Assembly (NCBI RefSeq): GCF_007750395.1
Contig: NZ_CP036281.1
Coordinates: 3,123,001-3,187,000 of the forward strand
Source: Polystyrenella longa
Lineage (GTDB): Bacteria; Planctomycetota; Planctomycetia; Planctomycetales; Planctomycetaceae
Length of the DNA stretch: 64,000 bases
Direction: 5' to 3'
The notes below the pieces were generated by a model, which saw only the letters and a list, made by a program, of their open reading frames with translations, did not search any database and was not told the DNA's origin. This document shows positions 1 through 64,000 of this stretch, piece after piece (the first letter of the stretch is position 1; every line of letters starts with the position of its first letter). A program made the position numbers and the translations under genes.

Positions 1-1
1 C

Positions 2-388
2 AGCTCAATTTCTTCTTGCAGCTCTGTTTCTTACCAAGCTTGCTGTGCTCCTGAGCCCAGCTGTGGATGCAGCACTCCTGAGCCTAGCTGCTACGCTCCT
101 GCTCAAAGCTGTGGTGCTCCTGCACCTAGCTGTGGCGGACACGTATCCAGCTGTGGTGCTCCTGCTCCTAGCTATGGTTGTGGCGCTCCTGCTCCTAGCT
201 GTGGTTGTGGTGGTGGTTCCAGCTACGGAACTAGCTATGCACCATCTCACTCTGCTCCTGCAGCACCAGCAGCACCAGCTGCTCCAGCAGCTCCTCCAGA
301 AGCACCTGCACCTCCGATGGGCTACAACGTCCGTCCGAACCGCTACCAGCGCGTAAGCTACCGCGTTCTGCGCGTTCTGGAACGCTAA
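2..388 (+). CDS. Cysteine/proline-rich repeat protein, 5' end missing
   Basis: The reading frame is open from the left edge to the TAA at 386-388, so the start lies outside the window. The visible 128 residues are built from degenerate copies of a Gly-Ala-Pro-Ala-Pro-Ser-Cys-Gly unit in roughly the first 70 residues, followed by an Ala/Pro-rich stretch and a basic tail ending in VLRVLER. The paired cysteines and lack of globular sequence suggest an exported, disulfide-linked surface or envelope protein, as is common in planctomycetes. I recognise no named family. The frame is supported by the repeat periodicity and by a strong terminator 57 bases downstream. A longer open frame on the opposite strand over the same bases is a by-product of the repeats. 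Function unknown. Confidence 0.7.
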   Translation, partial: SSISSCSSVSYQACCAPEPSCGCSTPEPSCYAPAQSCGAPAPSCGGHVSSCGAPAPSYGCGAPAPSCGCGGGSSYGTSYAPSHSAPAAPAAPAAPAAPPEAPAPPMGYNVRPNRYQRVSYRVLRVLER

Positions 389-445
389 ATTGATATCTGG
401 AGCAACCACGTGTTCGCTCTGGATACAATAATAGATGAAGCATAA

Positions 446-480
446 AACCCATCCTGGATAGTTTTCCAGGATGGGTTATT
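446..480 (+). terminator. Rho-independent terminator of the Cys-rich gene
   Basis: A perfect 13-bp inverted repeat (arms 446-458 and 465-477, loop of 6) is followed by a short AT-rich run. It lies between the Cys-rich gene and the kinase gene and separates their transcription. Confidence 0.8.
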
Positions 481-574
481 TCATGTGATGACCATTACTG
501 GTATATTTTTATCTCACGCCAAATCAATCTCTTCACTCGGCAGCAGTTACGTTTTTGTATTCAGGAAAAGTCAT

Positions 575-1657
575 ATGTCTCGGATTACCAATGTTCCCCG
601 AAATGAGTGGGAACTGTTCAATTATGGTCAACGAGACTTTCATCGATTCTCCGTGAATTCAAAAGAGCGAGAAGTCCCCTTCACAATACCGATTCGAGTC
701 TCTGAACGATACGAGATACAGGACACGCTCGCTCGGGGAGGCGGTGGGGTCATTTTCACTGCGATTGATCTCCATACACAAAACAAGGTACTGATCAAAA
801 CGATCGCCGGATACCAGATACCTCGAGGCTCACTGGAAGAACCGTTAGACGAAGTCGTGGACTCGATTCGCCGGGTCCGGCACCATTTGCAAACCGAACG
901 ACGTATTCTCGTGCAACTTCGAAAACTGGGTTGCAACAATGTCCCTCATCCACACGATTACATTTTCGACTGGAACCCTGCCCTCGCTGGTCCATACCGG
1001 ACTCCCAAGGACGAACTATGGTCTTTTGAGGATGTCGAAGTACTGAAATCGGAACCTTACCTGGTCATGGAATGGGTCGATGGCTTCAGCGGTAAAGAAG
1101 TCCTTCAGCGATTCTATCCTCAAGGAATTTCTGAGCAGCAGGCGTTGTATCTGGTTGATCAAGTTGCAGCCGTGATCGAGACAATGCACCAATCCTGGCA
1201 GATGCCGAACGATATGACCTGGGATCTGGTTTATCAGGACTTGAAGCCATCAAACATTCTGATTGACGATTTCGGGCACGCCACCCTCATCGACTTTGGG
1301 GGATGTCAGATCGTCATTGACGGGGAATTAATCCTGCATGGTTCCCACTCTCCGGGATACGCCGCGCCGGAATGTGGACTCAATAAAACGCCCATCACCC
1401 CCGCGGCAGATGTCTACAGCTTGGGCACGACATTATATAGCCTGGTCACTGGCATCAATTTGCGGCGAGAATTACAGCGGAAACAACAATCGGACGAGAC
1501 TGCACGAGCGGTTGAGCTCGATTTTTCCTCCGATAATCGAATTTCCTCTGAGGTGCGGGAACTGATTTGTGACTGCACTCAACTTGATCCAACAGAACGA
1601 TTAAGCACGGCCATCGAATTTCGAGAACGCCTCAAACCGTTGATCCACGAATTCTGA
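575..1657 (+). CDS. Serine/threonine protein kinase
   Basis: Eukaryotic-type protein kinase that transfers ATP gamma-phosphate to Ser/Thr. Counting from the chosen ATG, the kinase signatures appear in order: glycine-rich loop near residues 53-58, lysine of the VLIK motif at 75, YLVMEW hinge at 162-167, catalytic loop YQDLKPSN at 220-227, DFG at 240-242, APE at 264-266, and the ADVYSLG helix at 278-284. The catalytic loop has Tyr-Gln-Asp in place of His-Arg-Asp, but the Asp, Lys and Asn are kept, so activity is expected. A ~43-residue N-terminal extension precedes the domain and no membrane segment is seen, so it is probably cytosolic. The ATG at 575 has AGGAAAAG just upstream; a GTG at 485 would add 30 unrelated residues. 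A pseudokinase gene follows 174 bases downstream. Confidence 0.9.
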   Translation: MSRITNVPRNEWELFNYGQRDFHRFSVNSKEREVPFTIPIRVSERYEIQDTLARGGGGVIFTAIDLHTQNKVLIKTIAGYQIPRGSLEEPLDEVVDSIRRVRHHLQTERRILVQLRKLGCNNVPHPHDYIFDWNPALAGPYRTPKDELWSFEDVEVLKSEPYLVMEWVDGFSGKEVLQRFYPQGISEQQALYLVDQVAAVIETMHQSWQMPNDMTWDLVYQDLKPSNILIDDFGHATLIDFGGCQIVIDGELILHGSHSPGYAAPECGLNKTPITPAADVYSLGTTLYSLVTGINLRRELQRKQQSDETARAVELDFSSDNRISSEVRELICDCTQLDPTERLSTAIEFRERLKPLIHEF

Positions 1658-1831
1658 TGACTTTTCTTTATCGATGCTGCTGACTTAACGTATCTCTATG
1701 GCATACCATACAGCCAATCCCCATCAGCAAGCACATTGATACTGATGTTTAAGGTGAGCCGGGAATTGAACCGCGGGCCCATTGTTTTTACGTAACGTCC
1801 TGTATTACTGATTGAACTGGCAAAGAGCTTA

Positions 1832-2959
1832 ATGACTTTGGACTCCGGACAACGACTTCCCGGTTTGCGCTGGTCACATTATCAAATTGACCAACTAAAG
1901 AGTGGTGAAGACTATTCCCCTTTGTATTCCGCTTTCAAGATCCTGTTTAACCATCGCTATGATGAACAGGAATTCTACGAAACTGCGCCGGAAGAATGGT
2001 TACCGATATGGGTACGCACCACGATTCGTCCCAGTTCAAACGACGAAGAAGAACTTCAGTCGCGGATTCGTTTACTCCGGTATGAAATGGACTCTATCCT
2101 GACTGCTGGCAGTGCATGGACTCCGGATCCGCTGGACTGGGTCGAATTTCGACCACCAGAACCGGCTCCGGAATCAGAACAGGCGGATAATCCTTCCGAT
2201 GAACGAGTTCAGAAAACTCCAGAAGAGTCCTCCGAAGAAACGGAGACTCCCCTGCCCGCTGCGATGCTCGTATTTACAATGATACAGGGAGACAACCTGT
2301 CCGTCGCGCAGCGAAAATGGCCGGATGATTCCATGCTACGGATTCGATTTCTGACCGAGTGGTTGAACTTTCTTCAGGTTTTACACGAGAGAGAGCAATG
2401 TCTCGGCGCGATTTCTCCCGAAGAGATTATCGTCGATCGCTCAGGACATTTTCAGGTTTTGGCGACGGATCGAATTCTGCCTGTCACTCAGACGGAGCAT
2501 CTTCGCTGGTTTTTCCCACCAGGTCGGTATCCAACATCGTTTTCAGCCCCAGAGGTTCGGTCTAAGACGGCGGCGTTCGACTCCCGGAGCGATCTTTACA
2601 ACTGGGCTTGTCTCGCTATGTACGTCATTGGTGGCATCGACTTGACTCTGCGAAGCCCTGTGGACGAGAATCCATTAACTACTGAAGAACTCGAACAACT
2701 GACACGCAACCTGAAACGACTAACTGGGCGATATCTTGCGGCGATGAAATCGTTTGCACCGGGACGTTTTGGAACCTCGGAACAATTGGTTGTAGAAATC
2801 TGGAAATCCGCAATTCTCCAGGCCTTAAAAGCCGATCCCGAACAAAGACCGTCCTCGATTAGCGAGCTTCGAAATACAGCAGTCGAAGGTCGAACAGTTC
2901 ATAAAGTTGCCGAAAAAGTCAAAAGCTGGTTCCGTCCTGTAGAACGTGGATCAGAGTAA
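1832..2959 (+). CDS. Kinase-fold protein, probable pseudokinase
   Basis: 375-residue protein that follows the kinase gene on the same strand. The C-terminal two thirds follow the order of a kinase C-lobe: a helix with FLQVLHE (residues 181-187), a catalytic-loop-like LGAISPEEIIVD (191-202), a beta hairpin ending ATDR where DFG should be (211-214), an SAPEV motif (238-242) and SRSDLYNWA (251-259) like the SDVYSLG helix. The catalytic Asp, the following Lys/Asn and DFG are all absent, and no clear glycine loop is seen, so ATP transfer is unlikely. An acidic linker spans about 110-140. Likely role, by inference: regulator or scaffold for the upstream kinase. A very divergent active kinase is not excluded. 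The start ATG has only a weak upstream AAAGAG. Confidence 0.7.
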   Translation: MTLDSGQRLPGLRWSHYQIDQLKSGEDYSPLYSAFKILFNHRYDEQEFYETAPEEWLPIWVRTTIRPSSNDEEELQSRIRLLRYEMDSILTAGSAWTPDPLDWVEFRPPEPAPESEQADNPSDERVQKTPEESSEETETPLPAAMLVFTMIQGDNLSVAQRKWPDDSMLRIRFLTEWLNFLQVLHEREQCLGAISPEEIIVDRSGHFQVLATDRILPVTQTEHLRWFFPPGRYPTSFSAPEVRSKTAAFDSRSDLYNWACLAMYVIGGIDLTLRSPVDENPLTTEELEQLTRNLKRLTGRYLAAMKSFAPGRFGTSEQLVVEIWKSAILQALKADPEQRPSSISELRNTAVEGRTVHKVAEKVKSWFRPVERGSE

Positions 2960-2990
2960 GACATCACTGAATAAATGGTCCTTTTTAACG

Positions 2991-3737
2991 ATGCCTCCAA
3001 TCGATATTCACGTTCATCTACTTCCACGAATCTGTTCGCCGATTGATTTCTCCGGACAAGTCGCTGTCGTTATCGACATACTTCGCGCGACAACAACCAT
3101 CGCCACTGCACTCGCAAATGGCGCCAAGGCAGTCCACGCAGTGCAGGAAGTCTCGGAGGCACTTATGGTGGCAGAACAATTCATCGAGGGAGAATATCTC
3201 CTGGGCGGCGAACGGCATGGTGAAAAAATCGATGGTTTTCACTTGGATAACTCACCGTTGGCCTACACTCCTGAAGTGGTGAACGGCAAAGAGATCATCT
3301 TTACGACGACAAATGGAACGCGGGCGATGGCCCATTGCCGGATGGCGAAGGAGATTCATCTCGGTTCGTTCAATAATTTATCGGCACTGGTGAATCGACT
3401 GCAGGAAGAGGCTCCTAAAGAAGTCCATCTGTTGTGTGCGGGTACAGACAGTCTGATCACTCATGAAGATGTGTTGTTTGCCGGGGCAATCTGCGAAAAG
3501 CTGGGGGCGCCTTCCGATCAGGTTGAACCGGGGAATGATACGGCCAAACTCGCTTTGGATACCTGGAAAACCCACAGCCAGTCGCCCGAACTCTTTTATA
3601 AATCGCTGTGCAACAGCCGCGGGGGAGCGAATCTGGTTAAGCTTGGGTTCGATGCCGACATTAGACGGGCAGCAGAGCTGGATCTTTACGAGATTGTCCC
3701 GAATTACGACCCCAAAAGCGGGAAAATCACAGCATAG
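2991..3737 (+). CDS. comB: 2-phosphosulfolactate phosphatase family protein (ComB-like)
   Basis: ComB hydrolyses 2-phosphosulfolactate to sulfolactate in archaeal coenzyme M synthesis; bacterial homologues occur where coenzyme M is not made. Family blocks are clear: VAVVIDILRATTTIATAL near the start, LLGGERHGEKIDGF-LDNSP in the middle, and KEIIFTTTNGTRAM-LGSFNN after it, ending with the NSRGG-NLVKLGF region. I chose the ATG at 2991 because it opens with the short MPPIDIHVHLLP leader; a GTG at 2946 would overlap the pseudokinase gene by 14 bases and add 15 unrelated residues. No good Shine-Dalgarno precedes 2991. It may be co-transcribed with the kinase/pseudokinase genes. Confident family call; the substrate in this organism is unknown. 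Confidence 0.85.
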   Translation: MPPIDIHVHLLPRICSPIDFSGQVAVVIDILRATTTIATALANGAKAVHAVQEVSEALMVAEQFIEGEYLLGGERHGEKIDGFHLDNSPLAYTPEVVNGKEIIFTTTNGTRAMAHCRMAKEIHLGSFNNLSALVNRLQEEAPKEVHLLCAGTDSLITHEDVLFAGAICEKLGAPSDQVEPGNDTAKLALDTWKTHSQSPELFYKSLCNSRGGANLVKLGFDADIRRAAELDLYEIVPNYDPKSGKITA

Positions 3738-3877
3738 CCCGCTACCATACAGCGACCCCTGCGCGGGACGCTGTCTCTTCATTGTTAAGTCATGCTCAAG
3801 CTTGAGTCACGATCAGGAATTCGTCCCCTGATGCCAGACCAAGTTCACTCTTTGTTTTCAGCATTGTGGAAAGAAAC

Positions 3878-5524
3878 ATGCCCAAATCGATGGAACAAAT
3901 CGTTGCTCTATGCAAGCGACGTGGCTTTATCTTTCAAAACTCCGATATCTACGGCGGTCAGCAAGGCTTCTGGGATTATGGTCCGCTGGGAACAGAACTC
4001 AAGCGGAATGTGCGGAACGCCTGGTACAATACCATGATCACCCAGCACGATGAACTTTTCGTGCCGGAAGGAGCGCCTAGCGCTTTCCAAATGGTGGGGA
4101 TCGAAACCTCGATCATCATGAACCCCAAAGTATGGAAAGCATCTGGGCATTACGACTTGTTCCACGACTTCATGGTGGACTGCAAGTCGTGCAAGAGTCG
4201 TTTCCGCGTTGACCATATTACAACGCGTGTGGTACTCGATGCAGCGACGAACGCCCCTGTCGCGTGTGAAACCTACATGAAGGACGTCGAAAACGACACT
4301 GGCCTTTCCAAGGCACAACAGAAGCGACTCGACAAAGCCACCAAAGAATACGGCAAACCCACAATTGAAGAGACCATGCCTCTGGACAGCTATATGAAGC
4401 TGGCCGGTGACCAGCAATCTCCTCCCGTCGCACAATGCCCTGATTGTCGAGGCGAGCTGACCGATCCACGCGAATTCAATCTGATGTTTAAAACCATCGT
4501 AGGCGCGTTGGCAGGTGAAGAATCGACCGCCTTTCTCCGACCGGAAACAGCACAGGGAATGTTCGTCAACTTCAAAAATGTGGTCGACAGCAGCCGTGTG
4601 AAACTTCCGTTTGGAATCGCGCAGATCGGTAAGAGTTTCCGAAATGAAATCACACCTCGGAACTTCATCTTCCGTTCACGCGAATTTGAACAGATGGAGA
4701 TGGAATTCTTCTGTCGACCAGAAGAGTCTTTCCAATGGTATAAATATTGGCGTGACCGTCGTTTCAAATGGTATTCCGACTTGGGGATTAATCCCGACAA
4801 CCTGATCCTTCGGGACCATACGGAAGACGAACTGTCGCACTACTCCGTCGGAACAGCGGATGTCGAGTACTCCTATCCGTTCATGGAAGAAGGCGAATAT
4901 GGTGAACTGGAAGGAATTGCCCACCGGGGTGATTTCGACCTGCGTTCCCACATGGAAGGCAAACTTGTTCGAGAAGGCAACGAACTCGTTGTTGAAAAAG
5001 ATGAGCATGGCCAACCCCGTCATCGTGGAAGCGGAAAAGACCTGACCTACTTTGATGACCAGACGCGCGAACGATTTGTTCCCCATGTCATTGAGCCAGC
5101 TGCGGGTGCGGACCGAGCGACGTTGGCCTTTATTTGCGAAGCCTACACAGAGGACGAGCAACCGGACGACAAAGGCAGCATGCAGAAACGAACTGTGATG
5201 AAGTTCCATCCGTTACTCGCCCCCATCAAAGCGGCCGTTTTCCCGCTAATCAAGAAAGACGGTATGCTGGAAAAAGGGGCCGATCTTTATCGCCAGTTAA
5301 AACGAGCCGGTATCGCCAGTACGTATGCCCATCAGGGAGCCATTGGTCGACGTTACCGCCAACAGGACGAAATCGGTACTCCTTACTGCATTACTGTCGA
5401 TGGCGATACGCTGGAAGACGGCACTGTAACCATCCGTGATCGTGACAGCCTGCAGCAGGAACGGGTTCATGTAGACAAAGTGGTCGAAACGATCCGCTGT
5501 AAACTGGATGAATACGCAATCTGA
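3878..5524 (+). CDS. glyQS: Glycyl-tRNA synthetase (single-chain, class II)
   Basis: Charges tRNA-Gly in the cytosol. The N-terminus has the family pattern KRRGFIFQNSDIYGG followed by GFWDYGPLG. Class II motifs follow: FLRPETAQGMFVNF, then motif 2 in SFRNEITPRNFIFRSREFEQMEMEFF. The C-terminal anticodon-binding domain carries HQGAIGRRYRQQDEIGTPYC. Two CxxC pairs (CKSC near residue 90 and CPDC near 185) could bind zinc, as in other members. ATG 3878 has GGAAAG shortly upstream; a GTG four codons earlier is less likely. This is the single-polypeptide (alpha2) type rather than the GlyQ/GlyS two-subunit type. It stands alone and ends at a strong terminator. Confidence 0.95.
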   Translation: MPKSMEQIVALCKRRGFIFQNSDIYGGQQGFWDYGPLGTELKRNVRNAWYNTMITQHDELFVPEGAPSAFQMVGIETSIIMNPKVWKASGHYDLFHDFMVDCKSCKSRFRVDHITTRVVLDAATNAPVACETYMKDVENDTGLSKAQQKRLDKATKEYGKPTIEETMPLDSYMKLAGDQQSPPVAQCPDCRGELTDPREFNLMFKTIVGALAGEESTAFLRPETAQGMFVNFKNVVDSSRVKLPFGIAQIGKSFRNEITPRNFIFRSREFEQMEMEFFCRPEESFQWYKYWRDRRFKWYSDLGINPDNLILRDHTEDELSHYSVGTADVEYSYPFMEEGEYGELEGIAHRGDFDLRSHMEGKLVREGNELVVEKDEHGQPRHRGSGKDLTYFDDQTRERFVPHVIEPAAGADRATLAFICEAYTEDEQPDDKGSMQKRTVMKFHPLLAPIKAAVFPLIKKDGMLEKGADLYRQLKRAGIASTYAHQGAIGRRYRQQDEIGTPYCITVDGDTLEDGTVTIRDRDSLQQERVHVDKVVETIRCKLDEYAI

Positions 5525-5551
5525 TTTCACAGTTCGATTGAGCACAATAGC

Positions 5552-5592
5552 AAACGGCTGATTCTGATTAACAAAGGATCAGCCGTTTTTTT
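5552..5592 (+). terminator. Terminator after glyQS
   Basis: Perfect 11-bp inverted repeat (5552-5562 with 5578-5588) followed by a run of T. Confidence 0.85.
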
Positions 5593-5645
5593 ATGTTTGA
5601 ATGGGAACCACCATGGTTCGTGAGCAGAGACTCTGTTGCGTATTT

Positions 5646-6722
5646 TTATTCTATCGTAACCGATTGGACGCAACGAAACCCAGTGTGAAAGGCTCCCGAA
5701 GTGGGGTCCCCTTTCATACGGGCGGAGACACGATACCCCCAGCAGTAGGTATCGCTACACATGAAGGAACCACCTCTCTGGACCCGCTTGGGAATATTCT
5801 CTTCCATAGGATCGTAACTGCTGGCAGGTCCTTGGGGATTCTTGCGAGAACTCTTACCGTAATAATCTGGCGTGTAGTTGTCGTGACACCATTCCCAAAC
5901 ATTTCCAGAGATGTCGTACAGGCCGTATCCATTCGGGGAGAAAGACTTCACTGGAGCGGTCGTCTGAAAACCATCTTCAAGTCGATTCGTCTCCGGGAAG
6001 ACTCCCTGCCAGATGTTGATTGACCATTCGCCATCCGGAACTTGCTCATCTCCCCACGGATACCGTTTCTCCGACAGGCCCCCACGAGCGGCATATTCCC
6101 ATTCGGCTTCGGTGGGAAGTCGTTTGCCGGCCCATTTACAATACGCCTGAGCATCTTCCCAGGAGACATGGACGACAGGATGGTCCATTTTGTCTTCGAT
6201 GGTCGATTCAGGGCCTTGTGGGTGTCGCCAGTTGGCGCCATGAACATAGTCCCAGATCTGGTAAGGCCAGAGCGGGTTGGACTTCTGAAGAGTTGCTGGA
6301 TCGACAGAGGAGTTAAAACAGATAGACCCTGCCTGTAGGTTTTCTTCGGGAATAATGGATACATCCGGTATCCGGCCGATGAAGTCTTCTCGTTTCGGCT
6401 TACGTTCGGCAATCGTCTGGTAACCGGTCGCTTGCACGAATTTTGCAAACTGAGCGTTAGTCACTTCGGTTTGATCCATCCAGAATCCATCCAACTCCAC
6501 CAAGTGCGCGGGGGCTTCGTCGTTAAGATGACTTGGCATGTCTTTCATCTGGGGAGGCCCAGTATTGTTCCCCATCAGAAAGGTGCCTGCGGGGATCATA
6601 ACCATCCCTTCCGGCGGTTCGACCGGTGTGACCGAAGCGGCGTTCAGGTTGATCCAAACGAGCGATCCTGCCGCCACGACGGCGGAGAGCACGAACAATT
6701 TGAGGAGGTGAGCTTTAATCAT
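5646..6722 (-). CDS. Formylglycine-generating enzyme (sulfatase-modifying factor)
   Basis: Converts the active-site cysteine of type I sulfatases to formylglycine. It has an N-terminal hydrophobic signal/anchor (about residues 5-28), then the FGE-sulfatase domain: GMVMIPAGTFLMG, DQTEVTNAQFAKF, HPVVHVSWEDAQAYCKWAGKRLPTEAEWEYAARGG and YGLYDISGNVWEW. The C-terminal block RGGSFMCSDTYC...GFRC keeps both catalytic cysteines (C322 and C327) in the Cys-x4-Cys spacing of the human enzyme, which many family members lack. It is therefore probably a true FGE rather than a structural relative, exported or membrane-anchored. Planctomycetes carry many sulfatases, but none is next to this gene. It is convergent with glyQS and divergent from the TlpA-like gene. 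Confidence 0.9.
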   Translation of the reverse strand: MIKAHLLKLFVLSAVVAAGSLVWINLNAASVTPVEPPEGMVMIPAGTFLMGNNTGPPQMKDMPSHLNDEAPAHLVELDGFWMDQTEVTNAQFAKFVQATGYQTIAERKPKREDFIGRIPDVSIIPEENLQAGSICFNSSVDPATLQKSNPLWPYQIWDYVHGANWRHPQGPESTIEDKMDHPVVHVSWEDAQAYCKWAGKRLPTEAEWEYAARGGLSEKRYPWGDEQVPDGEWSINIWQGVFPETNRLEDGFQTTAPVKSFSPNGYGLYDISGNVWEWCHDNYTPDYYGKSSRKNPQGPASSYDPMEENIPKRVQRGGSFMCSDTYCWGYRVSARMKGDPTSGAFHTGFRCVQSVTIE

Positions 6723-7050
6723 CTTATTATGCAGTATCAGTGATGGAAATTATCAGCGATGTCAGGAGACAAGATATAGAGGCCGTCGCCGTTTTCAATC
6801 TAATTTCACAATGGCCGACCGTCTCGGAATTCCCTATGATTATCGGGCCGCTTAGAAGCGTCAATTACTGCCCCCAGGTAGCCAGAATCGGAACGATCTC
6901 TAAGGATAACATGCGAGAAGACCGTCTCACAGAAGAGAATCTGCTTCCACGACTATTATGCAGCTGCTGGAAGTGATTGTCCCTGTGATCCTTAAATCTT
7001 ACGCACTCAACATCTAAAGCACTCAACAAAACATCTCGAGAGAAAACTGT
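6723..7050. other. Intergenic region between divergent genes
   Basis: 328 bases between the FGE gene and the TlpA-like gene. A 78-codon open frame lies here, but it has no Shine-Dalgarno and no family resemblance. I see no RNA gene or clear palindrome; it presumably holds the two divergent promoters. Confidence 0.5.
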
Positions 7051-7644
7051 ATGCGCTGTTTCAAACTATTTGCTCTGAGCCTTCTACCGCTGTTTTGCAT
7101 CGTCGGATGTACTCCTGCTTCCGAAGCTGAATCTACGAAACCAGAGGAAAACAATGTTGAAGCAGAGTCGCCTGCTCCGATTGAGGTCGTTTATGGTGAT
7201 CTGAAGGATGTGCAGGAATTCATTGCGAAACAGGATGGAAAAGTCGTAGTTCTGGACACATGGTCGACGTGGTGCCTCCCCTGCCTGCGGGAGTTTCCCA
7301 ATCTGGTCGCCCTGCAAAAACAGTTTCCAGAAGATGTCGTCTGCGTCTCTCTAAATCTGAACTACGACGGGATTGAAGGGGAGCCTCCGACATCGTTTGA
7401 AGAGGATGTCCTCGTTCAGCTGCGAAAGTACAATGCGACGTTAACCAACTACATATGTACACAAGAATCCGAAGAAGTCTACGAATCCCTCCAGTTCGAT
7501 TCCCTTCCAGCCGTTTTTGTTTATGATAAGGCAGGAAATTTAGTGAAGCGGTTCGACAACAGTCAGTTGGAGTCACCTGATGACGAATTTACCTATAAAA
7601 AGGATATAATTCCGCAAGTTAAAGCGTTACTGGACGCAAAATAA
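7051..7644 (+). CDS. TlpA-like thioredoxin-fold lipoprotein
   Basis: Lipoprotein with signal peptide and lipobox CIVGC (lipidated Cys near residue 20), then an acidic linker and a thioredoxin fold. The redox motif is TWSTWCLPCLREFPNL (WCLPC near residue 75), and the cis-Pro loop is SLPAVFVYD. It probably reduces or isomerises thiols in the periplasm, like TlpA/ResA. The gene stands alone. The WCLPC dipeptide and downstream sheet order make the family call firm; the partner protein is unknown. The ATG lacks a strong Shine-Dalgarno, but the signal peptide begins immediately at it. Confidence 0.88.
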   Translation: MRCFKLFALSLLPLFCIVGCTPASEAESTKPEENNVEAESPAPIEVVYGDLKDVQEFIAKQDGKVVVLDTWSTWCLPCLREFPNLVALQKQFPEDVVCVSLNLNYDGIEGEPPTSFEEDVLVQLRKYNATLTNYICTQESEEVYESLQFDSLPAVFVYDKAGNLVKRFDNSQLESPDDEFTYKKDIIPQVKALLDAK

Positions 7645-7878
7645 TACGCCTTCTCCAGTAAAGGAGTCGATATCCCTCCAATGCCCTCGACAAAACAACT
7701 TGATCTCGTATAGCGACAGCGAGTCCGCGAGAGTTTAAGCAGGTCCTACGACCACTAAACTCGGAAAACTTCTGTCTTACAAAACTCGGGGACATTGTTG
7801 AAGTCAGGCGTTCAATCAATCCCTTTCGCCTTTTGTTCCCTCCCTGCATTCCGTCCCATCGTTCGAAAAGTAGAATCA

Positions 7879-8463
7879 ATGGAAAGACCGCCGAAATTAG
7901 GATTAAAGTGGTACAGCAGCCCTCGGAAGTTGCTGCGCGCGATCCTGATGTTGGACGACAGCCGCCATTCCATTGCATTAGGTACCGCAATCGGCATCGG
8001 CATCGGCATGACACCGACGGTGGGAATTCAGATGCTTATTGTCCTGCTGGTTTCTCTGCTGACGAGAAGGCTGTTTCAGTTCAACATAATTGCGGCCATG
8101 ATTGCCGTTTACATTTCCAATCCGTTGACGATGGTGCCGATTTATTACTTCGACTATCAGGTCGGAAGCTTGCTGATGGATGGAGAAGCACCACTTTCGA
8201 GATTGTCAGAGATTCTACATAACGACGCGAATCTCGCCTGGTGGAATCAGATCTACGCGCTGCTGGTAGAATTCGGTTGGCCCTTAGTATTGGGTTCATT
8301 AGTCATCGGCTGTGTGTCCGGGCTCTTAACCTACCCGGCAATGAATTACCTTCTGAAAAGCTTCCGCCTTGAAAAAAAAGTGGAGCCTCCGAAAGTCGTA
8401 ACCCCTCCTGAATACGTCCCCTCCCGCAAACGGACGACCGTCACTAGACAGACGACGCATTAG
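7879..8463 (+). CDS. DUF2062 membrane protein
   Basis: About 194 residues with the DUF2062 pattern: SIALGTAIGIGIGMTPTVGIQ, then a hydrophobic span LIVLLVSLLTRRLFQFN, then AVYISNPLTMVPIYYFDYQVG. A further hydrophobic segment lies near the C-terminus (WPLVLGSLVIGCVSGLLTY). This gives roughly three to four membrane spans and a charged C-terminal tail, in the inner membrane. Function of the family is unknown; in some proteins it is attached to glycosyltransferases. I chose the ATG at 7879 (MERPPKLG) because the upstream in-frame part from 7795 shows no family sequence. Confidence 0.85.
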   Translation: MERPPKLGLKWYSSPRKLLRAILMLDDSRHSIALGTAIGIGIGMTPTVGIQMLIVLLVSLLTRRLFQFNIIAAMIAVYISNPLTMVPIYYFDYQVGSLLMDGEAPLSRLSEILHNDANLAWWNQIYALLVEFGWPLVLGSLVIGCVSGLLTYPAMNYLLKSFRLEKKVEPPKVVTPPEYVPSRKRTTVTRQTTH

Positions 8464-8723
8464 TTCCTCAACAATAGCTTTGCTTTCTCCCGGTCACATT
8501 TCGATGGAGATCTGTAACAGTCATTCAAAAGTTAGTCTACGAAAGATTGCGACTCCGTAGGTTGCATACGTGAATCGCCCAAGACAAGAGGATTCATTTC
8601 CATTGATGATTCCCCAGTAGCGTTGTGAAATAGCACGAGTTCATTACACTGGATTGCCCGCTTTCTCTCTCGCTACTCTCTCTTCTAGAAAATCAGAATA
8701 CGGCTTTTCTGATTAACTCTCTT

Positions 8724-9701
8724 ATGACAAGTTCATTAATGGACGAACCGCCTATCGACTGCCTGTGCGCGGGAATCATCGTCTCTGACCATGTGTGCGA
8801 ACCAATTCCCTACATGCCTAAACAGGGCGAATTAATTCTCACGCCGAGAACCCAATTGGCTGTTGGTGGATGCGCGTCGAATGTTGCTGTGGATATGGCG
8901 CGTTTAAATAGAAATGTGGCCATTCTGGGGAGAATCGGACACGATATCTTCGGCCAACATCTCAAACAGGAATTAAGCCGACAGAACGTCGTCTGCGATT
9001 ACCTGTCCGAGTCGACGACATCCCAGACAGCAACGACCCTCATTGTGAATGTCAAAGGGGAGGACCGTCGCTTTATTCACTCTGTGGGAGCGAATGGTGA
9101 ATTTGACGGTCGGGAAATCACACCGGAGCTTATCTCTCAGTCGAAAATCCTGTACCTCGGCGGCTATCTGTTGCCCCCCAGCCTGTCGCAGAAAAACGTG
9201 ATTGACATTTTCAAGGTGGCGCGAGCGGCGGGAGTCACGACGGTGCTTGATGTTGTAACACCGACGCAGAAAGATTACTGGCATGATATCAAAAAAGCCT
9301 TGCCGTATACTGACTACTTCATGCCGAACGACGACGAAGCGGAATTGCTGACTGGCCTCAGTGATCCCGTCGAGCAAGCCCGTAAACTGCGTAACGCGGG
9401 AGCGGGAACCGTTCTGATCACCTGTGGAGACAAGGGCACGGTAGTGATCAGCGATAAAGAAGAGTTCCGTACCAACTGCTTCCGAGTTCCCTTCGTCGAT
9501 GGAACGGGAAGTGGCGATGCATTCGTCGCCGGATTCATGCATGGCTTATTGGGTAAGAAAACATTGCTGGATTGTGTGATCCGTGGCAGCGCCCTGGGCG
9601 CGAGTGCCGTGCGTGCCGTTGGGGCGACGACGAGCGTCTTTACCGGGGAAGAGCTTGAAGACTACCTAGGCCAACAGACGCTCGAAGTTCTCCCTCTGTA
9701 G
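8724..9701 (+). CDS. PfkB-family carbohydrate kinase
   Basis: Ribokinase-type sugar kinase. The N-terminal PfkB signature is seen in GGCASNVAVDMARL with NVAILGRIGHDIFG, the nucleotide-side motif in PNDDEAELLTG, and the C-terminal signature DGTGSGDAFVAGF carries the catalytic Asp and the anion-hole glycines. Length (325 residues) fits the family. It could phosphorylate ribose, fructose, 2-keto-3-deoxygluconate or a nucleoside; the sequence does not decide. The gene is convergent with the DUF2071 gene, 15 bases away. It starts at the first ATG after a 260-base gap in which I see no features. Confidence 0.88.
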   Translation: MTSSLMDEPPIDCLCAGIIVSDHVCEPIPYMPKQGELILTPRTQLAVGGCASNVAVDMARLNRNVAILGRIGHDIFGQHLKQELSRQNVVCDYLSESTTSQTATTLIVNVKGEDRRFIHSVGANGEFDGREITPELISQSKILYLGGYLLPPSLSQKNVIDIFKVARAAGVTTVLDVVTPTQKDYWHDIKKALPYTDYFMPNDDEAELLTGLSDPVEQARKLRNAGAGTVLITCGDKGTVVISDKEEFRTNCFRVPFVDGTGSGDAFVAGFMHGLLGKKTLLDCVIRGSALGASAVRAVGATTSVFTGEELEDYLGQQTLEVLPL

Positions 9702-9716
9702 GATCGCTCGTCCCGT

Positions 9717-10487
9717 TTAGACCTCGCTCAGCTTGAACATCTCTACGGATACACCGGGGCTGAAGAGAGTATGATCGGGTGTTTCGGCCAGGGCGGGCAG
9801 AGCCAACGGTTTTTCGAGAGTCCCGGTATAGTGCGCCGCTTTGACTGTCTGAAAGCGATAAGGATGATGGTGTACCTGTCCCCGCAACAATCTTCCCGCC
9901 TTGGTTTGCGTGAATAGCAGATAACGTTCCACGAGAAAATGCTCAAATGATCCGGCAATTGCCGTTTGAAACTCTTTCTGGGTGGGATCGAGTTCAATTT
10001 GAATATCGTATCCACATTCGCCGAACTCCGAACCAGGCCACCAGCGTCGGCCGGTCCACTGAAACAGGTCGCTCTGCTCTTTTAAGGTAAGCCGTCCGCG
10101 ACAGTAGTTGAGGTTCCAGCAGTAACGCGCGACCAAGGTAGCAATGGTCGCGTTGGCATCAAGGCTGAAGAACCAGACTCCGGGTTCCCCTCGATAATGC
10201 ACGTAAGTCCGGACATTGGTTTCCAGGAAATTGGACATTCCCGGCACCGGCGGCAACCACGCGGGCCGCACACTTCGCATCTGAAAGGGAACAATACCGA
10301 GCCAGGCATTTCCCTGATACAAGTCCAACTCCAGAGGAGCTGGAACTGCAGCCCGAATAATTTCGACCGGGACGGTCCAGTGTAGAAAGAAGAGGTTTTT
10401 CCAAGCCTGAAAACCAACCGGCTTTTCATTCGGTCGCCGAGTCGGAGCAAGTCGGTCGAATTCAGGCATCGTATCTGAGTCCGTCAT
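9717..10487 (-). CDS. DUF2071 (YqjF-like) protein
   Basis: About 256 residues matching DUF2071: an N-terminal AWKNLFFLHWTVPVEIIRAAVP, the strand AWLGIVPFQM, NFLETNVRTYVHY and GVWFFSLDANATIATLVARYCWNLNY. These are the acetoacetate-decarboxylase-like fold blocks of the family, whose function is unknown. Predicted cytosolic. The start is uncertain: ATG at 10487 (MTDSDTMPEF) or 10469 (MPEF). An upstream frame to 10559 would overlap the neighbouring lipoprotein gene and looks unrelated. It is co-oriented with that lipoprotein gene, 50 bases downstream of it. Confidence 0.8.
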   Translation of the reverse strand: MTDSDTMPEFDRLAPTRRPNEKPVGFQAWKNLFFLHWTVPVEIIRAAVPAPLELDLYQGNAWLGIVPFQMRSVRPAWLPPVPGMSNFLETNVRTYVHYRGEPGVWFFSLDANATIATLVARYCWNLNYCRGRLTLKEQSDLFQWTGRRWWPGSEFGECGYDIQIELDPTQKEFQTAIAGSFEHFLVERYLLFTQTKAGRLLRGQVHHHPYRFQTVKAAHYTGTLEKPLALPALAETPDHTLFSPGVSVEMFKLSEV

Positions 10488-10537
10488 GAAGCAGAAGTTG
10501 CTCTTTGTCGAAATCGCCACATTCCCAATTGAGCAAG

Positions 10538-11071
10538 TTAATAGCCGGCGCGAATCCATGGCGAATTTGATGACTGTTGATAAACAGGGCCGGCAGGTTC
10601 AGGATGGCTGCTTACCCGTAAACCGGAAGAGACGCCGGGGCTGTGATACGAGACAGGTCCTCCGGGTACACCGACGGGGGTCGGGACCGAAAGATGAGGT
10701 CCAGGCATGTGTGAGGAAGGCATCTGTGAGGAAGGCATCTGTGAGGAAGGCATCTGTGACGAGTGCATTGGGCTGCTGTAACTGGGACCAGGATAGTAAG
10801 ACGGCCCGGGAGTGTTGCAGCAGTCCCCCCCCATCATCGGAGGCGCCATACCCATTGAAGGACCACAGCATGGATCAGCACAAGGATTCACACATCCTCC
10901 TGTGCAGCAAGTGTCAAACAACCCACCGGGACCACATAACTTAATACAAGGTTCCCATCCTCCTCCGTATGACATTCCGGTGCACGGATCACAAATGGGG
11001 CCACGGTAGCAACACCCGACGGCGGTGAAGGAGAACAAAGTCACGGCGGTAAGTAGAGCAAAACGACTCAT
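10538..11071 (-). CDS. Cysteine-rich, proline-rich lipoprotein with short repeats
   Basis: 177 residues. The signal peptide ends in a lipobox (FTAVGC, Cys 20), followed directly by a second Cys and a region with 13 or so more cysteines in CxxC-like pairs (residues 20-85). After that come Met/Pro/Ser-rich repeats (SSQMP-type units around 102-120) and a Gly/Pro/Ser tail. It is likely an outer-membrane or periplasmic structural lipoprotein, similar in style to the truncated protein at the left edge. Not a family I can name. The ATG is preceded by a purine-rich GGATTACCCCCC-type leader, a weak ribosome site, but the lipobox fixes the start. Confidence 0.75.
   Translation of the reverse strand: MSRFALLTAVTLFSFTAVGCCYRGPICDPCTGMSYGGGWEPCIKLCGPGGLFDTCCTGGCVNPCADPCCGPSMGMAPPMMGGDCCNTPGPSYYPGPSYSSPMHSSQMPSSQMPSSQMPSSHMPGPHLSVPTPVGVPGGPVSYHSPGVSSGLRVSSHPEPAGPVYQQSSNSPWIRAGY
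10711..10770. repeat. 15-bp in-frame tandem repeat (three perfect copies plus one degenerate)
   Basis: The unit GTGAGGAAGGCATCT occurs at 10711-10725, 10726-10740 and 10741-10755, with a degenerate fourth copy to 10770. It encodes the pentapeptide repeat of the lipoprotein on the minus strand. Being a multiple of three, copy-number change keeps the frame. Confidence 0.95.
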
Positions 11072-11416
11072 GGGGGGTAATCCTGCTTTTAAATTCAGCG
11101 GGTTCGATTTAAACAGCTTCCAACAAGTGGATGTTTTAATGATCGACCAGCTGTAATGTTAAACTTTACCGATTACGCAGTCTTTAACGCCGAATTCCTA
11201 AAATTACTTAGCGCGTGAAGCAGGCTTTGCAAATTATTACTGGGCAGGCAATTACGTCGAATAATGCCCTCCCGAACGGAACGCGTTTACACTATTCATC
11301 AGAGATTTTAAGAAACAGCTATGGCAATTCCGCAGAAAAATCCGAAAATAAGAACAACGGGGGCGAACCAACTGTCGAACCGGACACTCCTGTTGATAGA
11401 GGAAGGTGTATCTTCA

Positions 11417-11438
11417 GCATCTGAGCAAACTCAGATGC
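11417..11438. other. Perfect hairpin inside larger inverted repeat
   Basis: Arms GCATCTGAG (11417-11425) and CTCAGATGC (11430-11438) enclose a 4-base CAAA loop. Outer AGGTG (11404-11408) can pair with CACCT (11446-11450). No U tract follows directly, so it is not a typical terminator; it could be an operator or part of an untranslated RNA. Confidence 0.5.
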
Positions 11439-11591
11439 GTAGGAGCACCTGATTTTAAAAGACTTAATTTATTTTGCACGATAAGAAAGTGACAACGTGC
11501 AACCGAGGACTGAGTTTCTTTAACTGTGAGATTATATCCAGGGCTCAGTCTCAATCTTCTGGAACTGCGGAATGACGCAGGAGGTAGAACG

Positions 11592-11879
11592 ATGCGATTT
11601 AATAACCAAAACATCCAAGTGGTCAATCAAGTCCAAGCCGCTCTCGTAGCAGGTATTGCGAATGTTGCCAACGAGATGGTCGTACGTTTTGCCCGCGTTA
11701 GCTATCTACATTCCGCCAAGCGCAATTCGTCCCATGATAAGCCGGGCTCCCTAATGTCCTGGCTGGAATGGATGACAGGAGAACCAAGCTTATTGCTTGC
11801 CTGTTGTTGTTCCCCATCAGGGACGACGCCGTCGACACGGACCAGAACGATGGAAAGAGGCATATCGAACCTCAGTTAA
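11592..11879 (+). CDS. Possible small hypothetical protein
   Basis: 95 codons beginning at an ATG placed seven bases after a perfect AGGAGG. The first 40 residues (NIQVVNQVQAALVAGIANVANEMVVRFARV) form a plausible amphipathic helical segment. The C-terminal half, rich in Ser/Thr/Arg/Cys, looks less protein-like. No family recognised. It is accepted on the strength of the ribosome site alone and may be a chance frame. Confidence 0.4.
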   Translation: MRFNNQNIQVVNQVQAALVAGIANVANEMVVRFARVSYLHSAKRNSSHDKPGSLMSWLEWMTGEPSLLLACCCSPSGTTPSTRTRTMERGISNLS

Positions 11880-12223
11880 GGTTCGGTTCCTTTCCCGACT
11901 TGCAAATAGCAGGTTGAAATTCGTTCTTCCCGAGTCGTCCAAAAGGTACTTACCGTTCTCCTTTTGTGCACTCTTGGGCTATCCCGTGTTCAGTCGGTCG
12001 CCGGCTGTTTTTCAGAACGCTTACGGACTCCGTTACACCAGTCTATCTGGTCCCTTTCGTAGACGCATTGCATCTGAAGACAGCACCTCCGAACGGAATC
12101 GATGGTATTTCTTTGCACTTGCATACACACATAATCCCGTGCTTCCACTCCCTTAACTCTGCCTGATGAAAGCAGGCTCCATAGAAGCACACGAAAGGAT
12201 AAAGCTCCAGAAGGAACTATATA

Positions 12224-12784
12224 ATGATTGCTGAAACTGAAAACGAATTGCTGAAACTGGTGCTGGCTACTCAACGCGGAGATCAGGATGCCGCTAACGA
12301 ACTGGTGAGACAGTTCGAACCGATGGTCTTCTCTGTTGCTCTGAAACGATTGCGAAATCGTTCGGAAGCAAGTGAGGTGGCTCAGGAAGTCTTCATCCAA
12401 GTGTTCCGTAAACTGGATCAGCTGCGTGAGCCCGAGCGGTTTGCGGGTTGGATCAAGAAAATCGCCGTCCGGATGTCGATCAACCGGGCTGTGCGGAAAC
12501 CTCCTGAGACATTGCAGAGTAACGAGACTTTTCAGGCCCTGAAAATTGAGCCCACGAATCCGCTGGAAGAAATTCTGAAAGACGAGCGGGCCGATCAGGT
12601 ACGGGGAAGTCTGAATCGACTGCGAGATCTCGACCGGAAAACGTTGATTGCTTTCTACTTCGAAGGCCAGTCCTTGAAAGAGATGAGTGATCAGTTCGAG
12701 AGCCCGATTGGTACGATCAAACGTCGACTGCACACGGCTCGAAACCGACTGAAAGAAGAGTTGCTTAACGGCAGCGCTATCTAA
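12224..12784 (+). CDS. ECF-type RNA polymerase sigma factor
   Basis: 186 residues with only sigma region 2 (about 12-80, including ELVRQFEPMVFSVALKRLRNRSEASEVAQEVFIQVFRKLDQLREPERFAGWIKKIA, here split by description) and region 4 (about 125-180, ending in PIGTIKRRLHTARNRLKEEL with the HTH). The two-domain size is that of extracytoplasmic-function sigma factors. No anti-sigma factor gene is adjacent, so control may be by another route, as is frequent in planctomycetes. AAGGAACTATATA precedes the ATG. A strong terminator follows. Confidence 0.92.
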   Translation: MIAETENELLKLVLATQRGDQDAANELVRQFEPMVFSVALKRLRNRSEASEVAQEVFIQVFRKLDQLREPERFAGWIKKIAVRMSINRAVRKPPETLQSNETFQALKIEPTNPLEEILKDERADQVRGSLNRLRDLDRKTLIAFYFEGQSLKEMSDQFESPIGTIKRRLHTARNRLKEELLNGSAI

Positions 12785-12789
12785 AAATA

Positions 12790-12830
12790 AAACACGATCC
12801 TTCCGGCTTGATGCGGGAAGGGTCGTGTTT
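12790..12830 (+). terminator. Terminator after sigma factor gene
   Basis: AAACACGA (12790-12797) pairs with TCGTGTTT (12823-12830), with an inner CCTTCC/GGAAGG stem. The symmetric ends allow it to serve the convergent HpcH gene as well. Confidence 0.75.
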
Positions 12831-12881
12831 GTATGCGCCTCTATTTGAAAACGGTACGCTACCAGCAACGGATTGGGATTC

Positions 12882-13652
12882 TTAGAAATAACTCTTGTAC
12901 TGATCTTTGACCGTCTGAATCCCCAAATTGATCAGCTTGGTATCACTCGCAGGAGATATCAAGCGGCAGCCTTTTTTAACGAGTAGTTCGGCATGTTCAG
13001 GAGAGACGGTGACTGCCCCCCAATGTTTGCCATGTTTTTTACAGGCGGCTGCCACTCGATCCAGAGCGTCGATGCATTTTTCGTGAAAGAGATCACCCGT
13101 CACTCCCAGGTTCTGACTTAGGTCGGCGGGTCCGACGAAAAGCAAATCGACACCTTCAATCGCAGCAATTTCGTCGACTTCTTCGACAGACTGAGCCGTT
13201 TCGATCTGGATCGCGAGGAAATTCTCCCGGTTGGCTTTCTCGCAGAATTCCGCCATGGGAATGGTGGCGAACTGCCCATCCCATCCACTGGTGTTGAGTC
13301 CTCTGTAGCCTCGGGGATAAAACTTAGTCCACTTGACGAACTCTTCTGCCTGCTCGGCGGTGTGGATTTGCGCTGCCATCACTCCTCCTCCCCCAGCTTC
13401 CAGACACTTTGTTACCAGCGCATAATCAGTGGGAGCAATGCGAACGAAGCAGTCGAGCCCCTGGCTGCGTGCGGCGAGAGTCATCACCTCAAGATTTTCC
13501 ATCGACATGCCGGCATGTTCGTGGTCTAGCCAGACCGCATGAAATCCCTTGTTAATCCCCACCATTTGAATCAGGTTGTGATGAGGAACCCGACCGACTC
13601 CAAGGGCGACCACCATTTCGTCGTTTAAGAGACGCGCTTTAATATTATGCAT
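12882..13652 (-). CDS. HpcH/HpaI aldolase family protein
   Basis: 256-residue TIM-barrel class II aldolase of the HpcH/HpaI type, which splits 4-hydroxy-2-oxo acids to pyruvate and an aldehyde using a divalent metal. Recognised by AVWLDHEHAGMS (metal/base region, about 41-52), ECGGGG-like AGGGGVMAAQ, the QIETAQSVEEVDEIAAIEGVDLLFVGPADLS run around 148-176 and GVTGDL. Substrate not determinable. It has no obvious operon partner; the ends are the terminator and a lipoprotein gene. Start ATG follows a clear family N-terminus (ARLLNDEMVVALG). Confidence 0.88.
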   Translation of the reverse strand: MHNIKARLLNDEMVVALGVGRVPHHNLIQMVGINKGFHAVWLDHEHAGMSMENLEVMTLAARSQGLDCFVRIAPTDYALVTKCLEAGGGGVMAAQIHTAEQAEEFVKWTKFYPRGYRGLNTSGWDGQFATIPMAEFCEKANRENFLAIQIETAQSVEEVDEIAAIEGVDLLFVGPADLSQNLGVTGDLFHEKCIDALDRVAAACKKHGKHWGAVTVSPEHAELLVKKGCRLISPASDTKLINLGIQTVKDQYKSYF

Positions 13653-13786
13653 CAGACTGCTTTTTCTGAATGTTGAAATGGAATACGGAAAGTTTGAAAA
13701 CTAAACGTATTGGACAGCATGGAATGTCCAGAAGTCAACGATCAGAAGAAAACGAAACGAACGTAGTAAAGGCTAGATGGTGTGGA

Positions 13787-14353
13787 TCAGAGCTGAATTC
13801 GTGCATAAAAGTTGCCGCTGGCATTCTGCGGGTCGCGACTGTAAGTATCGGCAATATTGCCACCGATGATTTCTCCCATCACACCATTATCGGTCACCTC
13901 GGTGATTTTGATTTTCACCTTGGTTCCCCCTTCGCCATCAATGTGATGGAATACTCTGCCTCCCTGTTCCGCAGCGGCATACAGGTTCGCGTTGATTTCT
14001 GTATCTATGAGGGCTCCAAATGATCTTCCAGAGACATGGGCATAGATCAGAAAGGAAGGAAAGGTCTCCTCTTCTGGAGTCTCATAAGACTTGATGCGCA
14101 ATACGTTTGGACGGTTGCCTGAATTGAAGGTGTCCAGTTTGGCGTAGCAGCCCTTTGTTTTGAAGTTGGGATTAATTTTCAATTCAAAGAACGGTGATTC
14201 TGGAATGGAAAACGTGGGTTTGGCTGCATTCTGAGAAATTGGCGTGGTTTCCGAACTGCCGAACCAGCCGAGGATCTGCTCCTTACTGCAACCGGTGAGC
14301 ATTCCCAGGCAAAGGGTGCCGGTCAACAGAATAGCCATGAATCGAGACTGCAT
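13787..14353 (-). CDS. Hypothetical lipoprotein
   Basis: 188 residues with signal peptide and lipobox MLTGC (Cys near residue 22), then about 165 residues of beta-rich sequence with no family I recognise. The ATG at 14353 has AAAGGAA seven bases upstream and begins the signal peptide; a start at 14401 would precede it with 16 unrelated residues. Predicted membrane-anchored, periplasmic. Confidence 0.7.
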   Translation of the reverse strand: MQSRFMAILLTGTLCLGMLTGCSKEQILGWFGSSETTPISQNAAKPTFSIPESPFFELKINPNFKTKGCYAKLDTFNSGNRPNVLRIKSYETPEEETFPSFLIYAHVSGRSFGALIDTEINANLYAAAEQGGRVFHHIDGEGGTKVKIKITEVTDNGVMGEIIGGNIADTYSRDPQNASGNFYARIQL

Positions 14354-15120
14354 TTCGATTCCTTTAAGTAGATTGTCGCTGAAGTGAGAAGTGAAAGGCA
14401 CAGTGCTTCAAATGAGAGGCTCTAAATGAAGAAGCGTCCTCATCTTATAGTTCAATCGATGTGCCACTTCAATGCAAGGATTTCTCCCCTTCCAGGCACT
14501 GACTTTGCGGTGGGAAACGAGAGACTTTATCAATCCGAAGAATGTTTAAACGGGCTATTCGATATCGAAGGGCATACTCTCATGCCTATCTGAAGACTGC
14601 CACGGAAACTTAACTATTGATATGAAAAACCTCACCTTCAGACCGGGTATTACGGGTTCGGAGACTCATGCGGGCAATTTTCCCGAAAATAAATTCATCA
14701 CATTTGTTCAGTGCTCCGGGCTGTTCTGTGGTAGGAAGTCCACGTATTGAAAATTTATCTACAGACGTTTCCGTCAATAAAACTCATTGAATTTATGCAG
14801 GTTTTTGCCACTTTCTATCTGACGGCATAAAACTGATGAACAGCCTCCAAGATCAGACGGTGAATTTACGCAACTCTTGCAAAGGATTCGCACCGATCGG
14901 CCTCCCTTAAATTCTTGCCAAGTTTTCAAAATCGCGTCCTATGCTTTCTCGTTCGGGCGACATTTCAGTTGGCTCAATCCAGCCAAACTCAAAATGCGAC
15001 ATGGACAACCATCACATCTGGAAACCTGTCGGTTCAAAAACCGGAAGCATACATTACCAACATCGTGGCCAGTCATTCAGGGGTGACTGACCCACTCACA
15101 ACTCGGGGGAGGACTATGAA
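14354..15120. other. Gene-poor region upstream of the TadG-like gene
   Basis: 767 bases. Two overlapping ~69-codon open frames (14877-15124) have no ribosome site. No tRNA, terminator or repeat of note was seen. The last 20 bases hold the GGGGGAGG ribosome site of the next gene. Confidence 0.5.
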
Positions 15121-17022
15121 ATGAAGACCACAACGATCAGGACCGACTTGCCTAGGGAGGAAAAAAGGAAGGGGGCGTTTATGATCCTTACCTTTTTTGG
15201 AATAATGGCAACCGCAGGCTTTCTAGCCATGAGCATAGACCTTGGTGTTGTGGCAGTATTTAAAGTCCGAATGCAGAATGTGGCCGACGCAGCTGCCCTG
15301 GCTGCTGCCCAGGAGATCTCAATTGCTCTTGATGAAATCTCCGATCAGATTTCCTCAGGTAATGTGCAGGGGGAAGTTCAGGATGCAAACTCCTATGCCC
15401 AAGATCAAGCTCGTGTGATGGCAGAACATGTGGCTGAACTGAACGGGATGTTTATCGACCCTCAGATCGACGTCCTCTTTGGGCAGCGCACTTTAGACGA
15501 GAATTCAGGTGAGGCTACGATCACGTGGGGTGTTTCTCCCTTTAATGCGGTTAAAGTCATCGTACGTAAAGACAATCCCAGCCAGACTGCGCCAGATGCC
15601 AAAGTCGATCTGTTCTTCGCAAAGATGTTCGACAACGATCAAGTCGCATTGCGAGCTGAAGCAGTCGCCTATATCGATTCTCGCGACTTAGTTGTGGTAA
15701 TGGACTTTTCAGGATCGATGGTTTACGACAGCCTCTGGCGATCAGACAGTATCGACAAACTTGGGCAACAGGCAATCGATGATGGCCTTTACAACATCTG
15801 GACCGACCTCGACTCTCCTACCTATGGGAATATGCAATTCGACAACGACTGGATCACAATTCCCTCGGATAGTAGTAGCAGCCCGAAAGTCTCTTTGACT
15901 TGGAAGAAAAGCACGGTTGATATCACCACCACCAAGCAATTGGATTACGCCAGGCTCTATTTCAGCGACAACAAATATCAGAACTTCTCTTCGCTTTCGG
16001 GACAATCGAAGACTTTATCTGGCACAGGGTCTAACTCTGGAAAGTTAATCAAATATGCAAAGGTGCGTTATAAGGAAAATGGTCGCGAATATTATGCAGA
16101 CTTTGATTTGTTTGATTATGACACTTTGAAGCGAGGGCTCGATCTTAACGGAGTGAACTATCCGTATCCTTCTGGTTCCTGGAACAGCTTTATCAGTTAT
16201 TGCTTGAATGATTCAGAAGTCAACCGGGCTGGATATCGATATCAATTCGGTATGATGAACCTGGTTCACTATTGGCTGGATGCGCAAATGCCGTATTCGA
16301 GCACTCCTGAATTATGGAAAACACGGCATTACCCGTTTAATGCTGTTAAATCAGGAGGATCACTGTTATGTGAATTCCTGGACGGGTTGGACTTCGGAGA
16401 CCATCTGGGGTTGGTGACTTATGACACATACCACCGAGTTGAATCGCAACTCGTTCCAGATGGCTGGGTATCTGAATCGGTGGATATCGGAGCAACACCG
16501 ATCACCGATGATTATTCAGCAATCGATACGATCCAGAAGCATAAGCAGGCGGCCCATTACTACAACACCACCAACGTAGGTGGTGGACTGCACGAAGCGA
16601 TCAAATTGCTGGATGAGCATAGTCGTTACGGATCGCAAAAAACGATTCTGCTGATGACGGACGGAAATGCGAATACGAGTGATAACAACTGGTCCGTACC
16701 TTCCGATTTTAGCTGGAATGCAATGACGGATTATAACGGAGACGGCGTTGCCGATTACACAACGTCCGATTCGCACAAGTTATACACATTCGTCCGTGTC
16801 AAACAGGCTATTGACAAAGGATATACCATTCACACAATGAGTGTGGGAGCGAACGCGGACCGCGATTTCATGAAAGCGATTGCCTTTGCTGGAGATGGTA
16901 TCTGGGTCGATGTTCCCGGCGGAACAACAGTGGCCGCGATGGAAGAACAGATGCTACAGGCATTCGCTCGAATTGCTGCCAATGTTCCTCCACCTAAACT
17001 GACTCACTCAGAAAGTCCTTGA
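15121..17022 (+). CDS. TadG-like protein with von Willebrand A domain
   Basis: 633 residues. The N-terminus (about 16-65) matches the Tad/TadG leader: a hydrophobic helix AFMILTFFGIMATAGFLAMSIDLG followed by QNVADAAALAAAQE. A vWA domain follows, with the MIDAS motif DFSGS (VVVMDFSGSM near 195) and the later TILLMTDGNAN strand. A long insert separates the MIDAS Asp from the rest of the fold. TadE/G proteins are pseudopilin-like parts of Flp/Tad pili; this one could be a pilus tip or envelope adhesin. No other tad gene is in the window. The ATG at 15121 lies eight bases after GGGGGAGG. Confidence 0.85.
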   Translation: MKTTTIRTDLPREEKRKGAFMILTFFGIMATAGFLAMSIDLGVVAVFKVRMQNVADAAALAAAQEISIALDEISDQISSGNVQGEVQDANSYAQDQARVMAEHVAELNGMFIDPQIDVLFGQRTLDENSGEATITWGVSPFNAVKVIVRKDNPSQTAPDAKVDLFFAKMFDNDQVALRAEAVAYIDSRDLVVVMDFSGSMVYDSLWRSDSIDKLGQQAIDDGLYNIWTDLDSPTYGNMQFDNDWITIPSDSSSSPKVSLTWKKSTVDITTTKQLDYARLYFSDNKYQNFSSLSGQSKTLSGTGSNSGKLIKYAKVRYKENGREYYADFDLFDYDTLKRGLDLNGVNYPYPSGSWNSFISYCLNDSEVNRAGYRYQFGMMNLVHYWLDAQMPYSSTPELWKTRHYPFNAVKSGGSLLCEFLDGLDFGDHLGLVTYDTYHRVESQLVPDGWVSESVDIGATPITDDYSAIDTIQKHKQAAHYYNTTNVGGGLHEAIKLLDEHSRYGSQKTILLMTDGNANTSDNNWSVPSDFSWNAMTDYNGDGVADYTTSDSHKLYTFVRVKQAIDKGYTIHTMSVGANADRDFMKAIAFAGDGIWVDVPGGTTVAAMEEQMLQAFARIAANVPPPKLTHSESP

Positions 17023-17071
17023 GAGTCAGTAAGGAGAACACTACCGGTTCCCCTTAATATGAATGCCAAGC

Positions 17072-17110
17072 AACCCGTTGTGGAAATCAATATCCGCAGC
17101 GGGTTTTCTT
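17072..17110 (+). terminator. Terminator between convergent TadG-like and DUF1501 genes
   Basis: AACCCG (17072-17077) pairs with CGGGTT (17100-17105), with additional inner pairing, followed by TTTCTT. Confidence 0.7.
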
Positions 17111-17123
17111 ATTGATCTCGTCA

Positions 17124-18509
17124 TCAGGAATTCGCCGATAGTTCGGGGACGACTTCTCCCTCCAACAGAATGGGGATTGGGCGTCCGGAGTAATCGGTGA
17201 AGGAAATCGGCCGGGGATCAATCCCGAGGTGTCTATATAGAGTCATCAGGAAGTCTTCGCGACTGATTCGACGCTCTACGACTTCTTCCCCTCGTGGATC
17301 GGTCGCTCCAACAATCTGTCCTGTAGGTATTCCACCCCCGGCGAAGATTAATGATGTCGCATTCGGCCAGTGGTCCCGCCCTGGTTGCATAATTCCAGAC
17401 GCAGAATCGTTAGCGTAAGAAATTCGAGGCGTTCGCCCGAACTCTCCTGTGACGACGACCATTACACGTTTGTTAAGTCCTCGTTCAAAGAGGTCTTCAA
17501 TTAGTGCGGTCACCGCTTGATCATAATAGGGTGCCCGTGCTTTCATCACATCAAAGCAGTGGTGGTTTACAGCGTGATCGTCCCAGTTATGAATTCGCCC
17601 GCACAGGGATCCGTTCAGCGTTGTCGTAATTAATTCCACCCCAGATTCAATCAGTCGTCGCGCCAGTAGTAGTTGTTGGCCCCATTGATTTCGTCCATAG
17701 CGGTCGCGAATTGCCGCTGATTCCTGTTTGATGTCAAACGCTTCGCGTGTATTAGTCGACGTCAGCACATTCGCTGCTTGTTGTTCGAAAGCGTTCAACG
17801 CCTGCATCTCCTGAATCTGTTCGAGATTCTGTTGGAGGCGATCGAATCGTTTACGAAGAGAAATCCTTTCGGTCAGGCGAGTTTCGGCTTCCGCAGTAAC
17901 TGTTCCCAGATTAGGTACGGCGAAGTTTTCGAGATTGGGATCATTATAGACAGCGAAGGGTTCGTAGGAGGTTCCAAGATATGCAGGCCCAACGTAGGGA
18001 GTCGGTTGCAGCCCTACATAGTTGGGAATATCGTGATTCACGTCGTAACGCAGGCGATGCGCAATTGAAAAGAGATCGGGGTGATCCGGTTTATTTTTCA
18101 GTGCCTGAATGTCATGTCCCGTTAGTAGTTGCTGCGCCCCTTGCTGGTGATTTCCTCCTGAATGGGTCAGTGATCGGATCACGGTCATTTTATCCGCGAT
18201 CTTTGCATGCATGGGAAGCAGTTCGCTGATGTTTAAACCGGGAACATTGGTTTCGATCGGCAGAAAGGGGCCGCGATAATCGCTGGGCGCCTGGGGCTTG
18301 GGATCATACGTTTCCAGATGGCTTGCACCACCGATCAACCAGACCAGAATGACTGCCGTCTTTTCGTTCTGCGCGGAATCAGCCAGTGGTTGTTCCGCCC
18401 GCAGGCGATTGAGTTCTGCAAGGGAAAGCGAAGCGGCGCCTGTCATTCCCAAGCGAAGGAACTCCCGGCGATGGATAGAGAATGAATTTGAGAGCTGGAG
18501 CCTGGCCAT
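17124..18509 (-). CDS. DUF1501 family Tat-exported protein
   Basis: 461 residues. The N-terminus has a twin-arginine motif (HRREFLRLGMTGAASLSLAE), then the DUF1501 pattern: VILVWLIGGASHLETYDPKPQAPSDYRGPF, a mid-region GGNHQQGAQQLLTG and a C-terminal VVVTGEFGRTPRI-GRDHWP. The fold is related to alkaline phosphatase/sulfatase. It is exported folded. In planctomycetes DUF1501 genes usually sit beside DUF1549/DUF1553 genes; here the partner is absent. Function unknown. Confidence 0.92.
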   Translation of the reverse strand: MARLQLSNSFSIHRREFLRLGMTGAASLSLAELNRLRAEQPLADSAQNEKTAVILVWLIGGASHLETYDPKPQAPSDYRGPFLPIETNVPGLNISELLPMHAKIADKMTVIRSLTHSGGNHQQGAQQLLTGHDIQALKNKPDHPDLFSIAHRLRYDVNHDIPNYVGLQPTPYVGPAYLGTSYEPFAVYNDPNLENFAVPNLGTVTAEAETRLTERISLRKRFDRLQQNLEQIQEMQALNAFEQQAANVLTSTNTREAFDIKQESAAIRDRYGRNQWGQQLLLARRLIESGVELITTTLNGSLCGRIHNWDDHAVNHHCFDVMKARAPYYDQAVTALIEDLFERGLNKRVMVVVTGEFGRTPRISYANDSASGIMQPGRDHWPNATSLIFAGGGIPTGQIVGATDPRGEEVVERRISREDFLMTLYRHLGIDPRPISFTDYSGRPIPILLEGEVVPELSANS

Positions 18510-18698
18510 GAATCGACCTCTGGCAAATGAAGGAAGGCGTTTTAGTAAGAGAATCTAACGCTCTAACATGGACTATACGCGTTTCCAAAGACGTCCGCAA
18601 TTACGGTTCCCCCTCTGCTTTACCGAATTGCGAATCCTGCGAGGCCCGTCTAGGATTGAGTAATCAAACATGTTTGACTTTGTAAATAGGAATGATAA

Positions 18699-19871
18699 AT
18701 GAACAAATTCTTCTTGACGTGCTGTCTCTACTGCTTAACCACAATCGCGAGACCAGACTGTGATGTTTACGCCCAGAAACAAGTTGGGAACGGAGCCAAT
18801 GGGGCGATCCTTGTCGCGGCGAGCAATGCGTCTTCCAAGATTCGTGCTGCGGCAGATTTTGTCTGCGATGGAGAAGGTGATCAGGAAGAGATCCGACAGG
18901 CTATTCTTGCTCTCCCAGAAGCAGGTGGAACGGTTCGGTTGTCTGGAGGAACTTTCGACATAAAGCACGTTCCCGAAACATTGGGCGGTGTTCTGATTGA
19001 TCGGTCGAACGTCACTCTGGCTGGACAAGGGGCCGCGACGAAACTGATTCAGGCTGCGGATCAGAATACGAATGTGATTCGAATCATCGGTTCTGATGTC
19101 GGTTACATTACCATTCGTGATTTATACGTCGACGCTAACAGTGACCAGAATCAGAATGATGATGGCGATCCGAATGTCTCTCATGCCCGGTTTGAGTTTT
19201 GTGGAATCAAAGCGTTCTATACCTATCCGGGTGGACCTACGGGATTACGCAATCATCACATTACCATTGAGAACTGCCACGTGCATAATGCGAAACGCTT
19301 GGGCATTATGCTGGAAGGCTCCTATATGAATGTGATTAACAATCACCTGGGCAATGCGGGGTCCGATGTCGTTGAAATCCTGACAGGCCCCGGAATCATT
19401 CGGGGAAATCAAGTCGAGATCACAGGTCCGACGCATGTCGCTATTGGTTCTGACCGAGGGAATGACATCATCATGTCCAACAATATTGTGCGAGTGAGAG
19501 AGGGAGCTGATCTCGATATCGGATTTCGTTCCTGGGCGAATTCGGAGCGGCATGTGATCGCCAATAATGTGCTGACTGTCGACGAAGGGGGCCATTGCGA
19601 CTATGCCATGGATGTCCGTGGAAAGGGAGCGGCCATCACGGGGAACACAATTCATTCCAGTAATTCTGATCAACGTCTTCCTGTCTGGATTACAGGCTAT
19701 AATACGGTGATCAGCGGAAACCTGTTTGAGAATGTCGAGTTGGTGATTGAGGATCTCACGGAGTTAAAAAAGCCGATTCTGGTTCAGGGAAACATCTTCG
19801 ACAAATCTGGAATCACTCATAAACAAGGTAGACTGGTTAAGGGGAGCAATGTTCTGCCTGCAGATGAATAA
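18699..19871 (+). CDS. Secreted right-handed beta-helix protein
   Basis: 390 residues. A signal peptide (about 1-25) precedes a Pectate_lyase_3-like start (AAADFVCDGEGDQEEIRQAILALPEAGGTVRLSGGTFDI), then parallel beta-helix repeats with the typical N-x-I/V-x-x-N turn pattern (ITIENCHVHNAKRLGIMLEGSYMNVINNHLGNA..., ITGNTIHSS, VISGNLFENV, LVQGNIFDKS). Possible polysaccharide lyase or hydrolase or adhesin; catalytic residues cannot be assigned. AGGAATGATAA precedes the ATG. Not in an operon. Confidence 0.85.
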   Translation: MNKFFLTCCLYCLTTIARPDCDVYAQKQVGNGANGAILVAASNASSKIRAAADFVCDGEGDQEEIRQAILALPEAGGTVRLSGGTFDIKHVPETLGGVLIDRSNVTLAGQGAATKLIQAADQNTNVIRIIGSDVGYITIRDLYVDANSDQNQNDDGDPNVSHARFEFCGIKAFYTYPGGPTGLRNHHITIENCHVHNAKRLGIMLEGSYMNVINNHLGNAGSDVVEILTGPGIIRGNQVEITGPTHVAIGSDRGNDIIMSNNIVRVREGADLDIGFRSWANSERHVIANNVLTVDEGGHCDYAMDVRGKGAAITGNTIHSSNSDQRLPVWITGYNTVISGNLFENVELVIEDLTELKKPILVQGNIFDKSGITHKQGRLVKGSNVLPADE

Positions 19872-20157
19872 TGGCCTCGACTCCACATTGACCATCAAAC
19901 ACCGACATCGTCAGAATAGTTATGGTTAAAGGCTTCAAGGGAAAAAATATCCCTCTATGACACTCCAGCCGGGGTATTTCGAGGAGAATGACGGTCCTCT
20001 ATGGAGTGCGGCTTGAATTGTCCCTCTGATTCGTCAATCATCGACTGTCATTTTGTTTTCTCTCAAATGACTTCAACGACATTTCTCCGTTCTGCTGGTA
20101 CATGACAGCCAGTCGGATGTTATTCTTCTACCTTTTCAAATAGTTCGAGTGATCTAC

Positions 20158-20466
20158 ATGGCTGATTTTGCGCCGCATGCCAGTGATAACCGCGAACAGG
20201 AAAACGCGTCCGATATCGAACGGAATACTCGATACGGTTTGCGTCTGTTTACGGTTTACCTGCTTTTATACCTGGGATATATCCTGCTCAGCACCTTCAC
20301 CCCTAAAATGATGCAAGACATCAAAATCGCGGGTGTCAATCTTTCCGTGATGTACGGTTTTGGATTGATCATCGCCGCGTGGGTTCTTGCTTTAATATAC
20401 GGGTGGCTCTGCCGCGACATCACGCCTGCTGATTCAACGACATCAACCAAAGGAGGTGCTGCGTGA
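20158..20466 (+). CDS. DUF485 membrane protein, symporter partner
   Basis: 102 residues with two hydrophobic spans (LFTVYLLLYLGYILLSTF and VMYGFGLIIAAWVLALIYGWL), the DUF485 arrangement. DUF485 genes are regularly paired with acetate-type sodium:solute symporters, as here (yjcH-actP arrangement). The next gene starts inside this gene's stop (GTGA overlap) behind AAAGGAGGTG, so the two are translationally coupled. Start chosen at the ATG 20158; a GTG at 20149 adds three residues. Confidence 0.9.
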   Translation: MADFAPHASDNREQENASDIERNTRYGLRLFTVYLLLYLGYILLSTFTPKMMQDIKIAGVNLSVMYGFGLIIAAWVLALIYGWLCRDITPADSTTSTKGGAA

Positions 20467-22436
20467 TTTACGAACCCTCCGCCCTGGCGGTCGTCATCTT
20501 TGGTGCGATCGTCGCTTTTACTTTATGGCTCAGTTTCTTTCTCGGGAGTAAGGCGAAATCATCGGCAGGTTTTTTTGCTGCTGGCGGTTCGATTCCCTGG
20601 TTCATCAACGGAGTCGCTTTTGCGGGCGACTACCTTTCGGCGGCATCGTTTCTCGGTATCTGCGGAATGATTTCCTTCTATGGGTATGATGGATTCCTGT
20701 ACTCCATCGGTTACCTGGCAGGCTGGATTGTCGCGCTGTTTGTGGTTGCAGAACCACTTAAGCGAATGGGAAAATACACTTTCGCTGATGCGCTCGACAG
20801 CCGTTTTCAATCTCGCGGAATTAAATTCACCGTGGCAATTAGTACTCTGGTCGTCAGTATCTTTTATCTGATTCCCCAGATGGTCGGTGCGGGAGCGTTG
20901 ATTACTCCCCTGCTCGGTTTTCCACATTACGTGGGTGTATTAATGGTTGGTCTGGTTGTCACCATCATTGTGGTTACGGCTGGTATGGTGAGTACGACTT
21001 ACGTGCAGTTCATCAAAGGTTCACTGCTGGTTGTCTTCAGCTTTATAATCACCATCGCTATTTTGTTACGTGGTTTCTCCGTGCCTCAGGATGAGACGGA
21101 CGACAATTATCTGAAGTCCTTCGGTCCGTACGCCACGATGGAAACCATCCCCTGGGACGAAGTCGTCCGTCGAACCGCCGGTGCGGATCTTGCTACGGAA
21201 AATGCTTACGAACCATTGCCAAACACGGGCAACTGGACTGATTTGCCCTACATGCGTGTCAAAATCAACCCGTCAGAAGAGATTCTGACTTGGAAGGTAG
21301 ATCAAGACGATGCGGGTGGCTTTATACTGCGGGAAGCTCAGTTCAAGACCGTAAACAGCGATCAAGCGGCATTCGTGAATGGATTACCCCAGGGTAAGGG
21401 CGAAGGTCAAATGGACCTGAAACCGATTGGGCAGGTTAAATCGTTACTGGAAGACGAACTTGAATCGGGCCCTCAGGGGCCGCTGCAATTCTTTCGTACT
21501 ATCCAGGACAGCACGATCATGCTGAACGGTACGGAAAGTTTCACTGATGAAGACGGCGCTGTCACTACGATCTTTTACCAGAAGCCGACGAGTGGAACGG
21601 ACATTCTTAGCCCCGGGAATCACCCCTCCTTCCAGGGATTACGGGGCGATGACACGATCAAGAAGATTAACTTTCTCTCGCTGATGCTGGCGTTATTCTG
21701 CGGAACGGCGTCGTTACCGCACATTCTGATTCGTTACTACACGGTTAAAGACCAAGCGTCGGCTCGAAAAAGTACAATTGTCGGTATCGGCAGTATCGGA
21801 TTCTTTTATGTCCTGACGCTTTTCATGGGCTTGGGAGCAATGACCAGTGGTCAACTCGACCCAACGAATAGCAATATGGCGGCACCACTTTTGGCGAAGA
21901 GTATTAACGAATGGTTGTTTGCGATTATTTCTGCAATTGCCTTTACCACAGTATTGGGGACAGTGAGTGGTCTCATAATTGCCGCCAGTGGAGCAGTGGT
22001 GCACGACCTGTTGACCGACGTGCTGAAGATAGATATGACCGACCACAGCAAAGTACGAATCGGTAAGATGTCGGCCGTGGTGGTGGGGATTATTGCGATC
22101 ATCCTGGGAATTCTATTCGAAAAGATGAACGTGAATTATCTCGTGGGCTGGGCCTTCAGTATTGCGGCCTCGGCCAACCTTCCGGCGTTGTTAATGGTAT
22201 TGTTCTGGAAACGGACGACGAAGCAGGGAATTACGGCTGCTGTGACTGTCGGCATGATTTCCTCGCTGGGTTGGGTGATGACTTCGGCAGATACCTTTTC
22301 CAAGGTTTATGGTATCGATCCGGAACTTGCCTGGGTTCCTTTCAGCCAACCGGGGATCGTTACGATTCCTCTTGGTTTCCTGACGCTGATTGTCGTCTCG
22401 CTGATGACACAGCCCAAGGAGAAAGTCGCCGTTTGA
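20463..22436 (+). CDS. actP: Sodium:solute symporter, acetate/cation type (ActP-like)
   Basis: 657 residues, about 13 membrane segments, of the SSS family. N-terminal FFAAGGSIPWFINGVAFAGDYLSAASFLGICG is the typical ActP start; SLPHILIRYYTVKDQASARKS and the later transmembrane block VVGIIAIILGILFEKMNVNYLVGWAFSIAASANLPALLMVLFW are family landmarks. A roughly 200-residue soluble insert (about 215-395) sits between helices, larger than in E. coli ActP. GTG start overlaps the DUF485 stop, with a perfect GGAGGTG upstream. It likely takes up acetate or related acids with sodium or protons. Confidence 0.9.
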   Translation: MIYEPSALAVVIFGAIVAFTLWLSFFLGSKAKSSAGFFAAGGSIPWFINGVAFAGDYLSAASFLGICGMISFYGYDGFLYSIGYLAGWIVALFVVAEPLKRMGKYTFADALDSRFQSRGIKFTVAISTLVVSIFYLIPQMVGAGALITPLLGFPHYVGVLMVGLVVTIIVVTAGMVSTTYVQFIKGSLLVVFSFIITIAILLRGFSVPQDETDDNYLKSFGPYATMETIPWDEVVRRTAGADLATENAYEPLPNTGNWTDLPYMRVKINPSEEILTWKVDQDDAGGFILREAQFKTVNSDQAAFVNGLPQGKGEGQMDLKPIGQVKSLLEDELESGPQGPLQFFRTIQDSTIMLNGTESFTDEDGAVTTIFYQKPTSGTDILSPGNHPSFQGLRGDDTIKKINFLSLMLALFCGTASLPHILIRYYTVKDQASARKSTIVGIGSIGFFYVLTLFMGLGAMTSGQLDPTNSNMAAPLLAKSINEWLFAIISAIAFTTVLGTVSGLIIAASGAVVHDLLTDVLKIDMTDHSKVRIGKMSAVVVGIIAIILGILFEKMNVNYLVGWAFSIAASANLPALLMVLFWKRTTKQGITAAVTVGMISSLGWVMTSADTFSKVYGIDPELAWVPFSQPGIVTIPLGFLTLIVVSLMTQPKEKVAV

Positions 22437-22481
22437 GACCAGTCTGAGACTGACGTTTTACACACGTTTTTGTTAAAACAG

Positions 22482-22520
22482 AAAACCGGATGAGCGCTGT
22501 CTGCTCGTCCGGTTTTCTTT
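22482..22520 (+). terminator. Terminator after symporter operon
   Basis: AAAACCGGATGAGC (22482-22495) pairs with GCTCGTCCGGTTTT (22503-22516) with one T-G, followed by CTTTC. Confidence 0.8.
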
Positions 22521-22550
22521 CATTTTATCCGCTTGCTTGAATCGACTTCC

Positions 22551-24248
22551 ATGACGCATCAAATCAACTGGAACAGTTCCCAACTAACACACGGCTGGCA
22601 AAAAGGTGTCACCGCGTTTTATTATGGTCTTGGTTTAACTCAAGAGGACTTTGACAAACCCCAGATTGGAATTGGCGTCCCCCTACTGGAAGGAAACCTG
22701 TGCAACGTGCATGCGTACGAGCTGGGTCAGGAACTTGCCGTCGGTTGCCGTGAAGCGGGCTTGATCGGCTTTCCATTCGGTACGCCGGGAGTGAGCGATA
22801 ATATCACACAGGGACACGAAGGGGGAAATGCTTCGCTCCCGTCACGTAACCTGATTGCGAATTCGGCCGAGTGTGTCGTCAGTGCTCACTGTTATGACAG
22901 CCTGATCGGATTACACAACTGCGACAAGAACGGTCCCGGCTTCGCCATGGCCCTGGCACGCATGAACTATCCAGGTTTGATTGTCAGTGGCGGAAGTATC
23001 AAACCAGGCTGCCATAAAGGGGAAGACATTTCCATCCTGGATGTGTATGACTCTCGTGCCGCGGCTTCGGTAGGGGCGATGAGTGAAGATGAAGCAGACG
23101 AGATATTAAAAACAGCCTGTCCCGGTCCCGGTGGTTGCGGTATCGCGGCCTCGTTCAATACGTGGGGCATCGCCCTGGAAGCGATCGGACTAATGCTACC
23201 TGGTAGCAGTTCCATCCCCGCTGTGGATGGGCTCAAAAAAGAAGAATGCCGACAGGTTGGGAAGGCAGTTCTGAACCTGTTGAAACAGAACATTCGGCCG
23301 CGTGACATTCTTACCAAGAAATCTTTTGAGAACGCCGTTGTGACGATCGCTGCTGCCGGTGGATCGACCAACGGAATTCTCCATATACTGGCTCTGGCTC
23401 GCGAAGCCGAAGTCGATTTCCATCTGGAAGATATTCAACCCATTTTGAAACGAACGCCCGTCGTCTGCAGTTTTGCCCCAAGGGGTCGCCGCACGATGTT
23501 CGATCTTCACAAACTGGGTGGCACGCCGCTACTTCTTAAACATCTATTCGATGCCGGATTACTCCATGGCGACTGTTTGACGGTGACCGGCAAAACAATG
23601 GCCGAAAACCTGAAGGACGTCCCCACCGTTGGTGACGATCAGGACTTGATTGTGCCCGTCGACAAGCCGTTCAAGCCTTATGCTGATATGCAAATCTGTA
23701 TGGGGAACCTTGCTCCGGGCGGAGTCGTTTTCAAAGTATCCAGCATGGAGGAGCCTCGCTTCAAAGGGAAAGCGATCTGTTTCGACGACGCCAAAGCGGT
23801 CGCCGATGCGGTCGAAGCTCATCAAATCAAACCGGGTAGCGTGATCGTACTCCGTAACCTGGGGCCAGTGGCCGCTGGGATGCCGGAAGTCCTTGTCGCC
23901 ACTGCAGCGCTTACCGTTCCCGAGTTGGACGGCAAAGTTGCCTTTCTGTCGGACACACGAGTTTCGGGAGTTTCCCACGGTGCCATCGGCGTCCACTGCT
24001 CGCCTGAAGCGGCTGTCGGCGGACCAATCGGACTGGTCGAAAATGATGATGATATCTCGTTTGACCTCGAAGCGGGTAATATTACCTTACACGTCGATGA
24101 GGCCACATTAGCGATTCGCAAATCGGCCTGGCAACCACCAACGGATTTGTGGGCCGCCAAACGAGGTTACCTTGCCGACTTCAGTGCGACCGTATCTCAG
24201 GCACACCACGGATGCGTCAGTAAAGCGTATTATCCACACTGCGACTGA
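22551..24248 (+). CDS. IlvD/Edd-family dehydratase
   Basis: 565 residues of the dihydroxy-acid dehydratase / phosphogluconate dehydratase superfamily, which removes water from a 2,3-dihydroxy acid using an iron-sulfur cluster. The three cluster cysteines of IlvD are in place: C51 (GNLCN), C124 (HNCDKNGPG) and C196 (GPGGCG). Other landmarks are GGSTNGILHILALA and SHGAIGVHCSPEAAVGGPIGLV. Motif details differ from typical IlvD (IAASFNT replaces the MYTANTM of the standard enzyme; SDTRVSGVS replaces TDGRFSGG). It could be the valine-pathway enzyme or a sugar-acid dehydratase. No other branched-chain biosynthesis genes are near. ATG 22551 is preferred over a TTG at 22533. Confidence 0.82.
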   Translation: MTHQINWNSSQLTHGWQKGVTAFYYGLGLTQEDFDKPQIGIGVPLLEGNLCNVHAYELGQELAVGCREAGLIGFPFGTPGVSDNITQGHEGGNASLPSRNLIANSAECVVSAHCYDSLIGLHNCDKNGPGFAMALARMNYPGLIVSGGSIKPGCHKGEDISILDVYDSRAAASVGAMSEDEADEILKTACPGPGGCGIAASFNTWGIALEAIGLMLPGSSSIPAVDGLKKEECRQVGKAVLNLLKQNIRPRDILTKKSFENAVVTIAAAGGSTNGILHILALAREAEVDFHLEDIQPILKRTPVVCSFAPRGRRTMFDLHKLGGTPLLLKHLFDAGLLHGDCLTVTGKTMAENLKDVPTVGDDQDLIVPVDKPFKPYADMQICMGNLAPGGVVFKVSSMEEPRFKGKAICFDDAKAVADAVEAHQIKPGSVIVLRNLGPVAAGMPEVLVATAALTVPELDGKVAFLSDTRVSGVSHGAIGVHCSPEAAVGGPIGLVENDDDISFDLEAGNITLHVDEATLAIRKSAWQPPTDLWAAKRGYLADFSATVSQAHHGCVSKAYYPHCD

Positions 24249-24422
24249 GGTGATCGAGTTTTTAACTCAGGTAGAAATCTACGCTGGAACGCCACTACCT
24301 GTCTTTTATTGACAGCATAAAAACCGAGTAGACAAGGTAGCGATTCGCGAGAATTACTGGAAAGAATTTTTTGCAATCTGAACATCTTACAGAAGCTATG
24401 AACGAAGATTGCTCAAGATCCA

Positions 24423-25367
24423 TCAATGGCTTAATTCAATCAATTTTTGCAATGGTACATCCAGCATTTCAAATTGGGCGAGCCTTGATTTCCATTCGTT
24501 GGGAATGCCTGATTCTCCGTAGTAAGCTCCGGCCAATTGACCACAAACAGCGCCGGTTGTGTCCGCATCGTCACCCAGATTGATGGCGGCCAGCACGGCG
24601 TCTGGGAAGTTGTCTGTCGTCCAGAATGCCCACAGAGCAGCTTCTATTGACTGAACGACGTAGCCGGTCCCTCGTATTTCCGGTGGTTGTTTATGGAGAT
24701 AGCTACCTTCAATAACTGCGGTGACTGCGGGGTGAAACAATTTCCTCGCCGCTTCTTCCTTGAGCACCACCCAGTCGGACGACAAGACTTCTTCTCGAGA
24801 AATTCCCTGAATTAACCCGCTGAGAATCAGACAGAAATAGCGACACGCGGACAGGCACTGCTCGCTACCGTGCGTAGGTCGGCTCGATTCCTCAGCCAGT
24901 TGCATCAAATGTCTGGTATCTGTCGTCAACAGTGAAAAATACCGAACGGCTACGGGAGCGAAACGCATGATGGAACCGTTGCCACTTGCCATATCGTCTG
25001 TGCTACCGCTGGTGGAGGCATCACCAGACTGTTGGTATCGACGCAGTGCCTGACTGACGGTGATCCCAATGTCAAAACACCGATCATTGACCGAGTAACG
25101 TCCATTCTTCCACCAGTCGACGTAGCGTTTGGCCTGATCGTCCAAGTCCCAGCCAACTTCGATCATGCTCTCTGCGAGGGCAAGCGCCATGCTGGTATCA
25201 TCAGTCCATTCGCCCGGTCCGAGTCCATGCGGACCTCCGTCGCGGTAGCCGGTAACAGGAGGAAATGTTCCCGGTGACTTAAACTCAACTGCCGCTCCAA
25301 GGGCATCACCTATCGCGAGGCCGAGAAAGCAGCCTCCCTGGCGGTCGATTTCCTGTTGATGATTCAT
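24423..25367 (-). CDS. ADP-ribosylglycohydrolase family protein
   Basis: 314 residues of the DraG/ARH fold, which removes ADP-ribose from protein or nucleic-acid targets, or acts on related compounds. Metal-binding motifs: LGLAIGDALGAAVEF near residue 16, GEWTDDTSMALALAES near 52 and NLGDDADTTGAVCGQLAGAYYG near 266. The ATG directly abuts the stop of the upstream FAD gene (TAGATG), so the two are one operon. Substrate unknown; the family also includes crystallin-like and metabolic members. Confidence 0.88.
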   Translation of the reverse strand: MNHQQEIDRQGGCFLGLAIGDALGAAVEFKSPGTFPPVTGYRDGGPHGLGPGEWTDDTSMALALAESMIEVGWDLDDQAKRYVDWWKNGRYSVNDRCFDIGITVSQALRRYQQSGDASTSGSTDDMASGNGSIMRFAPVAVRYFSLLTTDTRHLMQLAEESSRPTHGSEQCLSACRYFCLILSGLIQGISREEVLSSDWVVLKEEAARKLFHPAVTAVIEGSYLHKQPPEIRGTGYVVQSIEAALWAFWTTDNFPDAVLAAINLGDDADTTGAVCGQLAGAYYGESGIPNEWKSRLAQFEMLDVPLQKLIELSH

Positions 25368-27026
25368 CTATTCCGCCAGTTTGATAACGTGCCCCTGGGA
25401 CTTCAATTGCCGCTGCAGTTCGGCAATGGGAATTCGTCTAGCGGGAACATTTTCTTGAATCGCCAAGTGTGCCGCGACACCTGCTGCCTGTCCCAGTGCC
25501 ATCCAGGTCGGTTCCATTCGAACAGAAGAGAAGGCCACATGCGTGGTCGAGGCCGCCACTGGCACCAGCAGGCCATCGACTTTCTGCGGTACCATAATGC
25601 GATAGGGAATTTCATAAGGTCGAGTGATGTGATCGAGCAGGCCCAAATACCCTTCCAGTACCACCGTGTCTCCCGGTTGTTTTTTCTGACAGGGAAAACT
25701 ATCTATTGGAAATTCACCCACCGCGATACTGTCTTCATACCGTTTCGGTTCGCGATTCTCACCATAACCTGTGATGTCCTGCTCAATCAACGTGTACTCG
25801 CCAATCAACCGTCGACCTTCGCGAATATACATTTGAAACGGAAAACCAGCGTTGTCTGTGAATTCATCGTGGGGAAAATAATATTCACGAGCGATCTTCC
25901 GATGTGCATCCGGAACCTCCGAATCATTTTGCAGGAACCAGATCAATCCGAGTACTATGTTTCGATGGTTATCGCAAATCTGCTTCCGGGTGGCTTCATC
26001 CCCCTCGATGTACCCTTTATTCATTTCTGGAAATGGAAACGCGAGCGGACGCGGATTAATATTAACGTCCGTTTTCTGGTTGGGAATGTTCGTTACAGAC
26101 AGGGCTCGCACCAATGTTCCAAAATGGGCGGGGTTGTAACCTCGGCTTGGTTTAAAGTTTTTGGGTCCGTCTAACAATCCGTTTTCCAGATCCTGGAAAT
26201 AGCCAACGTAATTCTCTCGTTCATATCCGATGGGTGGTTCTGACAACTGAAATCCGTTGTTGGCGTCCGTCGTGAAGCAGAGCCGGTAGGTGTAAGCTGG
26301 CAAACGATCGTCGGCCTCTCCCGTCGTACCGGGGAGAACCTCTTTCGTCTGGTAATCAAAATAAATCACACCCGCATGAGGCTCGTCGAATTCATCTCGC
26401 GATTCACGGCCCAGACGAAAGTCAGCCCCCGCTTTAGCAAGGAGGTCGCCTTCATAGGTTGCGTCGATAAATACCCGGCCTTCAATTCGCAGTGAATCTT
26501 GTTTGCGATCAGCTTCTTCACTATCTCGCGGGACAACGTTAATCGCGATGAGTCGGTTGCCTTCTTTTTCAGCATCAACGAGTCGATAACCTTTAAGAAC
26601 TTTGATGTTCGATTCTGCCATGAGCATCGACTCGAACGTAGCCTCGGCCACGGAAGGTTCGTAATAGTAACCGTCGCGACAGAGGGGAAAGTCCGGATGA
26701 TCTTTCCCATAAAAACCTACGTAGTGATTACGGACGTTCCCGACAAACTCCGTGAACAATCCTTGAATCATCTCCCGTTTTTCAATATCGCTTTTACCCA
26801 GGCCACTGGCAGTCATGCCACCTACATGTTGCTGATAGGCGATCAGCACAACTTCATTCCCCATACGAGCAGCAGAAATTGCGGCACTGACACCCCCCGG
26901 TGTCGCCCCGTAGACCACTACCTCGGACTGGTATCGGGCCTGCTCTGTATCAGCAGCACACATGGGAGAAGAGGCGACAAGCAGGCAAAACAAGCCGGAG
27001 AACAGGAGCGCAATTCGGGAGGTCAT
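25368..27026 (-). CDS. Secreted FAD-dependent oxidoreductase (FAD_oxidored family)
   Basis: About 552 residues. A signal peptide (IALLFSGLFCLLVASSPMCA) precedes a Rossmann FAD motif (VVVYGATPGGVSAAISAARMGNEVVLI) and the HVGGM motif (QHVGGMTASGLGKSD), which belong to the PF12831 family. FIDATYEGDLLAKAGADFRLGRESRDEFDE and a C-terminal MEPTWMALGQAAGVAAHLAI are also family features. Planctomycetes have many such exported enzymes, thought to act on sugars or other carbon compounds. The ATG at 27026 begins the signal peptide; an upstream frame to 27101 adds 25 residues without support. First gene of an operon with the ADP-ribosylglycohydrolase. Confidence 0.88.
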   Translation of the reverse strand: MTSRIALLFSGLFCLLVASSPMCAADTEQARYQSEVVVYGATPGGVSAAISAARMGNEVVLIAYQQHVGGMTASGLGKSDIEKREMIQGLFTEFVGNVRNHYVGFYGKDHPDFPLCRDGYYYEPSVAEATFESMLMAESNIKVLKGYRLVDAEKEGNRLIAINVVPRDSEEADRKQDSLRIEGRVFIDATYEGDLLAKAGADFRLGRESRDEFDEPHAGVIYFDYQTKEVLPGTTGEADDRLPAYTYRLCFTTDANNGFQLSEPPIGYERENYVGYFQDLENGLLDGPKNFKPSRGYNPAHFGTLVRALSVTNIPNQKTDVNINPRPLAFPFPEMNKGYIEGDEATRKQICDNHRNIVLGLIWFLQNDSEVPDAHRKIAREYYFPHDEFTDNAGFPFQMYIREGRRLIGEYTLIEQDITGYGENREPKRYEDSIAVGEFPIDSFPCQKKQPGDTVVLEGYLGLLDHITRPYEIPYRIMVPQKVDGLLVPVAASTTHVAFSSVRMEPTWMALGQAAGVAAHLAIQENVPARRIPIAELQRQLKSQGHVIKLAE

Positions 27027-27356
27027 AATGCAGATATCCACTAGTCGTTGGAAATGGTCTCTGATTCGAGATGGAGAACGGGTTGAGTTTAATGAAGCCA
27101 TCCCGGAACCGCGTATCGGTCTTTTTAATTCAAGATTACGAAATTCAGTTCGGTTCGCTAGTTGACGGCAGAATCACTTTAATTATGCTGCCCATCATAG
27201 CAAGCACTGGTACCCAATACCCACCATTTTAGATGCTCCTTCGTGTCAGAAGCCCTTGAGCAGTCAGGAATAAGCAGTAGTAGTGTAGAAAAACCGGCTT
27301 AACCGATTAAAGCGACAACTTTTTTGAGGTTATCCTGAACGAAATGCGATCCAGAT

Positions 27357-27385
27357 TTGTCACAGCGAACCCTCTTGATTAGAAT
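27357..27385 (+). promoter_or_regulatory. Probable original tRNA-Leu promoter, orphaned
   Basis: TTGTCA (27357-27362), 17-bp spacer, TAGAAT (27380-27385). It lies 24 bases before the truncated tRNA-Leu copy at the left end of the integrated element. Position suggests this promoter drove tRNA-Leu before insertion. Confidence 0.5.
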
Positions 27386-27407
27386 GCGTCCAAGAGAAGT
27401 ACCCACC

Positions 27408-27450
<43 letters not shown>

Positions 27451-27554
27451 CTGATTTGGCTTCCAGGTAGATTCCCGGCGCCTGCCCTCTCTATCCTCAT
27501 GCTATATCGAAAAACGCTTTTTTCGTTTCCCCCTTAGTTCCAATTCGCTTTAAT

Positions 27555-27575
27555 GGGACTTTCTTTGGGACTTTT
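27555..27575 (+). repeat. Possible integrase arm-type sites
   Basis: GGGACTTTC (27555-27563) and GGGACTTTT (27567-27575) stand as direct repeats about 105 bp inside the left attachment site. A matching GGGACTTTTT occurs at 45336-45345, about 85 bp inside the right one. Role inferred from position only. Confidence 0.35.
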
Positions 27576-27667
27576 TCAAAACGGGGATAGGGTAGCTCCT
27601 GAACGCCGATTTTCCTGATCGGTTTCCCCGCTTTTATTTTCTCAGGACTTCGCTCAGGAGGCGCAGG

Positions 27668-28714
27668 TTGGTGACTGACAATACGCTGGATAAATTATCT
27701 GATTCCTTCATCGAGTTTTCTTCAATCGTTTCTGGATTTCAAGAACAACTCGCGGACTCGATTGATGATGACCGAGCCCCTTTTGTAAGGAGGGATAATC
27801 TCATTAAGGTAATGAAAGATTACTTCAAGTACTATGATAAGTCAGATGGGGTTGAGTCACTGTCTGAATCTGCTATCGAAAATATTCCAGACGGCAAGAT
27901 CAAAAACGCCGCATTCTCTCTGCACAATAAGGACGGCGTGACAGCAGAAGAGATGTTAGCTTTCTTTACAATTGAAGTCAGCAAACTTCCGATCTGGGAG
28001 AACGAACATTCCGTCCACAATTTTCTGAAGGTGAGCAGGGAACCAGGCAATGCTGCAAAGCATATTACTCAGTTCGTCTTGCGGAGTACTAATCCTGATA
28101 TTCCATCACTCTGTGATGTTCCAGTCAGTAAGGCCAGACAACTGATAGAAGATAGCTTCCCGGGAAACAAGGGTGGTAAGATAAGGCAGGCGATTCGTGA
28201 CGTTAAGCGTTCAGCATTATTGCTCCCAGCGGGTTCATACGTTATTGAGTTAATGGATGAATTCCGATCATGTTTTGATGATTTTACTCACCAAATCTAT
28301 GCGACTTGTATGAATCGTGAGTTCCAAGGATACATGAAAATGGAATCATGGCCACGACTGACTGAAGTGGCAGGAAACCTAGCCAGCTCGGGGATCACGG
28401 TACAGAGTTCAGACTCCGTTCAACGACTTGATCGAACTTTTAATCAAGGCGAACCTGCTGCAGGTTATCGATCTGCTTATTTTCAGAAAGTGTTGGGCAT
28501 AACCAGCGATACAGTCCGAAATTGGGCTAAAGCAGCCGGAGTAAAAACGCCTACCCGAGCTGATGATTCGATCAACTGGAGGTATTCAGCGGAAGAGGCA
28601 GTCAAGCTGTTGGATACTGGAATAAAGAGAACGCCAAGTGAGGATATCAGGGAACTGACTATTGGACTGCGAGACGAGATCTTTGAACGGCTGGACGTAC
28701 AGAATTCAGACTAA
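27668..28714 (+). CDS. Unknown protein with C-terminal HTH-like domain
   Basis: 348 residues; first gene of the integrated element. No family recognised for the first ~260 residues, which look helical and soluble. The C-terminal part (about 270-325: YFQKVLGITSDTVRNWAKAAGVKTPTRA...WRYSAEEAVKLL) reads like a MerR/excisionase-type helix-turn-helix with wing. It may be the element's regulator or a replication factor. AGGAGG at 27656-27661 serves either the TTG at 27668 or the GTG at 27671. Confidence 0.75.
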   Translation: MVTDNTLDKLSDSFIEFSSIVSGFQEQLADSIDDDRAPFVRRDNLIKVMKDYFKYYDKSDGVESLSESAIENIPDGKIKNAAFSLHNKDGVTAEEMLAFFTIEVSKLPIWENEHSVHNFLKVSREPGNAAKHITQFVLRSTNPDIPSLCDVPVSKARQLIEDSFPGNKGGKIRQAIRDVKRSALLLPAGSYVIELMDEFRSCFDDFTHQIYATCMNREFQGYMKMESWPRLTEVAGNLASSGITVQSSDSVQRLDRTFNQGEPAAGYRSAYFQKVLGITSDTVRNWAKAAGVKTPTRADDSINWRYSAEEAVKLLDTGIKRTPSEDIRELTIGLRDEIFERLDVQNSD

Positions 28715-28844
28715 ATACAGCCGGAATCCAGTCCGATCACAAGCAACTATCTGGCAAAGCTTAGAATCTGTAAACGGAAAATAAACCGAACTAAGACAGC
28801 ACGCCTAAAGCAAACTGAACAAGCGGAATCGACCCCCATTAATT

Positions 28845-28857
28845 GCGTCAATGACGC
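28845..28857. promoter_or_regulatory. Palindrome upstream of small HTH gene
   Basis: GCGTCA-A-TGACGC, a perfect 6-bp inverted repeat with one central base, 80 bp before the 84-residue HTH gene. A candidate operator. Confidence 0.35.
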
Positions 28858-28937
28858 TAGTATCTTCCTATCAATGTCGAGCGGCACGCTTTCGGAAGCC
28901 GCCAAGGACTCAATGAATCAAAGGGAGATAGAACACG

Positions 28938-29192
28938 ATGTCTACGGGTACGATTACCGCGAGAGAGCGACGTTTACACGCTAACCAAAGCCAACTGCTG
29001 GATCCTGCTGGAGTGGTCCGAACCGATGCGATTTACACGCGCGAGCAGTTGATGACCGTTTTCAATTGGGGCAACAAGTCGTGGGCCTCGGCACGCCGAA
29101 ACGGAATGAAGACGATCAAGCACGGTGCCAGGCTGTATGTCACTGGTGAAGAAGTGATTCGCTATATGAAATCACTCGGGGAAAACCAGTAG
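28938..29192 (+). CDS. Small excisionase-like DNA-binding protein
   Basis: 84 residues. TREQLMTVFNWGNKSWASARRNGMKTIKHGARLYVTGEEVIRYMKSLGEN follows the winged-HTH layout of excisionases (Xis) and related small recombination directionality factors. In this element it is a candidate control or excision factor for the integrase at the other end. GGGAGATAGAACACG precedes the ATG. A long stem-loop lies just downstream. Confidence 0.7.
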   Translation: MSTGTITARERRLHANQSQLLDPAGVVRTDAIYTREQLMTVFNWGNKSWASARRNGMKTIKHGARLYVTGEEVIRYMKSLGENQ

Positions 29193-29208
29193 ATCAATTC
29201 GCGCATAA

Positions 29209-29247
29209 ATTAAGGCCGCGAAGAAACGGGAGTCTTGCGGCCTTAAT
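29209..29247 (+). terminator. Stem-loop after the excisionase-like gene
   Basis: Perfect 11-bp arms ATTAAGGCCGC (29209-29219) and GCGGCCTTAAT (29237-29247). The U tract is poor, so termination is likely but not certain. Confidence 0.6.
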
Positions 29248-29346
29248 CGAATCAAATGGAAGTCGGGCCGATGATAGCATTCAGCCAGTATAAGGGCAAA
29301 TAGAATGCAGTGGCGCGACTCTCTTTTCTCCAGAAAGGGAGCATAG

Positions 29347-31767
29347 ATGGCGACAGCCGTAAACGGGACTGAACGGCGTCAAGGACGATTCCCAAGTCAT
29401 GAGGAAGTATTAGAACAGTTAGACCTGATGCAGGAAGCTCGGCAAATCGGCATTCAGTTTGCCGACGAAAAACCGAACTCAAATGGTTGGGTTTCCTGTC
29501 ATGCGATAGACCGTGAAGACCGAAGCCCATCTGCTGGGTTCAACGTTCAGACTGGACAGTATAAGGACCATGGCGGCGATAAAGTGGGATTATCGTTTTT
29601 CGACTTGGCAGCCAGGTTAGGCAGGCACAATAGCTGGAAAGATGCAAAGGATTACTACGCCGGACAGTCAGGACTTGTGCGGGTGCGCCGATCACAAAAC
29701 CGAGACGAACCAGCAAATCGACAGCCAACCAAAAAGGCAAGATTACCCCTCGGGGAGCCTGTAGCGGTATACACGTACCATGATTCAGAAGGTGCCCCGG
29801 TTGCAGAGGTCAGGAAATACGTCACAGCCTCGGAGAACGGCGAAGAGAAGACGGGTAAGACCTTTCGACCGTTTCGGTGGAACAACTCAGCGGGAAAATT
29901 TGTGGTGGGGCTGAAGGATGTTCATGTTCCGTTATATCGACTTCCTCAATTGTTGTCTGCCGATCAAGGCGAACCTGTTTATCTGGTCGAGGGGGAAAAG
30001 GACGCCGATAGATTGGCCGGCCTCGGGTTTCTGGCTACTACGAACATCGGTGGCGGTGGTAAATGGAAAACCGAGTATTCTGAAACCTTGATTGGACGCC
30101 GGGTGGTCATCGTTCCAGACAATGACCAGACTGGGGAAAACCATGTTCAGAAAGTCGGGGAAAGTCTTCTCGACAACGCGAAGCGGATACAAGTTCTCAG
30201 GTTGCCTGACCTGCCCCGTAAGGGTGACGTTTCCGACTGGATGGATGCCAGGGGCAATGCTGAGAAGTTGAGACAACTCTCTCAGAATGCACCAGACTGG
30301 AGCCCAAATGAGGCCGACCCACTAGACAAGAGTGGAAAAGCCGAACGGGTATCAAACGCCAAGTATCAAGTTATCGACGGCGATAAACAAACGGTTCCTG
30401 TTCCCATGAAAACGATTATTGATGGAGTCAATTCGCTCACAGGGAACACCATAAAGCGAACGGGTTCCAGGCTGTTTGTTCATCGGGAAGGGCTCACCGT
30501 TGATTACATCAAGAGTGTGGACGCTTTGTTCGGTCACCTCGGGAGTTTCACTGGAAGCCCTCCCCACTTCTGCAGGATGGACGGTTTTCACACGAAGGGC
30601 GAAGTCTTTCAAGAACTCCATCATTCGGTTGAGAATTTCAAAGCGATCGAACACGCTCCACATGCCCCCAGAATGGACGGGCATTATTACACCTGCGAGT
30701 TTCCTCCAATCGGAAACGGTGAAGCATTAGACAAGCTGGTGAGCCGGTTCAGTCCATCCACAGAAATCGACCGGGATTTGATATTGGCGTTTTTCGTCAC
30801 TTTGTTCTGGGGTGGTCCGGGCGGTTCTCGACCTGCTTTCCTGATCACTGCCGATGCTGGCCGGGGAGTTGGAAAAACAACGTTGGCGACGATGGGCGGC
30901 TATCTATTGGGCGGCCACTTAGATTGCGGCGGAATCATCAGCCTTTCCAGCCGAGAAGACATTACCAAAACAAAAGAGCGTTTATTGAGTCCTGAAGGAC
31001 GAGAGAAAAGAATCGTCCTGCTCGACAACGTGAAGTCGCGACGGTTCTCTTCAGAGTCCTTAGAAGACCTCATAACGTCGTCTTCGATATCCGGGAAGGA
31101 AATGTATTACGGCGATGCCTCAAGGCCGAACCTGCTCACGTTTGTAATTACTTTGAATGGTGCCAGTTTATCGAAGGACATGGCTCAACGTTGTGTAATT
31201 GTCAAACTCGACAAGCCGAAGCATTCCGGGGATTGGGCTGAGGTAACCCGCGACTATATCAACGAACATCGTCAAGCGATCATCGGGGACTGTCTCGGGT
31301 ACTTTGATCGTGAGAAGCAAAAGCTCTCCCAGTTCAGCAGGTGGGGTGAATGGGAACGGGAAGTATTAAGCCGACTGCCGGAGCCCAGTGAAGCACAAGA
31401 GACGATCAAGGAACGGCAAGCGGTCACAGATGTTGAAACCGAAGAATCAGAGATGCTGGAGGAGGAATTTGAGAAACACCTTTCGAGCGTAGGATATGAC
31501 ACAAGGCGAGATCGGGTATTCGTTCCATCAAGTCTCTGTAGTCAATGGTATCGGGAAGCCACCAACGAAAACGTCTCGAAAACATCATGTTCCCGAATCA
31601 TTAACGCGAAGATTGACGCCGGGGAGTTGAAAAGGATTGTTAAGACAACCAGCAACCACCAAGGCCGGGGTTTTGTGTGGCAAGGTGAAAACAGTTGCCC
31701 AGATGACACGCCGAACGGTGACCTTGAAATTAAGTTGTTTAACGAGAATAGGAGGGATAAATTTTGA
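29347..31767 (+). CDS. Primase-helicase-like replication protein (TOPRIM plus ATPase)
   Basis: 806 residues. The N-terminal part (about 30-105) resembles a CHC2 primase zinc domain in layout (GWVSCHAIDREDRSPSAGF...DHGG...FFDLAARL) but lacks most cysteines. A TOPRIM domain follows (about 210-300: VYLVEGEKDADRLAGLG, VVIVPDNDQTG), whose Glu and Asp residues bind metal. A C-terminal ATPase has a Walker A motif GRGVGKTT near 511 and a Walker B-like RIVLLDNV near 556. The order matches phage and plasmid primase/helicase proteins that start replication of mobile elements. Iteron-like inverted repeats lie directly downstream. No replicative polymerase is seen. Confidence 0.82.
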   Translation: MATAVNGTERRQGRFPSHEEVLEQLDLMQEARQIGIQFADEKPNSNGWVSCHAIDREDRSPSAGFNVQTGQYKDHGGDKVGLSFFDLAARLGRHNSWKDAKDYYAGQSGLVRVRRSQNRDEPANRQPTKKARLPLGEPVAVYTYHDSEGAPVAEVRKYVTASENGEEKTGKTFRPFRWNNSAGKFVVGLKDVHVPLYRLPQLLSADQGEPVYLVEGEKDADRLAGLGFLATTNIGGGGKWKTEYSETLIGRRVVIVPDNDQTGENHVQKVGESLLDNAKRIQVLRLPDLPRKGDVSDWMDARGNAEKLRQLSQNAPDWSPNEADPLDKSGKAERVSNAKYQVIDGDKQTVPVPMKTIIDGVNSLTGNTIKRTGSRLFVHREGLTVDYIKSVDALFGHLGSFTGSPPHFCRMDGFHTKGEVFQELHHSVENFKAIEHAPHAPRMDGHYYTCEFPPIGNGEALDKLVSRFSPSTEIDRDLILAFFVTLFWGGPGGSRPAFLITADAGRGVGKTTLATMGGYLLGGHLDCGGIISLSSREDITKTKERLLSPEGREKRIVLLDNVKSRRFSSESLEDLITSSSISGKEMYYGDASRPNLLTFVITLNGASLSKDMAQRCVIVKLDKPKHSGDWAEVTRDYINEHRQAIIGDCLGYFDREKQKLSQFSRWGEWEREVLSRLPEPSEAQETIKERQAVTDVETEESEMLEEEFEKHLSSVGYDTRRDRVFVPSSLCSQWYREATNENVSKTSCSRIINAKIDAGELKRIVKTTSNHQGRGFVWQGENSCPDDTPNGDLEIKLFNENRRDKF

Positions 31768-31782
31768 TCCTCGGGGACGTTC

Positions 31783-31903
31783 GGGACACTTGGGACACTT
31801 TTAACCATGACGTACTACCTCGCGCGAGCGAGAGAATCGGTCTTAAGGTAATGAGTCCCTTATGTAGGTGGCCACAATTGGTGGGAAGTGTCCCAAGTGT
31901 CCC
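31783..31903. repeat. Inverted pair of tandem 9-bp iterons
   Basis: Two direct copies of GGGACACTT at 31783-31800 are repeated as an exact reverse complement, AAGTGTCCCAAGTGTCCC, at 31886-31903, with a further degenerate unit after it. The 85-bp interval contains a CTCGCGCGAG palindrome. The site lies 15 bp after the primase-helicase gene. It is a candidate origin or operator. Confidence 0.85.
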
Positions 31904-31933
31904 AAGTGACCTCTGGCGATTGGAGACGAACTG

Positions 31934-32317
31934 ATGAAATCAAACCAGACCTGCCCACAATGCCGGACAGGCAAACCAGAACCGATTACGGGTGAGATGT
32001 ACCGATGCGACAACCAGCAATGCAAACGACTGTTGAGGTGGGACGGTGGCCAGTTCACTGACTATCTCAATTGGCAGACGGCAGGACGGAAGAAAGGGAA
32101 ACGGGATGCCAGGTTCAAGCGATGGTTCAAAAGGACGCCGAGCAAGGCGAGTGGTCAACAGGCAAAGCAGGACGACACCGAGAAGGCGGTCAGGAGATCC
32201 ACCAAGATCCAAACAGGGACCGACATGACCAAGGAGCCAGGCAGAACAACCGGACGCGATACAGCGCATTCTGTGGGATCTGATGAGGTAGCAACAGGAA
32301 GATTGAGGACGGAATGA
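31934..32317 (+). CDS. Small zinc-ribbon protein, basic tail
   Basis: 127 residues. CPQC at 7-10 and YRCDNQQC at 24-31 form a four-cysteine zinc ribbon. The rest is highly charged and low-complexity. TTGGAGACGAACTG precedes the ATG. Likely a small DNA- or RNA-binding protein of the element; the C-terminal part may be disordered. Confidence 0.6.
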   Translation: MKSNQTCPQCRTGKPEPITGEMYRCDNQQCKRLLRWDGGQFTDYLNWQTAGRKKGKRDARFKRWFKRTPSKASGQQAKQDDTEKAVRRSTKIQTGTDMTKEPGRTTGRDTAHSVGSDEVATGRLRTE

Positions 32318-32648
32318 TAAGCAACCACGAACAACGGACTGTTCTGGAAGTGGTCACATGGTTCAGGCTTGGCGGTTCTTAAATGTGGCTAAGATTTAAT
32401 GAGGCTTATTTGAACGGAATTCGATTGCAATTCGAGAGTCGGAGGGATTCCAGAGGGAGGGGGGGCAAAATCGTAGGGTGAAAAAGGTCCGAAACCACCC
32501 ACTTAGTCGCGCTTTTATGCACGCGATTTTTAGGAGAGGGGGTATCGGAGGCGGACGGTTGGCGGTCTCAAAAAAAAGGTATAGGGGGGGGTGAGCTGTT
32601 CAGCCTCACCAGAGAACGGAATTTAACATCTAATCAGGAGAGCCAATC
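32318..32648. other. G-rich intergenic region
   Basis: 331 bases without a convincing gene, containing three long G runs on the plus strand (32457-32466, 32536-32541 and 32584-32591) and a run of eight A. A small hairpin, GGTGAG (32590-32595) with CTCACC (32605-32610), precedes the TCAGGAG ribosome site of the next gene. Phage small-terminase or portal genes, expected before a tape-measure gene, are not present. Confidence 0.5.
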
Positions 32649-34283
32649 ATGGCGACAATCGGGGACATTGTGGTAAATCTGGGAGTGGATCGACGTGGAT
32701 TCACCAGCGGGATGGATCAAGCATCGAGCAAGCTCAAGAGTTTCGGAGGCATGGCTAAGTCTGGGCTGGGCATGGCGGCCAAGGGGATCGGAATCGGGAT
32801 GGCAGCAGCGGGAGCGGCCACAGCAGCGGCAGCGGCGGTCATTATCCCGAACGTCAGTAAAGCGATGGATTCAATCGATGAACTGGCGAAGACCTCGGAC
32901 AAGCTCGGGATCGGAATTGAGAATCTAGCCGGGTTACGACACGCAGCCGAGCTGACTGGAACAGCAACCAGCACGCTCGATAACGGTATTCGGAAGATGG
33001 TCAACAACGTGAGCGAGGCAGCTGGCGGGATTGGATCGGCAAAGACAGCACTCGAGGAACTCGGACTGTCAGCGGAGTCATTATCGAAACTTTCCCCTGA
33101 TGAACAGTTCCTAGCGATTTCCGGGGCGATGCAAGGGGTGGAGAACTCAGGCGAACGATTGCGGATGACTCTCGACGTGTTCGGGCGATCTGGTGCCGAT
33201 CTGGTCAACATCCTGAACGGAGGACCGGACGCAATTAAGGCGATGATGGCCGAAGTCGATGAACTCGGGATGTCGGTCAGTCGAATGGATGCGGCGAAAG
33301 TGGAAGCGGCTAATGATGCTTGGACGCGAATGTCTGGGGTGATCGATGGACTATGGAACAAGCTGGCCGTTGAATTGGCTCCTTCTCTGGAAGCTCTGAT
33401 CACTTCGTTCGTCTTATGGGGTACAGAGGGTTCCAATGCTTCCGATCTGATCACAGCAGGAGTAAGAGCCCTTGCGGTCGGGATCGGTGTCACTGTCGAT
33501 ATCATCAACGGACTGACAGGAGTTTGGCAAATGGCTCAAGCGGGAGCATCCAAGGCGCTCGCATGGATTCTGTCAGGAGTCAACAAGCTGGCCGAGGGTA
33601 TTTCCTACCTCGGGGGATTGATCGGGATGGATTTTGACACCTCATTCCTCAAGGACATGGCCGACGAAATGCATAAGCTGGCCGATGCCGATGTAGCGGC
33701 GGCGAATGACAAGTTTCTCGGGGCTCTCTCAGGGGAGTTTACGAAAAGCATCACGAGCAAGTTTGATGAGGTGAACCAGAAGGCCAACGAGACGGCAAAG
33801 CTGATTGCCGATACAGCGGCCAACAACATCAACGCTGTTGATTCAGAAGCAATCGATCTGGCTTTACAGCGAACGCAAGAGCTGGAGAAAGCGGCGCAGT
33901 CGGTATTCGATTCCACCAGGACACCGATGGAGAAATTCGAGAAGGAAGCAGCAAAACTGCAAGAACTGTTTGCAGCCGGTCTGATCGATGAAAATACCTT
34001 AGGCCGGGCTCTGACCGATGCCAAGGAATCAGTATTCAGCACCATCGATGTCGGGGAGGTGAAAGCGACAGCCGACCTTACCCAGAACACAGCCGTTCAG
34101 AAGGGTTCTCAGGAGGCATTTAAGCGACTCATGGAGGCCACCATCGGACCGAAGCAGGACACCGAGCAAGCCAAAGCCCTGAAGGTTCAGGAACGTCAGG
34201 AATCGTTACTTGCTCAAATCAACGCAGCGATTCAGAAGAGTGGCGGCACGGGTGGTCTGACTCTCACAGCGGCCAACTTCTAA
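32649..34283 (+). CDS. Tape-measure-like phage tail protein (lone)
   Basis: 544 residues. N-terminus VVNLGVDRRGFTSGMDQASSKLKSFGG is the typical start of phage tail tape-measure proteins, followed by Gly/Ala-rich hydrophobic stretches (AAKGIGIGMAAAGAATAAAAAVI), then ELAKTSDKLGIGIENLAGLRHAAELTG and DVFGRSGADLVNILNGG. The C-terminal 200 residues are helical and rich in Ala/Glu/Lys. It is short compared with most tape measures and no other tail, capsid or packaging gene is found in the element. Family call firm; why it stands alone is unknown. TCAGGAGAGCC precedes the ATG. Confidence 0.8.
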   Translation: MATIGDIVVNLGVDRRGFTSGMDQASSKLKSFGGMAKSGLGMAAKGIGIGMAAAGAATAAAAAVIIPNVSKAMDSIDELAKTSDKLGIGIENLAGLRHAAELTGTATSTLDNGIRKMVNNVSEAAGGIGSAKTALEELGLSAESLSKLSPDEQFLAISGAMQGVENSGERLRMTLDVFGRSGADLVNILNGGPDAIKAMMAEVDELGMSVSRMDAAKVEAANDAWTRMSGVIDGLWNKLAVELAPSLEALITSFVLWGTEGSNASDLITAGVRALAVGIGVTVDIINGLTGVWQMAQAGASKALAWILSGVNKLAEGISYLGGLIGMDFDTSFLKDMADEMHKLADADVAAANDKFLGALSGEFTKSITSKFDEVNQKANETAKLIADTAANNINAVDSEAIDLALQRTQELEKAAQSVFDSTRTPMEKFEKEAAKLQELFAAGLIDENTLGRALTDAKESVFSTIDVGEVKATADLTQNTAVQKGSQEAFKRLMEATIGPKQDTEQAKALKVQERQESLLAQINAAIQKSGGTGGLTLTAANF

Positions 34284-34295
34284 GGAGCAAAACAG

Positions 34296-34574
34296 ATGAA
34301 AATCGAATCAGACAGAATGGCCGGGTTATCGGTCGAACAACGGGAACGATTGCTTGATGTATTAACCAGCCTCGGGGAGAGGATGATTGACACCATTCAC
34401 CGAGGGGATAGCCGACTGTTCTCAGTGGCGATCTGTGACGGCCAATTCACATCATGCATCGGGCTTGATTGGGAATCCGACCCGCAACAATACGAGGCTG
34501 TTACCGAATGGTCTACCGAGTACCTGCGACAGATGGAGGACCGATATGGAAATGGGCACGACCAATACGGATAA
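34296..34574 (+). CDS. Small hypothetical protein
   Basis: 92 residues, acidic, soluble, no family recognised. AAGGAGCAAAACAG precedes the ATG, 12 bases after the tape-measure stop; the next gene overlaps its 3' end. Clearly part of the same operon. Confidence 0.7.
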   Translation: MKIESDRMAGLSVEQRERLLDVLTSLGERMIDTIHRGDSRLFSVAICDGQFTSCIGLDWESDPQQYEAVTEWSTEYLRQMEDRYGNGHDQYG

Positions 34575-35019
34575 CGAGACCGACCAGCCGAAGCCGTTGA
34601 AGTATGCCAGGGACCGGGCAGCGGCGAACGTATGCCGAGGCTGTAACGGGCAAGGAATGATTGAGACCGAGAGCGGAAACTTTCACCCTTGCCACCAGCC
34701 GGGGTGTGATGGTGGATTCATGTGGGTAGACGGAAGCCAGCCGACCATTCTTGAACCGGGGCCGGGAAAGGTTCCCATCATTGCCGCGCGGGAAAGGGTG
34801 GGGCTCCCGTTGGTTCACCCTGAAGATATGGATCGAATCACGAAACATCGTTTCCGCAAATCCGACCGAATCAAACGGAAGGAGCCGGAAACAGTGGACG
34901 ACATTTTGAAGAAGTGGCGAACCGACCGGATGCATAATCTATGCAACGCATATCGAGGCCCACAGGATACGCCACAGCGGACGGTTTTAATCGATGAAGG
35001 TTATCCCGTCCAACAGTGA
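34546..35019 (+). CDS. Small protein with DnaJ-like zinc motif
   Basis: 157 residues. CRGCNGQG (about 30-37) and PCHQPGCDGGF (about 47-57) resemble the CxxCxGxG zinc repeats of DnaJ. The rest is charged and soluble. The ATG at 34546 follows GGAGGA by five bases and overlaps the previous gene by 29 bases; a longer frame to 34387 would sit wholly inside that gene. Function unknown. Confidence 0.65.
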   Translation: MEMGTTNTDNETDQPKPLKYARDRAAANVCRGCNGQGMIETESGNFHPCHQPGCDGGFMWVDGSQPTILEPGPGKVPIIAARERVGLPLVHPEDMDRITKHRFRKSDRIKRKEPETVDDILKKWRTDRMHNLCNAYRGPQDTPQRTVLIDEGYPVQQ

Positions 35020-35090
35020 AACAACGCAGCACAGGCGGATCTGTGCAACCGATCTTTGACAATCAGATAATGAAAACGCATGTAAACGGT

Positions 35091-35119
35091 CCCCTGCCCG
35101 GTAATGGCGCCGGGTGGGG
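35091..35119. other. GC-rich hairpin
   Basis: CCCCTGCCCGG (35091-35101) pairs with CCGGGTGGGG (35110-35119) around a short loop, upstream of the 190-residue gene. It may be a terminator without U tract, or a leader structure. Confidence 0.45.
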
Positions 35120-35232
35120 GAGTGGAGTAATTATTTTCTACCTTAATCAGAATAAAGGCCTCAGCCAGTCTGGTCTTTACCAACGATTCGCAGAAAATAG
35201 AGGAAGCCATTTCAATTTTAAGGAGGATACGA

Positions 35233-35805
35233 ATGAGCGAAAACCAAATAAGTGAATTTGACGTATTGGATCAACTCTTGCCGGAAGCGGCAGCGGCGGT
35301 CTGCTTGAAAGTGTTCAAAGAGTTATGGCCGGACAACGATACAGATCAAAATAGCTTAATGCGGGTGGTCAACGAACAGGCGAAAGCGGTGATTCAGGGT
35401 AACTCTGTGAAGACTCCCGGGGGTGAGCCATCCCGGGTAATCTTCAACAGTCCAGAGTACCAAGGGCTTAAGGAGAATGACAACTACTCTGAAAGTATGC
35501 TGGCAATCGACCCATTTATTACAGGACTCAAGCGGGTTCACAGCTCGATAATCTGGCAAAGCAAGACCGTTAAATATACTAAGCCGGAGGGCAAGAAACC
35601 GGATTCCGAGAATGACGCCTATCACTATCTAAAAGAATCACTTCGGATGCTGAAGTTGGATTTATTCCATCGTTCTCCGGTGGTAGCTGAAATTCTACCA
35701 GAAAGAATAAAAAAGGAGGTCAATCAGTTCGATGAATTGTTACCGGCCAATGGGGAGAATAAGTCATTCACGGAAAATGAGTTGAACAGCTTCTTAACCA
35801 ATTAA
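35233..35805 (+). CDS. Hypothetical protein
   Basis: 190 residues, soluble, acidic, with a helical C-terminus. No family recognised. The start is well supported by AAGGAGG eight bases upstream. It ends the rightward gene block of the element. Function unknown. Confidence 0.7.
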   Translation: MSENQISEFDVLDQLLPEAAAAVCLKVFKELWPDNDTDQNSLMRVVNEQAKAVIQGNSVKTPGGEPSRVIFNSPEYQGLKENDNYSESMLAIDPFITGLKRVHSSIIWQSKTVKYTKPEGKKPDSENDAYHYLKESLRMLKLDLFHRSPVVAEILPERIKKEVNQFDELLPANGENKSFTENELNSFLTN

Positions 35806-36003
35806 GACATTCACCAAGCGAAAGCATCGACTATGTAATTCAGATGTTGCTAGTGTACTGTCCCGCAAATACAGGACCTTTTCAAATCAGCAAGATTTAA
35901 GATAACGGAGCAGAATCCCCCTACTTTCACTGGTCACAGCCTCCTGGATAAGTTCCCAACTGTCGGAAACACTACACTAGCTGTATTCTTCCGAGAGTTT
36001 AGT

Positions 36004-36882
36004 TTATTCGACCAACAGCACGACTTCGTAGATACTTTCTGAACCAGCTTTCTGAGTACCACGGACCTGTCTGTTTGATAGTTCACCTTTCCCAGTGATT
36101 GGAACACTCCAATCAAACACCAAGTCATCGGGATCATTTTTATCATCATCCCAAAGCTGAATGGCAATCGCATCCCCCTTCTTTATGGATATTGATACAG
36201 TAGATTTTTGAGGGTTGATCTTCTGGTCCTTGCCGACCCGGTATGTCTTCATTGGGAAAACGTTTCCATTTCCGCCAGAAAAGATCCGCACGTATATTTT
36301 GTCCCGAGAGAGAATTGATTCAGTTTTATGGCATCTAAATTCCTTGAGACTAACCACAAGATCTACATTCTGGTTCACTGAAGAAAATGCCCAGGGAAAA
36401 GGACGTGTGTCATGTTGCGAAGGTTGGTTAGACTTCGCCAACCTCTCTACAACTTTATCAGGAAGAAAGTTAAAAGGAAGCTTTACTCTAAGTTTGCAGT
36501 CACGAACCACATCAACGACCAGGTTTACACAGTCGCAAATTCCCAATTTGTACCGGGCATTTTGATACTTTTGTCTGGCATTCATTTCTGCAGTTTGTAA
36601 ATCCTGAGGTTCTACACGAAACCTGACGTATTTTTCAATGAGCTGTTCTCTATCCGATTCATCTATCTCTCCAGAACCATTCGGTGAGAACTGCTCTTTA
36701 GGTTGAAAGCCAAGCCACTTACGTGTCCCATTTCCATAATCAAACATACAAGCTGTATGGGGAACACCCGTTTCTGAGCTTACGACAAGGTAGCATTCAT
36801 TTGCTTTGATCGTGTCTGCAGAGCCTGTGAAGCAGAGTGCCATCAAAAGTGTAAATAAGATTGGTCGTAGTATTGATTGCAT
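36004..36882 (-). CDS. Secreted protein: permuted papain-like plus C2-like domain
   Basis: 292 residues with a signal peptide (about 1-22). The N-terminal half has an early histidine (H42 in GVPHTACMF) and a later cysteine in ARYKLGICDCVNLVVDVV (C116/C118). This His-before-Cys order with a hydrophobic helix after the Cys is the hallmark of circularly permuted NlpC/P60 or LRAT-like papain-fold enzymes. The C-terminal half ends in ISIKKGDAIAIQLWDDDKNDPDDLVFDW, an Asp-rich strand-loop like a calcium-binding C2 domain. The combination suggests a secreted thiol hydrolase. Low identity to any family, so moderate certainty. It is co-oriented with the metalloprotease gene downstream of 38071. Confidence 0.6.
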   Translation of the reverse strand: MQSILRPILFTLLMALCFTGSADTIKANECYLVVSSETGVPHTACMFDYGNGTRKWLGFQPKEQFSPNGSGEIDESDREQLIEKYVRFRVEPQDLQTAEMNARQKYQNARYKLGICDCVNLVVDVVRDCKLRVKLPFNFLPDKVVERLAKSNQPSQHDTRPFPWAFSSVNQNVDLVVSLKEFRCHKTESILSRDKIYVRIFSGGNGNVFPMKTYRVGKDQKINPQKSTVSISIKKGDAIAIQLWDDDKNDPDDLVFDWSVPITGKGELSNRQVRGTQKAGSESIYEVVLLVE

Positions 36883-36955
36883 GGTCTATCCATTCAGTGT
36901 GGTCTAAGTTAGATGTTTAATCGGCCTTCGATTTAACCTATTACGACTAGTCGAT

Positions 36956-38071
36956 TCACTTCCATGTAAGTTTGTACTCATGTTGACGTATCCCAAAGCG
37001 ATTTTGTTTTAATGCAATCAATGATTCTCCTGGCCCATTATCGGTAATTGTGACGCAGCCAAAGAGATCATGATTGTCTCCGAGTCTAGGATTATCAAGT
37101 TCCCATACTTCGACCTTTAAGGAGCGTTTAAAGCTGTACTGAAGGTTAAGAGTAGCCGGCCTATTAGTTGACATTTTAAATATACGCATCTGCTGTCCAA
37201 ACAAGCGATCTGGATGGTTCACATTGACAGCTTGTCCATCTGACCATACTCGGAGGTGAACTTCGTCGTTCGCGCTAGCTTCCTGTTTGCGTATGCATGT
37301 TAGTGAATCTAGTGTAACCGTATAATTTCCCGTCCATCGTCCTGGATAAAGTTTCGCGATGTGGGATTTATCCACATCTGAAAGCTTTGTATTCATTTCA
37401 ACTTCGAAATCCCCAATAGTTAGGTCATTGGATATCGGATAGATCATAATTGAATTAACGTCGAATGAAGAGAAATTGGTGTTTGTTGCAGAGTGAGTCC
37501 TAAAAATATTGTGATCGACTTTGTCCATATACCAAGGAGGGGTCTGTTTCAAATAAAACTTATACACTTCTGGTTTGTTCCATGGGATATCAGAATCAGG
37601 GCTCTGGTGCTCGTGAATCATACCGAGTGCATGGCCGAACTCGTGCAATGTCGTACGAGCAATTTCAACATCAGGCGTGTTGTCATTAAACCAGCCGAAA
37701 TTCATGGTAGGCTGATTTTGCTGGACACTGCTGGCGTCAGTGCCAACTGTTGACCATGATCCATTATTTGCGATAAAGGCGATTCTTATGTCTGAACGAC
37801 CGTTTTGAATATATTCGAAATTAATATTGGCATATTTTGTCCATTCCTCTGCTGCTTTTATTACTCGTTGTTGCAGGCTGGGTGTCCCCCCAAGAAACAT
37901 GATTTTCAATGTCTGCCCAGGCTGCCATAATTTGGTCGTAGATCCTGCTAATCTTAAACCTACATTGTTGGGGGAAGGATCCAAGGTAATACACGCTTTA
38001 GGATCATCTGCATTACCTGTCAAAGCCAACGAAAAAAGAATTGAAACTGAGATTACTAATCGAAAGATCAT
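36956..38071 (-). CDS. Secreted metzincin-type zinc metalloprotease
   Basis: 371 residues with a signal peptide. The zinc site HEFGHALGMIHEH (143-155) and the Met-turn in SIMIYPI define a metzincin of the astacin/matrixin-like group; IPWN after the third His region fits. A C-terminal domain (about 265-371) ends in VEVWELDNPRLGDNHDLFGCVTI, again like a C2 calcium loop, as in the neighbouring papain-like gene. The ATG at 38071 begins the signal peptide and has AGGAG nine bases upstream; a longer frame to 38179 has neither. Likely secreted; degrades a protein target. Confidence 0.88.
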   Translation of the reverse strand: MIFRLVISVSILFSLALTGNADDPKACITLDPSPNNVGLRLAGSTTKLWQPGQTLKIMFLGGTPSLQQRVIKAAEEWTKYANINFEYIQNGRSDIRIAFIANNGSWSTVGTDASSVQQNQPTMNFGWFNDNTPDVEIARTTLHEFGHALGMIHEHQSPDSDIPWNKPEVYKFYLKQTPPWYMDKVDHNIFRTHSATNTNFSSFDVNSIMIYPISNDLTIGDFEVEMNTKLSDVDKSHIAKLYPGRWTGNYTVTLDSLTCIRKQEASANDEVHLRVWSDGQAVNVNHPDRLFGQQMRIFKMSTNRPATLNLQYSFKRSLKVEVWELDNPRLGDNHDLFGCVTITDNGPGESLIALKQNRFGIRQHEYKLTWK

Positions 38072-38210
38072 ATTGAGCATCTCCTGTATGAATTGAGAGA
38101 AGATTCTGTTTGCTGTTGCGACAGAATGAAGTCGAACAAGGTTTTGAGGATCATCGTTGCTTGCAAAAGCAGAAGTCATAGTTACGCTTCAAATGGATAC
38201 AACCATTTAG

Positions 38211-39911
38211 TTACTCAGATAAAATATATCGAGTCGTCACTGGCAGGTGATCAGAACCGAAACTGCTTGTACCTGGCGAAGCTGGTGTGAACCGATCTTC
38301 TCCGGTCACGTAAATACAATCAATTGGGCCGGTTCCCGCGTATTGGTCACTCGCGATGTATGTCTCGATACCGAGATCGTGGGTGAGACTCTTCATTTGC
38401 AAGTCGCCAATCAGGCCACCTGAAAAGATCGCGTGAGTGTCATCATAGCCATCCCCCGAGTCGTCGGTTAAAGATGAACCGTTCTTTCCGCTATCAGTTT
38501 CCCCAACGTTGAAGTCGCCCGCGACCAATACAGAGAAATCGGGATATTTCGCTCGATCTCGATTTACTTGAGTCGCAATAGCAGCGGCGACAATCTCACG
38601 TTTCTGGGCATTCTTATGGTCGCCTTGTCCATCATTTCCGTTAGATGACTTCAGGTGAGTGACATTTATAATCAACTTCAATTCGTCGATACGAACGCGA
38701 AGAAAACCGCGACTGGTTGAAACGTCTGCCAGCCCGTCTAATTCAGGATAGTTCATTTCGAATTCGAATGGCTCCTCGGGATTGTTTTCGTTGTTGTCAG
38801 GTGAAGGATCGTTCTCAACGACAGAATCGAAGGGGAAACGACTAATCACGCCAACTTCAAATGAACTATACCGACCACGATCATTCTGTTCAAAGTCAGA
38901 ACAGCAGAAGTAATAGCCAGTCAGTCCCATATAGTCTCTGATTCTTTCAACCTGACGTATTGAACTTACTTCCTGAATCATCACGATGTCGGGATTAATG
39001 TCACCGCCGAAGTCTAAGAAATCTTCTTCGCGGCGATTAACGTCGGCCAATGAAAATATTTCTCGAGCGTTCCAAGTAACAATCTTGATGCTGTCGCTTT
39101 CCTCGTCTAAGGCACTCTCAGTCGCCCCTCTCATCGACAGCAGGCCGGAAACAGGTTGAGTTGGGGTATCAACCTCAAACACTCTAAGGACCAAGGACGA
39201 GTCGAGTACAAAAGGATTCTCGTTTCCCTGAACCAATTCGATTTGTTTGGTTCTCTCGATCTCTTCATCGTCAGCAGGATCCAGGAAGTGCCACGCTATA
39301 AGAGTGTTGAGCTGCGAGTTGAACCATTGCTTGTCCAAGTCTCGATCGCCATAGATCGCGTAGATATAGAACATGGCCCGTGCAACGTTTCCCTTGTGGG
39401 CTTCCCTTGGCTCGAAAGCACTACTGGTCGATTCACTGTATCGACCAATGTCTCCAGTGGGGCTCTCTTCAGATGCAGATGACAACCACCATTTACGGGT
39501 ATCATGGTCAGGAATCTCGGCAAATGCATTGTTGCTCCTCGCACTGTTGACCTGACTGTATGTCGCAAACAGGTGATGAATATCAGACTTAATCTGATGC
39601 TTGTCACTCGCATGCTTAAACTTCGACTGCGCCCAAGTGTGTTCGGTATTCACGATGTTGTGATTCGGAATCCCATTCGTTTGATACTTCGCACCAGTAT
39701 AAACCAGGGTGACCTCGCCATTATCGTTGTCGATGCTCTCAAACATTTCCTCTCGGGCATTTCGGTAGCTCAGATTAACCGTAGGTGTGAAGTCTTGACG
39801 CAGTAAATGAATCAATTCCGTTCCACTCTTATCCGGGTGAATCTCTTCAGCCAGTCCGATAAGGGAGATGGATAAAAGCGCAGCGATAACCGTAATAATC
39901 CGGAGATGCAT
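38211..39911 (-). CDS. Secreted two-nuclease fusion (endonuclease I plus EEP)
   Basis: 566 residues with a signal peptide (about 1-21). Residues 25-250 match the EndA/endonuclease I family: NTEHTWAQSKF and SDIHHLFATYSQVNSARSN carry the active His and Asn, and KGNVARAMFYIYAIYGDR follows. Residues 274-566 match the endonuclease/exonuclease/phosphatase fold (VTWNAREIF, VMIQEV, THLKSSNG, VAGDFNVGE, GSDHLPV). Both sets of active residues look intact. Fusions of this kind occur in some marine bacteria. Probably degrades DNA outside the cell or in competitors; the metal is likely magnesium. Located in the cargo block. Confidence 0.9.
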   Translation of the reverse strand: MHLRIITVIAALLSISLIGLAEEIHPDKSGTELIHLLRQDFTPTVNLSYRNAREEMFESIDNDNGEVTLVYTGAKYQTNGIPNHNIVNTEHTWAQSKFKHASDKHQIKSDIHHLFATYSQVNSARSNNAFAEIPDHDTRKWWLSSASEESPTGDIGRYSESTSSAFEPREAHKGNVARAMFYIYAIYGDRDLDKQWFNSQLNTLIAWHFLDPADDEEIERTKQIELVQGNENPFVLDSSLVLRVFEVDTPTQPVSGLLSMRGATESALDEESDSIKIVTWNAREIFSLADVNRREEDFLDFGGDINPDIVMIQEVSSIRQVERIRDYMGLTGYYFCCSDFEQNDRGRYSSFEVGVISRFPFDSVVENDPSPDNNENNPEEPFEFEMNYPELDGLADVSTSRGFLRVRIDELKLIINVTHLKSSNGNDGQGDHKNAQKREIVAAAIATQVNRDRAKYPDFSVLVAGDFNVGETDSGKNGSSLTDDSGDGYDDTHAIFSGGLIGDLQMKSLTHDLGIETYIASDQYAGTGPIDCIYVTGEDRFTPASPGTSSFGSDHLPVTTRYILSE

Positions 39912-40173
39912 TGTTTTGACTTTCAGAGGAAGTCGAGAAGAAAGGTGGCCCGACGCATTCCAGCAAAGTAGAAATGAAGAGTTTTTGCCTCAGTGAGAAT
40001 GCGTATACTAATACCAGCATTATCGAAAACTGGAATTGAACAAAGAGAAATCAGTCTGTCATTAAGAAAATTTTACATTCTTTCGTGAACTGGATATTTT
40101 GCACCATTCTTGGGTACAGTGGAGAAACTAATCATCCCCCATACTCTTTCTCTTTGATCATGAGGAAGTATTC

Positions 40174-40704
40174 ATGAACTCTCGGGCCATTCTCTACTGC
40201 TCTTTACTCTTAACGGTTCCAGTTATCTCGCTCGCACACCCAGGTCGGACTGACTCTAATGGTGGCCACAATGACAGGAAGAACGGTGGCTACCATTATC
40301 ATAGCGGCGGAAGCTCTTCTAATGGCTCTCCAGGCGGTTCCTCAGGAAGCAATGTAAGCCCTCTTTTTAACTCCAGCTCAAGCGGATTAAGTTCGAGACG
40401 AAGTAGTTCAATAAATAGTGGTCGCAGCGAATCACCATCGACCAGCCGAACGACACCCGCCGATGATAAGAAGAGTGACGAGATAGCCGTAAAGCGATTG
40501 CGACTGGCGAAAAGTCAATTGAAGGCGGGTATTGAAAACCTTCAGGAGATTGCTGAAACCTATAGCGGAACTGAAGCGGGAGCAGAAGCTGCCTTTTTGT
40601 CTCACAATCTGATGACTGAATTTGTGGCAATCGAGGCAGTACTCAAGGGCAAAGAGAAACCCTCTTCCGTTGAAGTGACCGAAAAGGTAGATGCTAAGAG
40701 ATAG
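40174..40704 (+). CDS. Secreted YHYH-motif protein
   Basis: 176 residues with a signal peptide. The sequence HPGRTDSNGGHNDRKNGGYHYHSGG (shown in part) is the YHYH signature, probably a metal-binding His/Asp/Asn motif. A Ser/Gly-rich linker and a helical C-terminal domain follow (about 95-176). Function of the family is unknown. The ATG is preceded by AGGAAGTATTC. It stands between the nuclease gene and the small HTH gene, on the opposite strand to both. Confidence 0.75.
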   Translation: MNSRAILYCSLLLTVPVISLAHPGRTDSNGGHNDRKNGGYHYHSGGSSSNGSPGGSSGSNVSPLFNSSSSGLSSRRSSSINSGRSESPSTSRTTPADDKKSDEIAVKRLRLAKSQLKAGIENLQEIAETYSGTEAGAEAAFLSHNLMTEFVAIEAVLKGKEKPSSVEVTEKVDAKR

Positions 40705-40762
40705 GAACCGAAGGCATTCATAAGCTGCAAACGTAGCGTAATTTTCGAGTACACTCAGCATT

Positions 40763-40951
40763 TCACTGGTAGTCGGATAGTTCATCAAACAGCGATTGAT
40801 TTGAAATGTAGAGCTGTCCGCGATGGTCATACTTGTGCTCAAGTCGCCCGTCTTTAATCCGGCGATAGAACCACATGTATCCAACCTTAAGTTCTTGGCT
40901 GGCATCCTTCCAGTGGGTGTATTCCTGCGAGTTTTCGAGAGTTTTGAACAT
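40763..40951 (-). CDS. Small excisionase-like HTH protein
   Basis: 62 residues. ASQELKVGYMWFYRRIKDGRLEHKYDHRGQLYISN has the helix-turn-helix plus wing seen in excisionases. ATG 40951 has AAAGGAATAACG directly upstream. A frame reaching to 41104 has no family sequence before it. The element thus has two small HTH proteins, here and at 28938. Confidence 0.6.
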   Translation of the reverse strand: MFKTLENSQEYTHWKDASQELKVGYMWFYRRIKDGRLEHKYDHRGQLYISNQSLFDELSDYQ

Positions 40952-41218
40952 CGTTATTCCTTTTGATTCATTAGACAGATGCAACTGAGCTGGTGAGCCA
41001 TCAAAGAAGGAACGATTACACTCGTATATTGGAATTGAATCAATCTTTGCAAGGCGGTTTGATTCAGATATCCACAGGAATAGATCGGTACTGATTCCGA
41101 TCAAATCCGATATTGTCCAAAGTGGTAAAGATCCGCCATTCGGTTTATTTCGTTACGGGTTCAGGGTACGCTGTTAGCATCTCAAATCTCAAACTCTCGA
41201 ATCAAATGGGCCGAAGCC

Positions 41219-42325
41219 ATGATTAAGTTTTCCTGTCCTGAATGTGGGCACGGTATGAAGGTTCCCGACGAAGCAGCGGGCAAGCGGGGCAAGTGCAAGA
41301 AATGTGGCGAAACGGTCCAGGTACCAAAGTCACAGAAAGCGGAGATCATTACCCAGCCCCCACCAATGGACTTTGATGAAGCCCCCCTGCCCAGCCGACG
41401 AAGAAAGCGACCTACTCACCGAGAGGCAAGCCCGGTATCGGTAGAGATTCATCAGGAAAAGCCGGTAACGAACAGCCTCGGGATTGCTGCTCTGGTGCTG
41501 GGAATTATTGCGTTGCTGTTATGCTGGATTCCGTTTATCAACCTGATCACTGCCCTACCTCTCGGGGGAATCGGTTTGATTCTCTCTCTGATTGGATTGG
41601 TGATGGCGATCACCCGCAAGGGGACAGGGATCGGTTATCCAATCGCAGCGGGTACGCTCAACTTTATAGCGGTTCTGGTTCCAATAATCATGACGGCATT
41701 CTTTACGGCAGCAGCAGGTACAGCAGTCAGCGCCATCGACGAAGCTGGTAAGGAGATTGAACGCCGCGAGTCCGAACGCAATAAGCCACTTACCACCAAC
41801 GCAGACGGAGAGGCCACAGAAGAGACCGAAGTAACTGACACGACAGAAGAGCCGAACACTGAACCAGCTTCACCGTGGGACAACGCAAGTGCGATCTACG
41901 ATGGCGAGCTGGTCAAGGTCGAGATTACCGGGGCCAAGATTGGTAAGGTCGACTTAAAAACTTTCTCAGGTGAAAGCACATCGGAGGATGATTTTCTAAT
42001 CTTTACGATCAACATCACGAATAAACAAGAAGCTAAGAAAATGGACTTTCGTGGATGGAAGGCGGAAACGTTCGACGATCGGGCAGCAACGCTAGAGGAC
42101 GAACACAGCAACCAATATCACGGGGCTCGATTCAGCTCTGCAAGTCGCGTGCAGGGCCAGGCGGCCTACGAATCAATATATCCTCAAAAGTCCGTGGGGG
42201 ATGTTCTCCCGTTCGAGGTCCCCGTTGATGCTGCCAAGGAATTGAGATTGAAACTACCAGCGGCAGCCTATGGAGAAGAAGGTCAGATTCATCTGATCTA
42301 CGATGCGGGCGAGGTGGAACGATGA
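41219..42325 (+). CDS. Zinc-ribbon membrane protein (DUF4190-like)
   Basis: 368 residues. N-terminal zinc ribbon CPEC-GHGMKVPDEAAGKRGKCKKCGE (Cys at about 6, 9, 27, 30), a Pro/Arg-rich linker, two transmembrane helices with the LGIAALVLGIIALLLCWIPFINLITALPLGGIGLILSLIGLVMA pattern of DUF4190, a third hydrophobic segment, then an acidic linker and a beta-sandwich of ~130 residues. Common architecture in planctomycetes, of unknown function. It could sense or bind something at the membrane. Divergent from the small HTH gene. Confidence 0.8.
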   Translation: MIKFSCPECGHGMKVPDEAAGKRGKCKKCGETVQVPKSQKAEIITQPPPMDFDEAPLPSRRRKRPTHREASPVSVEIHQEKPVTNSLGIAALVLGIIALLLCWIPFINLITALPLGGIGLILSLIGLVMAITRKGTGIGYPIAAGTLNFIAVLVPIIMTAFFTAAAGTAVSAIDEAGKEIERRESERNKPLTTNADGEATEETEVTDTTEEPNTEPASPWDNASAIYDGELVKVEITGAKIGKVDLKTFSGESTSEDDFLIFTINITNKQEAKKMDFRGWKAETFDDRAATLEDEHSNQYHGARFSSASRVQGQAAYESIYPQKSVGDVLPFEVPVDAAKELRLKLPAAAYGEEGQIHLIYDAGEVER

Positions 42326-42327
42326 AT

Positions 42328-43140
42328 TCAATCTTCGGTGGCATCCGATTCGAGCATAATGGACGATGTTGGAAGACTCGTCATTGCCGTTCCAGTTAGT
42401 TCTTTGAATCGGACCTGCTGAGCCGTCAGAAGGTCCGCGTTCGTGACATCTCGCCCATCGGTATCAATGAGAAACGTCTGTTTGTCAAGAAGCCCATTCT
42501 GCAGGACGTACTCTAAAGTCATTTTGAAGGTGCCCAATTTTGGTAGTAAGATATGGGCCACCCGTTTAGACTCATCTGGGCCGATCCGCAGTGTACCAAT
42601 GAAAGTCTTAGTTTCATCGTAGAGGTTATCGGGGTACGCAAACATTATATCTATCGGCGCTGATGGCTTAATCACCAGATGTGCCTGTTTACCTTCCGGA
42701 CGATTAGTATGAAATTGAATATGAGCTTTTATAAATGGCCGAGCCTTTGCCGTTTCAATTTCCAGCATCTTGCGATTTATAGCAGTCTGTTCTTTGGTTA
42801 ATTCCGCCAGTTTCTCTGCTTCATCTGCACTCTTCGCGAGCGTTTCCGACTGAATTTGGAGGTCTTTCCTTTGGAGCATAATTGCGACGATAACACCTGC
42901 TAGGGCGAGACCTGAAAAAAGTGAATTAACAAAGCCGAACGAATCGCCATAGGTTCCGGCGTCTGGAGTTGAGCCATATTTATGAATTGGGTAGTACCCA
43001 ACTATCCACCATAAAAAGATCACGACCACGGCGGCCAGTAGGAAATATGCCCACATCCACAAGTCGGTACCTTCTTTTCGTCTATCTGTCACAGTGCTTC
43101 CCCAGTTATGCCCGAGTGAATAATTCTTACAGAGTGCCAT
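42328..43140 (-). CDS. Two-span membrane protein with AbiC-like N-terminal module
   Basis: 270 residues. Two transmembrane segments (about 28-48 and 68-90) are followed by a heptad-rich coiled coil (LQIQSETLAKSADEAEKLAELTKEQTA) and a beta-rich soluble domain. The run GDSFGFVNSLFSGLALAGVIVAIMLQRKDLQIQ is like the N-terminal membrane module of the phage-abortive-infection family putAbiC (PF16872), though the C-terminus differs. A defence role is therefore possible but unproved. The gene converges with the zinc-ribbon gene, two bases away. Confidence 0.65.
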   Translation of the reverse strand: MALCKNYSLGHNWGSTVTDRRKEGTDLWMWAYFLLAAVVVIFLWWIVGYYPIHKYGSTPDAGTYGDSFGFVNSLFSGLALAGVIVAIMLQRKDLQIQSETLAKSADEAEKLAELTKEQTAINRKMLEIETAKARPFIKAHIQFHTNRPEGKQAHLVIKPSAPIDIMFAYPDNLYDETKTFIGTLRIGPDESKRVAHILLPKLGTFKMTLEYVLQNGLLDKQTFLIDTDGRDVTNADLLTAQQVRFKELTGTAMTSLPTSSIMLESDATED

Positions 43141-43152
43141 ATAGAGGCGACC

Positions 43153-43182
43153 TTGACAACTCTACAGCCAGGGAGGCATAAT
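43153..43182 (+). promoter_or_regulatory. Strong sigma-70-type promoter
   Basis: Perfect TTGACA (43153-43158), 18-bp spacer, CATAAT (43177-43182). Transcription would start near 43190 and run into the structured RNA below. Confidence 0.65.
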
Positions 43183-43189
43183 CCGATCC

Positions 43190-43330
43190 TCTCAAAGCCG
43201 TAAGGCACGTAGTCTCAAAACCAATGTAGAAGCAAGAATCCGCACATGCGCGGGTGTGGGGTAGCAGCAATGCCCCCAAGGCGGTACTACGCCGCCTGAG
43301 AACGCCAATGCATGTGCGGGTTCTTTTTTA
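43190..43330 (+). ncRNA. Structured RNA with U tract: small RNA or attenuator
   Basis: A 14-bp outer stem (43236-43249 with 43310-43323, one T-G pair) closes a three-way junction with two inner hairpins (TGGGG 43257-43261 with CCCCA 43274-43278; GGCGG 43280-43284 with CCGCC 43292-43296). A T-rich run (43321-43329) follows, so the outer stem can act as terminator. A small GNRA hairpin GCC-GTAA-GGC lies at 43197-43206. No known RNA family is recognised. No rightward gene precedes it. It is either a free-standing small RNA of ~140 nt or an attenuating leader for the gene at 43369. Confidence 0.65.
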
Positions 43331-43368
43331 CGCGCTGTTCTTAGCGTGTAACGGAAGGAGTCATTCAT

Positions 43369-44118
43369 ATGACTACGTTTCCTACTACCCTGTTCAATGG
43401 CAACGGTCCCAATCGCTTGAGTCAGCCTGCTGGGGCTGGCAATGTTGCCAATCCGAACGACCAGCAGCAACCAGGCTCACAAGCCGAAGCTGGCCAGATG
43501 ACGGAAGATGATTTCCTCAAGTCGATCCTGCCTGATTGGAATCCGGGGCAATGTGCATGGCCGATCTATCTGGTTCAAATGCTCCCCGAGGATCTGCCCG
43601 AGGTTCCGACCGGATGCCCGAAACGGGCACACCAAACCTACCCTTCCACCATTGCCCGAGATATGGCAGCCGTCCACAACAAAGCGGCGAGTCAGAAGGC
43701 TCAAGGTGGTACTCCTGAAAAATGGGCAGTCATCCTCAAGCGGAATCGATCAGGGTATAGCTCGATCCTGTTGATCAATCCCCGAAAAGGCTGGGTTCCT
43801 GAGGATGAATACAGTCAGGCTCCTGCTGATCATACCTTCAAGGGAACGCAAGCAGCCGCACGGCGATATGTGCAGCTGCTCAACGGGTTTTACACCGAGA
43901 AGCAAGATCGGTGGGCAGTGCTGGCAAGTTCGGTACTACTCAGAGAAGGAGCCATTAAGGCGACAGATAGCCCCGAGGCTCGATTCAATGTTCTTACCCA
44001 ACTCGGAGCCGTTCTGCAGGTAGGTGTGACCTACGATTCTGCTCTGGAATTCTCAAGACGACATAACGCCATCAACATCGACGGCGATCATCGGGCCCAA
44101 ATCGTTCAATCGAACTGA
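43369..44118 (+). CDS. Hypothetical protein behind structured leader
   Basis: 249 residues, soluble, with a flexible Asn/Gln/Gly-rich first 40 residues. No family recognised. AACGGAAGGAGTCATTCAT supplies a good ribosome site, and a strong terminator follows, so it is a real gene. Conserved-looking segments are CPKRAHQTYPSTIARDMAAVHN and KWAVILKRNRSGYSSILLINPRKG. Its expression may be controlled by the RNA structure upstream. Located directly before the integrase gene. Confidence 0.75.
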   Translation: MTTFPTTLFNGNGPNRLSQPAGAGNVANPNDQQQPGSQAEAGQMTEDDFLKSILPDWNPGQCAWPIYLVQMLPEDLPEVPTGCPKRAHQTYPSTIARDMAAVHNKAASQKAQGGTPEKWAVILKRNRSGYSSILLINPRKGWVPEDEYSQAPADHTFKGTQAAARRYVQLLNGFYTEKQDRWAVLASSVLLREGAIKATDSPEARFNVLTQLGAVLQVGVTYDSALEFSRRHNAINIDGDHRAQIVQSN

Positions 44119-44140
44119 GACCAGTTGTCTTTCTCAATGT

Positions 44141-44170
44141 CCCCGGTGGACTCTCCGCCGGGGTTTTCTT
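44141..44170 (+). terminator. Terminator before the integrase gene
   Basis: CCCCGGTGGA (44141-44150) pairs with TCCGCCGGGG (44154-44163) with one G-T, followed by TTTTCTTT. Confidence 0.8.
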
Positions 44171-44200
44171 TCCCTCTTTGAATTAAGTGGAGGTTTCGCC

Positions 44201-45406
44201 ATGCGCGAAGATATCAAAGTCTATGTCATTAAAAAGGCATCGAAAAAGTTCCTGTATATGAAGTATGTCGATCCAGAAACGAATCGAGAGATCACACGAT
44301 CAACGAAAACGAACCGCATGAAGGAAGCCATCAGGGCTGCTGGCCGATGGGAATCGGAATTGCGTAGCGGTCAGTACAAAGGCACATGCCGAACGAAATG
44401 GGAGGATTTCCGCGAACGGTATGAAGTGGAGCATGTTTCAGGGTTGTCGCCTGAAACGGACGCGAAGATCAGTGCAGTTTTCAACATGGTCGAACAGATA
44501 CTTAACCCGAAACGATTGGCCGAACTGACAGCGGCGAACATCAGCCGTTATCAATCAGAACTGCGACACCTCGGGCGATCAGAGCAGACCATCAAAAGCC
44601 ACACCACTCACCTCAAGGCTGCGCTCAATTGGGCGGTTAGTGTTGAACTGTTGCCAAAGGCGCCGAAGATCAGTCTTCCATCGAGAGCGAAAGGGGCAAC
44701 CATGATGAAGGGGAGACCGATCACAGGCGAGGAATTCGAGAGGATGATTGCCTGCACGGAGAGCATCGTCAAATCATCCGAGAAGGCCAGTGAATGGAGA
44801 TTGCTGCTCAATGGTATCTGGCATTCGGGGCTCAGACTGGGCGAAGCTCTGAACCTTACGTGGGACAATCCCGACAAACTGCAAATAGAGTTTATTCGAG
44901 ATCGGGTGATGATCCTGATTCCAGCGGAACTGGAGAAAGGGAACCGAGACCGGAGATTGCCGACCATTCCTGCATTCGCTGAATTGATTTCCTCAGTTCC
45001 CGAATCAGAGCGGACTGGTTACGTATTCAACCCACCACCAATGCGACACACGGAATCAGGGAGACTGGTCGATGAACAGGTGGGCCGCATTATTACCAAG
45101 ATCGGAAAGAAGGCGGGAGTTAAGGTCTCAGAGAAAGGGGGCAAAGTGAAGTATGCCAGCGCTCACGACCTGAGACGATCATTTGCAGCCCGGTTGGCTC
45201 TCAAAGTGCCTGCTCAACAGCTTATGCAGATGATGCGACACGAAAGCATCGAAACGACTCTCAAGTTTTATGTGGGCCAGGATGCCGATAATCTGTCTGA
45301 TTTGGTCTATTCTGCCTTCGAGAATGGGCACTCTCGGGACTTTTTACGGGACCCTGCCCCAATTGAGGCCAAAAGCCCACCTCAGAGGGTTGATGTAAAG
45401 GGTTAA
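44201..45406 (+). CDS. Tyrosine recombinase (element integrase)
   Basis: 401 residues. An N-terminal arm-binding region, a core-binding domain (about 60-165: ISRYQSELRHLGRSEQTIKSHTTHLKAALNWAV) and the catalytic domain. Catalytic residues: Arg in HSGLRLGEALNL, Lys in the following beta hairpin, HDLRRSFAARL (His/Arg), His in RHESIETTLKFYVG and the nucleophile Tyr just after (KFYV). It integrates and, with a directionality factor, excises the element at tRNA-Leu. The stop is 22 bases before the tRNA, and the gene's 3' end carries the promoter that now serves the tRNA. Confidence 0.95.
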   Translation: MREDIKVYVIKKASKKFLYMKYVDPETNREITRSTKTNRMKEAIRAAGRWESELRSGQYKGTCRTKWEDFRERYEVEHVSGLSPETDAKISAVFNMVEQILNPKRLAELTAANISRYQSELRHLGRSEQTIKSHTTHLKAALNWAVSVELLPKAPKISLPSRAKGATMMKGRPITGEEFERMIACTESIVKSSEKASEWRLLLNGIWHSGLRLGEALNLTWDNPDKLQIEFIRDRVMILIPAELEKGNRDRRLPTIPAFAELISSVPESERTGYVFNPPPMRHTESGRLVDEQVGRIITKIGKKAGVKVSEKGGKVKYASAHDLRRSFAARLALKVPAQQLMQMMRHESIETTLKFYVGQDADNLSDLVYSAFENGHSRDFLRDPAPIEAKSPPQRVDVKG

Positions 45407-45419
45407 GGCTACCTACAAT
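45390..45419 (+). promoter_or_regulatory. Element-borne promoter of tRNA-Leu
   Basis: TTGATG (45390-45395), 18-bp spacer, TACAAT (45414-45419), ending nine bases before the mature 5' end of the tRNA. It overlaps the integrase 3' end. Confidence 0.55.
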
Positions 45420-45427
45420 ACGACATA

Positions 45428-45511
<84 letters not shown>

Positions 45512-45524
45512 CTTATTACTTCAT

Positions 45525-45560
45525 AAGGACTTACGTCATATGGGCGTAGGTCCTTTTTTC
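45525..45560 (+). terminator. Terminator after tRNA-Leu
   Basis: AAGGACTTACG (45525-45535) pairs with CGTAGGTCCTT (45545-45555) with one T-G, followed by TTTTC. Confidence 0.85.
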
Positions 45561-45696
45561 GTTTCCAAGCGTAACTCGGAACAAAGTCGGAACAAGTTGG
45601 CATCCATAGGGCCTACACATTGCTCGTCGAAGAACGGTCTGCGGCATATACTTTCTTGTCCAAACGCAATGGGGCGTGCGGCACCGGGAATCAAGT

Positions 45697-46968
45697 ATGG
45701 CCAGCCTTCACAAAGACCGTAAATCGTCCAATTTCAGTATTCGCTTTCGTTACGAAGGGAGGAATATCAATCGGTCCCTTAGGACTTCGGATAAACGAAA
45801 AGCGGCTGGAATCTGCTCGCGTATTGAAGAGACACTACTATTGCTGGAGGGCGGTAGGATTGAAATTCCTGCGAGTACTGAGCCTCTTGACTTTATTTTC
45901 TCCGACGGCAAGAAGACCGGGAAAACAGTCTCGACAAAAACAAAACATTGGGGACTGACCGAATTCTGTGCCATTTACGAGCAACGGCTCCCTCAAGGAC
46001 ATAAAGAAGCTTCAACACTGCATGGAGAGCGGATTCACTTCAATCATCTCCAGAGGCATTTAGGCCCGAACAGAAAGGTGCAATTTATCACCAAAGCAAA
46101 CTTGCAGGAGTACGTCGCGAAGCGTTTACAGGATACTCATCACGGAAAACCAATTCAACCAGATACCGTTCGCAAAGAATTGGTCACTTTTCGGATGCTT
46201 TGGAACTGGGGAGTTCAAGAAGATCTTCTTACGGGACCTTCTCCCACTAAGCATGTTGTGTTCCCCCTGACAGACGAGAAGCCCCCCTTTATGACGTGCC
46301 AGGAAATAGAACGTATTATTGCCCGAGGAGGACTTACCGAAGCAGAGGAGAGACGGCTTTGGGAATCAGTTTACCTGGAGACCTCTGAGGTTGGTGAGGT
46401 TTTAGAGTACATCCGAAATAACGCTCGCTACCCTTTCATTTATCCGATGATGGTATTCGTGGCTCATACCTCAGCCCGCCGCAGCGAAATGGTGAGATCA
46501 CTAATTGAAGATATCGACTTTCGATCTCGCACGGTTGTGCTGCGTGAGAAAAAGAAAAGCCGAACAAAGGCAATGACATTTCGCCGCGTGGATATGAGCC
46601 CACTGCTTTATCGCGTCCTGCAGGAATGGATTCAGAATCATCCTGGGGGCCAGCAGACGTTCTGCCAGTTACGCGGGTTTCAACAAGCGTTACCGCTTAC
46701 CGTCTGGCAAGCTCATTATCATCTAAAACAAACCGTGTCTAACAGCGATTGGAGCTTTTTAACGGGATTCCATATCTTTCGACACTCGTTCGCATCCAAC
46801 CTGGCCGCTGCTGAGGTGGATCAACGGGTTATTGACGAATTCATGGGACATCAAACCGAAGAAATGAGACGCCGCTACCGACATCTGTTTCCAGCCCAGA
46901 GGAGAGCGGCGATTGAGTCCATCTTTGGCGAAGAGGACGATAGGAATCAAGGTTCGCTTGCCAGTTAA
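45697..46968 (+). CDS. Second tyrosine recombinase
   Basis: 423 residues from the ATG at 45697. SAM-like core-binding part around 90-180, then the catalytic domain: Arg in AHTSARRSEMVRSL, Lys in REKKKSRTKA, His-x-x-Arg in FHIFRHSFASNL, His in MGHQTEEMRRRYRHL and Tyr in the same stretch. It is unrelated in detail to the first integrase. Its place directly after tRNA-Leu suggests a second element inserted at the 3' side of the same tRNA, but no matching repeat was found to the right. The gene appears intact. Confidence 0.88.
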   Translation: MASLHKDRKSSNFSIRFRYEGRNINRSLRTSDKRKAAGICSRIEETLLLLEGGRIEIPASTEPLDFIFSDGKKTGKTVSTKTKHWGLTEFCAIYEQRLPQGHKEASTLHGERIHFNHLQRHLGPNRKVQFITKANLQEYVAKRLQDTHHGKPIQPDTVRKELVTFRMLWNWGVQEDLLTGPSPTKHVVFPLTDEKPPFMTCQEIERIIARGGLTEAEERRLWESVYLETSEVGEVLEYIRNNARYPFIYPMMVFVAHTSARRSEMVRSLIEDIDFRSRTVVLREKKKSRTKAMTFRRVDMSPLLYRVLQEWIQNHPGGQQTFCQLRGFQQALPLTVWQAHYHLKQTVSNSDWSFLTGFHIFRHSFASNLAAAEVDQRVIDEFMGHQTEEMRRRYRHLFPAQRRAAIESIFGEEDDRNQGSLAS

Positions 46969-47122
46969 ACTGGAACCATCGCATGATCAACCAGCTTGGC
47001 AATCACAAGCGTTGTTTTCCATAAGATAAATTATCACATTTAGCTTAATAGGTGGGGCACTGTCTATCCCCAAACGCGAAAACTGACTAATTTCAACGGT
47101 TTGATAGAAGGAGTTTTTACAA

Positions 47123-48029
47123 ATGGAACCAAGAAATCACACTCACCTCTCGCTCGAAGAGCGTCGTCAAATTCATCAATTGCTTAGCAGGAAGATGCCT
47201 GTGGTTGCTATTGCGCAAGAATTGGGGCGTCATCGCTCGACGATATTTCGAGAAGTTCAACGCAACAGCTAATTCGATGAAGATAAAATTTACAACGGTT
47301 AATTTCATGTGAATGCCCATGAATTTGCATCCCGGCGCCGACATACGCTTCGTAAACTGTTGCAACGTGGAGATTTACGAGCATTTGTAATCAGCAAGCT
47401 AAAGATAGCCTGGTCGCCGGAACAAATTGCGGGCTTTTTAAGGCGTCTTTCCCTCCCCAGTTCTTTTCACGTGTCATGAAACGATTTATGCTTTCATTTA
47501 CAGCCGTGAAGGACGTATGTTGCGACTTTATAAATATCTTTGCCGGAGGTTCATTAATAGACGCAAACGTGGCCGTAGAACACCCAGGCACCTTCGAGGT
47601 GTACCGAAACGTCTTTTTATTCCCAATCGTCCTGATCAAGTTGGAGATAGGCGGAACTTTGGTCATTGGGAAGGTGATCTGGTGATTTTTCGACGCGAAC
47701 ATGGCAATGTGACATCACTGGTCGAACGCAAAAGTAGATTCACGGTTTTAATTAAGAACCAGAATCGAAAATCAGCAGTTGTTGTTGGCCAAATCAAAGA
47801 CCACCTAACGTCCCTGCCCCAATTATCGCGGCGTTCAGTAACCTTTGATCGCGGATCGGGATTTATGGGTTGGCGGGCTCTGAATCCGCATCTGGGTCTT
47901 GATAGCTATTATTGCGACGCTCGTTCTCCTTGGCAAAAAGGAACAAACGAAAATACGAATGGCAGAATTAGGAGGTTTTTGCCCAATGAGACGAATTGGC
48001 ATGCCTTTAAAAATCTGAACCAGTTGTAA
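47123..48029 (+). pseudogene. Broken IS30-family transposase
   Basis: Starts MEPRNHTHLSLEERRQIHQLL with an HTH (VVAIAQELGRHRSTIFREV), typical of IS30, but a TAA at 47271 and frame changes follow. The rest continues in other frames, with the DDE region intact in 47517-48029: HWEGDLV (first Asp), TFDRGSGF (second Asp region) and ARSPWQKGTNENTNGRIRRFLP (Glu). An inactive remnant. Confidence 0.85.
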
Positions 48030-48072
48030 TGAGGGAAACCGGAGTCCATAATGGACTTCAAGGAGAACTTCA

Positions 48073-48153
48073 ATGACAACGAAAAAGCGAAAACGACACA
48101 CGCCTGAGCAGAACAGTACGCCACGTCAATTGCATGGATTTTCTGCAGCGTGA
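48073..48153 (+). pseudogene. IS3-family OrfA 5' fragment
   Basis: MTTKKRKRHTPEQ at the start matches the beginning of IS3-type OrfA proteins; the sequence then departs and stops after 26 codons. It lies 40 bases after the IS30 remnant and is preceded by CAAGGAGAACTTCA. Only the start of the element survives. Confidence 0.6.
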
Positions 48154-48183
48154 TTCAAGAATTCCGGCCTCAGGATTTCAGCT

Positions 48184-50109
48184 TTACTCTACGCTGCGTT
48201 GCCCTAGCTCACAAGGCATATCCGATATGGCATTCCACTCGTCGACGTCGTCAGAAGTAAACCTATAAACGTAAATGGAAGCACCAACACAATCCATAGG
48301 AACTCTAGATTCTACCCATTTACAAAACTTCGTTTGTTTGACTGAACATGCTGGATACCGGTCTCCCGTTTCATATGAAGTTGCACACGCCAAATTCAGG
48401 CATGTAACACTAATTGCGAGATACCCCACTTTCGGGCAAGTTGGAACGCGTGCGAAACGTCCGACTGACTCAGTGGGCATAAACGTGCTATTCAGCCTAA
48501 GTTCTGAGCTTAAACCAGGATAGGGCCAAGGACATGGTGAATATACGGCAACATGAAGCGAGGCGTTGAACGATTTTTTGGCATACCACCTATCTAATAT
48601 TAAAATATCTTGTCCCCAATCGTTCTCAGAATAGATGAACTTTCTATGCATTCCTCCCACTTCACAGCTGACGCTTGAAAAGTAGCCTAAGTAGCTAGGA
48701 TGCCATGGAAGAACTGACAGCGGAATGCCCAACAGTAACGTCGCCCCAAAGCATTTACGCCAAACCCTGCCTTCATTTCGGTTGGATGCCATTATAACGC
48801 CTGTGAGAACGGCTACACACGGAAAAAGCGGCAATAAATACCGAGATGCGTTTATCGAGTTATTGTAATTTACCGCCCCTGTAACGAGTAAAGAAAACAA
48901 TACGAACAGCCAAACCTTACTGAACTCATACCTAGATCGCCACAAAGAAACTACTGCCATTATCATCAAAATCCAATATACCTCCGGCAATTTCGCGGCC
49001 ATCGTAATGACGTAGTACATTGGCCATCCCGACCTCCGTACTTGTCCATTATAATAATTCTCCCAGCCGGATTCAAAGTCGGCAAGTTGCTTGTCCAGTC
49101 CGTAGAAATATGGTTCCGGAAGTAGCCCTAATGTCCAGTTCGCGAAAAATGGTGGACCCAGCGATACAATGGATTGGATATCTGTCAGATGAGTCGACTG
49201 ATACGCCACCTCTTGTCTGAATTTCACGGGTGGGAGCGATAGATAGCCGGCAGAAATGACCAGCACGCTAACTAACATAATTCCAATAAGCACTAAGGAC
49301 ACTTCCCCAATTGTACGAATAACCTTTCGGCATAGACACACTTGGAATATAGGAGAGTACCCGGCATCGCCAACTTCACTTGATGGCAGCTCATTGCCCT
49401 TGAGTCCATAACATCGTAAACAAGCGATCGCAATTTCATAAGCAGCATTTATTATGAGCACCACATACAATAAAGTTAATGAAAATTTTGTAATCTGTGC
49501 CACTCCGATGACCAAACCTGTCCATAGCACCCGTAATAAGAGGGGCTTTTCGAACACGTGGCGTATAGAGTCGATACAAACAATTGCCATTAGGGCCGAG
49601 GGCATATCGGGGGATGCAATCGCTGCATAAGACAACGCAAATGGATTAAAGCACCACATTAATGAACCGACAACGTTTGCATAGCCGCCAAATATTCGTT
49701 GTGAAATGCAAGAAATTACTACCGCTGCGATGATATAACAACCTACTGACACCATGCGAGCCATTGTGAACATCCAATATACGGATTCTCCATTCGACTC
49801 CAGAAACACTTCCGCCAATAGAACTTCCGTACGCCTGCTGGAGTGCTCAAGCAACAAGTTTTCTGGGACTGACAAACCCTTAGCATAAGCCGGAAGGCTC
49901 ATCAATAGCTTGGCGAAGGGCGGATTGTGCGCATACGTATGCCATGAACCATGCTCCCAATAGCTTAATCCCGCACATACGTGCGCCGCCTCGTTATGCG
50001 TGACAGATGTTGACATGGCCGCACTAATGGCAGTAAGTGCACCATAAATTACTATGCCGGCAGTTATTATCCATGATCGCCTTGATGTCGAGCCATTCAC
50101 TTGCAACAC
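48184..50109 (-). CDS. Membrane glycosyltransferase (family 39 / PMT-like)
   Basis: 641 residues with about ten or more membrane spans. The first luminal loop has an acidic residue in THNEAAHVCAGLSYWEHG, placed like the catalytic Asp/Glu of PMT-type GT39/ArnT proteins; ENDWGQDILILDRWYAKK near the C-terminus is a mark of this planctomycete group. Likely transfers a sugar from a polyprenyl-phosphate donor to a glycan or protein outside the membrane. The gene is intact but flanked on both sides by IS remnants. Substrate unknown. Confidence 0.8.
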   Translation of the reverse strand: MLQVNGSTSRRSWIITAGIVIYGALTAISAAMSTSVTHNEAAHVCAGLSYWEHGSWHTYAHNPPFAKLLMSLPAYAKGLSVPENLLLEHSSRRTEVLLAEVFLESNGESVYWMFTMARMVSVGCYIIAAVVISCISQRIFGGYANVVGSLMWCFNPFALSYAAIASPDMPSALMAIVCIDSIRHVFEKPLLLRVLWTGLVIGVAQITKFSLTLLYVVLIINAAYEIAIACLRCYGLKGNELPSSEVGDAGYSPIFQVCLCRKVIRTIGEVSLVLIGIMLVSVLVISAGYLSLPPVKFRQEVAYQSTHLTDIQSIVSLGPPFFANWTLGLLPEPYFYGLDKQLADFESGWENYYNGQVRRSGWPMYYVITMAAKLPEVYWILMIMAVVSLWRSRYEFSKVWLFVLFSLLVTGAVNYNNSINASRYLLPLFPCVAVLTGVIMASNRNEGRVWRKCFGATLLLGIPLSVLPWHPSYLGYFSSVSCEVGGMHRKFIYSENDWGQDILILDRWYAKKSFNASLHVAVYSPCPWPYPGLSSELRLNSTFMPTESVGRFARVPTCPKVGYLAISVTCLNLACATSYETGDRYPACSVKQTKFCKWVESRVPMDCVGASIYVYRFTSDDVDEWNAISDMPCELGQRSVE

Positions 50110-50236
50110 TCCAGTCGAAGAAAATCTGAGAACAACATGCTATGAACTTAAAGGCAAAGCAGTTGCAAAACCATGAACCTACTGAACAGTTTGGCCTGTT
50201 GATTGCATTGTCATGTCTTCGAAAGGAGACTCAACA

Positions 50237-50919
50237 ATGGAATTGACGCTGGAGCTGTACCCCTCACTCGAACGGTACCTTGCAGCGTCCAGGACGGACT
50301 GTGTTACGGAATTCACTGATGAGCCATGGCTTTTGATCGAAGACCTCTTTCCTTGGGAAGGCCCGACTCGCTTGGGAGCGACTCGTAGAACAACTCCAGT
50401 TGGATGGCAAGATCGACTGTTCGGAAGGCATGGCAGACGGCGCATTGGCCCCTGCAAAAAAAAAGGGGGGAATGCGTTGGTCCCACCAAGTGCGGCAAGG
50501 AGACCAAGATCATGTTGCTCGTCGATGGTCGTCAAGGAACGCCCCTGAGTGCGGAGGTTCATAGCGCATCGCCTGCTGAAGAGAAGTTGATTGAACCGCT
50601 GCTCGATCATTCCGTGATCCCTTATCGTGATCCGACTCGCCTGCTCTAGGATAAAGCTGCCGACAGTGATGCGCTGCGACACCGGCTTCAGTGTTGGCGA
50701 GGAATTGAACTGATTTTGCCGCATAAGAAGAACAGAAAGAAGAAGGCGATCCAGGACGGTCGAACCCTACGCCGCTATCGCCGACGCTGGAAAATCGAAC
50801 GCACCATCGGCTGGTTGAAGACCTACCGGCGCATCGTGGTTCGCTACGAATACTAAGCTCATCTGTTCCACGGCTTCGTGCAACTCGCTTGTCTGTTCAC
50901 TATACTTAAGAGGTTTTGA
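50237..50919 (+). pseudogene. Broken IS5-family transposase
   Basis: The N-terminal frame reads EFTDEPWLLIEDLFPWEGPTR, as in IS5/IS1031 transposases; the frame changes at about 50400-50550, then continues GKETKIMLLVDGRQGTPLS and [13 protein letters not shown], and ends [22 protein letters not shown] with a stop in the middle. AAAGGAGACTCAACA precedes the first ATG. Several disablements; inactive. Confidence 0.85.
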
Positions 50920-51056
50920 AGCTGCCTTGCCTCTAACCAGGATGCCATTCAAATCGGTTGATCAGCCAAGTATATTAGACCACTTTGGCAAGCTCCCTGA
51001 ATACCACTCCTTGGGTGAAGGCTGTTACACCCGTCCACCATCAGGAGTTCACAACT

Positions 51057-51164
51057 ATGCAGAGCCCGACAAATAATCGCAACGCACCTCATCAATCGCA
51101 ACTTCACGCAACAACAGTTGCGATTCCGATTCCATTCGTCGCCCTGTCAGGGTTTCTCGAGTGA
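51057..51164 (+). CDS. Possible 35-residue peptide
   Basis: 35 codons behind TCAGGAGTTCACAACT. No family recognised; rich in Asn, Gln, Thr, Pro and with a hydrophobic end. It lies in the 258-base gap between the IS5 remnant and the DUF1573 gene and may be chance. Confidence 0.25.
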   Translation: MQSPTNNRNAPHQSQLHATTVAIPIPFVALSGFLE

Positions 51165-51177
51165 GTTCTCGTCCCAA

Positions 51178-52278
51178 TTATTTTACAATTCCTGACACTG
51201 GGATTACCAAGTCGGGTAGATCCCCCTCGAAGTCAATGGTCACATCTGCTGAAAAACGCCCAGTCTCCGATGGGGCGGTAATGGTAACCGAAATATTCTC
51301 ATTATTAGACTCATCATTTACATTTACCACGTCATCCGGAACAGCCTTGATTGAGTCAATATTGGGGTACTTGGCGTCCTTATCATGCACAATCAAAGAA
51401 ATCTCACGAGTCAAGATCTGACCGGGAGATACGGCCCCTACGAAAAGGAGCCTAACCCTAGGTTTTACAACATGGAGTATATCAATTCTAGCAGGTAATT
51501 TCGTCGGAGATAGATTGTTATTCCATTTAAGTAAGAGGTGAGACTGGTGCATCCCAAGAGGCATGGGATCTTTGGCTGCCAACTTGATTTCGATTGTATC
51601 TCTCCATGACTGCTCTGTTTCATCTGGATGGCGAACAAAGCGGGCCGACTTTTTGCTGACCGACACCGGCTTAAATATTCCAAAATCTGATTTGTCTTGG
51701 ATTAGTTCTAGTGGTTCTTCATCCTCCTTCCTCAAATATTGGGCGGTGACCGCAGTTTCGATAGATTCCCCTAATACTGCTTTTTCCAGAATTTCTTCAG
51801 GCCCAATATCAAGCAGTTTTGAAAAATTCATGTTCATAACGAGATTGACAGGAATACCCGGGCTGGAAGTAACCTGAGCGATCGCCGAAAACTCTCCGAA
51901 TTTTCGCTTGTTAACTGCCATGACTACATCTATCGGTTTATTTGGTAGGATGGTTTTCCCTGCTAACTCAGGTTTGACTGTTACCGCCCCACAACACATG
52001 TGTTTTACAGACTTAATTTCAACAGGCTCCGTTCCTATAACTGAGATTGTAAAACTACCTTCAACATAGTCACTGGATACCTCGCCCATCTCTAGTGTTT
52101 CCGGAAGAACCTTTAATCCACTTGTGACCTGTGTTGCTGTACGAGTCTCTATAAAAGTGTCATTTGCGCCACTATCAGCCAACGGCGCCAAGTCATACGG
52201 TAAATCCGATTCACTAGCACACGACATCATCATAAGACTAGTTGTCAACAGCACTAAATATTGTACAGTTTTCCGCAT
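51178..52278 (-). CDS. DUF1573 lipoprotein
   Basis: 366 residues with signal peptide and lipobox (MMMSC). Residues about 50-150 match DUF1573 (VLPETLEMGEVSSDYVEGSFTISVIGTEPVEIKSVKHMCCGAVTV), an immunoglobulin-like beta domain found in many surface proteins of planctomycetes and Bacteroidetes; at least one more beta domain follows. The ATG at 52278 begins the lipoprotein signal. It is the last gene of the co-oriented cluster starting at 58438, 255 bases after the C39-like gene. Likely an envelope partner of that system. Confidence 0.8.
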   Translation of the reverse strand: MRKTVQYLVLLTTSLMMMSCASESDLPYDLAPLADSGANDTFIETRTATQVTSGLKVLPETLEMGEVSSDYVEGSFTISVIGTEPVEIKSVKHMCCGAVTVKPELAGKTILPNKPIDVVMAVNKRKFGEFSAIAQVTSSPGIPVNLVMNMNFSKLLDIGPEEILEKAVLGESIETAVTAQYLRKEDEEPLELIQDKSDFGIFKPVSVSKKSARFVRHPDETEQSWRDTIEIKLAAKDPMPLGMHQSHLLLKWNNNLSPTKLPARIDILHVVKPRVRLLFVGAVSPGQILTREISLIVHDKDAKYPNIDSIKAVPDDVVNVNDESNNENISVTITAPSETGRFSADVTIDFEGDLPDLVIPVSGIVK

Positions 52279-52533
52279 CCTGTTTCTTCTTTCACTTTGT
52301 TTAGAAGTGGTCCTGAAACCCTCTGATGGGTTGTACTGAACCTTGTATTGTAGATTCGAAAACAGCCACAACCGGGTTTTAGTGAGTCATTATTCCTGCG
52401 AGAGCTATCCAGAGACACTGGCAGGTAGCACCGGTGCCGCAACCAACCGTAGAACAGAATATTTATGCATTGGAAATCGACGTCTTCATCGTTTGCACTC
52501 CACTCATCTCACTGACGCACTTGCGGTATGTCT

Positions 52534-53139
52534 TCATACGTAAACCTTATTTTTTTCTCGTCTCCAAGACCTAAATCCGAAATACAGCGATGCCACCAAA
52601 CAACATCCAAATAGTACATACAATCCCGTCACGTTCGCAAACGAAGGTCTTGTTGTTAGCAACTCTCCTTTCCAATACCTCTGCAACTTGCTTAACGGCA
52701 TGACGATGTTCGGCTTGAGTTTTGTAGCGTCTGCTAACACTGCTCTTCCGTCGTCGTCTAAATGTTTTAACACTACGAAATGACCAGCGTCCGTCTGCCC
52801 GCTAGCATCCTGGATAAATATAATACTCGGAGTCGGAAGATTCCGTGCGTCGATAGTTGATTCCACGCGATATGAGACGGTTGGAACAGAAAATCTTCTG
52901 AGTACGGTTGCCAAATCAGCAAATGACAGCGTCATTAGTTCTGTTGCTTCATGATCTCGAAGGAATTCTTTCTCCACATCTGAATATGTCACGTCTTGCC
53001 CGTTTAGCTTTAAAAGTAACGTAGTGCTTGCCACGCCACAGGGCACCTTTTTATTGGCCAATGTGTCGGTGTTGTCACTGGCGAACATTACGCAAGGCGT
53101 AATGAATGACAGAACGATAAATACACTGCAACGAAACAT
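52534..53139 (-). CDS. Exported, membrane-anchored C39-like cysteine peptidase
   Basis: 201 residues. Signal peptide (about 1-20), then a C39 peptidase core: VPCGVASTTLLLKLNG with C34, AGHFVVLKH with H120, and VLADAT with D137, in the family order. The Gln normally six residues before the Cys (oxyanion hole) is not there, so activity may be altered. A C-terminal transmembrane helix (about 172-190) is followed by a basic tail. C39 enzymes normally sit on ABC exporters in the cytoplasm and cut after Gly-Gly; this one would face outside. It starts 12 bases after the 479-residue gene's stop, so the two form an operon. Confidence 0.75.
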   Translation of the reverse strand: MFRCSVFIVLSFITPCVMFASDNTDTLANKKVPCGVASTTLLLKLNGQDVTYSDVEKEFLRDHEATELMTLSFADLATVLRRFSVPTVSYRVESTIDARNLPTPSIIFIQDASGQTDAGHFVVLKHLDDDGRAVLADATKLKPNIVMPLSKLQRYWKGELLTTRPSFANVTGLYVLFGCCLVASLYFGFRSWRREKNKVYV

Positions 53140-53151
53140 TACAGAATGACC

Positions 53152-54591
53152 TCACTTCGCATTTCTTTTCTTTTTTCGGACCTGTGATACATAATAAAAG
53201 CCGATGGCTAATACGGCTAACAGATTGGCAGCTACAACCCACAACGTAGGGTTATTGAGTAGCGTTGCTTTACTTGAATTACCCTTAGATTTATCGGCGA
53301 AATCGTCAACCACATCCTCAATTTCACCGATAACCCGAGATTCCGCTTTCGTCTTGTCATAGACAGCCGTCGAATCGGGAAATTCCATTGCATAATTTTC
53401 GAGTGCTCGTTCTTTAACTTCCGACACACTCCATTTCGCAACCTCTGAAGGTACTTGCGCAACTGTCTTTATAGTCTTGGTTCGGATCAGTTCTTCAATG
53501 GAGGTAGGTACGTGCCCCTCAATGCCAGGGTCATTAATCCTATAAGTGATGGTTCCAGATATTGGGTAAAACTTTCCCTCGGAAACCTCTTTTATCTCTA
53601 TGTCGTGCATACTCTCTCTGCTTAATTCTCCATCGTGAGAATTTTCAACAACGACCGGAATTCCGTCAACGATATTCCGGGAAAATCGCTCTATTCGAAT
53701 TGGCAAGAAACCCTTTGTGGTATCTATATAAGCCGTTTGTCCACTGAATAGCTGCAAACGAGTCCCATACTCTTCCCGTTGACCAGCAGTGAGAAACGCC
53801 TCAACAGGCTTCTCCTCTGAATACTCCATAACAATAATATCAGGAGACAAGCCTTCTAAAAGCGGACCATTTGTTATGATTTTGTAACTATCTCGATTAT
53901 GCAGAAAAAATTGGTCTATTTCATGAGCGGGACCACCGTTGTGCGGTGTTATATATCCAAATGGGGGCAGTGAAATGTTCGCCACAGGAGGGTAATTCAC
54001 AAGTATTGTTGCGGTCTGTCCACCATAGCTATCCACTCCGTGCCACATTCGAAAGAGATCGTCATTGCCGGGCGAATATGCAAGAACTTGAATATCGGAA
54101 TGGGTGGTGAGGAGATTGCCTGGAACAGGGGACGCGATTTTGCTGATTGAAAGGGGACCTGTGTCCTGTTTCGGAAGGCAGAGCACAAAACCGTTCCAGT
54201 CCGTTGAAAATCCTAAATAGATCGTTCTTACTCCTCGATTTTTCGGTGACTCCAGCATCGACTTATAACTGGATATCCTGCTGATTAACTGATTTCTTAT
54301 ACTGCCGTCGGAACTATTTGTCAGTTCTTGTTCCGTTTGGTGTATCGCGCGCTCAATCATGGTAAACCATGCCTCTTTAAACTCCCTCGAAGTACTCCAG
54401 CACAGGGTGAGGCCCTCAAATGATTTGCGATTCCCATCAAATCCGGCGATCACATCCTCTGGCGTCCATTCCTCAAAACGGTCGTCAGCATATAGCGAAG
54501 AAGCCGCAAGTATGGATAATGTCGTAATTAAAGCTATCGTCCGCGCAGAGTGAGCGGGACAGTAAGAAATGAACAACGCAATGGCATGCAT
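53152..54591 (-). CDS. Large exported protein with C-terminal membrane anchor
   Basis: 479 residues. Signal peptide (about 15-36), a long beta-rich ectodomain, and a C-terminal transmembrane helix (about 450-468) with a Lys/Arg tail. A segment GQTAYIDTTKGFLPIRIERFSR resembles LolA/LolB-like or outer-membrane lipoprotein carrier sequences of planctomycetes, but the match is weak. It shares the signal-plus-C-terminal-anchor layout with the C39-like neighbour, suggesting they sit together in the membrane. Function unknown. Confidence 0.7.
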   Translation of the reverse strand: MHAIALFISYCPAHSARTIALITTLSILAASSLYADDRFEEWTPEDVIAGFDGNRKSFEGLTLCWSTSREFKEAWFTMIERAIHQTEQELTNSSDGSIRNQLISRISSYKSMLESPKNRGVRTIYLGFSTDWNGFVLCLPKQDTGPLSISKIASPVPGNLLTTHSDIQVLAYSPGNDDLFRMWHGVDSYGGQTATILVNYPPVANISLPPFGYITPHNGGPAHEIDQFFLHNRDSYKIITNGPLLEGLSPDIIVMEYSEEKPVEAFLTAGQREEYGTRLQLFSGQTAYIDTTKGFLPIRIERFSRNIVDGIPVVVENSHDGELSRESMHDIEIKEVSEGKFYPISGTITYRINDPGIEGHVPTSIEELIRTKTIKTVAQVPSEVAKWSVSEVKERALENYAMEFPDSTAVYDKTKAESRVIGEIEDVVDDFADKSKGNSSKATLLNNPTLWVVAANLLAVLAIGFYYVSQVRKKKRNAK

Positions 54592-54805
54592 GTCTAGAGT
54601 TCTTTGAAAGAGCGAGATTCGAGGGTTAAAGAAAAAACCGAGAGGGGAGTAGCGCTGTCAGAACCCTACTTGGTCCCCTCTTGGATGATCGGCAATTCTC
54701 TTCGCGGACCACTTTCCCACGTCGTCTGCAATAGAGCTTCTTCCCAACAGCCCAACGTAGAATACCATATCAAACGCAGTTGCCAGCAATGTAAATGACG
54801 TACGT

Positions 54806-55264
54806 TCAGATGCAAGTGTTGCACCAAGCACTGCCGCCGCTTACGCATGCTGCCGGAGTGGTGCAGTCGTGCGCCAGATTTTGCCTCGGTGGACAAGGCA
54901 CAGGCGTCATTGAACTCCCGCAGGCAGCCGCGGCGTTAGGATCACAACTACCAAAGACTGTGTCAGTACAATCCCTGTGATTGCCTGTCGCAGAACATCC
55001 GTCCCGTGCCGTGGAGGTAAACTTGCAATTCAATCCAGCCGATATTGGAACGCAGTTTGGCTGAATGCAAGTTGGGCAAGCCACCAGAGGCCGAATGCAT
55101 TGGTCTGTGTAGAAGTCATCTTGCCCTCCTACCGTCGACAGTTGCTCCTCATGTGACATTGGAGTGAGTGCTCTATCTATTGACGCTACGTAGCCGAGCG
55201 AGCATAACGAGAGCACAACACCTAATGCATAGGGAAACAAATTAAACAAGCAAGCGATGTTCAT
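54806..55264 (-). CDS. Secreted Cys-rich protein with Gly-Gly motif
   Basis: 152 residues. A signal peptide (about 1-30) is followed by MSHEEQLSTVGG (36-47), resembling a double-glycine leader, then 105 residues with 14 cysteines (56 to 151) and no other globular pattern. The even number and spacing suggest several disulfides. ATG 55264 has AAGGA upstream; a start at 55360 is less likely. Encoded between the DUF1559-FGE fusion and the anchored-ectodomain gene. By inference, it is a substrate of the C39-like peptidase. No family recognised. Confidence 0.7.
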   Translation of the reverse strand: MNIACLFNLFPYALGVVLSLCSLGYVASIDRALTPMSHEEQLSTVGGQDDFYTDQCIRPLVACPTCIQPNCVPISAGLNCKFTSTARDGCSATGNHRDCTDTVFGSCDPNAAAACGSSMTPVPCPPRQNLAHDCTTPAACVSGGSAWCNTCI

Positions 55265-55363
55265 AGTGGAAGTCCTTTTAAAAAATACTATTGAAATAGT
55301 TACCAAATACCATGCCACAAGTCCTTGAACAAATGGGGTCGAATTGTGGTTGCGAGGCATTTA

Positions 55364-57355
55364 TTACTTTCGGGTAATGTCTACATAGCCATTTTTATTA
55401 GCAGTAAGGTCACAGACTATTCTGAATCCAATAAACGGACTGCCTTTCCATGGGTCGTTAGCCACATACACCTTACAGTATGGCCCCGTCGCGACCCAAT
55501 ACCATCCGCGGATAACATGAAGATATCCTGTTGCTGGCCCACGGGGATTATCGACGGGAGAGTTAGCGTAGTAATCGCGACGGCGATAATCTGATACCCA
55601 TTCAAATACATTTCCGGTCATATCATAGACGCCAAACCTGTTGGCAGGATATGTCCCAACTGGTACGGTAGTAATCTGGTCGGCTAGCTTGTTATCCCGG
55701 CTACCAATTTCACCAGTCTCATTAGTTTTTATCCATTCCGCATGCTGCTCAATCTCTTCGGTGTCTGCCGCCCGGCAAGCCCATTCCCATTCGGACTCGG
55801 TTGGCAAGCGGTAAACTCGCCCGTATTTTTTTTCTTCCGGAAGAGCTGAGAGCAGATTACAAAAGCGAACGGCATCATCCCATGAAACATTTTCTACAGG
55901 GCATTCCGATGTGTCTTCTAATGTCACTCTTTCTCGGTATTCTCCGGTTCCGGAATGGGCGCTCGGGTTATTCCCCGCTATTTGTTCGAATTGCTCTTGT
56001 GTCACCTCGTGAAGCCCCAAATAAAAAGGGTGTGTTAGGCGTACTTTATGGGGGACGGCATCATCGGGATACGGAAATTCATTGCCTTTATTGGGCAGCC
56101 CCATCAAAAATTCACCATCTGGCACCGCGACGAACTTCATGCCGATTGAATTTTCGATATAAACTGAGGCAGGCTCGACCTCAGACGGGGCTGAAGCTTG
56201 AGAAACAGAAACTGCTGATTCCGCTTCCCCTGGTTCGTATAGACCCGCGAGTTCATCCTCAAACGTTTCCGAATTGAAGATGGCTTCCGGCGCTTCACGT
56301 GAGTGCATGACGTGCCATAGAGTTTTCTCAACCGTGTCCGACACAAACCGCACGGAGCCATCGAGCAGCATGGCATTGACACCACCCGAATGCATACTGC
56401 GGGCAGTTGCCTGGGCATTTTCGTTGCAATAGTCGCACGCCCCCATTTTCTTTCCGTCTATAAACTCTGCACCTAGCTTTTTGTATAACGCGGGCGCCCC
56501 CAATATGTCGTCCTCACCCGAATCGCTTTCGACATAGTTTGGACCTCCATCATCACCGACGACTCCATGCCCCCAGGTAATGCTTCCGCCAATCTGACCA
56601 AGTGCCCACACGCCGCGGGGATCGATCGGATCAAGGCCCGCACGAATTTCTTCGAGGGCTACAAATGTGGACGCACCATTCACGATATCAGATCGAGAAA
56701 AACTTTTATTGATCCCCGCTAAGCCATTTCCCCACCATTGAAACTCGCGAGTTCCCTCGTCGTAAACATAACGATTTTCCGTTGGACCTGGGTTGGAAAG
56801 CGTTCCAAACTCGGCGGGAACATATTCACTCCCACCATTGATCGCGTAATTGCCGCGAGCAAAGTAGACGAGCGATCCGTCCGGCGTTTCAAGTTCGTAT
56901 TGGTTGTCGGGGCGATTATACGTATCACTGGGACAACTAAGTGCTGGGAATTCCGATTCCCGAGCCGCAGCATTTTCCGGTGCGATGGTTGGTAAATCCG
57001 AGCGGAACGAAAAGCTGTCGCCATCCCCCAGATAAGGCAGCAGCATCTGCACCCAATTATCTCGCGTCACTTCTACTTTAGTAGGAAACTCGTGAGAGAG
57101 GAGGTTTGGCAGATCCAGCCCCTCGGAACCCCAATGAGCCGCAGGGGGATAAACCCTGTGCGTGTCATGGTACGACTCTAACGCAACACCTAATTGCGAC
57201 AAGTTGTATTCACACGTCTGAAGTCGTGACATTTCCTGCAAGCGAGCCAACGCAGGCACGCCGACCAGAAACAGAATATTTCCAATGACGATCAAGAGTA
57301 TCCACTCTTTGATGCTCCATCGGAAGTTCCAAGTTGTTGATGACTCCTCAGACAT
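55364..57355 (-). CDS. DUF1559 protein fused to inactive FGE-like domain
   Basis: 663 residues. An N-terminal hydrophobic helix (about 16-37) lacks the usual prepilin FTLVE cleavage site. A DUF1559 domain follows (about 38-345: CEYNLSQLGVALESYHDTHRVYPPA, ARSMHSGGVNAMLLDGSVRFVSD). A linker leads to an FGE-sulfatase fold (about 400-655: IGMKFVAVPDGEFLMG, CPVENVSWDDAVRFCNLLS, RLPTESEWEWACRA, VYDMTGNVFEWVSDY). The C-terminal block reads RGWYWVATGPYC, so only one of the two catalytic cysteines remains; it is probably a binding or structural domain. A fusion of these two families is notable. Part of the cluster; 51 bases after the upstream gene. Confidence 0.85.
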   Translation of the reverse strand: MSEESSTTWNFRWSIKEWILLIVIGNILFLVGVPALARLQEMSRLQTCEYNLSQLGVALESYHDTHRVYPPAAHWGSEGLDLPNLLSHEFPTKVEVTRDNWVQMLLPYLGDGDSFSFRSDLPTIAPENAAARESEFPALSCPSDTYNRPDNQYELETPDGSLVYFARGNYAINGGSEYVPAEFGTLSNPGPTENRYVYDEGTREFQWWGNGLAGINKSFSRSDIVNGASTFVALEEIRAGLDPIDPRGVWALGQIGGSITWGHGVVGDDGGPNYVESDSGEDDILGAPALYKKLGAEFIDGKKMGACDYCNENAQATARSMHSGGVNAMLLDGSVRFVSDTVEKTLWHVMHSREAPEAIFNSETFEDELAGLYEPGEAESAVSVSQASAPSEVEPASVYIENSIGMKFVAVPDGEFLMGLPNKGNEFPYPDDAVPHKVRLTHPFYLGLHEVTQEQFEQIAGNNPSAHSGTGEYRERVTLEDTSECPVENVSWDDAVRFCNLLSALPEEKKYGRVYRLPTESEWEWACRAADTEEIEQHAEWIKTNETGEIGSRDNKLADQITTVPVGTYPANRFGVYDMTGNVFEWVSDYRRRDYYANSPVDNPRGPATGYLHVIRGWYWVATGPYCKVYVANDPWKGSPFIGFRIVCDLTANKNGYVDITRK

Positions 57356-57406
57356 TACTTTCGCCTTGTCTTAATTTCCGAGCCCAAAATTCAATGTCAA
57401 TCTTCA

Positions 57407-58438
57407 TCAGTCGATTGAGACGCTAACCTTACCTTGATACGTCACGAGACTTACAAATGTCCTGATACTCGCCTTCTCACCCAGAAAGTGAACAGAGCCA
57501 TCACACAACAGGACATTTACCCCTCCGTTATGGAAGCTATACACGCCACTTTCTGCGGCATTCGTGCAGTTAATAGCACACACATCTCCACCGGCTCCCG
57601 AATAACCAATGAACCAGTTCTCCGCATTGAGCACATCCGCCCAGCCCCCCCCTTTTGTTTTACTACCAGTATTCTTGCCGTACTCATAGAGATCGGGGCG
57701 ACCGGCAATCTCCCACATCATAGCCGTATTGCTTAACCCATCGGTAATATTACTAAATGACAAGTCCGGATGATTATTAGACAGCACCCCTTCTGGCAGA
57801 CTAGCCTCTTCGGGAGCAGCAAACGGTCGTAACAGGTGCCCGATTCCAGAACTGGGCCCATAATCAGTAGCCCCCGTTTTGAATTCAATATCGATACCAA
57901 GATCGCTCCACGTATCAGTATGCACCTTCTCGACACGGGGCGTCGATGGGCACAGAAAAACAGCAACCGGTCGCGCGACGATGCTTTGATTGTCGGCGGT
58001 GTAATTCGGCAATCCCAAGGACGTCAAATCGACTGGAGCGAACATCGGTTGAGAAAAATCAATGGCTTCGTAGAGATTGTTATTTTCAAGAAATGGAAGC
58101 AGCCGCTCGGCGTAGGTATGAATATTGACGTCATCCACGTCACCAATAGACGTTTGCAGAAATACCGGCAAAACCGACCCTGTTTCCTTACGGGTCGCCA
58201 GATAAACGGGAGGGAGCTGCCGTTCAAGATCGTGATAGGAATGAAAGGCGATTCCGATTTGCCTCAAGTTATTGATGCATGTGGCACGCCGGGCACTTTC
58301 ACGCGTGGACTGCACGGCGGGGATCAGCAGAGAAAGCAAAATAGTGACAACGGAGATCACCACGACCAGCTCGACCAGAGAGAAAGCTGACCTTGTCTGG
58401 CGTTGTAATGAAAATAGAAAAGAGGATTTAACTCGCAT
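57407..58438 (-). CDS. DUF1559 prepilin-like protein
   Basis: 343 residues. Type IV pilin-like N-terminus RSAFSLVELVVVISVVTILLSLLIPAVQSTRESARRATCINNLRQIGIAF (cut between Ala and Phe expected, then methylation), followed by DUF1559 with the C-terminal YSFHNGGVNVLLCDGSVHFLGE. Probably exported by a type II/IV-type machine and displayed or used in pseudopilus-like structures; planctomycetes have dozens of such genes. First gene of the cluster; an AT-rich, roughly 200-base region separates it from the divergent next gene. Confidence 0.92.
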   Translation of the reverse strand: MRVKSSFLFSLQRQTRSAFSLVELVVVISVVTILLSLLIPAVQSTRESARRATCINNLRQIGIAFHSYHDLERQLPPVYLATRKETGSVLPVFLQTSIGDVDDVNIHTYAERLLPFLENNNLYEAIDFSQPMFAPVDLTSLGLPNYTADNQSIVARPVAVFLCPSTPRVEKVHTDTWSDLGIDIEFKTGATDYGPSSGIGHLLRPFAAPEEASLPEGVLSNNHPDLSFSNITDGLSNTAMMWEIAGRPDLYEYGKNTGSKTKGGGWADVLNAENWFIGYSGAGGDVCAINCTNAAESGVYSFHNGGVNVLLCDGSVHFLGEKASIRTFVSLVTYQGKVSVSID

Positions 58439-58648
58439 CGAATTTACAATCCATTAAATCTGACACCATGTTTCTGCTATGCTTTTACTTGACCACAATG
58501 CAATTCAATCATCAAACATAATCTGGATATATTTCTTTCATTTAATTAAAAAACTGCACCCAATATTATGGCAGAGTATTAGACTGCCATAGGATGAAAC
58601 ATGCATTTGATTCAATGCTTTGCAAACCTTACCAGTGAGATAGTCAGA

Positions 58649-59812
58649 ATGAATAAGCTTGAAGAGAGCGTTTTGCCACATCGCCAACATGGTTTAGACA
58701 GTTTGCGAGGCTTAGGAGTGATGCTGGTTGCCCTATATGTATTTGCCAGCGGAACTGTGAGTCTAGATATTCAGTCCACAATTCATGTGGAACTGAAGAG
58801 TCATCTAGAGGGATCGATTTGGGACGGGCTACATCTCTTCGACCTAGCAATGCCTCTCTTTTTGTTTTGCACAGGAGCCTCGCTCGTGTTCTTTATACAG
58901 AACAATCCTGCGAATCAAACAATCGGCATTGCCTTTCGTTGTCTTGCCCTGATTGCAATCGGCATGCTGTGGGAGAATCTACTTTGGGAGGGAGGGCTAC
59001 GTTGGACTGGCCCATTACATCACATTGCACTCGCCACGTTACTGGTGTTTGGCTGCTTGAGGTTACTCCCCCCTATTGGGCAATTGGGATTAGGCCTGTT
59101 TATCTTGATTAACTATTTTTACCTGATCAGTTCTTATCAAGTCGCGCCCTACACGGATACTAACTTGAAACCTATCTATCCCTATGGTTTTCAGAATAAT
59201 CTACTGGCTTATATCGATAGCCTGTATCTACCCGGTAATAAGCTGTTTGGGAATTGGGACACGTACGGTCTGACGTCGATTATTGCCAGCTTGCCTGTCG
59301 TGTTAGTTGGCAGCTTGAGCGTAACATGGTGCTTAACGAAATCTTCACACAAGAGATATCTTTTAACCTTTGCTGCGGGGGCTGGCATTGCCACGGGGGG
59401 ATTTCTGATTTCATCGGAAATACCCATTAATCACTACTTGTGGACGCCATCTTTTGCGCTCATTTCCATCGGAGTCTTACTATGCCTTCTAGTGGCCTTT
59501 TCCATACTGGCCACTCATGAAACCTTGCTGGCGACGATAGGACGGAATTCCCTCCTATTCGTGCTGCTCCTGGGAATATGTCACGCGGGGAATCTCAGCC
59601 TAATCAATATCAAGCTCGCCCTGATCCTCTTTCCGGAAGCAATGCAGCAATCCGGCCTGATCGCTGTAGCATTATTAGAAGTCGGATTGCTATTCGGGAA
59701 CGCTTGGCTATTGAGACGTCAACAGTGGTACTTCACTGTTAATCGTCTTCTACGCCGATTACGAGGATGGTCATCAACTTCCACTCCAACAGAAGCAAGT
59801 CCATCACTCTGA
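58649..59812 (+). CDS. Multi-membrane acyltransferase-like protein (DUF5009/NAGAT type)
   Basis: 387 residues with about ten membrane helices. The start GLDSLRGLGVMLVALYVFASG and LFDLAMPLFLFCTGASLVFFI match the heparan-alpha-glucosaminide N-acetyltransferase-like/DUF5009 and YeiB-like group, which move acyl groups across or onto sugars at the membrane. ATG 58649 is preferred over an upstream 58601 start, which adds a non-hydrophobic stretch. The 3' end overlaps the convergent deacetylase gene by nine bases. Confidence 0.75.
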   Translation: MNKLEESVLPHRQHGLDSLRGLGVMLVALYVFASGTVSLDIQSTIHVELKSHLEGSIWDGLHLFDLAMPLFLFCTGASLVFFIQNNPANQTIGIAFRCLALIAIGMLWENLLWEGGLRWTGPLHHIALATLLVFGCLRLLPPIGQLGLGLFILINYFYLISSYQVAPYTDTNLKPIYPYGFQNNLLAYIDSLYLPGNKLFGNWDTYGLTSIIASLPVVLVGSLSVTWCLTKSSHKRYLLTFAAGAGIATGGFLISSEIPINHYLWTPSFALISIGVLLCLLVAFSILATHETLLATIGRNSLLFVLLLGICHAGNLSLINIKLALILFPEAMQQSGLIAVALLEVGLLFGNAWLLRRQQWYFTVNRLLRRLRGWSSTSTPTEASPSL

Positions 59813-60772
59813 TCCCAAGGGAAATTGTCCTGCTTCCCGCATCTGGCGGAATTGCTCCCAGTTTAATAATTGAATTCCATGCCGTTTCAGCTCTCGATCC
59901 ATTTCGAGTGAATTGAACACCCGAAAGTCCTCCTGTCGCCCGGAGATATAGGGAGGCTCTGGCCCTGTCGTTTCCTTGTAGCCACAGTGAATAATGAATT
60001 CGGAAACCCCGCCGGGCAACGTTCTCACTGCATTAACAAAATGATTTCGTTTTTCATCCGGAGGTGCATCGTAGTTGTCAGACTCTGCATAGGCGAAGAG
60101 TGGCATCTGGTGGTCGTCCAGTTTTTCTCCCGCTTGAGCATAGGCCTCCAGCAAGCCACCGTAGAACTCCGCGCGTTGTTTGAGGGGCATGGTGTCCACG
60201 CGGCGGAGCCGTATCGGGAGATCGTATTCCAGCCCTAATTCGACATAAAGCTCGATCAAGTCCTGACGGCCAAGTAGCGAGTACATATGGTTGTCCATAT
60301 GCGTGATCCGGATACCCGCTTCCAGGGCTTTTTCGATTTGAGCCCGCAGTTCCAATTCAACATGTTCACGCTGAGCATGCTTCGCGACTTCCTGAGAAGT
60401 CCGCCAGAAGTTCCCATCCTGATCCACGAGACTGGAAACTTTTTCTTTGGGAAGAACCGGGCCCCAAGTGAATCGCCTGGTTTCGTTAGTGAGCGTTAAA
60501 TGCACTCCATAATCGTATTCTGGGTGTGACTCGGCCCAAACCGCAAACTCGTCAAATCCGGGGCAAGGAGGCATGATGCTGGCCGAAGTCACAATCCCGC
60601 GTTCCAGGCTTTCCATGGTTGCGACATTCATGGAGTGGCACATACCGGCATCATCGGTATGGATCATGAGATAACGGAGTCGGAGTTTTCCATCCGGAAC
60701 GGTCGCGAGCAACCAGGTGCAAAACCCACCTACCATCAAAAAGGAGAGAGTCAGTTTGAGCCGATTGGACAT
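59804..60772 (-). CDS. YdjC/ChbG-family deacetylase
   Basis: 322 residues with an N-terminal hydrophobic segment (signal or anchor, about 6-24). The family motifs are present: MIHTDDAGMCHSMNVA (metal Asp pair), GVHLTLTNE (His) and ITHMDNHMYSLLGR (Asp-x-His). YdjC-like enzymes deacetylate chitooligosaccharides or other acetylated sugars. Exported position fits cell-wall or external polysaccharide. Substrate not determinable. Confidence 0.85.
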   Translation of the reverse strand: MSNRLKLTLSFLMVGGFCTWLLATVPDGKLRLRYLMIHTDDAGMCHSMNVATMESLERGIVTSASIMPPCPGFDEFAVWAESHPEYDYGVHLTLTNETRRFTWGPVLPKEKVSSLVDQDGNFWRTSQEVAKHAQREHVELELRAQIEKALEAGIRITHMDNHMYSLLGRQDLIELYVELGLEYDLPIRLRRVDTMPLKQRAEFYGGLLEAYAQAGEKLDDHQMPLFAYAESDNYDAPPDEKRNHFVNAVRTLPGGVSEFIIHCGYKETTGPEPPYISGRQEDFRVFNSLEMDRELKRHGIQLLNWEQFRQMREAGQFPLGSE

Positions 60773-60804
60773 GTTTTTCCCATATTAGTGGAGGGAGATT
60801 ATTT

Positions 60805-61575
60805 TTAAAGCGAAGCCAGATCAACTCCGGCTCCGATAAGCAAGCGTTCTGCCTGATTCAGGTGAGACTCGACGAGCTTTGCGGCATCATTACGCTCTGC
60901 ATTAGCTGACCGAATAGCGTTCGGCAAATGTTCCTGACCTAACCACAATAGTTGCATCTGCAACTGATTGCTGGGAGTGGCCGTCTCGTCCAATTCGGCG
61001 GCAATTATTTGAATTTGCGGTAAAACCCGTGATTCAAATTCGGCCCATTTAGCCTTATCCGCCTTCGCGGCACGCAAGGTCTTAGATTCATCCCAAATCT
61101 GCGAATAAGTCTGAAAATAAGCTTTTTCAGTCGCGTAAGGATTAGCTGATTTCTGGTAGTAATAAAGGTTCATACTGGCCCATACGAGAAGTACAGCAAT
61201 TCCCCAAGTCACTTTAGATCGCAGGACCGTTGCACAACCATCCTGAAGGTCCCACAGCTTGTAGGTTAGTGAAGAAGCGCTCTTTTGTTGCGAAACGCGG
61301 TGGATGGGAGGGGTCTTGACTTGGTGAGGAAACTGTTCTTCTTCAGGAACCGACTTACTCACTTGGTCCTTAGGAATATCAGCCTGCACTAGTTCCGGGT
61401 AACGGTGCTTCAGCGATCTCATTACTGATTCCGCTGCGATCCATTTACCATCTCGCCCCTGTTTGATGGAGTGTTGCAGTGTAAACCGACCAGCACGGAT
61501 CAGCTCGACCAGTTTAGCAAAGGTAACCGGTCCAAAAGTCCCGGTGGACTCCTTCACGTAAAACTCATCCCGCAT
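60805..61575 (-). CDS. GYF_2/DUF4339-domain membrane protein
   Basis: 256 residues. The first 50 residues (EFYVKESTGTFGPVTFAKLVELIRAGRFTLQHSIKQGRDGKWIAAESV) are a GYF_2/DUF4339 domain, usually a peptide-binding module. A single transmembrane helix lies near 120-140, followed by a helical region. ATG 61575 is preceded by AAAGGTGG. It probably anchors a protein interaction at the membrane. Function unknown. Confidence 0.78.
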   Translation of the reverse strand: MRDEFYVKESTGTFGPVTFAKLVELIRAGRFTLQHSIKQGRDGKWIAAESVMRSLKHRYPELVQADIPKDQVSKSVPEEEQFPHQVKTPPIHRVSQQKSASSLTYKLWDLQDGCATVLRSKVTWGIAVLLVWASMNLYYYQKSANPYATEKAYFQTYSQIWDESKTLRAAKADKAKWAEFESRVLPQIQIIAAELDETATPSNQLQMQLLWLGQEHLPNAIRSANAERNDAAKLVESHLNQAERLLIGAGVDLASL

Positions 61576-62053
61576 GGGAGAAGCCACCTTTTCGAGAAAG
61601 CGGAAAGAAAACCAAGATAGTGTTAGTCTATTAACAAACAAGAGGTGGTTCAAGTTCAAAGCGAGAGATGTCTCAGATAGCTGATTCAATCGCCGAGTGA
61701 TTCTCCAAATTTACGAAAACAGACTTATAGAGTTGCTGCTGAATTAATCGTGACTTCCATCCCTGCGATGGTTCTTTTTTTATAACTCCGAATGCGACCC
61801 CACGCGTGCGTATTTGATTTCTTCTTACTCGCGAGCAATCTTGCTGATCAGCACTCAGTCGGGCGTAATGTGGCAGCCGAGATAGTCTTCCCTATCGCCA
61901 GTGAGTCTGTGATGGACATGTTTCACAGGCAATTATTGTTTTCAATCAATAGATGATGGATCTTCAAGAATTGATGTATTCACACCCTGCTCTACGAATG
62001 TAACAAAATGCCGTAAAGACAACTATTACTGGACTGGCTTTCTGGATCGGTAG
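61576..62053. other. Intergenic region
   Basis: 478 bases without a convincing gene, RNA or terminator. The remaining sequence is AT-rich with scattered short palindromes only. Confidence 0.5.
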
Positions 62054-62383
62054 TCAATTCAAGTCGTCTTGGGTGAGATCTTTTCGAGCCGCATGGCGAA
62101 CACGCAAGATGAAAACTTTTCCATCTCTAATCGTGAACACAATGCGATGCGTCAAACGACGCCCTAAACCAAACATGAGTTGACGCAGACCATAGGGGGA
62201 AAGATCACTTTCAGGGGCAAGCGGCAGGCGTTCAGGATCACTTGAGAGTGTCTTGTTGATTTTGATTTCGATCTCAGCCAGCCATTTGCTGGCCTCAGCA
62301 GGAGACCGATGATCCCGCCACCATCTAACCGCTTCTTCGATGTCGTTTTTGGCGGGTTCCGTATATTCGATGGGATATTTCAT
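62054..62383 (-). CDS. ParE/RelE-type toxin
   Basis: 109 residues, with IEYTEPAKNDIEEAVRWWRDHRSPAEASKWLAEIEIKI and FGLGRRLTHRIVFTIRDGKVFILRVRHAARKDL, the ParE-type toxin fold. The ATG overlaps the antitoxin stop (ATGA). ParE toxins poison DNA gyrase; RelE-like ones cut mRNA. The target here is not determinable. Confidence 0.88.
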   Translation of the reverse strand: MKYPIEYTEPAKNDIEEAVRWWRDHRSPAEASKWLAEIEIKINKTLSSDPERLPLAPESDLSPYGLRQLMFGLGRRLTHRIVFTIRDGKVFILRVRHAARKDLTQDDLN

Positions 62384-62601
62384 TGAGCCGTCGGGGGCAG
62401 CTCTAACCTCTTCCGAATATCAGGGTAAACTTCCTCTGAAGAAATGACACGTCCTTCGTTGAGTGCATCAATTCCTTGCTGAATGGCAACACGTTCCGCA
62501 TCACGATCCAGAAGATTGTAAATGTATTGTTCCAGTGACCCAAAACCGGCGGCAATCGCCTGGTTTTGAAGACTTTCATTCGCTGCGATCTTGATTTCCA
62601 T
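62380..62601 (-). CDS. Antitoxin of the ParE-type pair
   Basis: 73 residues, acidic, with an N-terminal short strand (MEIKIAANESLQNQAIAAGFGSLEQYIYNLL) of the kind that dimerises and binds DNA in type II antitoxins, and a C-terminal arm for toxin binding. It is encoded before and overlapping the toxin gene by four bases. GAGAGAGGATATAGTCT precedes the ATG. Probably also represses its own operon. Confidence 0.8.
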   Translation of the reverse strand: MEIKIAANESLQNQAIAAGFGSLEQYIYNLLDRDAERVAIQQGIDALNEGRVISSEEVYPDIRKRLELPPTAQ

Positions 62602-62830
62602 AGACTATATCCTCTCTCTTGGATCATATCATTTTGTCTAAGCACACGTCAAAGACAATTTGCAAATGTTCCGAAGTGTCGAATAATACCCAGAAGGAAG
62701 CATCAACACTTAACCGTAGTGTGTTCTGGCGGCGTAGCCTCCTGTTTTTAAGGGCTTTTCGGGACCGTGAGCCGCCACACCTATCCTGGACAGGATCTAG
62801 TGATGGAGGATTGACAAAAACCTCCCCGTT

Positions 62831-63232
62831 TTACCGCAGGTATCTTAAGGGTAGTAATCCATGGTCCCGGTATCGCTGAAGCTCATCGACGGGGATTTTC
62901 CAGCTTTTGGCGTCCCCTCGTCCCGATTCACATTTCTCGGCATGGATACGGGCCAGCCGACACCATTCACGGACGGTGTATTCACCCCGTTCGACCTCTG
63001 TGGCAAACTCCGAAACGGAATAATATTCTCGCGCACAAGAGACCTCCGGAACCGCATTGGTAGCTAATACCTTTTGTTCCATGGTGGTCAGGACAGTTTC
63101 CAGGGTAGAAAAACGGTTGAGCAGTTTCTCAAACCGGCTATCAAACCAGGAGTAGTCGACAAGGTCGGTAGGACCCTGCGGCGGACTTGATTCTTGATGA
63201 GGTTGGGGGCGATAGGGGGAATGATTAAACAT
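62831..63232 (-). CDS. HTH (excisionase-type) DNA-binding protein
   Basis: 133 residues. The N-terminal 65 residues are Pro/Ser-rich with a short helix; the C-terminal half (EYYSVSEFATEVERGEYTVREWCRLARIHAEKCESGRGDAKSWKIPVDELQRYRDHGLLP) is a helix_turn_helix_17-type excisionase-like fold. AGAGGCTGAGACTC precedes the ATG. Regulator or directionality factor. Confidence 0.65.
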   Translation of the reverse strand: MFNHSPYRPQPHQESSPPQGPTDLVDYSWFDSRFEKLLNRFSTLETVLTTMEQKVLATNAVPEVSCAREYYSVSEFATEVERGEYTVREWCRLARIHAEKCESGRGDAKSWKIPVDELQRYRDHGLLPLRYLR

Positions 63233-63330
63233 GAGTCTCAGCCTCTCTTGGGAATGAAGGTCTCTGATAAAAATGCTGCATGAGAATAAAGCAGTAAGTA
63301 ATAAAACAGATCGGAAGTCATGAATCGAAT

Positions 63331-63729
63331 TTAGTAAGCAGGACCGCTCAGCGTTTCGATAGTGACTTTGTCAATGGACGGGCTTTGCTCCGCTCTCTCG
63401 AAAGTACGGGGGCCCATCTCCATCAATGATTTCATTTTGCCTGCTCCGATTAACTCGGCCAATTCGATCATGTTTCGGCCTTCGATAGTCACGTGGTATT
63501 TCTCCATCCCGAAGAGACAGAGTTGCAAATGGCCCGCGTCTCGCAAGCGGACTTCTCGTAGATCGCTATAAGCGTAGCTTGTCACCCGACCATCAAAGAA
63601 ATGAACCTGGAACATCATCAACGGAGGATCATTGGGATGAGACCGTTTCCACGGGAGTTCGGTGGCCGATTTCAGTCGATGGCCGCTCTGAAGCGAGTTC
63701 TCATTCGAAGGAAAGGGTAAGTTGCTCAT
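63331..63729 (-). CDS. Hypothetical protein
   Basis: 132 residues, soluble, no family recognised. AGGAGTTAATCAG precedes the ATG and overlaps the stop of the next gene upstream, so the two are translationally coupled. Strong ribosome site supports a real gene. Confidence 0.65.
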   Translation of the reverse strand: MSNLPFPSNENSLQSGHRLKSATELPWKRSHPNDPPLMMFQVHFFDGRVTSYAYSDLREVRLRDAGHLQLCLFGMEKYHVTIEGRNMIELAELIGAGKMKSLMEMGPRTFERAEQSPSIDKVTIETLSGPAY

Positions 63730-63734
63730 GCTGA

Positions 63735-64000
63735 TTAACTCCTGCTAAGTTCGGGAGAGGATTGAAAAGGAATGTTGTTTGATTGAGTCTGAGAACGTTC
63801 TCGGTTCGGAAAGCGGGCTCGCCACCATTGGTGAACCCGGTCGAGCAAGAATCGCTGTCGCTGATGCTGTTGCCGGGCCGCTTTCATTATTGGTGAAGGT
63901 GTACCCTGCATCATCTCCGTGGCAGTCAACTGTTCTCCGGCATTCTGAATCGCCCGTCTTACCGCCGCTTTATCGTCCACGTAGATCGTGACTTCTTCAC
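63735..64000 (-). CDS. Hypothetical protein, 5' end outside the window
   Basis: The frame is open to the right edge; an in-frame GTG at 63980 is preceded by codons for EEVTIYV, which look like real coding sequence, so the gene probably starts beyond the window. The visible 88 residues include QHQRQRFLLDRVHQWWRARFPN and a Ser/Gln-rich end. No family recognised. It is coupled to the gene at 63331. Confidence 0.6.
   Translation of the reverse strand, partial: EEVTIYVDDKAAVRRAIQNAGEQLTATEMMQGTPSPIMKAARQQHQRQRFLLDRVHQWWRARFPNRERSQTQSNNIPFQSSPELSRS

Follow-up and report, generated by a model that had tools for sequence, protein, structure and literature searches.

An exported C39 peptidase recurs beside exported cysteine-rich proteins with predicted double-glycine leaders in Planctomycetota

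The window, the 64-kb stretch of DNA analyzed here, carries six co-oriented genes on the minus strand at 51178-58438, and all six were present as the original prediction had listed them (ORF translations, Pfam/NCBIfam). These genes, together with the putative leader and a further gene lying beyond the coordinates of that prediction, are as follows.

57407-58438, minus strand: DUF1559 (SBP_bac_10) prepilin-like protein, 343 aa (Pfam/NCBIfam, E=8e-46)
55364-57355, minus strand: DUF1559-FGE-sulfatase fusion in a single ORF, 663 aa (Pfam, E=1e-42)
54806-55264, minus strand: Cys-rich protein, the predicted substrate, 152 aa, with translation begun at Met-33 of ORF 54806-55360
55124-55159, minus strand: codons of the putative double-glycine leader, MSHEEQLSTVGG by translation, with the cut predicted after Gly-47
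53152-54591, minus strand: membrane-anchored ectodomain protein, 479 aa, with a signal peptide and a C-terminal TM, assigned by profile to the LolA/RseB superfamily
52534-53139, minus strand: exported C39 peptidase with a C-terminal anchor, 201 aa, C34/H120/D137 (Pfam PF03412)
51178-52278, minus strand: DUF1573 lipoprotein with the lipobox MRKTVQYLVLLTTSLMMMSCASE, 366 aa from an internal Met (Pfam, E=2.7e-4, under the curated gathering cut-off)
48184-50109, minus strand: GT-C/PMT_2-like membrane glycosyltransferase (weak Pfam PMT_2 match, E=0.0013)

The DUF1559 protein encoded at 57407-58438 has N_methyl (type IV prepilin) and HX9DG C-terminal motifs (Pfam/NCBIfam), and the glycosyltransferase at 48184-50109 is likely an accessory partner. 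The Cys-rich protein and the ectodomain protein of the window showed no convincing family match in Pfam or NCBIfam. No ABC-ATPase signature motif was found in the ORFs of the 64-kb window, in line with the earlier statement that no ABC exporter lies nearby. Met-33 is the likely start of the Cys-rich protein, and translation from this residue reproduced the claimed order of a hydrophobic Sec-type export signal, then MSHEEQLSTVGG ending at Gly-47, and then 14 Cys. The putative leader comprises 12 residues with the register M-12, S-11, E-8, G-2, and G-1, a moderate agreement with the double-glycine pattern (3/5 canonical positions; shuffle p=0.014).

The peptidase, originally described as C39-like, matched PF03412 well above the Pfam cut-off (E=8.5e-10; 39 bits vs. 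22), with C34, H120, and D137 aligning with the catalytic columns of the C39 family. Its AF2 model (pLDDT 82) matched the peptidase domains of ComA, PCAT1, and LahT (Z 15-16; VIA), which were also the top Foldseek matches, and the C39 family profile likewise had its best matches in the ComA, LahT, and PCAT1 peptidase domains, with ComA best among solved structures (E about 1e-20). The signal peptide and C-terminal TM of the window enzyme, as well as the prepilin or lipobox-like motifs that lie inside fused members where C39 joins its partner, are consistent with a placement of the C39 domain on the extracytosolic side.

Close orthologues of the window C39 and Cys-rich protein were found neither in 59 relatives nor in a scan of genome contigs, and a phylum-wide search with a long C39-DUF1573 query matched the window alone. 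Weak matches to the window C39 were present in three relatives (G019, G039, and G041), each within the same kind of gene set. With two profiles built from these relatives (A1 and A2), C39 genes, ABC exporters included, were detected in 81 out of 392 genomes of the phylum and in 63 out of 170 genomes of the family. We read 78 regions around the matches, picked mainly for an open frame unlike that of an ABC exporter, in addition to the first six regions, and took as our working definition of a system C39 that an ectodomain, DUF1573, or MauE gene lies at most 1.5 kb away on the same strand or is fused to it. The profile searches yielded 68 such genes in 66 loci from about 41 planctomycete genomes. 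Among 82 examined C39 genes, the neighbors were the ectodomain (59), DUF1573 (40, 16 of them fused), DUF1559 (39, within 6 kb), GT-C (26), and MauE (18), for families as delimited by models that were seeded in these loci and extended iteratively. The loci were picked by the C39 search, and genomes with a substrate but no C39 fall outside this survey. Named MAG contigs carrying the MauE type were planctomycetes, save one short contig labeled Nitrospira. The observed gene set is a recurrent system, in which two cassette types can be distinguished: type A has the DUF1573 lipoprotein, often fused to C39, and type B has MauE together with a rhodanese domain fused to C39. The DUF1559-FGE fusion, which the original prediction had listed among the genes of the unit, is probably an occasional neighbor rather than a core part, because FGE homologues occur in few other loci (L095 and L148; weakly L096 and L154).

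The catalytic residues were conserved across system members (Cys, 62/63; His, 65/68; Asp, 58/68). In canonical C39 enzymes, the oxyanion hole is formed by a Gln at position -6 relative to the catalytic Cys; this position shows no Gln consensus among system members and is Ala in the window C39, and the Gln is retained in other exported C39s of Planctomycetota. One C39-like domain (L012, 7862-9784, minus strand), in which Ala replaces the catalytic Cys, adjoins an intact C39 gene, which suggests a non-catalytic paralogue. This degenerate member, the missing oxyanion Gln, and the fold shared by the window C39 and the C39-like domain of HlyB would agree with a reading in which the exported C39 binds the leader without cutting it, as a chaperone or receptor, leaving any cutting to another protease. 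HlyB-type domains have lost the catalytic Cys, unlike nearly all system members, which retain Cys, His, and Asp, and we consider such a binding role unlikely compared with proteolysis by C39 itself. The exported C39s with the -6 Gln (L138-L140, L145, L147, and L150) were considered as system members and set aside, as they have no LolA, DUF1573, or MauE neighbors and group with ABC exporters (97/79), apart from the system genes, in a tree whose deep branches are poorly resolved. They constitute a second class of exported C39 that may be FapD-like. The MauE-type C39s fit one origin in the same tree.

The original prediction had proposed that the C39-like enzyme matures the Cys-rich protein outside the membrane, and the pairing of the two genes was found to extend well beyond the window. 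Substrates were sought without reference to the leader, as small ORFs that have an export signal and 4 or more Cys and do not overlap other assigned genes. Such an exported Cys-rich ORF lay within 4.5 kb of C39 on the same strand in 53/68 cases, compared with 11/68 for the opposite strand. Candidates were then scored at five positions against the literature consensus LSxxELxxIxG[GAS], with residue shuffles and opposite-strand candidates as controls. A score of at least 4/5 was reached by 18 same-strand candidates, as against 0.5 expected from shuffles and 0 opposite-strand candidates, a strong pattern but an inexact probability because related loci are non-independent. Examples of the canonical register include LSLDQLQAVTGG, VSDQEIEVITGG, and VLTNTEMQRVLGG, and one leader matched the NCBIfam RiPP leader model CCRG-2, under the cut-off of that model and independently of the consensus scoring. 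The double-glycine register and its G-[GAS] site thus recur when conservation is judged at the family level, the window substrate itself having no close homologue among those searched. The full register is a feature of type A (DUF1573 or ectodomain). In type B (MauE, C39-rhodanese), the leaders are shorter and keep little beyond V-x-G-[GA], and G-R, G-Q, or other residues stand at the predicted cut site in some loci. The export signal precedes the leader, which thus lies away from the extreme N-terminus, and the Cys-rich cores of about 60-150 aa, tandem paralogues in some loci, showed no convincing family match in Pfam. In one locus (L014, 6449-6935, plus strand), the substrate appears to be divided between two reading frames, with LSATEESRLIGGFCKCC in one and the Cys-rich remainder in the other, and may therefore be frameshifted.

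The short, weakly constrained sites of type B and the 15/68 system C39 genes with no detected Cys-rich neighbor raise the question of whether the Gly-Gly is incidental, with the Cys-rich proteins cut by signal peptidase alone and C39 directed at DUF1559, DUF1573, or the ectodomain, for example. The canonical register, which far exceeds both the shuffle and the strand controls, argues against such a coincidence, as does a single ORF (L062, 7366-8712, minus strand) that joins a TPR region, C39, a C-terminal LSRQQMQAIRGG, and a Cys-rich tail, so that we hold an incidental Gly-Gly to be improbable. Read from its sequence, the L062 ORF is a natural enzyme-substrate fusion of C39 with a canonical leader; a signal peptide was looked for in this ORF and none was seen.

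The anchored ectodomain, a genuine component of the window as claimed, is the most constant C39 neighbor elsewhere (59/82), mostly within about 100 bp. Its family profile matched outer membrane lipoprotein-sorting proteins (9tp6, E=2e-8; 3bk5, E=6e-6) and, weakly, MucB, and by these profile matches the family belongs to the LolA/RseB superfamily. The AF2 model of the window ectodomain was poor (pLDDT 46), with no Foldseek match below E=0.001. Gene fusions connect several of the other partners. C39 is fused to DUF1573 in 16 loci, where the joint contains a lipobox-like motif inside the protein; to DUF1559 in four genes (L109 and L132-L134), where a TM and a prepilin motif inside the protein separate the two domains; and to rhodanese in type B loci. 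MauE is fused to DUF1559 in L160, L161, and L173. These joints agree with an outward orientation of both C39 and DUF1559, and the presence of MauE and rhodanese suggests, from what is known of these families, that the Cys-rich product undergoes thiol or disulfide chemistry.

By sequence, the system combines a pre-pro-mature layout of the Cys-rich proteins, their recurrence beside an exported, anchored C39, and conserved Cys, His, and Asp in that enzyme. Our preferred reading, which we consider probable, is that the Cys-rich proteins are Sec-exported pre-pro-peptides whose double-glycine leader would be cut extracytosolically by a membrane-anchored C39 that is not coupled to an ABC exporter. 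The extracytosolic maturation originally proposed is supported in this respect by co-occurrence, register, and triad, and the cut and its position stand as predictions. The precursor would consist of a Sec-type signal (pre), the double-glycine leader (pro), and the Cys-rich region (mature). Sec would carry it across the membrane to the outer side, where disulfides could form, possibly with the help of MauE and rhodanese in type B; the anchored C39 would then recognize the hydrophobic and acidic leader, and a cut after Gly-Gly (or Gly-Ala/Ser) would release the Cys-rich protein. A role in holding the precursor or the product, or in handing either on, is probable for the LolA-like ectodomain, and the DUF1559 pilin-like proteins, as well as GT-C glycosyltransferases in some loci, may act later in display or modification. 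The mature product might serve in antagonism, in signaling, or as a surface structure.

C39 peptidases are placed with ABC exporters in a survey of papain-like proteinases, with double-glycine leaders cut during translocation (PMC10318531). The system described here shares with peptidase-containing ABC transporters (ComA, PCAT1, LahT/AMS) the fold (Z about 16), the Cys/His/Asp residues, and leaders in the LSxxELxxIxGG register. However, its C39 is not fused to ABC transmembrane or ATPase domains (201 aa in the window), and no ABC exporter accompanies it. Export signals are present on the enzyme as well as on the substrate, a C-terminal TM anchors the enzyme, and the -6 Gln is not conserved. 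The substrates resemble double-glycine leader peptides (class II bacteriocins, microcins, and RiPPs including CCRG-2) in register, in the Gly-Gly/Gly-Ala site, in small Cys-rich cores, and in the tandem paralogues of some loci, but the leader is preceded by a Sec-type signal and the Cys-rich cores are longer (about 60-150 aa). The ectodomain family, which shares with the LolA/LolB/RseB-MucB superfamily its profile matches to lipoprotein-sorting proteins and weakly to MucB, differs in having a C-terminal TM anchor and in being encoded beside C39.

The closest precedent for an exported enzyme is FapD of the Pseudomonas Fap amyloid system, a periplasmic Sec-exported C39 on whose active-site Cys FapC secretion depends; its target and cut site have not been established, and it has been proposed to process the outer membrane export pore component (PMC5557850). 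Like the system C39s, FapD is extracytoplasmic and works without an ABC exporter, whereas the present system co-encodes a canonical leader and has different partner genes. By analogy with the Cys-dependent secretion of FapC (PMC5557850), C39 might process an export pore component in the outer membrane, with the Cys-rich protein as the fiber subunit. We regard this as very improbable: no Fap-like pore gene was noticed among the listed genes of the loci, the system C39s branch apart from ABC exporters and the -6-Gln exported C39s (in a tree with weak deep branches), and canonical C39 sites are absent from Fap proteins (PMC5557850). Neither a FapA-F pore nor amyloid subunits were seen among the genes listed.

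A search of the open-access literature, with subscription papers outside its reach, found no description of this cassette. The co-occurrence across a phylum of an exported C39 and an obvious exported candidate substrate of the double-glycine type makes extracytoplasmic C39 specificity directly testable, and it offers candidate roles for planctomycete proteins that to our knowledge are uncharacterized, namely those with DUF1559 or DUF1573 and the anchored LolA-like family. A broader scenario, which we put forward only tentatively and hold to be rather doubtful, is a planctomycete-specific pathway in which diversifying, Sec-exported, disulfide-rich proteins would be tailored wholly outside the cytosol, through oxidation linked to MauE/rhodanese or DUF1573, the C39 cut, GT-C glycosylation, and carriage or display by LolA-like and DUF1559 proteins.

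The surroundings of the window locus fit an accessory, mobile neighborhood, as two phage-type integrases and an rve-type transposase (44201-46968 and 47517-48029) adjoin the cassette region. Overlapping short ORFs at 50213-50649 (plus strand), between the GT-C gene and DUF1573, look like DDE transposase remnants (Pfam DDE_Tnp_1, E=0.003, under the cut-off). Further away, a 544-aa protein of tape-measure-like appearance with no Pfam match (32649-34283, plus strand) lies in a possible phage-like stretch. At 36956-39911 (minus strand), an astacin/matrixin-type metalloprotease gene adjoins a gene fusing Endonuclease I with an endonuclease/exonuclease/phosphatase domain, and both proteins appear by eye to have N-terminal signals.
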